NCBI GenBank assembly: GCA_955652715.1
Contig: CATPBS010000364.1
Location: forward strand, 1 to 6,554
Direction: 5' to 3'
DNA: 6,554 nucleotides
From: an uncultured Candidatus Udaeobacter sp.
Lineage (GTDB): Bacteria > Verrucomicrobiota > Verrucomicrobiia > Chthoniobacterales > UBA10450
The notes under the pieces were generated by a model. The model ran no database searches, had not been told where the DNA came from, and was given only the letters and a program-made list of their open reading frames with translations. This document shows, one piece after another, positions 1 through 6,554 of this stretch. Both the position numbers and the translations under genes were made by a program. How positions within the stretch are numbered: the first letter of the stretch is position 1; every line of letters begins with the position of its first letter.

Positions 1-864
1 ATTGTCCTTGAACATGTTGGTCTCCAGCCTACCATAATAAATGAAATTGTTGTTGTCGTTATTAGTGATGTTCCGACCGTTTCCGTTGAAAATGCCAGCA
101 TAGTATGTCAGCAGATCTGCTGCGTCAGGCCAGATGGTCGCGAACGGTTTTCCCCAGAGCTGAATGCCAATCTGTCGCTCCGGTGTGATCGCGCCGGTCG
201 GTAGAGTTCGTTCGATCGTGTACAGCGAAGTGTCCGGAGTCAGCTGCTCCAAACCAAACGGCGCTTTCCACTGACCCACCTTGATCTGCGCCCAGGGGAA
301 TTGATGCCAGTTGATAAAAATGTCCGTGGCCTCGAACGCCGTTCGGCTCGAATTAAGTCCGTCGCTGCTTTCAAAGTCGCCTTCCAGCTTGAAATCGAAT
401 TGCTCGGCAAAATCGCCGGTCAGATTGATTCGTGCGCGGCGCAGACGAAACCGATCTTTTAAGGCGGTCTGACCAAAACGGCCCTCGAACGCCGAGACAT
501 CTCCATCTTCGAAATTCATCTGGATGAATCCGCCCAGCACCAGTTTCAATTCCGGTCCACGCTGCTGCACGTAGACCGGCGGTTTTTCTTCGACGACAGC
601 TTTCTCGACGTACGTTTTTCCATCGTAAGTCACCTTTGTTTTGAATTTCCCGTCGGGCGGATAAGCAGCCTCCTTAGATTTCAAGCTGTTGACCTCCCCT
701 TGCAGCTCGGCGTTTTGCTTTTCCAATAACTCCACCGCGCGCTCGAGTTTCTTGAGTCGCTCGGCATCGGATGACGCCTGAGCTCTGAGCGGCTGCGCCG
801 CTAGTGAAAGAACTACAGCCAGGCTGGCGCCTGCTGCTCGTAAGACGACTTTTTTGGTGAACAT
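1..864 (-). CDS. Phosphate-selective porin O/P family, N-terminal part (C-terminus outside window)
   Basis: Open reading frame of 288 codons running off the left edge. Residues 1-28 form a signal peptide: KK near the N-terminus, hydrophobic core 10-23, probable cleavage after LRA28 or QA30. Residues 33-62 are a heptad-like charged helix (AERLKKLERAVELLEKQ), the N-terminal coiled coil common in trimeric porins of this group. The barrel begins near 106 with LKLVLGGFIQ. Family-type stretches follow: RFRLRRARINLTGDF (138-152), FDFKLEGDF (156-164), GQWKAPFGLEQLTPD, then the ERTLP and ERQIGIQLWG segments. OprO/OprP porins carry phosphate or polyphosphate across the outer membrane, but many homologues have unproven substrates. 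The start is fixed by AAAGGAGA six bases upstream of the ATG. A Pho-box-like array lies 84 bp upstream, which supports a phosphate role. Confidence 0.9.
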   Translation of the reverse strand, partial: MFTKKVVLRAAGASLAVVLSLAAQPLRAQASSDAERLKKLERAVELLEKQNAELQGEVNSLKSKEAAYPPDGKFKTKVTYDGKTYVEKAVVEEKPPVYVQQRGPELKLVLGGFIQMNFEDGDVSAFEGRFGQTALKDRFRLRRARINLTGDFAEQFDFKLEGDFESSDGLNSSRTAFEATDIFINWHQFPWAQIKVGQWKAPFGLEQLTPDTSLYTIERTLPTGAITPERQIGIQLWGKPFATIWPDAADLLTYYAGIFNGNGRNITNNDNNNFIYYGRLETNMFKDN

Positions 865-869
865 TCGTT

Positions 870-877
870 TCTCCTTT
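870..877 (-). promoter_or_regulatory. Ribosome binding site of the porin gene
   Basis: The minus strand reads AAAGGAGA, with six bases between the AGGAG core and the ATG at 864-862. This is the clearest Shine-Dalgarno sequence in the window and settles the porin start. Confidence 0.85.
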
Positions 878-947
878 GTTGTGATGGTTTTGGCTGTTCG
901 AGGGGGGACTTGTTTCCAGTAAACGCGGTGGAGGCTAAGGACCGATT

Positions 948-976
948 GTTACAGGCGTATGACGAAAAAGTGACGA
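948..976 (-). promoter_or_regulatory. Pho-box-like array (three half-sites) upstream of the porin
   Basis: On the minus strand three seven-base half-sites follow at exact 11-base steps: TCGTCAC (976-970), spacer TTTT, TCGTCAT (965-959), spacer ACGC, and CTGTAAC (954-948). The PhoB box of enterobacteria is built from direct repeats of CTGTMAY with four-base, AT-rich spacers. The last half-site matches 7 of 7 and the other two 5 of 7 each. The array lies 84 bp upstream of the porin start, where an activator replacing the -35 contact would sit. No clear -10 is visible; TTAG around 938-935 is a weak candidate. PhoB control is inferred from this match plus the identity of the gene. Confidence 0.6.
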
Positions 977-1053
977 TTCAGTAAACTTTGCCGCGCGGAC
1001 CACAGCTCGTTCCCGGCTGCCTGGGCGAACAGGTGCCTCCGCCTGCCGAGTGA

Positions 1054-1087
1054 TTTGTAATAAACCGCTGGGGCCGCGACTTTACTT
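1054..1087 (+). promoter_or_regulatory. Putative ECF-type promoter of the sigma/anti-sigma operon
   Basis: A 34-base element with a TTTGTAATAAAC block (1054-1065) and a CGACTTTA block (1077-1084) lies 23 bp before the sigma-factor ATG. It recurs ungapped at 4388-4421, in front of the RND pump gene, with 27 of 34 identical positions. The two blocks sit at -35/-10-like spacing, so an autoregulated ECF promoter is the likely reading. A repressor operator is the alternative. The exact sigma specificity cannot be read from the sequence. Confidence 0.55.
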
Positions 1088-1110
1088 TACTAAGATCGAC
1101 ATCTACGGCG

Positions 1111-1662
1111 ATGGATCGCGAGGAACAAAGAGATCGATTTTTAAGTCTGCTCAGGCCGATCGAGCGCGATCTCGAAAACTATTCGCGGCGCATGGTGTTT
1201 GATCGGCGCGATTGCGAAGACGCGTTGCAAAACGCGGTGCTGCGCGCTTTTCGCGCCTTCGATCGCTATCACGATGACGCGAGCTTTCGCGCCTGGATGT
1301 TCAAGATTCTGACGAACGAAATTTTTGCCGCGAACCGCAAGCGCGGTCGCATTGCCGAGTTCGAGATCGCTATCGAGCCTGAGGAGATAGAAGAATTCGC
1401 CGGCCTCGACTTCACCGCTGATGCGCCAATCTCATGGGAAACGCTGTCCGACGCGCTGGATGAAGAGCTGCTCGTAGCCTTGCAAAGCTTGAACGACTCC
1501 GAGCGCGCTGTCCTGCTCATGCGCGCGATCGGCGAGTTGCGTTATCGCGAAATCAGCGAGTGCCTCGGCGTTCCGCTAGGCAGCGTGATGGGAAATCTTT
1601 CACGCGCGCGTCAAAAAATGCGCGATGCCATTTTGCGGGCGCGAAGGAGATCATGCTTATGA
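1111..1662 (+). CDS. ECF-family RNA polymerase sigma factor (sigma-70 type, 183 aa)
   Basis: This protein directs RNA polymerase to a dedicated promoter set. Region sigma-2 spans about residues 10-79, with the typical DCEDALQNAVLRAFRAF helix (34-50) and the FRAWMFKILTNE segment (59-70) used for core binding and -10 recognition. An acidic linker (about 84-120) follows. Region sigma-4 (about 118-173) holds LNDSERAVLLMRAIGELRYREISECLGV in two halves, with the helix-turn-helix at 145-171 ending in GSVMGNLSRARQKMR. Length is normal for an ECF factor and there is no C-terminal extension. No strong Shine-Dalgarno precedes the ATG; the frame upstream is closed by TGA at 1051 with no other good start. 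The last codons overlap the anti-sigma start, so the two are probably translationally coupled. A motif shared with the RND gene lies just upstream, suggesting autoregulation. Confidence 0.93.
   Translation: MDREEQRDRFLSLLRPIERDLENYSRRMVFDRRDCEDALQNAVLRAFRAFDRYHDDASFRAWMFKILTNEIFAANRKRGRIAEFEIAIEPEEIEEFAGLDFTADAPISWETLSDALDEELLVALQSLNDSERAVLLMRAIGELRYREISECLGVPLGSVMGNLSRARQKMRDAILRARRRSCL
1644..1649 (+). promoter_or_regulatory. Ribosome binding site deciding the anti-sigma start
   Basis: AAGGAG lies inside the end of the sigma gene. It is 9 bases from the ATG at 1659 but only 3 bases from the in-frame ATG at 1653, so 1659 is the better start. The ATGA at 1659-1662 overlaps the sigma-factor stop. 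Confidence 0.7.
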
Positions 1663-2423
1663 AGTGCGGGGAAGTCAGAAAATTTGTGCGCCTCTATCTC
1701 GATTCCGAGCTGGACGCCAAACAGAGTTTTGAAGTCGAACAGCATCTCGAATCCTGCGCGGAATGTGCAGGTTTGTTTCAGGCAGAGAAAAAATTCGACG
1801 AGCGGCTCGGTCGATTTTTGCGACACGGCCAGTTGACGCGCCCCTTTTGGAAAAAGATCGAAGCATTGATCGCGCCGCGGCCGTTTGCGAAGGTCAAAAT
1901 ACTTTGGCCACTTGCGTTGGCAGCGTCGCTTGTCATTGCTGCGGGCACCGTTCTCGTCGCGAGATCGAGGCCTCTCGATCTTGCGAACGCAGTGGAGGAA
2001 TGCCACAGCGCTTATGTTCATCAAATCACCACGCCGGAGTTCAGCGGCGCGGTGCCGACCAAGATTGCGCAACAATTCGGCGGCCGGCTCGACACGGCGG
2101 CTTTTGATTACCGGCCTTCGGAGCCGGGGTTCACTTCCAGCGGCGCGCGGTTGTGCCACGTCGGAGGCGTTCCGGTCGCGCTGATCCTCGGTCACTGCGC
2201 TGAGACACCGGTGTCGCTGATCGTCTTTAGAAAAAGCGAGCTCGATCATTTTCCGCAAACGAAGCGGAAGCTGGAATCCGGCGATCCAATCGCCTGCAGC
2301 CGCTCGGGCCGTTATCAATTCGCGGCGCGTTTTATCGATGATCATGTCGTTTGCATAGTCGGCGACAGGCCGCGACCGGTGCTCGAGGATTTATTGAAAA
2401 CGCTGCGCCGCGCCGATGGTTAA
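1659..2423 (+). CDS. Zinc-finger anti-sigma factor with one membrane span (254 aa)
   Basis: The expected role is to bind and silence the ECF sigma factor encoded just upstream until a signal is sensed. Residues 1-50 are a zinc-finger anti-sigma domain (zf-HC2/ZAS type): Cys3, then LYLDSELDA, then HLESCAEC giving His29-x3-Cys33-x2-Cys36. A basic stretch (61-80) leads into one hydrophobic segment at about 81-101 (ILWPLALAASLVIAAGTVLV). The remaining 150 residues should lie outside the cytoplasm. That domain carries Cys115, Cys166 (in LCHVGG), Cys180 (GHC), Cys213 and Cys232, an unusual number for an exported domain, and could sense metal or redox state. Start at 1659 is chosen from the Shine-Dalgarno spacing; the open frame continues upstream to 1560 but that part is a shadow of the sigma gene. 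Anti-sigma identity is firm; the signal sensed is unknown. Confidence 0.88.
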   Translation: MKCGEVRKFVRLYLDSELDAKQSFEVEQHLESCAECAGLFQAEKKFDERLGRFLRHGQLTRPFWKKIEALIAPRPFAKVKILWPLALAASLVIAAGTVLVARSRPLDLANAVEECHSAYVHQITTPEFSGAVPTKIAQQFGGRLDTAAFDYRPSEPGFTSSGARLCHVGGVPVALILGHCAETPVSLIVFRKSELDHFPQTKRKLESGDPIACSRSGRYQFAARFIDDHVVCIVGDRPRPVLEDLLKTLRRADG

Positions 2424-2666
2424 GGCGGTGGTCGGCGCCGTGCTCGCCGAATGTCTAGCCGAGATCAGCGTGGCGGCTGTCTCGATTTCGGTTAGGCATT
2501 GGCGCGATCGAATGCAGTATCAGCGCATTTTCGCGGTGAGGCTAAAACTTGTCTCGTTGCTTTGCCGCGGACCTTCCTAGGAAATCTTGGCCATCGGATC
2601 GCCTGCCATACTGGCTTTCACCTTGGTCCGATATTGGCTGGCGCCGGCGGGTGCCGGCTCGGTGCG
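2424..2666. other. Intergenic region between convergent genes
   Basis: These 243 bases separate the anti-sigma stop from the stop of the DUF2127 gene. A 54-codon plus-strand frame (2416-2580, starting MVKAVVGAVL) overlaps the anti-sigma stop but has no Shine-Dalgarno and no recognisable domain, so it is not called as a gene. A perfect ten-base palindrome, TTCCTAGGAA, lies at 2574-2583. No tRNA or known RNA was recognised. Confidence 0.5.
2643..2658 (-). terminator. Possible terminator hairpin after DUF2127 gene (weak)
   Basis: GCCGGC at 2643-2648 and GCCGGC at 2653-2658 can pair as a six-base, all-GC stem with a four-base loop. It begins 8 bases beyond the stop codon of the minus-strand gene. 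No run of T follows on either strand, so it is not a classical intrinsic terminator and may only stall or protect the transcript. Confidence 0.25.
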
Positions 2667-3161
2667 TCAGGCGAAGGCTTGCTTGCGGGCCTGGTACTCA
2701 CGCCAGATTAAGAACGCGACGATTAGATCGACAATACTTAGCGCGATCATCCAGAGCGAGTGAGTGAAAAAGAAACGGTATGCTTGATAAGCGATGAAGC
2801 CGGCGAGGAACCAAAGCGAAACCGGATATGACCAGAGTCGGCGCCTTAGCAGCCCTGCGACGAGGAAAACTTTGATGATGCCATGAACGATTAGATATCC
2901 GCTGGCGAATAATTTCGTATCTGCGGTAAGGTCATGAATCATGCGCTGGAGGAGGATTGCAACGCGGTCGGTTGGATCTTCCGCCAGTTCGGGGGCGGTC
3001 AGAAAGACGACAAGCGCGTTCAGTCCTGTGTGAGGAATAAACAGTAAGAGCAGCCCACCGATTGTCTCGAGTAGGCCGGCGATCCCTTTGCTCCAAACGC
3101 TAAGCAGGAAGAACGTGTGCTCGATCTTGCGTTCGACACCGGTTGACGGGTGAGAAGACAT
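2667..3161 (-). CDS. DUF2127 family integral membrane protein (164 aa)
   Basis: A small inner-membrane protein whose biochemical function is not established. Four hydrophobic segments are visible: about 24-43 (KGIAGLLETIGGLLLLFI), 85-104 (FASGYLIVHGIIKVFLVAGL), 109-128 (LWSYPVSLWFLAGFIAYQ) and 133-153. The pattern KGIAGLLE...GYLIVHGIIK...LLRRRLWSYP...FIAYQAYRF is what I recognise as DUF2127. Between the first two spans is a polar loop (58-82) that should lie on one membrane face. The gene begins 4 bp after the stop of the upstream beta-barrel gene, so they are probably co-transcribed. There is no clear Shine-Dalgarno in the end of the upstream gene, which suggests coupling to its translation. 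Family assignment is from memory of the motif pattern, without an alignment. Confidence 0.75.
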   Translation of the reverse strand: MSSHPSTGVERKIEHTFFLLSVWSKGIAGLLETIGGLLLLFIPHTGLNALVVFLTAPELAEDPTDRVAILLQRMIHDLTADTKLFASGYLIVHGIIKVFLVAGLLRRRLWSYPVSLWFLAGFIAYQAYRFFFTHSLWMIALSIVDLIVAFLIWREYQARKQAFA

Positions 3162-3165
3162 GGGT

Positions 3166-4050
3166 TCAGTGGCTGCGCGCGGACGCGGGCGTTTCTACCT
3201 CGCCAGCGGTGGGTCCGCCGAAGGAGAACGAAAACAGCCCGAACACTTCCACCGCAGGTGTGTGATCACTAGTTCCGATGAGCGGCGAGAGATCAAAGCG
3301 CGCGTTCTTCGTCGGGCGCCATGCTAATGTGGGCCCGATGGCCAAACCTTTTGTTGTGCCCTTACGCCCGGGTGCCTCACCGCAGCTGCGGTATTGCATT
3401 TCCAGTCCGACCTCGAGTTTTTCTTCCGGTAAAAGGACGGGGACTTCGACGCTCTGCGCGAAACCTGCGCTGGTTGATTGTCGGCCGCCAAACTCGCGAT
3501 CCACGAAGATGTTCATCGCCCACTCGATAAGGTGAGGAAAATCGTGCGAGATCAGGAGCGCAAGCTCTCCCGAATCGGGCAATGCGTTGCTGAGGCCAAA
3601 CCGATACCCAGCGGAGATAGCGGGGTTGAGCGGCAGCTTGTTCCAATTAGCAAGCGCGTAGCGCGCTTCGAGAGTGAAGCTGCGGTCGCGAGTCTCTCCG
3701 GCGAAGTGCTCAATCTGGTTTTGTATGCCAACGGTGACACGCGCAGGCAGCCCCATTTCGATCTCCTGCCGGAAAAGCTGGCTCGGCAGGCCGTGACGAA
3801 AGACGGCGCCCTCATACCCAGCTTCAAATTCGAAGCTGAAAGGCGAAAGCACATACGACTTTGTGAGCGTAGAGATGCGGCCATGTGATAGATCGGGCGG
3901 GGCGCCGTAGGCGCTTGGCAGCTCTTCGGCTTCAGCCTGTACGACAACGTTGTGAGTGACCGCCTCCTGGGCTATGGCCGACCAGGCACAGACGACTGAC
4001 GCCAAAACTTGCACAAGGAAAACGCGCGAAAAAACTCCGCGTGCGGACAT
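3166..4050 (-). CDS. Probable outer-membrane beta-barrel protein of unknown function (294 aa)
   Basis: Starting from the ATG at 4050, residues 1-27 form a good signal peptide: Arg4 and Arg9, hydrophobic core 10-25, cleavage site AIA27-Gln28. After a short linker (AEAEELPSAYGAPPD) the chain alternates in the manner of beta-strands with aromatic ends, for example FSFEFEAGYEG, SFTLEARYALANW, AISAGYRFGLS, KLEVGLEMQYRS and the terminal VFGLFSFSFGG. A 14-residue polar tail follows the last strand. I do not recognise a specific family; a porin-like or MetA-type transporter barrel is possible. The frame stays open upstream to an ATG at 4185, but the extra 45 residues precede the signal peptide and are arginine- and cysteine-rich, so that start looks wrong. 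No Shine-Dalgarno supports either start. The gene is the first of a probable operon with DUF2127. Confidence 0.7.
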   Translation of the reverse strand: MSARGVFSRVFLVQVLASVVCAWSAIAQEAVTHNVVVQAEAEELPSAYGAPPDLSHGRISTLTKSYVLSPFSFEFEAGYEGAVFRHGLPSQLFRQEIEMGLPARVTVGIQNQIEHFAGETRDRSFTLEARYALANWNKLPLNPAISAGYRFGLSNALPDSGELALLISHDFPHLIEWAMNIFVDREFGGRQSTSAGFAQSVEVPVLLPEEKLEVGLEMQYRSCGEAPGRKGTTKGLAIGPTLAWRPTKNARFDLSPLIGTSDHTPAVEVFGLFSFSFGGPTAGEVETPASARSH

Positions 4051-4136
4051 TAATGGAGGGTCCGGCTGCGCGCCGAAGTAGAGCCGGCTCACACCGTCAC
4101 GTTTAGCGCAAGATGGACAAGCGTGCCATTCGCTTC

Positions 4137-4164
4137 GTGATCGCGGGCTGCGCTGAAAATTACA
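4137..4164 (-). promoter_or_regulatory. Weak candidate promoter for the beta-barrel/DUF2127 unit
   Basis: The minus strand reads TGTAAT at 4164-4159 and CCGCGA at 4146-4141, the same blocks at the same spacing as in the element before the sigma gene (TGTAAT...CCGCGA). The AAA and the CTTTA parts are absent. The spacing agreement is suggestive, but about half of the positions differ, so chance is not excluded. Confidence 0.25.
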
Positions 4165-4219
4165 GTCCGCGGCACACGAATTCAAAACGCTGCTCTGATC
4201 TCATAAAAAAGAAATCTGC

Positions 4220-4232
4220 TTTGCGATGCAAA
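4220..4232. repeat. Short inverted repeat, possible operator
   Basis: TTTGC-GAT-GCAAA is a perfect five-base dyad around a three-base centre, in the middle of a divergent regulatory region. Such a dyad could bind a dimeric regulator, but it is short enough to be accidental. Confidence 0.25.
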
Positions 4233-4360
4233 CGTTCTTCGGCTCGGTCAAGGAGCGGGGCGCTTGGTCGCGCCGAAGGCTTTCGCGGCCGACGCCGCTT
4301 TGTTTCATGCTGCTGAATCGGGCGCGTGCAGGTCCTTCAAGCGTTGCGTCAATGTCACAG

Positions 4361-4444
4361 GCCGATGGTTAAAGCCGAAGCAATTCTTTTGTAATAAACG
4401 GCGGTCGCCACGGCTTTATTTGGGCAAGAGCCGATGGTTAAAGC
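4361..4444 (+). repeat. 15-bp direct repeat carrying ATGGTTAAAGC, second copy at the RND start
   Basis: GCCGATGGTTAAAGC occurs at 4361-4375 and again at 4430-4444, 69 bp apart and in the same frame. The second copy contains the RND start codon. The first opens a nine-codon frame (4365-4394, MVKAEAILL then TAA) whose stop falls inside the promoter motif. The first twelve bases also occur at 2412-2423, across the anti-sigma stop codon. Confidence 0.6.
4388..4421 (+). promoter_or_regulatory. Putative ECF-type promoter of the RND efflux gene
   Basis: This is the second copy of the element found before the sigma gene: TTTGTAATAAAC is identical (4388-4399), CGGCTTTA (4411-4418) corresponds to CGACTTTA, and 27 of 34 bases agree without gaps. 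It ends 12 bp before the RND start, so a transcript from it would have a very short leader, in keeping with the lack of a good Shine-Dalgarno. The copy also contains a dyad, AATAAA (4393-4398) with TTTATT (4415-4420), so a repressor site is an alternative. Confidence 0.55.
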
Positions 4445-6554
4445 TGCGCTCAAAAATCCGCATGCCGTTATTGTCCTCGCGTTGGCCATTCTGGTGGTCG
4501 GGCTGACGGCGATCTTCAAATTGCCTACAGACATTTTGCCGACGTTCAAGACGCCGGCGGTGCAGATCGTGACGTTTTATCCGGGCATGCCGGCGGAAGT
4601 GATGGAAAAGGACATCATGACCCGGCTGGAACGCTGGACCGGGCAGTCGAACGGCATCGCGCGACAGGAGGCAAAGGCAATGATCGGCGTCAGCGTGGTC
4701 AAAGATTTCTTTCGCGAGGACATCGATCCAAACACGGCGATGTCGCAGGTTACGTCGCTGGCCATGAGCGATCTGTTTTATCTCCCGCCCGGCACGATTC
4801 CGCCGATGGTGATGCCGTTCGATCCAACCGCGTCGATTCCACTTTGTTTAATCAGCGTGTCGAGTCCGCAGTTCGATGAAACGAAACTTTACGACGTTGC
4901 TTACTTCGATTTGCGGAACCGTTTGCAAGCGATCACCGGCGTGATCGCGCCCGCGGTTTATGGTGGACGGCTCCGACGCATTCTCGCCTATGTCGATCCA
5001 CTAAAGGCGCAGGCGCGCGGCATGTCACCGCTCGACGTCATCAACGCCGTCCGCGATTTCAACGTCATGATTCCGACGGGCAATGCCAAGTTTGGCGCGC
5101 TCGATTACCAGATCAACACCAACGGCATGGTGCCGGCTGTCGCGCAGCTCAACGATTTGCCGCTGCGCGTCGGCAACGGTCCGCCAACATACATCCGCGA
5201 CGTCGCAAAGGTTGAAGACTCGCATCAGATCCAAACGAACATCGTGCGGGTGCAGGGCAAACGGCAGGTTTACATCCCCATCTACCGGCAGCCGGGCGCG
5301 AACACAATCGCAGTGGTCGAAGGCATCAAAGCGCAGCTCAAACCAATTCTCGAACGGATCAAGGGAATCAATCTTGACGTGGTGATGGACCAATCGGTTT
5401 ACGTGCGCCAGGCGATCCGCAATCTCGTCCAGGAAGCTGCGCTCGGTTTTCTCCTCGCGGCGGCGATGGTGTTCATTTTTCTCGGCAGCGTACGCCCGAC
5501 CGGCATCGTGCTCATCGCGTTGCCGCTGGCAGTGCTCGGCGCGCTCATCGGTTTGTATTTCACGCGGCAGACGCTCAACGCTATGACGTTGGGCGGCATC
5601 GCCGTCGTCATCGGTTTGCTCATCGACGAATCGATTGTCGTTTTGGAAAACACCGCGCGGCACTTGGAGTTGGGCGCGTCGCCGCGCGAAGCCGCGCTCA
5701 TTGGCGCGAGCGAAGTGATGCGGCCACTCACGATTGTCACGATCACGATCAGCGTCGTGTTTTTCCCGATCGTCTTTATCGGTGGGATCGGCAAATTTTT
5801 GTTCGCGCCGCTGGCCATGGCAGTGATCTTCGCGATTTGGACCAGCCGCCTGCTCGCGTCGACATTTGTGCCGGTCTCCGCCGCGAGATTTTTCCGCGCA
5901 CACAAGATTGTGGGGCAAGGGCTCCACTTGCCGATTTCTTGGTTCGAACGCGTGCGCGCCCGCTACACCCGCGCGCTTGATCGCGTTTTGCAATCCCACC
6001 GCAGTGTGCTCGCAGCGACCGCCGCGTTGTTTATTTTGTCGATGTCGATCTTCGCGTTGATCGGCACAGAGCTTTTTCCGCAGACCGACGCGGGACAGTT
6101 CATGGTCAAAGTGCGCGCGACGACCGGGCTGCGCGTGGAAAAGACGGAGGAGCTGATCGCGCAAATCGAAAACGCAATCGACGCCGTAATTCCGGAGAAG
6201 GAGCGCAAGATGATCATTTCAAACATTGGAATCTTGCTGGATTGGCCGGCTGCTTACACGCCGAACTCCGGGCCGCAGGACGCGTTCATTCTTGTCCAGC
6301 TCGCCCAGGATCACGCGCGCTCGAGTTTTTCCTACGTCGATGAACTGCGCAAAAAACTGCCGCAACAATTTCCCGGGATCGAGTTCAGCTTCGACACCGG
6401 CGGGATGCTGAGCGCGGCGCTCAACGGCGGCTTGTCGGCGCCGATCAATATTCAGGTGGAAGGAAACAAACTGGAAGTTGCGCACGAGATTGCCGAGAAA
6501 ATTAAGCGCCACGCGGAGACGGTGCCCGGCGCGGTGGACGTGCGCATCCAACAG
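4434..6554 (+). CDS. RND-family efflux transporter permease (AcrB-like), N-terminal 707 aa
   Basis: Proton-driven inner-membrane pump that exports drugs, solvents or other toxic compounds with an adaptor and an outer-membrane channel; neither partner is in view. Visible parts in order: TM1 at about 10-29, LPTDILPTF (30-38), the first porter domain with EVMEKDIMTRLE (55-66) and LPPGTIPP (117-124), TM2-TM6 between about 335 and 480, and TM7 at about 523-545 followed by ELFPQTDAGQF and the start of the second periplasmic half. TM4 has IGLLIDESIVVLEN, with Asp398-Glu399 where AcrB has Asp-Asp. The stretch GASEVMRPLTIVT (424-436) is the conserved motif before TM5. Full-length relatives have about 1,030-1,080 residues, so about one third lies beyond the window. 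The frame is closed upstream by TAA at 4392, which makes ATG 4434 the first start. Substrate class cannot be told; it lacks the typical heavy-metal-exporter wording in TM4. Confidence 0.93.
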   Translation, partial: MVKAALKNPHAVIVLALAILVVGLTAIFKLPTDILPTFKTPAVQIVTFYPGMPAEVMEKDIMTRLERWTGQSNGIARQEAKAMIGVSVVKDFFREDIDPNTAMSQVTSLAMSDLFYLPPGTIPPMVMPFDPTASIPLCLISVSSPQFDETKLYDVAYFDLRNRLQAITGVIAPAVYGGRLRRILAYVDPLKAQARGMSPLDVINAVRDFNVMIPTGNAKFGALDYQINTNGMVPAVAQLNDLPLRVGNGPPTYIRDVAKVEDSHQIQTNIVRVQGKRQVYIPIYRQPGANTIAVVEGIKAQLKPILERIKGINLDVVMDQSVYVRQAIRNLVQEAALGFLLAAAMVFIFLGSVRPTGIVLIALPLAVLGALIGLYFTRQTLNAMTLGGIAVVIGLLIDESIVVLENTARHLELGASPREAALIGASEVMRPLTIVTITISVVFFPIVFIGGIGKFLFAPLAMAVIFAIWTSRLLASTFVPVSAARFFRAHKIVGQGLHLPISWFERVRARYTRALDRVLQSHRSVLAATAALFILSMSIFALIGTELFPQTDAGQFMVKVRATTGLRVEKTEELIAQIENAIDAVIPEKERKMIISNIGILLDWPAAYTPNSGPQDAFILVQLAQDHARSSFSYVDELRKKLPQQFPGIEFSFDTGGMLSAALNGGLSAPINIQVEGNKLEVAHEIAEKIKRHAETVPGAVDVRIQQ

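What the first reader, a model, noticed from the sequence alone, without database searches (positions are those of the whole stretch)
1054..4421. Same 34-bp promoter-like element before the ECF sigma operon and before the RND pump
Positions 1054-1087 and 4388-4421 align ungapped with 27 of 34 identities, including a 12-base identical TTTGTAATAAAC and a CG(A/G)CTTTA block. Both lie just upstream of a start codon (23 and 12 bp). ECF factors commonly drive their own operon and a few targets, so the pump is a strong candidate target of this sigma factor. This gives a self-contained circuit: sigma, anti-sigma, efflux pump. The link to this sigma factor is inference.
Basis: partly seen in the sequence, partly recalled or inferred. 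Interest (0 to 1): 0.7.

Follow-up and report, generated by a model that had tools for sequence, protein, structure and literature searches.

The report
Sigma promoter copied before efflux pump
A bacterium of the Verrucomicrobia carries the same short promoter-like DNA motif before a stress-type sigma gene and before an efflux-pump gene; the motif stands before this sigma gene in all nine relatives examined and is nearly absent from related genomes in which that gene was not found, so the sigma factor likely switches on both itself and the pump, and the second copy was probably gained by copying the first.

Summary
In detail: positions 1054-1087 and 4388-4421 agree at 27 of 34 bases, the best such pair in the window (0 of 40 shuffles reach 27). 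TGTAAYAAA stands before the sigma gene in the window and all nine orthologous loci; two boxes, TGTAAYAAA and GACTTT, are conserved while spacer and flanks vary. Exact genome-wide matches in 213 genomes of the order are ten: nine lie before this sigma gene or its pump, in exactly the six genomes where the sigma was found; one lies inside a recF-like ORF. A small self-contained regulon is well supported, but no transcription was measured.

Relatives show the history. In six of the eight with a readable junction, sigma, anti-sigma and pump follow each other with only the first motif; in two of these, stop and start codons overlap. The window and two relatives have a second copy before the pump, flanked in the window by a duplicated 15-bp gene junction. 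Only the window also has a two-gene cassette inserted, so its pump likely depends on the second copy. The nearest known circuit is CnrH/cnrCBAT. The anti-sigma has a predicted RseB-like outer domain with three invariant cysteines.

The parts
1056..1084 (+). P1, predicted sigma-dependent promoter of the sigma/anti-sigma operon: -35 TGTAATAAA (1056-1064), 12-nt spacer, -10 CGACTTTA (1077-1084)
   Evidence: TGTAAYAAA before sigma in window and 9 of 9 orthologous loci; boxes conserved against spacer and flanks; order-wide exact matches
1111..1662 (+). ECF sigma factor (regions 2 and 4 only)
   Evidence: Sigma70_r2 and Sigma70_r4_2; TIGR02937 above its cutoff; nearest solved sequences are SigH chains
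1653..2423 (+). anti-sigma factor: zinc-finger (zf-HC2) anti-sigma domain, predicted membrane helix, RseB/MucB C-terminal-like outer domain (start may be ATG 1659, as in the orthologues)
   Evidence: zf-HC2; model and PDB matches; weak MucB_RseB_C hits in 13 of 39 homologues
2412..2423 (+). junction repeat, copy 1 (GCCGATGGTTAA): 3' end and stop codon of the anti-sigma gene
2424..4360 (.). inserted cassette that splits the sigma/anti-sigma/pump row
   Evidence: absent at this junction in L033-L040; the gene pair occurs elsewhere in G013 and G005
2667..3161 (-). DUF2127 membrane protein (cassette)
   Evidence: PF09900
3166..4050 (-). predicted outer-membrane-type protein, no family match (cassette; function is a guess from its sequence)
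   Evidence: 0 families in Pfam and NCBIfam at E<=0.001; conserved beside DUF2127 in L090 and L091
4361..4375 (+). junction repeat, copy 2 (GCCGATGGTTAAAGC), left border of the promoter-bearing insert
4390..4418 (+). P2, predicted sigma-dependent promoter of the pump: -35 TGTAATAAA (4390-4398), 12-nt spacer, -10 CGGCTTTA (4411-4418)
   Evidence: kept in L033 and L034 with 0 of 17 box columns varying against 6 of 12 spacer columns
4430..4444 (+). junction repeat, copy 3 (GCCGATGGTTAAAGC), holding the pump start codon
4434..6554 (+). RND pump inner-membrane subunit, cut by the contig end; in L035 followed by adaptor and outer-membrane channel genes
   Evidence: ACR_tran; L035: RND_mfp above cutoff and OEP

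Best explanation
The two motif copies are likely promoters recognised by the ECF sigma factor encoded between them: P1 would switch on sigma and anti-sigma, and P2, probably a copy of P1, would switch on the RND efflux pump. At rest the anti-sigma factor, predicted to be membrane-anchored, would hold the sigma factor; an envelope signal sensed through its outer RseB-like domain would release it (both inferred). Free sigma would then amplify its own operon from P1 and induce the pump (inferred). In six of eight relatives with a readable junction the pump follows sigma and anti-sigma with only P1 before the row (gene order shown; joint transcription inferred). In the window and two relatives a P1-like segment sits at the anti-sigma/pump junction (shown), probably copied from a P1 and joined at the shared start-codon context CCGATGG (inferred). 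In the window a two-gene cassette also lies between anti-sigma and P2 (shown by comparison; that it came after P2 is inferred), leaving P2 as the pump's likely only link to the circuit.
For: TGTAAYAAA at a fixed 12-nt spacing from a second box before the sigma gene in the window and 9 of 9 orthologous loci, sigma identity down to 59%; GACTTT in 9 of these 10 (L040 differs). Box columns vary less than spacer and flanks: P1 n=5, 1 of 17 against 35 of 44, Fisher p=1.4e-7; P1 n=10, 6 of 17 against 43 of 44, p=3.2e-7; P2 n=3, 0 of 17 against 26 of 44, p=8.8e-6. Exact motif in 6 of 6 genomes with the sigma and 1 of 207 others of the order, p=5.8e-11; the exception lies inside a recF-like ORF. 0 of 33 distant sigma homologue loci have TGTAAYAAA in up to 400 nt before the matched stretch (only 62 nt available for L007). 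PLGSVMG, in the stretch that I take for the -35 recognition helix (recalled), is invariant in 10 of 10 orthologues. Pump orthologues (82% identity or more) are in 7 of 83 family genomes: the six sigma bearers and G059, whose gene is cut by the contig start. P1 of L034 and L036 shares 18-19 identical bases with P2 of L033 or L034, 9-10 beyond TGTAATAAA. No sigma-70-like site lies before either gene.
Against: No transcript, binding or mutant data. P2 is in only 3 of 9 loci whose junction was read. The window's and L033's own P1 share just 11-12 consecutive bases with the P2s; the closer likeness is to P1 of L034-L036, so the copy would stem from an older or another P1. The pump tree unites the three P2 bearers (100/99) but the sigma tree does not. 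L040 has a deviating -10 (TGGATTAC). The letters depart from the AAC/CGT hallmark (AAT in 9 of 10, never CGT). In the nine carrier genomes off-locus one-mismatch sites number 8 against 3 for the reversed control, so weak further targets are not excluded; in the family it is 3 against 10. The own genome is about 69% complete. Part of the P1/P2 likeness could be a longer functional element (A at -7 and T at -1 are invariant in 10 of 10).
Confidence: 0.85

Rival explanations
1. The shared element is an operator for another regulator (repressor or activator) that happens to control both genes.
For: Sequence conservation alone cannot tell a promoter from an operator; no transcription start is mapped.
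Against: Two boxes at a fixed 12-nt spacing with a free spacer fit a -35/-10 pair; the element tracks the sigma gene (6 of 6 against 1 of 207). I recognised no other regulator gene common to the loci in the ORF lists, but did not search for one systematically.
Confidence: 0.08
2. P2 is a functionless duplicate of P1; the pump is expressed from elsewhere.
For: P2 looks like a copy flanked by a duplicated junction; six of nine loci do without it.
Against: In the three P2 copies 0 of 17 box columns vary against 6 of 12 spacer columns (Fisher p=0.0019), while third codon positions of the first 430 pump codons are only 0.61-0.80 identical among the three.
Confidence: 0.08
3. P1 and P2 are ordinary housekeeping promoters and the likeness is a general feature of promoters in this phylum.
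For: Housekeeping promoters of these bacteria are poorly known (recalled, not searched).
Against: The exact motif is absent from 206 of 207 genomes of the order in which the sigma was not found; no TTGACA/TATAAT-like site overlaps either.
Confidence: 0.02

Closest known systems
CnrH/CnrYX - cnrCBAT of Cupriavidus metallidurans
   Same: An ECF sigma gene set with membrane anti-sigma next to RND efflux genes, with two sigma-dependent promoters, cnrYp before the regulator genes and cnrCp before the pump genes (passages of PMC9045368, and PMC4803752).
   Different: CnrY is a class II anti-sigma (passages of PMC7406223) and works with CnrX; here a zf-HC2 anti-sigma with its own RseB-like domain and no further gene between sigma and pump in L033-L035 and L037-L040. 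The sigma is nearer to SigH than to CnrH. Substrate and signal unknown here.
SigH/SigR-type ECF sigma factors with zinc anti-sigma (RshA/RsrA), and SigW/RsiW
   Same: Nearest solved sigma sequences are SigH chains (5zx2 E=1.9e-15; 6jcy, a construct named after SigH and SigE, 5.9e-16). The anti-sigma N-terminus resembles RsrA (33.3 bits, below the 62.5 cutoff) and RsiW (E=0.0039).
   Different: RsrA and RshA are soluble redox sensors (recalled); here a predicted membrane helix and a large outer domain follow.
RpoE/RseA/RseB and AlgU/MucA/MucB envelope stress systems
   Different: RseB/MucB are separate periplasmic proteins (recalled); here one such domain is joined to the anti-sigma itself, and RseB's larger N-terminal domain is not in the matched range.

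Membership tests
ECF sigma factors (group IV) | only regions sigma-2 and sigma-4 as promoter-binding domains | tested here: met
   Sigma70_r2 18-80 and Sigma70_r4/r4_2 118-171 of 183 residues, no other Pfam family
ECF sigma factors (group IV) | co-encoded with a cognate anti-sigma gene | tested here: met
   anti-sigma homologue directly downstream in the window and over most of its length in 8 of 9 orthologous loci (in two pieces in L033); in L041 only residues 3-67 match. That it binds this sigma is not tested
ECF sigma factors (group IV) | positive autoregulation through an own promoter | not testable with these tools
   conserved motif before the gene in window plus 9 of 9 loci but no expression data
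ECF sigma factors (group IV) | AAC in -35 and CGT in -10 (early hallmark as told in passages of PMC8103513, which says that later versions restricted the definition to the domains) | tested here: not met
   AAT in 9 of 10 and AAC in 1 of 10 (L037); CGA or a variant, never CGT
CnrH-type circuit | sigma-type promoter before both regulator genes and RND genes | tested here: inconclusive
   motif before both in window, L033 and L034; only the first in six of nine loci; activity not measured
CnrH-type circuit | class II anti-sigma CnrY plus sensor CnrX | tested here: not met
   anti-sigma is zf-HC2; no further gene between sigma and pump in L033-L035 and L037-L040
CnrH-type circuit | response to cobalt/nickel | not testable with these tools
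   no expression data
Zinc-binding class I anti-sigma domain | Hx3Cx2C motif | tested here: met
   H31, C35, C38 and C5 invariant in 39 of 39 aligned sequences
MucB/RseB C-terminal domain | fold of that domain | tested here: met
MucB/RseB C-terminal domain | sequence profile PF17188 | tested here: inconclusive
   weak hits in 13 of 39 homologues, best E=0.02; none for the window's protein
HME (CusA/CzcA) or HAE (AcrB) RND subfamily | curated subfamily score | tested here: inconclusive
   ACR_tran clear, but the full-length L035 pump is below the cutoff of all 15 NCBIfam models listed

The most novel reading that the evidence does not exclude
A local promoter-copying event rewired an operon: the sigma factor's own promoter was copied, by microhomology at the start-codon context, onto the overlapping anti-sigma/pump junction, turning a one-promoter, translationally coupled row into a two-promoter CnrH-like circuit, and this second promoter then made it tolerable for a foreign gene pair to split the operon. 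The circuit is gated by a one-piece sensor, an anti-sigma factor joined to an RseB-like domain whose three invariant cysteines and histidine would sense metal or redox stress.
Probability: 0.4. Interest if true: 0.6.

Novelty: new variant of a known kind. Interest (0 to 1): 0.45.

Why it matters
It gives uncultured Verrucomicrobia a concrete, testable sigma/promoter pair with a very small predicted regulon, and a natural case of how an operon can gain an internal promoter and be broken apart without losing control of its last genes. The sigma and its motif are also a candidate orthogonal switch. The RseB-like anti-sigma suggests a one-protein version of the two-protein RseA/RseB sensor.

Tried and rejected
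Promoter spread in G491: three exact matches with identical spacers looked like copies before three genes, but the contigs share the same end sequence, so they are one locus with assembly branches. Further targets: all 12 off-locus one- or two-mismatch sites that I looked at lie within ORFs of at least 110 aa on one strand or the other; such ORFs are common in GC-rich DNA, one site (L081) covers the first codons of its ORF, and two (L049 of the own genome, L074) have a same-strand ORF 252 and 117 nt downstream, so weak targets are not excluded. The exact match in G504 is inside a recF-like ORF (function named from its sequence, not from a family search). Transfer of the P2-pump unit by recombination: pump third positions between window and L034 (0.80) exceed sigma (0.69) and anti-sigma (0.75), too little to claim it. 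A phylum sample of 387 genomes gave the sigma only in the own genome at E<=1e-30, with at most 8 candidates scored per genome, although L038-L041 show that orthologues exist outside the family. Known RNA families: none in the window. Papers: of PMC4803752, PMC9045368, PMC12153292, PMC8103513 and PMC7406223 I saw passages only; of all others, search listings with abstract starts. Searches for motif letters (no paper), for this kind of sigma in Chthoniobacter, for promoter copying, for RseB-like fused anti-sigmas and for two-promoter efflux circuits listed nothing on this system by title and abstract start; PMC7406223 says that anti-sigma groups keep characteristic fused domains, so the RseB-like fusion may already be covered there. 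I claim no absence from print beyond these listings.
Full report
What is in the window. The window is a whole contig (C364) of a 1.98 Mb, about 69% complete genome. The closest genomes with names are Verrucomicrobia and Chthoniobacterales metagenome-assembled genomes (the genome behind L033 is the same assembly as G015, of the window's genus). On the + strand lie an ECF sigma gene (1111-1662), an anti-sigma gene with a zf-HC2 domain (1653-2423) and the start of an RND pump gene (4434 to the contig end); on the - strand a porin (1-864), a DUF2127 gene (2667-3161) and an outer-membrane-type gene without family match (3166-4050).

The observation. The two 34-base stretches agree at 27 positions. 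This is the best ungapped 34-mer pair in the window; 40 shuffles reached at most 25. No sigma-70-like site stands before either gene.

Conservation before the sigma gene. A scan of genome contigs gave 14 loci, of which nine (L033-L041) encode orthologues (59-89% identity) and five (L042-L046) are distant, at most 34%. TGTAAYAAA stands upstream of the sigma start in the window and all nine; 12 nt plus one base further GACTTT follows in 9 of 10 (L040 has GGATTA). Mean information over the ten is 1.95 bits per column for the -35 box, 1.52 for the -10 box, 0.73 for the spacer and 0.37 upstream. In 33 of 33 distant sigma homologue loci (L005-L032 and L042-L046) there is no TGTAAYAAA in the 400 nt before the matched stretch, which often begins some 27 codons inside the gene (62 nt only for L007). 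The ten orthologues share an invariant PLGSVMG in region 4, which fits an unchanged -35 box.

Genome-wide specificity. With up to two mismatches the own genome has the two exact sites and one other; the reversed control has two. In the family the sigma (E<=1e-40) is in 6 of 83 genomes and exact matches are nine, all in these six, six before sigma and three before the pump; with one mismatch three others appear against ten for the control. In the order the sigma is in 6 of 213 and there are ten exact matches: the same nine and one in G504 inside a recF-like ORF; the control gave one. That is 6 of 6 against 1 of 207, Fisher p=5.8e-11; many genomes are incomplete, so 'without sigma' means not found. 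Five of the genomes behind L033-L041 are the same assemblies as G015, G065, G100, G097 and G074 (same contigs and positions) and add nothing independent. In the other four, exact matches are only at the sigma gene (G488, G489, G491) or absent (G490, deviating -10); over all nine, one-mismatch sites elsewhere are 8 against 3 for the control. The pump goes with the sigma: orthologues of 82% identity or more are in 7 of 83 family genomes, the six sigma bearers and G059, where the contig starts inside the pump gene; an eighth match, in G094, is only 40% identical.

Gene order and the second promoter. In L035 family searches show sigma, anti-sigma, RND pump, adaptor and outer-membrane channel in one row; L034 (cut), L036, L037 and L040 have similar downstream ORFs that were not searched against families. 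In L035 and L037 the stop of the anti-sigma and the start of the pump overlap (gATGGTTAAa), with no second motif. In L038, L039 and L040 gaps of 9-40 nt without a motif separate them, in L036 a gap of 572 nt. In the window, L033 and L034 a second motif sits between them. In the window this insert is flanked by two perfect copies of GCCGATGGTTAAAGC (4361-4375, 4430-4444), the junction sequence that L035 has once; in L033 and L034 the left copy has drifted. P1 of L034 and L036 shares 18-19 consecutive bases with P2 of L033 or L034, 9-10 of them outside TGTAATAAA; the window's and L033's own P1 share only 11-12, and distant P1s share 1-3 bases upstream of the box with L034 and L036. P1 in L034-L036 runs into CCGATGG at the sigma start, P2 into CCGATGG at the pump start. 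I infer that P2 is a copy of a P1 joined at this short identity. P2 boxes are unchanged in three genomes while the spacer varies, which speaks for use. The pump tree unites the P2 bearers with 100/99 support; the sigma tree does not.

The split. Only the window has the DUF2127 gene pair between anti-sigma and P2, bordered by GCCGATGGTTAA at 2412 and 4361. The same pair exists at 91% and 83% DNA identity in G013 and G005, where the sigma was not found, without TGTAATAAA or junction repeat in the 5.3 and 4.0 kb fetched. So a gene pair of the genus was probably inserted here and the pump likely now relies on P2.

The anti-sigma. C5, H31, C35, C38 and, in the outer part, C168, C215, C234 and H118 are invariant in 39 of 39 sequences: the window, seven loci and 31 of the 120 homologues listed (249 found). 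The model (pLDDT 76.6 overall, block means 89-94 over 161-250) matches RseB and MucB C-terminal domains over residues 134-254, with weak support from PF17188 in 13 of 39 members. Sensing by this domain is inferred; its ligand is unknown.

Comparison. The architecture works like the CnrH circuit, which has CnrH-dependent promoters before both cnrYXH and cnrCBAT (passages of PMC9045368; PMC4803752). It is not a member: the anti-sigma is of another class (for CnrY) and the sigma is nearer to SigH than to CnrH. Against the hallmark AAC/CGT (passages of PMC8103513) the letters differ while the layout agrees.

Verdict. Shown: motif, conservation, specificity, gene order, insertion. Inferred: that this sigma reads both sites, the copy mechanism, the order of events, and the signal.

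Noticed in passing
window 1653-2423: The anti-sigma's outer domain resembles the RseB/MucB C-terminal domain and holds invariant C168, C215, C234 and H118 in 39 of 39 aligned homologues.
   Followed up: partly
window 1-864; L034 1-4939: The divergent porin is of the phosphate-porin family; in L034 it is followed by a PstS-type gene, a metallophosphoesterase, an arsenate-reductase-like gene (below its cutoff) and an ArsR-family gene.
   Followed up: no
window 2667-4050: A DUF2127 gene and an outer-membrane-type gene occur as a pair also in G013 and G005 of the genus.
   Followed up: partly
L033 1314-2076: The anti-sigma reading of L033 changes frame between about residues 195 and 210: a broken gene or an assembly error.
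   Followed up: no
L036 9317-9888: About 570 bp lie between anti-sigma and pump in L036 with no second promoter motif; content not resolved.
   Followed up: no
L070, L077, L080 (G491): Three contigs overlap at the promoter; two continue with different sequence inside the sigma gene, in one of them the likeness to sigma ends early: strain variants or assembly branches.
   Followed up: partly
P1 sites of window and L033-L041: An A seven bases before and a T one base before TGTAAYAAA are invariant in 10 of 10 P1 sites, so the recognised element may be longer than the usual -35 box.
   Followed up: no
G000:C286:2855-2883 (L049): The only other site of the own genome with two mismatches has a same-strand ORF of 318 aa 252 nt downstream; it lies inside an opposite-strand ORF.
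   Followed up: no
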